Part shown: positions 1 to 5,145 of the stretch, piece by piece
How the letters are laid out: each line of letters starts with the position of its first letter
How positions within the stretch are numbered: position 1 is the stretch's first letter
Assembly (NCBI GenBank): GCA_001803565.1
Contig: MHDQ01000309.1
Coordinates: 1-5,145, forward strand
Source: Nitrospinae bacterium RIFCSPLOWO2_12_FULL_45_22
Lineage (GTDB): Bacteria > 2-12-FULL-45-22
Direction: 5' to 3'
Length of the DNA: 5,145 bases
Notes under the pieces: model-generated
The model's input: the letters and a program-made list of their open reading frames with translations, nothing else
Database searches by the model: none
What the model was told of the DNA's origin: nothing
Translations under genes and position numbers: made by a program

Positions 1-991
1 CACCCAAGGCGCCATAGGCCCCCCGTACCAGATTAAGCTCTATCTCCCGGGCAGCAAACTGCCGGCCACCAACCACAGTATTGATCCTCAGGCAAAGAGA
101 CTCTTTATTCTTTGCCCCAAACCACTCCTGCAATATCTTGGCCCAGAGACGGCGGGCGGCACGGAACTTGGCTGCCTCATGAAAGAAGCGATGGGTAGAC
201 TTAAAGAAGAAGCTTACCCGGGAAGCAACCTGGTCTATATCGAGTCCACGGCTGAGCAACTCTTCAAAATAGGCAATAGTATCCGCAAAGGCAAAGCCTA
301 TCTCTTGGGCCGCCGTAGCCCCAGACTCGTTATAAAGGACACCCCGGATATGCAAAGGATAAAACTTGGGCAGATGCTCTATGCAATAAGAGACAATATC
401 ACCCATGAGCCGCAGAGATGGCTTAGGCGGGAAGACCCAGAGGCCCCGGCCCACATATTCAGACAAAATGTCATTGTTAGTCGTACCGGTAAGGCTGGCT
501 AACGGTACACCCTGCTTCTCGGCAGTTGCTATATACATTGCCATCAATACTATTGTTGAAGAGACGGCATTATTGACCGAGACCGGGGTTCGATCCAGAG
601 GTATACCCTGGAACAGAATCTCCATATCCCGTAAGGTATCAATAGCTAGCCCGACCCGGCCTACCTCGTCTTCTACTAGCGGATCATCGGAAGCAAACCC
701 TAATTGGGTGGCTAAATCAGTAGCCATACTTACTCCATGCTGGCCACTAGCCAGGAGGGCCTTCCATCGGGCATTAGTCTCTTCGGCGGTACCAAAACCG
801 GAATACTGACGCATAGACCATAGCCTACCTCGATACATCTTAGGATAGATACCACGGGTAAAGGGATATTCGCCCGGAAGGCCCAGGTCGCGGGCATAGT
901 CTAATCCCTCGATATCTTCTGGGGTATAAAGGGGTTCTATCTCTGTGTCTAATTCCGACCCAGGGTTGATTGTTTTGGCCTTATTTTCCAT
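1..991 (-). CDS. Methylmalonyl-CoA mutase-family acyl-CoA mutase, atypical active site (5' part, cut by window edge)
   Basis: The first 330 residues of an adenosylcobalamin-dependent acyl-CoA mutase are visible; the rest of the catalytic barrel and any B12 domain lie outside the window. Family hallmarks, in order, are YPFTRGIYP (42-50), MYRGRLWSMRQYSGFGTAEE (52-71), AIDTLRDMEILFQGIPLD (116-133), NDILSEY...R (173-182), VFPPKPSLR (186-194), ATAAQE (225-230), RVSFFF (258-263) and AKFRAARRLWAKI (274-286). By my alignment to the Propionibacterium shermanii enzyme, Tyr89, Thr195, Arg207, Arg283 and Ser285 are kept (Y63, T170, R182, R258, S260). His244, Tyr243, Gln197, His328, Gln330 and Trp334 are replaced by L219, V218, N172, N304, V306 and R310. 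The SMTMN loop becomes a one-residue-longer SVNNAV. The family is certain, but carbon-skeleton rearrangement of methylmalonyl-CoA itself is not. It could be a mutase for another acyl-CoA or a non-catalytic paralogue. The start is the ATG at 991 with a strong GGGGAGGAGG just upstream. It overlaps the small ORF at 981-1154 and is likely translationally coupled to it. Confidence 0.93.
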   Translation of the reverse strand, partial: MENKAKTINPGSELDTEIEPLYTPEDIEGLDYARDLGLPGEYPFTRGIYPKMYRGRLWSMRQYSGFGTAEETNARWKALLASGQHGVSMATDLATQLGFASDDPLVEDEVGRVGLAIDTLRDMEILFQGIPLDRTPVSVNNAVSSTIVLMAMYIATAEKQGVPLASLTGTTNNDILSEYVGRGLWVFPPKPSLRLMGDIVSYCIEHLPKFYPLHIRGVLYNESGATAAQEIGFAFADTIAYFEELLSRGLDIDQVASRVSFFFKSTHRFFHEAAKFRAARRLWAKILQEWFGAKNKESLCLRINTVVGGRQFAAREIELNLVRGAYGALG

Positions 992-1154
992 GCCTCCTCC
1001 CCAAGAACCGCGCATCTTTGTCAATATCAGTCACAAATATGGCCCTTTTTTCCTTTATTATTTTACTTATTATACTATCCTCGATAAGCACATCGGCCTG
1101 CCTCTTATCAAAGACCTCCTCTAATCGCTTCTTTATCTCTATTACCGTTAGCAT
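981..1154 (-). CDS. 57-aa chimeric ORF: coiled-coil-like N-terminus joined to a GAF-domain fragment
   Basis: This short frame runs from an ATG at 1154 to a TAA at 983-981 and overlaps the mutase start by 11 bases. Residues 1-22 (MLTVIEIKKRLEEVFDKRQA, then DV) are charged and helical. They resemble the N-terminus of small coiled-coil proteins of the DUF1640 type; this is my recollection and was not searched. From LIEDS onward, about 31 residues align with 22 identities to kinase residues 200-230 (IEDSAVSKVIKEKK, then SIFVTDIEKDSRFLQRK). This is only a short internal piece of a GAF domain, so it cannot fold as one. The SD is weak (AGGA about 10 bases upstream). It is most likely a gene relic or recombination product, possibly still translated and coupling into the mutase gene. 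I cannot assign a function. Confidence 0.4.
   Translation of the reverse strand: MLTVIEIKKRLEEVFDKRQADVLIEDSIISKIIKEKRAIFVTDIDKDARFLGRRHGK
993..1002 (-). promoter_or_regulatory. Shine-Dalgarno site of the mutase gene
   Basis: The minus strand reads GGGGAGGAGG followed by one base and then the ATG at 991. The best anti-SD match, GGAGG at 1000-996, leaves a slightly short 4-base spacer. The site lies inside the GAF-like relic ORF, where it encodes Gly-Arg-Arg, so it arose within sequence related to the histidine kinase gene. Confidence 0.7.
997..1085 (-). repeat. Diverged copy of the kinase GAF-coding segment (matches 3961-4049)
   Basis: Positions 1021-1085 match 3985-4049 in the same orientation with 10 mismatches in 65 bases. 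The first 20 bases are identical. A weaker match continues left to about 997. The similarity stops abruptly at 1085/4049 (TCGAT shared, then unrelated sequence), a clean junction as expected from recombination. The reading frame is kept and many changes are synonymous or conservative. Confidence 0.85.
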
Positions 1155-1210
1155 GGGTCTTCATCCTGAAGTGTTACTGACTATTATGGAGATTTACTAA
1201 CATTATTACT

Positions 1211-1239
1211 ACATTACCACGTAATGAAAGAAATATCAA
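1211..1239 (-). promoter_or_regulatory. Possible promoter for the small ORF and mutase
   Basis: On the minus strand TTGATA (1239-1234, 5 of 6 to the -35 consensus) is followed after 17 bases by TAATGT (1216-1211, only 3 of 6 to the -10). It lies about 57 bases upstream of the small ORF's ATG. The weak -10 makes this tentative. No other candidate between 1155 and 1243 looks better. Confidence 0.22.
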
Positions 1240-1242
1240 ACT

Positions 1243-1458
1243 CCGTAACAGTTTAGCCAAATAAAGTCTTATAAATATTTTCCCCGGATACGCACAGATG
1301 AACACTGATTCTTGCCTTCATGGCAAAATTAACCCGGTAAAATTAACAATTAACAAGAAGGAATTAATTTTAAAATGCTAATTGCTAATTTTGCCTTTTG
1401 CATTGTCTATCCGTGTCCATCCGTGGCTAAAGTTCTAATCTTGGCTAAACAGTTACGA
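1243..1458. repeat. Foldback (imperfect palindrome) element, MITE-like
   Basis: The ends are an inverted repeat: CCGTAACAGTTTAGCCAA (1243-1260) against TTGGCTAAACAGTTACGA (1441-1458), 16 of 18 bases paired. Nested arms lie inside. CACAGATGAACACTGATT (1293-1310) pairs with 1410-1427 at 14 of 18. AAAATTAACAATTAACA (1339-1355) pairs with TGCTAATTGCTAATTTT (1376-1392) at 15 of 17, and both exceptions could be G:U in RNA. An alternative pairing is GGCAAAATTA (1322-1331) with TAATTTTGCC (1386-1395). There is no coding capacity. It may be a non-autonomous transposon remnant or a dispersed intergenic repeat. I see no clear target-site duplication. Confidence 0.55.
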
Positions 1459-1524
1459 AACTTAAAATTTTGAAAAACCTCATATAATATTAGTTGGTGT
1501 TCATAGAGAATATAGATAAGAAAT
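1457..1524 (-). repeat. 68-bp near-identical copy of the kinase transmembrane-coding segment (matches 4484-4551)
   Basis: The segment matches 4484-4551 in the same orientation with 3 mismatches in 68 bases. In the kinase it encodes residues from the end of TM1 through the short loop to the start of TM2 (LIYILYEHQLISYEAFQNF). In this copy the frame is still open across the segment but has a TGA three codons before it and no start codon, so it is a non-coding fragment. It adjoins the right arm of the foldback element. Confidence 0.9.
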
Positions 1525-1533
1525 CCTCCTCAC

Positions 1534-1563
1534 TTGACAGCCCTTCCTCATGATTGCTAAACT
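1534..1563 (+). promoter_or_regulatory. Candidate sigma70 promoter of the SGNH hydrolase gene
   Basis: A perfect TTGACA (1534-1539) is followed after 18 bases by TAAACT (1558-1563, 4 of 6). TGC directly before it provides an extended -10 (TGn). Transcription would begin near 1570, giving a leader of about 70 bases before the ATG at 1642. Such a start lies inside the small ORF at 1550-1645, so promoter and leader ORF cannot both be right as drawn. Confidence 0.42.
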
Positions 1564-1645
1564 ATACCCCACTTTCTCTGTTTTCATTCGTATAGACCTA
1601 ACCTTTGCCGGAAAGGCCATAAGCCCTTCTTTTACGGAAGCATGA
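1550..1645 (+). CDS. Possible 31-aa leader ORF overlapping the hydrolase start (ATGA)
   Basis: This frame runs from ATG at 1550 to TGA at 1643-1645. Its stop overlaps the hydrolase ATG as ATGA, the usual arrangement for translational coupling. The peptide starts MIAKLYPTFSVFIRI and ends SFTEA. It has no recognisable family, and I see no Shine-Dalgarno before 1550. The overlap would help explain the poor ribosome site of the downstream gene, but a chance ORF is at least as likely. Confidence 0.17.
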   Translation: MIAKLYPTFSVFIRIDLTFAGKAISPSFTEA

Positions 1646-2967
1646 TTATCTTATTACTGATCTTCCTGATTCTTGCCTATGGTGCCACGCCTGGTTATAG
1701 CCAGGGGAATGAACTGCCCCAGATTGAGCATATTATTGCCATAGGTGATAGCCTAACGGCCGGAGTACAGAATGCTGCTCTGAGACAGGGTGTTGAGGGT
1801 GGGGAGATAGAGTCCCTGGTAGGCCTATTCCAAAACAGTGGCTATGCCTATCTGATTGCTAAACAGATCAATCCCACTAATCCGGATAAAGTTCTGCCAT
1901 TACCACTAATAGAAAGGCCGGGTATACCTAATGCCATAATCGGCTATAATATAAGCCCTGGAGAAGGTGAAGATATTATCAGGCTTGAGCCGGGTGAGAG
2001 CCACGGCCGGGTAAACCCTTCGGTACAACCTTTTAATCTGGCTATCCCGGGAGCAACCTTAAATGACGCATTGACCAAGCTCCCTTCTCATAGTCAGTTA
2101 GAACAACTTATCCTGGGGCAACCCAGCGGCAGAGCAAGGAGTCAAGTCCAACTGGCCCTGGACCTATTTACTGAACAGGGATTGGACCCCAGGAAGACCT
2201 TGATTATTGTCTGGTTAGGTAATAACGATACCTTACATGCTATATTAGATGGTGACCTTACTGAACTGACCCCCCCTTCCGCCTTCATGAGGGATTACTT
2301 AAGAGTCATTGGGTTTTTGCGGCAGACCGGCGCTCATATGGTGGTAGCCACTTTACCAGATACCACTATCATGCCTTATTTACTAGACCCAGTGGAGGTG
2401 GCGATAATATGTCAGATGGCCGGGAAATACAACTTTTCCAATACTACTGACTTCATGAATTTTTTAGAGGCACTGGACCTAAATAGATCTGATAAGGTAT
2501 CAGCCATGGCCCTACCCTTTATCCTGGGGCAAAAGCCCCTGGAACCCCTCCCACCCAATCTTGTCTTTACCCCGCAGGAGATATTGACGATCCGTAAGGC
2601 CATAAAAACCTTTAATCTCATCATCAAACTCACGGCTATAAGTTATGATATACCTATGGTGGATGTCTATTATGCTACTAATAAGGCCCATGAAGAGGGT
2701 CGGGAGATCGTGATTGACGGCCAGCGTTTTATGTTGACCACGGGACTATGTGGCGGGCTATTCAGTCTGGATGTGGTACACCCCAGTAATACCGGCCATG
2801 CCTTATTGGCCCAGCAATTTATTGGAGTAATCAATAATACCATTGGCCAGGGGAGGGAAATAATTAACCCGATTGATGACGATGATGAGTTAAAGAATAT
2901 TGTCAAAAAAGACCCGTTAGGACCGGTGGTGAAGGGCTGTGCCGCCCTCCTGACAACTGATCCCTGA
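1642..2967 (+). CDS. Secreted SGNH/GDSL-family hydrolase (esterase or lipase)
   Basis: The 441-residue protein has all four SGNH blocks. Block I is AIGDSLTAG, with nucleophile Ser37. Block II is in AIPGATLND (Gly137, oxyanion hole). Block III is WLGNND (191-196; Gly193, Asn195). Block V is LDVVHPSNTGH (Asp377, His380), completing the catalytic triad. Family members cleave ester bonds in lipids, acylated sugars or small esters; the substrate here cannot be read. Residues 2-13 are strongly hydrophobic and cleavage near GYS/QG (20/21) is plausible, so export is likely, though the n-region lacks a basic residue. At 441 residues it is long for a minimal SGNH domain. The extra length lies between blocks I and II (about 45-125) and between III and V (about 240-360), followed by an acidic IDDDDELK tail (411-418). 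The ATG at 1642 is the only plausible start, since no in-frame ATG, GTG or TTG lies between it and the stop at 1558. Its ribosome site, GGAAG one base away, is poor. The gene is convergent with the kinase. Confidence 0.9.
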   Translation: MIILLLIFLILAYGATPGYSQGNELPQIEHIIAIGDSLTAGVQNAALRQGVEGGEIESLVGLFQNSGYAYLIAKQINPTNPDKVLPLPLIERPGIPNAIIGYNISPGEGEDIIRLEPGESHGRVNPSVQPFNLAIPGATLNDALTKLPSHSQLEQLILGQPSGRARSQVQLALDLFTEQGLDPRKTLIIVWLGNNDTLHAILDGDLTELTPPSAFMRDYLRVIGFLRQTGAHMVVATLPDTTIMPYLLDPVEVAIICQMAGKYNFSNTTDFMNFLEALDLNRSDKVSAMALPFILGQKPLEPLPPNLVFTPQEILTIRKAIKTFNLIIKLTAISYDIPMVDVYYATNKAHEEGREIVIDGQRFMLTTGLCGGLFSLDVVHPSNTGHALLAQQFIGVINNTIGQGREIINPIDDDDELKNIVKKDPLGPVVKGCAALLTTDP

Positions 2968-3000
2968 CCCCAGTGAACTGTTACCTCAGGACGTCCCTTA

Positions 3001-3018
3001 TTGCTTAACTTTAAGCAA
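3001..3018. terminator. Hairpin between convergent genes, possible weak bidirectional terminator
   Basis: TTGCTTAACTTTAAGCAA forms a 7-bp perfect stem with a 4-base loop. It lies 33 bases after the hydrolase stop and 38 bases beyond the kinase stop, where a shared terminator is expected. The stem is AT-rich and has no T-run on either side, so intrinsic termination would be inefficient. Confidence 0.3.
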
Positions 3019-3056
3019 GCTAAAAACCAGTTGGTAATGTTGGCAGTTAGTAATGT

Positions 3057-4646
3057 TTAAGCTAAAGGTGGGTTGGGTTCTACCAATGGCAACTGTATCC
3101 TGAAACGGGCCCCTTTCCCCACGTCTCCTTCTACCTGGATAGTTCCTCCATGATTAGTTATGATACGATAACAGGTGGCAAGTCCAAAACCAAAACCGCT
3201 CTCTTTGGTAGAAAAACGGGGTTCAAAGATCTTTTCCCGAATATCCTCCGGGACACCGGGGCCTTCATCGGTCACTGAAATATCTATAAATTCTTCCCCT
3301 GCCCGGGTCTCTACCTTTATCTTACCCTTTTTCTCCATGGCATCAACGGCATTATTAAAGAGATTAACAAACACCTGCTCCATCTGGTGAGTATCTGCAG
3401 CTATTGAAGGGAGAGGCTTATCCAGGGAGAGAAGGAACTCTATGTCGTTGTACTTGTCCTCCGGTTTTAAGAATTCTAGAGTCTTTGCTATTACCTCATT
3501 GATATCGCATTCAACTTTACGGCTCTCTACCCTGCAGAACTCCATAAGGCCGGTTACGAATTTTACCATTTTCTCAAGATATTCTCTCATATAATTGACA
3601 TAGTATAAGGCCTTTTCCGGATTGGACTTGATAAACTCTGGAAGCAATTGGACCCGCATAAATATACCAGAGAGATAATTATTCAGCTCATGGGCAATGG
3701 AGGCAGACATTTCTCCTATGGCGGCTAATGACTCATTGGTTCTTTCCAGTTCTGCTATTTTTTGTTTTAAGTCTTCATATAGATGGGCATTTTCTATGGC
3801 AAAGCCAATCTCTCCCAGGAGGGTCACGAGAAAGGCCAAATCTTCTCTATCGAAAGGGGCTTCATCTTCTTTATCGGCTAGGTTCAAAACTCCAATTACC
3901 CTGTCTTTTACCCTAAGAGGGACACTGATAAAGGATGCAGTTCTATATTCCGAACGTTTTCTCTGTAAGAACCGGCTATCTTTTTCAATATCAGTCACAA
4001 ATATTGACTTTTTCTCTTTTATTACTTTACTTACTGCACTATCTTCGATTTTTATCTTTGTCCCCTTCAATAAAGGTTCGCTATGTCCCTTAGAGGCGCC
4101 TATGCGCAGATACTGCCCGTCAGGATCTACTAGCATTATAGAGCCAACCCTGGCTTGTAATACATCCATAGCCCTCCTCAATACTGCATCCAGTAACTCA
4201 TCTATGCTAATCATCCTACAGGAAAATTCTGTCAGTTCATTCAGGGTTACCAACTCTCTTACTCTTTTATTTAGCTCCTGGGAACTTTCTCTGAATTGTG
4301 CCAGTAGTACATTAAAAGAATTGGCTATTTCTGCTAACTCGCGGCTTTCTCTACCAATGGCTAATTTGTCTATCTTTCCAGTGACTGCTTCTCTTGCTTG
4401 ATTAGCTACCAGCATTATCTCATCGAAGGCCTGACGTAATAAAGTTAAGCCAAATAAAGAGAAAAGGAGAAATACTAAAATAGGAAACTTAAAATTTTGA
4501 AAGGCCTCATATGATATTAGTTGGTGTTCATAGAGAATATAGATAAGAAATAAATTAGGTATGATAAGGACAAGGGAGAATACTATGGCTAGCTGGTATC
4601 TAACGGATTGTCCTTTTATAGAGGGCTGGAAAACTGAGTTCACCAT
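3057..4646 (-). CDS. Membrane sensor histidine kinase (2 TM, HAMP, GAF, HisKA, HATPase_c)
   Basis: The 529-residue kinase should autophosphorylate on His and pass phosphate to a response regulator, none of which is encoded in this window. Hydrophobic segments at about 17-39 and 54-72 enclose a loop of only about a dozen residues, too short for a periplasmic sensor domain. A HAMP linker follows (about 73-125, with ELAEIANSFNVLLAQF), then a coiled coil (about 118-140) and a cytoplasmic GAF domain (about 145-290, including the SVPLRVKDRVIGVLNLADK core), probably the true sensor. A second helix leads to the H-box IGEMSASIAHELNN with phospho-acceptor His319. The ATPase domain shows the N-box (Asn428, Asn432), the G1 box DEGPGVP (460-466), the F-box IFEPRFST (473-480) and the G2 box GFGFGLA (484-490), so catalysis looks intact. 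The ligand is unknown. The ATG at 4646 is preceded by GGGAGGG with a 5-base spacer, supporting this start. Two pieces of this gene recur near 997-1085 and 1457-1524. Confidence 0.95.
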   Translation of the reverse strand: MVNSVFQPSIKGQSVRYQLAIVFSLVLIIPNLFLIYILYEHQLISYEAFQNFKFPILVFLLFSLFGLTLLRQAFDEIMLVANQAREAVTGKIDKLAIGRESRELAEIANSFNVLLAQFRESSQELNKRVRELVTLNELTEFSCRMISIDELLDAVLRRAMDVLQARVGSIMLVDPDGQYLRIGASKGHSEPLLKGTKIKIEDSAVSKVIKEKKSIFVTDIEKDSRFLQRKRSEYRTASFISVPLRVKDRVIGVLNLADKEDEAPFDREDLAFLVTLLGEIGFAIENAHLYEDLKQKIAELERTNESLAAIGEMSASIAHELNNYLSGIFMRVQLLPEFIKSNPEKALYYVNYMREYLEKMVKFVTGLMEFCRVESRKVECDINEVIAKTLEFLKPEDKYNDIEFLLSLDKPLPSIAADTHQMEQVFVNLFNNAVDAMEKKGKIKVETRAGEEFIDISVTDEGPGVPEDIREKIFEPRFSTKESGFGFGLATCYRIITNHGGTIQVEGDVGKGARFRIQLPLVEPNPPLA

Positions 4647-4651
4647 GATAT

Positions 4652-4658
4652 CCCTCCC
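4652..4658 (-). promoter_or_regulatory. Shine-Dalgarno site of the histidine kinase
   Basis: The minus strand reads GGGAGGG, then ATATC, then the ATG at 4646. The near-consensus sequence and normal spacing fix the kinase start. Confidence 0.75.
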
Positions 4659-4703
4659 AGTTCATTGAACAGCGACTAACCCCTTTAGCCACCTGCGGCA
4701 TTC

Positions 4704-4732
4704 ACTATATCATAAGATGGGAGTAAATACAA
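4704..4732 (-). promoter_or_regulatory. Candidate extended -10 promoter of the histidine kinase
   Basis: On the minus strand TGA-TATAGT (4712-4704) is an extended -10 with 5 of 6 matches to TATAAT. A weak -35, TTGTAT (4732-4727, 3 of 6), lies 17 bases upstream. Transcription would start near 4697, giving a leader of about 50 bases. The extended TGn element can compensate for a poor -35. Confidence 0.4.
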
Positions 4733-4759
4733 CATTTCCTCCCCCCTCATCATCCTTTG

Positions 4760-4774
4760 TGAGCCGAAGGCTCA
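4760..4774 (-). other. Stable UUCG-tetraloop hairpin
   Basis: On the minus strand the sequence is TGAGCCTTCGGCTCA, a perfect stem closed by C-UUCG-G, an exceptionally stable RNA tetraloop. No T-run follows on the minus strand, so it is not a standard terminator. It lies upstream of the proposed kinase promoter and would be transcribed only from a more distal start. It may mark the end of an upstream minus-strand transcript or be part of a dispersed repeat. Confidence 0.45.
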
Positions 4775-4834
4775 TGAATGTTTCCCCAAAATTTTATCGC
4801 TAGTCCAAATTACAAGGGCAGAGAAATAGGGACT

Positions 4835-4863
4835 AACCGCAGAGCACGCAGAGAGCGCAGAGT
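4835..4863. repeat. Dispersed CGCAGAG-type repeat, copy 1
   Basis: The unit AACCGCAGAGCACGCAGAGA continues as GCGCAGAG, three near-tandem CGCAGAG-like units of about 9 bases. Repeats of this form occur in intergenic DNA of many environmental bacteria (from memory, not searched). On the minus strand they generate spurious peptides ending in LCALCVLCG, as here. Confidence 0.6.
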
Positions 4864-5108
4864 GTACCCGGGCACCCTCTAGGTGCTGCCACTACAGGTT
4901 TAATGGATTTCTGACAGAAAATAGCTACACCTATTAGGCCTGCCATTTTTAGCTGATTTTATGCTATCATTAAATAGGCCAAAAGCTCCTCTATTTTAAG
5001 GGCTTACATAATTTAAAGCAATAAAAATCCATATGGAAAGTTAAGATTTTTTGCCATCCTTCAAAAGTAGTTAACAGTTTGACAAAAGGAAAATAGTTTT
5101 TTAACCCT
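4864..5108. other. Non-coding AT-rich DNA between two repeat copies
   Basis: I find no supported gene here on either strand. Minor structures are a small hairpin GCACC-CTCTA-GGTGC (4872-4886) and a 13-base palindrome TTTCTGACAGAAA (4908-4920), which could be an operator but has no gene beside it. A TTGACA at 5079-5084 has no good -10 at 16-18 bases. Together with 4647-4863 this makes about 500 bases without a gene. Confidence 0.5.
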
Positions 5109-5145
5109 TCACCACAGAGAACACAGAGCCCGCAAAGAGGCCAGA
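5109..5145. repeat. Dispersed ACAGAG-type repeat, copy 2 (reaches window edge)
   Basis: The sequence ACCACAGAGAACACAGAG, followed by CCCGCAAAGAGG, is the same repeat family as at 4835-4863, in the same orientation. The two copies are about 250 bases apart and may flank a unit. It may continue beyond the window. Confidence 0.55.

Follow-up and report, generated by a model that had tools for sequence, protein, structure and literature searches.

A methylmalonyl-CoA mutase-like large chain without the catalytic histidine, and a basic residue that may stand in for it

The locus and an orthologue

The window (the whole stretch of DNA analysed here, 5145 bp) is an entire contig of a fragmented 3.67 Mb assembly, and its features are collected in Table 1. 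The mutase reading frame begins with an ATG at 991 and is read for 330 aa up to the contig end, beyond which its 3' part must lie. Two stretches upstream of it (1003-1085 and 1454-1524) are 83% and 94% identical, in conserved order, to parts of the GAF/histidine-kinase gene further along the window (3967-4049 and 4481-4551), and as judged by this likeness they are what is left of another copy of that gene, most of which has been deleted.

Table 1. Positions in the window of genes and of active-site codons discussed in the text
Feature	Position	Strand	Basis
Mutase large-chain gene, methylmalonyl-CoA mutase (MCM)-like, 5' part (330 codons)	2..991	minus	ORF; PF01642; TIGR00641
Y63, equivalent to Tyr89 of MCM, kept	803..805	minus	1REQ alignment
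R182, equivalent to Arg207 of MCM, kept	446..448	minus	1REQ alignment
R216, at position 241 (Ser241 in 1REQ), proposed replacement contact	344..346	minus	alignment
L219, at position 244 (catalytic His of known mutases)	335..337	minus	1REQ alignment
GDSL-type lipase/esterase gene, signal-like N-terminus	1642-2967	plus	PF00657
GAF/histidine-kinase gene, resembled in part by both stretches upstream of the mutase gene	3057-4646

The predicted protein comprises the first 330 residues of an MCM large chain, a scaffold that a previous sequence-only reading of this DNA had already recognised: it matched profile positions 6-317 of 512 of PF01642, the acyl-CoA mutase large chain family, with 375.8 bits (cut-off 22.1; E 4e-112), and TIGR00641 with 388 bits, above the cut-off of 303.8. 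All its HMM matches were to models of the MCM/isobutyryl-CoA mutase (ICM) type. Among sequences of solved structure, the best match was to 2-hydroxyisobutyryl-CoA mutase (HCM; 4r3u, 5e-82), and human MCM was also among the best solved relatives. A search of the assembly for the missing 3' end gave no C-terminal mutase fragment matching the gene, and searches for its operon and small subunit gave no LivG match at E 1e-40 and no close orthologue of the B12-binding subunit (best only 53-54% identity); the sole unpaired B12-binding gene seen in the assembly is on contig C7, and there is none on the window contig, which ends inside the large-chain gene. The scan for promoters and terminators yielded nothing usable above chance.

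A full-length orthologue of 535 aa, 79% identical over 326 codons, is encoded on contig JAUXHQ010000118.1 (hereafter L020) of the deltaproteobacterial MAG CSMAG_2959. Since this genome was not one of the two available for the phylum of the window, the gene may have been transferred laterally or its contig misbinned. Directly after the L020 mutase gene comes one for a B12-binding protein of 129 aa, whose DxHxxG motif is intact (DSHDRG); a B12-binding domain nearby was among the things that the sequence-only reading had advised looking for. Further on are a pair of ABC-transporter ATPase genes, of which the first has a branched-chain amino acid C-terminal domain, and an AMP-binding gene of the acyl-CoA synthetase type. 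On the 5' side are a DUF169 gene and uncharacterised ORFs, and there is no second mutase large chain beside L020. No Rfam family was found in the window or in L020, and hence no cobalamin riboswitch. An AlphaFold model of the L020 protein (mean pLDDT 82) had HCM and MCM as its nearest solved folds (1.8-2.1 Å over about 520 residues), with Z scores of 50 for HCM (4r3u), 49 for the MCM alpha chain and 36 for MutA beta chains.

Replacements in the active site

In known mutases His244 and Gln197 contact the thioester carbonyl of the substrate, and in MCM Tyr89 and Arg207 form the carboxylate clamp. Residue numbers are those of 1REQ (chain index + 1), taken from an alignment that also contained HCM and more than 100 relatives. 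The clamp is kept, which sets the protein apart from isobutyryl-CoA and 2-hydroxyisobutyryl-CoA mutases (Phe or Ile at 89, Gln at 207), and Arg283 (R258) and Ser285 (S260) are retained too. Position 244 is Leu, and Phe117 is replaced by T91, Gln197 by N172, Tyr243 by V218, His328 by N304, Gln330 by V306 and Trp334 by R310, so that neither of the two contacts to the thioester carbonyl is present. All of this had been read from the letters alone and stood up on the 1REQ alignment, which is ungapped around position 244, so that no His can be shifted into it. In L020 the same sites are replaced, but with Ile (I215) where the window protein has Leu244 and with Ala in place of Val at 330, and its residue 285 is Thr. 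The extra residue previously noticed around VSVNNA is real: it is added just after this motif (after strand 3), is common to the window protein and L020, and is absent from the other relatives listed.

The sequence-only reading had also taken the changes to be clustered at the active site, and this was not upheld: when columns with a conservation of 95% or more in canonical MCMs were compared, changes had occurred in 8 of the 19 on our own list of active-site columns and in 23 of 76 elsewhere (Fisher p 0.41). Its view that the gene is not simply decaying nevertheless holds, on the strength of purifying selection and conservation and not of clustering. Between the window gene and L020, dN is 0.128 and synonymous differences are saturated (pS 0.77; pN/pS 0.15), and a dN as low as 0.13 with saturated synonymous sites indicates purifying selection.

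The clade and its basic residue at position 241

In a 103-row tree, the window protein and L020 lie within a 13-row group (SH-aLRT 99), and in a 38-row tree from which column 244 had been removed they lie within a 12-row group (support 97/94); mapping the sites on a superfamily tree, which had been suggested as a check, thus places the pair in a small supported clade, the inner branch order of which is rough, as the bootstrap had yet to converge. Also in the clade are L142-L148 (Ile or Leu244, with Tyr89 and Arg207), L005 and L132 (Asn244, Phe89, Lys207), L030 and L031 (Ser244, Phe89, Gln207) and, in the 38-row tree only, L171:9040-10746, which has kept His244 and has Ala241. Just outside the clade, L124 also keeps His244, and His328, Gln330 and Trp334 are gone from it. 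The retention of His244 in L171 and L124, in the latter case without the other three residues, suggests that the active site was remodelled stepwise.

We draw attention particularly to position 241, which the sequence-only reading overlooked and which is Ser in most enzymes with His244. Arg or Lys is found there in 14 of the 14 clade rows that lack His244. None of the 123 rows with His244 has either, the residue being Ser, Ala, Cys, Thr, Val or Gly, nor has any of the 32 rows outside the clade that are without His244; since L171, with His244 and Ala241, nests inside the clade, this pairing stands for perhaps one to three evolutionary events, and not for 14. In the window protein there are bulky residues at both 239 (His) and 241 (Arg) of the same strand, which, from strand parity and the known fold of MCM, would face the CoA channel; in the L020 model, the corresponding DSSP strand (206-212) ends at position 241 (R212). 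From the pairing of a basic 241 with the loss of His244, and from this orientation, we hypothesise that Arg241 replaces the His244 contact. As a general statement about the clade this is put forward tentatively, and with rather less than even odds: these would be B12-dependent mutases in which the function of His244 has passed to an Arg or Lys located three residues before it in the same barrel strand, so that hydrogen bonding and protonation would follow another mechanism and anaerobic bacteria would have a previously undescribed carbon-skeleton rearrangement. Literature searches, for which most subscription papers were out of reach, gave no account of acyl-CoA mutases without His244, and among plasmid records there were no relatives more than 60% identical to the sister enzyme.

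The surroundings of the sister genes give some indication of pathway. L149, L151 and L154 each have a single cluster with an HMG-CoA-lyase-like gene, a butyryl-CoA:acetate-type CoA-transferase gene, the mutase gene and one or more acyl-CoA dehydrogenase genes. In L149 and L151 there are additionally genes of the MaoC type, for AMP ligases and for TRAP-type transporters, and a B12 small subunit gene is part of the cluster in L149 and L154 (the B12-binding genes of sister loci having the motif DGHDRG). No second mutase large chain was found beside those genes of the L142-L148 type (Ile/Leu244) whose neighbours were read. The genes of these clusters fit a pathway in which a branched carboxylic acid is taken up, activated with CoA, rearranged in its skeleton, oxidised, hydrated and finally cleaved, though any particular acid would be a guess.

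Mutase genes of this general kind can be abundant. The 1.9 Mb MAG that contains L020 has 26 PF01642 matches, and in most of its large chains position 244 is not His but Asp, Asn, Val, Phe or Ile: a large and unassigned radiation of mutases. Genome G000 has 13 PF01642 matches, and genome G033 has 18 matches to the window protein. In genomes of Desulfotomaculum/Peptococcaceae type, L075, L076, L077 and L078 have MCM-like large chains arranged two by two in tandem, each member of a pair having Asn244. On contig C286 of G000 (L015:273-4605), two B12-binding small-subunit genes lie between a pair of MCM-like large chains, one with Glu and the other with Asn at 244. On contig C318 of the same genome (L013), the clade relative L005 and its B12-binding gene are near two HGD-D genes (of the 2-hydroxyacyl-CoA dehydratase/benzoyl-CoA reductase type) and genes for a glycyl radical enzyme, which reached no NCBIfam cut-off, and its activase. 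In G567 (L171:8603-16897), two MCM-like large chains, both with His244, and a B12-binding gene are accompanied by what appear by eye to be CaiB-type, MmgE/PrpD-like and crotonase-like genes.

Proposed function and comparison with known systems

The explanation that we favour, with a probability of roughly 0.6, is an adenosylcobalamin-dependent acyl-CoA mutase of two subunits. The gene would encode the catalytic one, a TIM barrel that binds the substrate, and the B12 domain would form the other, a small protein of its own such as the one encoded beside L020. The substrate would probably be the CoA ester of a substituted malonic- or succinic-type (branched or substituted dicarboxylic) acid and not methylmalonyl-CoA, because the Tyr89/Arg207 clamp has been kept while His244 and Gln197, together with Phe117, His328, Gln330 and Trp334, have been remodelled. 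Arg241, just below on the same barrel strand, would hydrogen-bond to the thioester carbonyl in place of His244. Of the two possibilities raised by the sequence-only reading, a changed substrate is thus favoured, by the B12-binding gene accompanying L020 and by the catabolic acyl-CoA operons of the sister clade, and a non-catalytic partner is not supported. Points against the favoured explanation are the truncation of the window gene with no B12 gene on its contig, the few events behind the 241/244 pairing, the 32 rows that lack both His244 and a basic residue at 241, and the strong impairment of the H244A form of the Propionibacterium shermanii MCM (the mutant structure 1e1c was among the matches), which loses most of its activity.

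The same impairment weighs on the idea of an ordinary methylmalonyl-CoA mutase able to do without His244. The clamp and the exclusively MCM/ICM-type HMM matches would agree with that idea, but as many as seven contact positions have been altered jointly, and both orthologues show the alteration; moreover, the genome of the window encodes a separate canonical MCM chain (L002) and MeaB, so that the paralogue is not needed for methylmalonyl-CoA, and we consider the idea unlikely. We judge about equally unlikely a mutase acting on something other than a CoA thioester, or with a migrating group other than COSCoA, for which His244 and Gln197 would be dispensable: the loss of both carbonyl contacts, and the bulky side chains at 239 and 241 on a strand whose parity would have it line the CoA channel, could be accommodated in this way, but the AMP ligase in the L020 cluster, and the CoA-transferase and acyl-CoA dehydrogenase genes beside sister mutases, imply CoA esters.

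Still less probable is a non-catalytic partner chain, with the role that MutA has beside MutB in P. shermanii. The absence of His244 and Gln197 would agree with it, but in L020 a single large chain is followed by its own DxHxxG-type B12-binding gene, the substrate clamp is retained, the TIGR00642 (MutA model) match of the partial window protein is weak (110 bits, with a cut-off of 617), and the modelled fold is much nearer to catalytic chains than to MutA. A more specific reaction can be imagined for the sister clade, namely dimethylmalonyl-CoA to methylsuccinyl-CoA, or 2,2-dimethylsuccinyl-CoA to 3-methylglutaryl-CoA, followed by an acyl-CoA dehydrogenase, a MaoC hydratase and an HMG-CoA-type lyase, with the window enzyme performing a related step. 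The genes for these enzymes adjoin each other in L149 and L151 and partly in L154, the lyase of which scores 263.4 bits with the HMG-CoA lyase subfamily model, above its cut-off of 246, but gene order is the sole source of this suggestion and the lyase and MaoC genes are not seen at the window and L020 loci, so that it too must be rated improbable. Returning to the favoured explanation, a lineage that has dispensed with His244 but has a cofactor partner, the substrate clamp and a gene under strong selection offers a way to test whether the chemistry itself requires this His, or only one class of substrates does.

To our knowledge, few acyl-CoA mutase reactions have been characterised, and all known catalytic chains retain His244. 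HcmAB (4r3u) is similar in having a large chain and a separate small B12-binding chain, and is the top match both in PDB sequence and in fold (1.8 Å over 520 residues), but HCM has His244, Gln197, His328 and Gln330, with Ile89 and Gln207, where the window protein has Leu244, Asn197, Tyr89 and Arg207. MCM (1req, human MMUT) shares with it the fold, the clamp, Arg283, Ser285 and Arg326, but not the seven replaced residues, and in L020 the B12 domain is unfused. IcmF has a fused G domain and B12 domain, whereas the L020 protein carries PF01642 alone. MutA, the non-catalytic beta chain of MCM, likewise has an MCM-like fold without the catalytic His, but the clamp is retained in the window protein, and its relatives have no partner large chain alongside, such as the MutB adjacent to MutA. 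Finally, benzylmalonyl-CoA mutase (IaaGH) of indoleacetate degradation, a mutase of substituted malonyl/succinyl-CoA in anaerobic metabolism as described in PMC8360864, offers a precedent for the proposed type of substrate.
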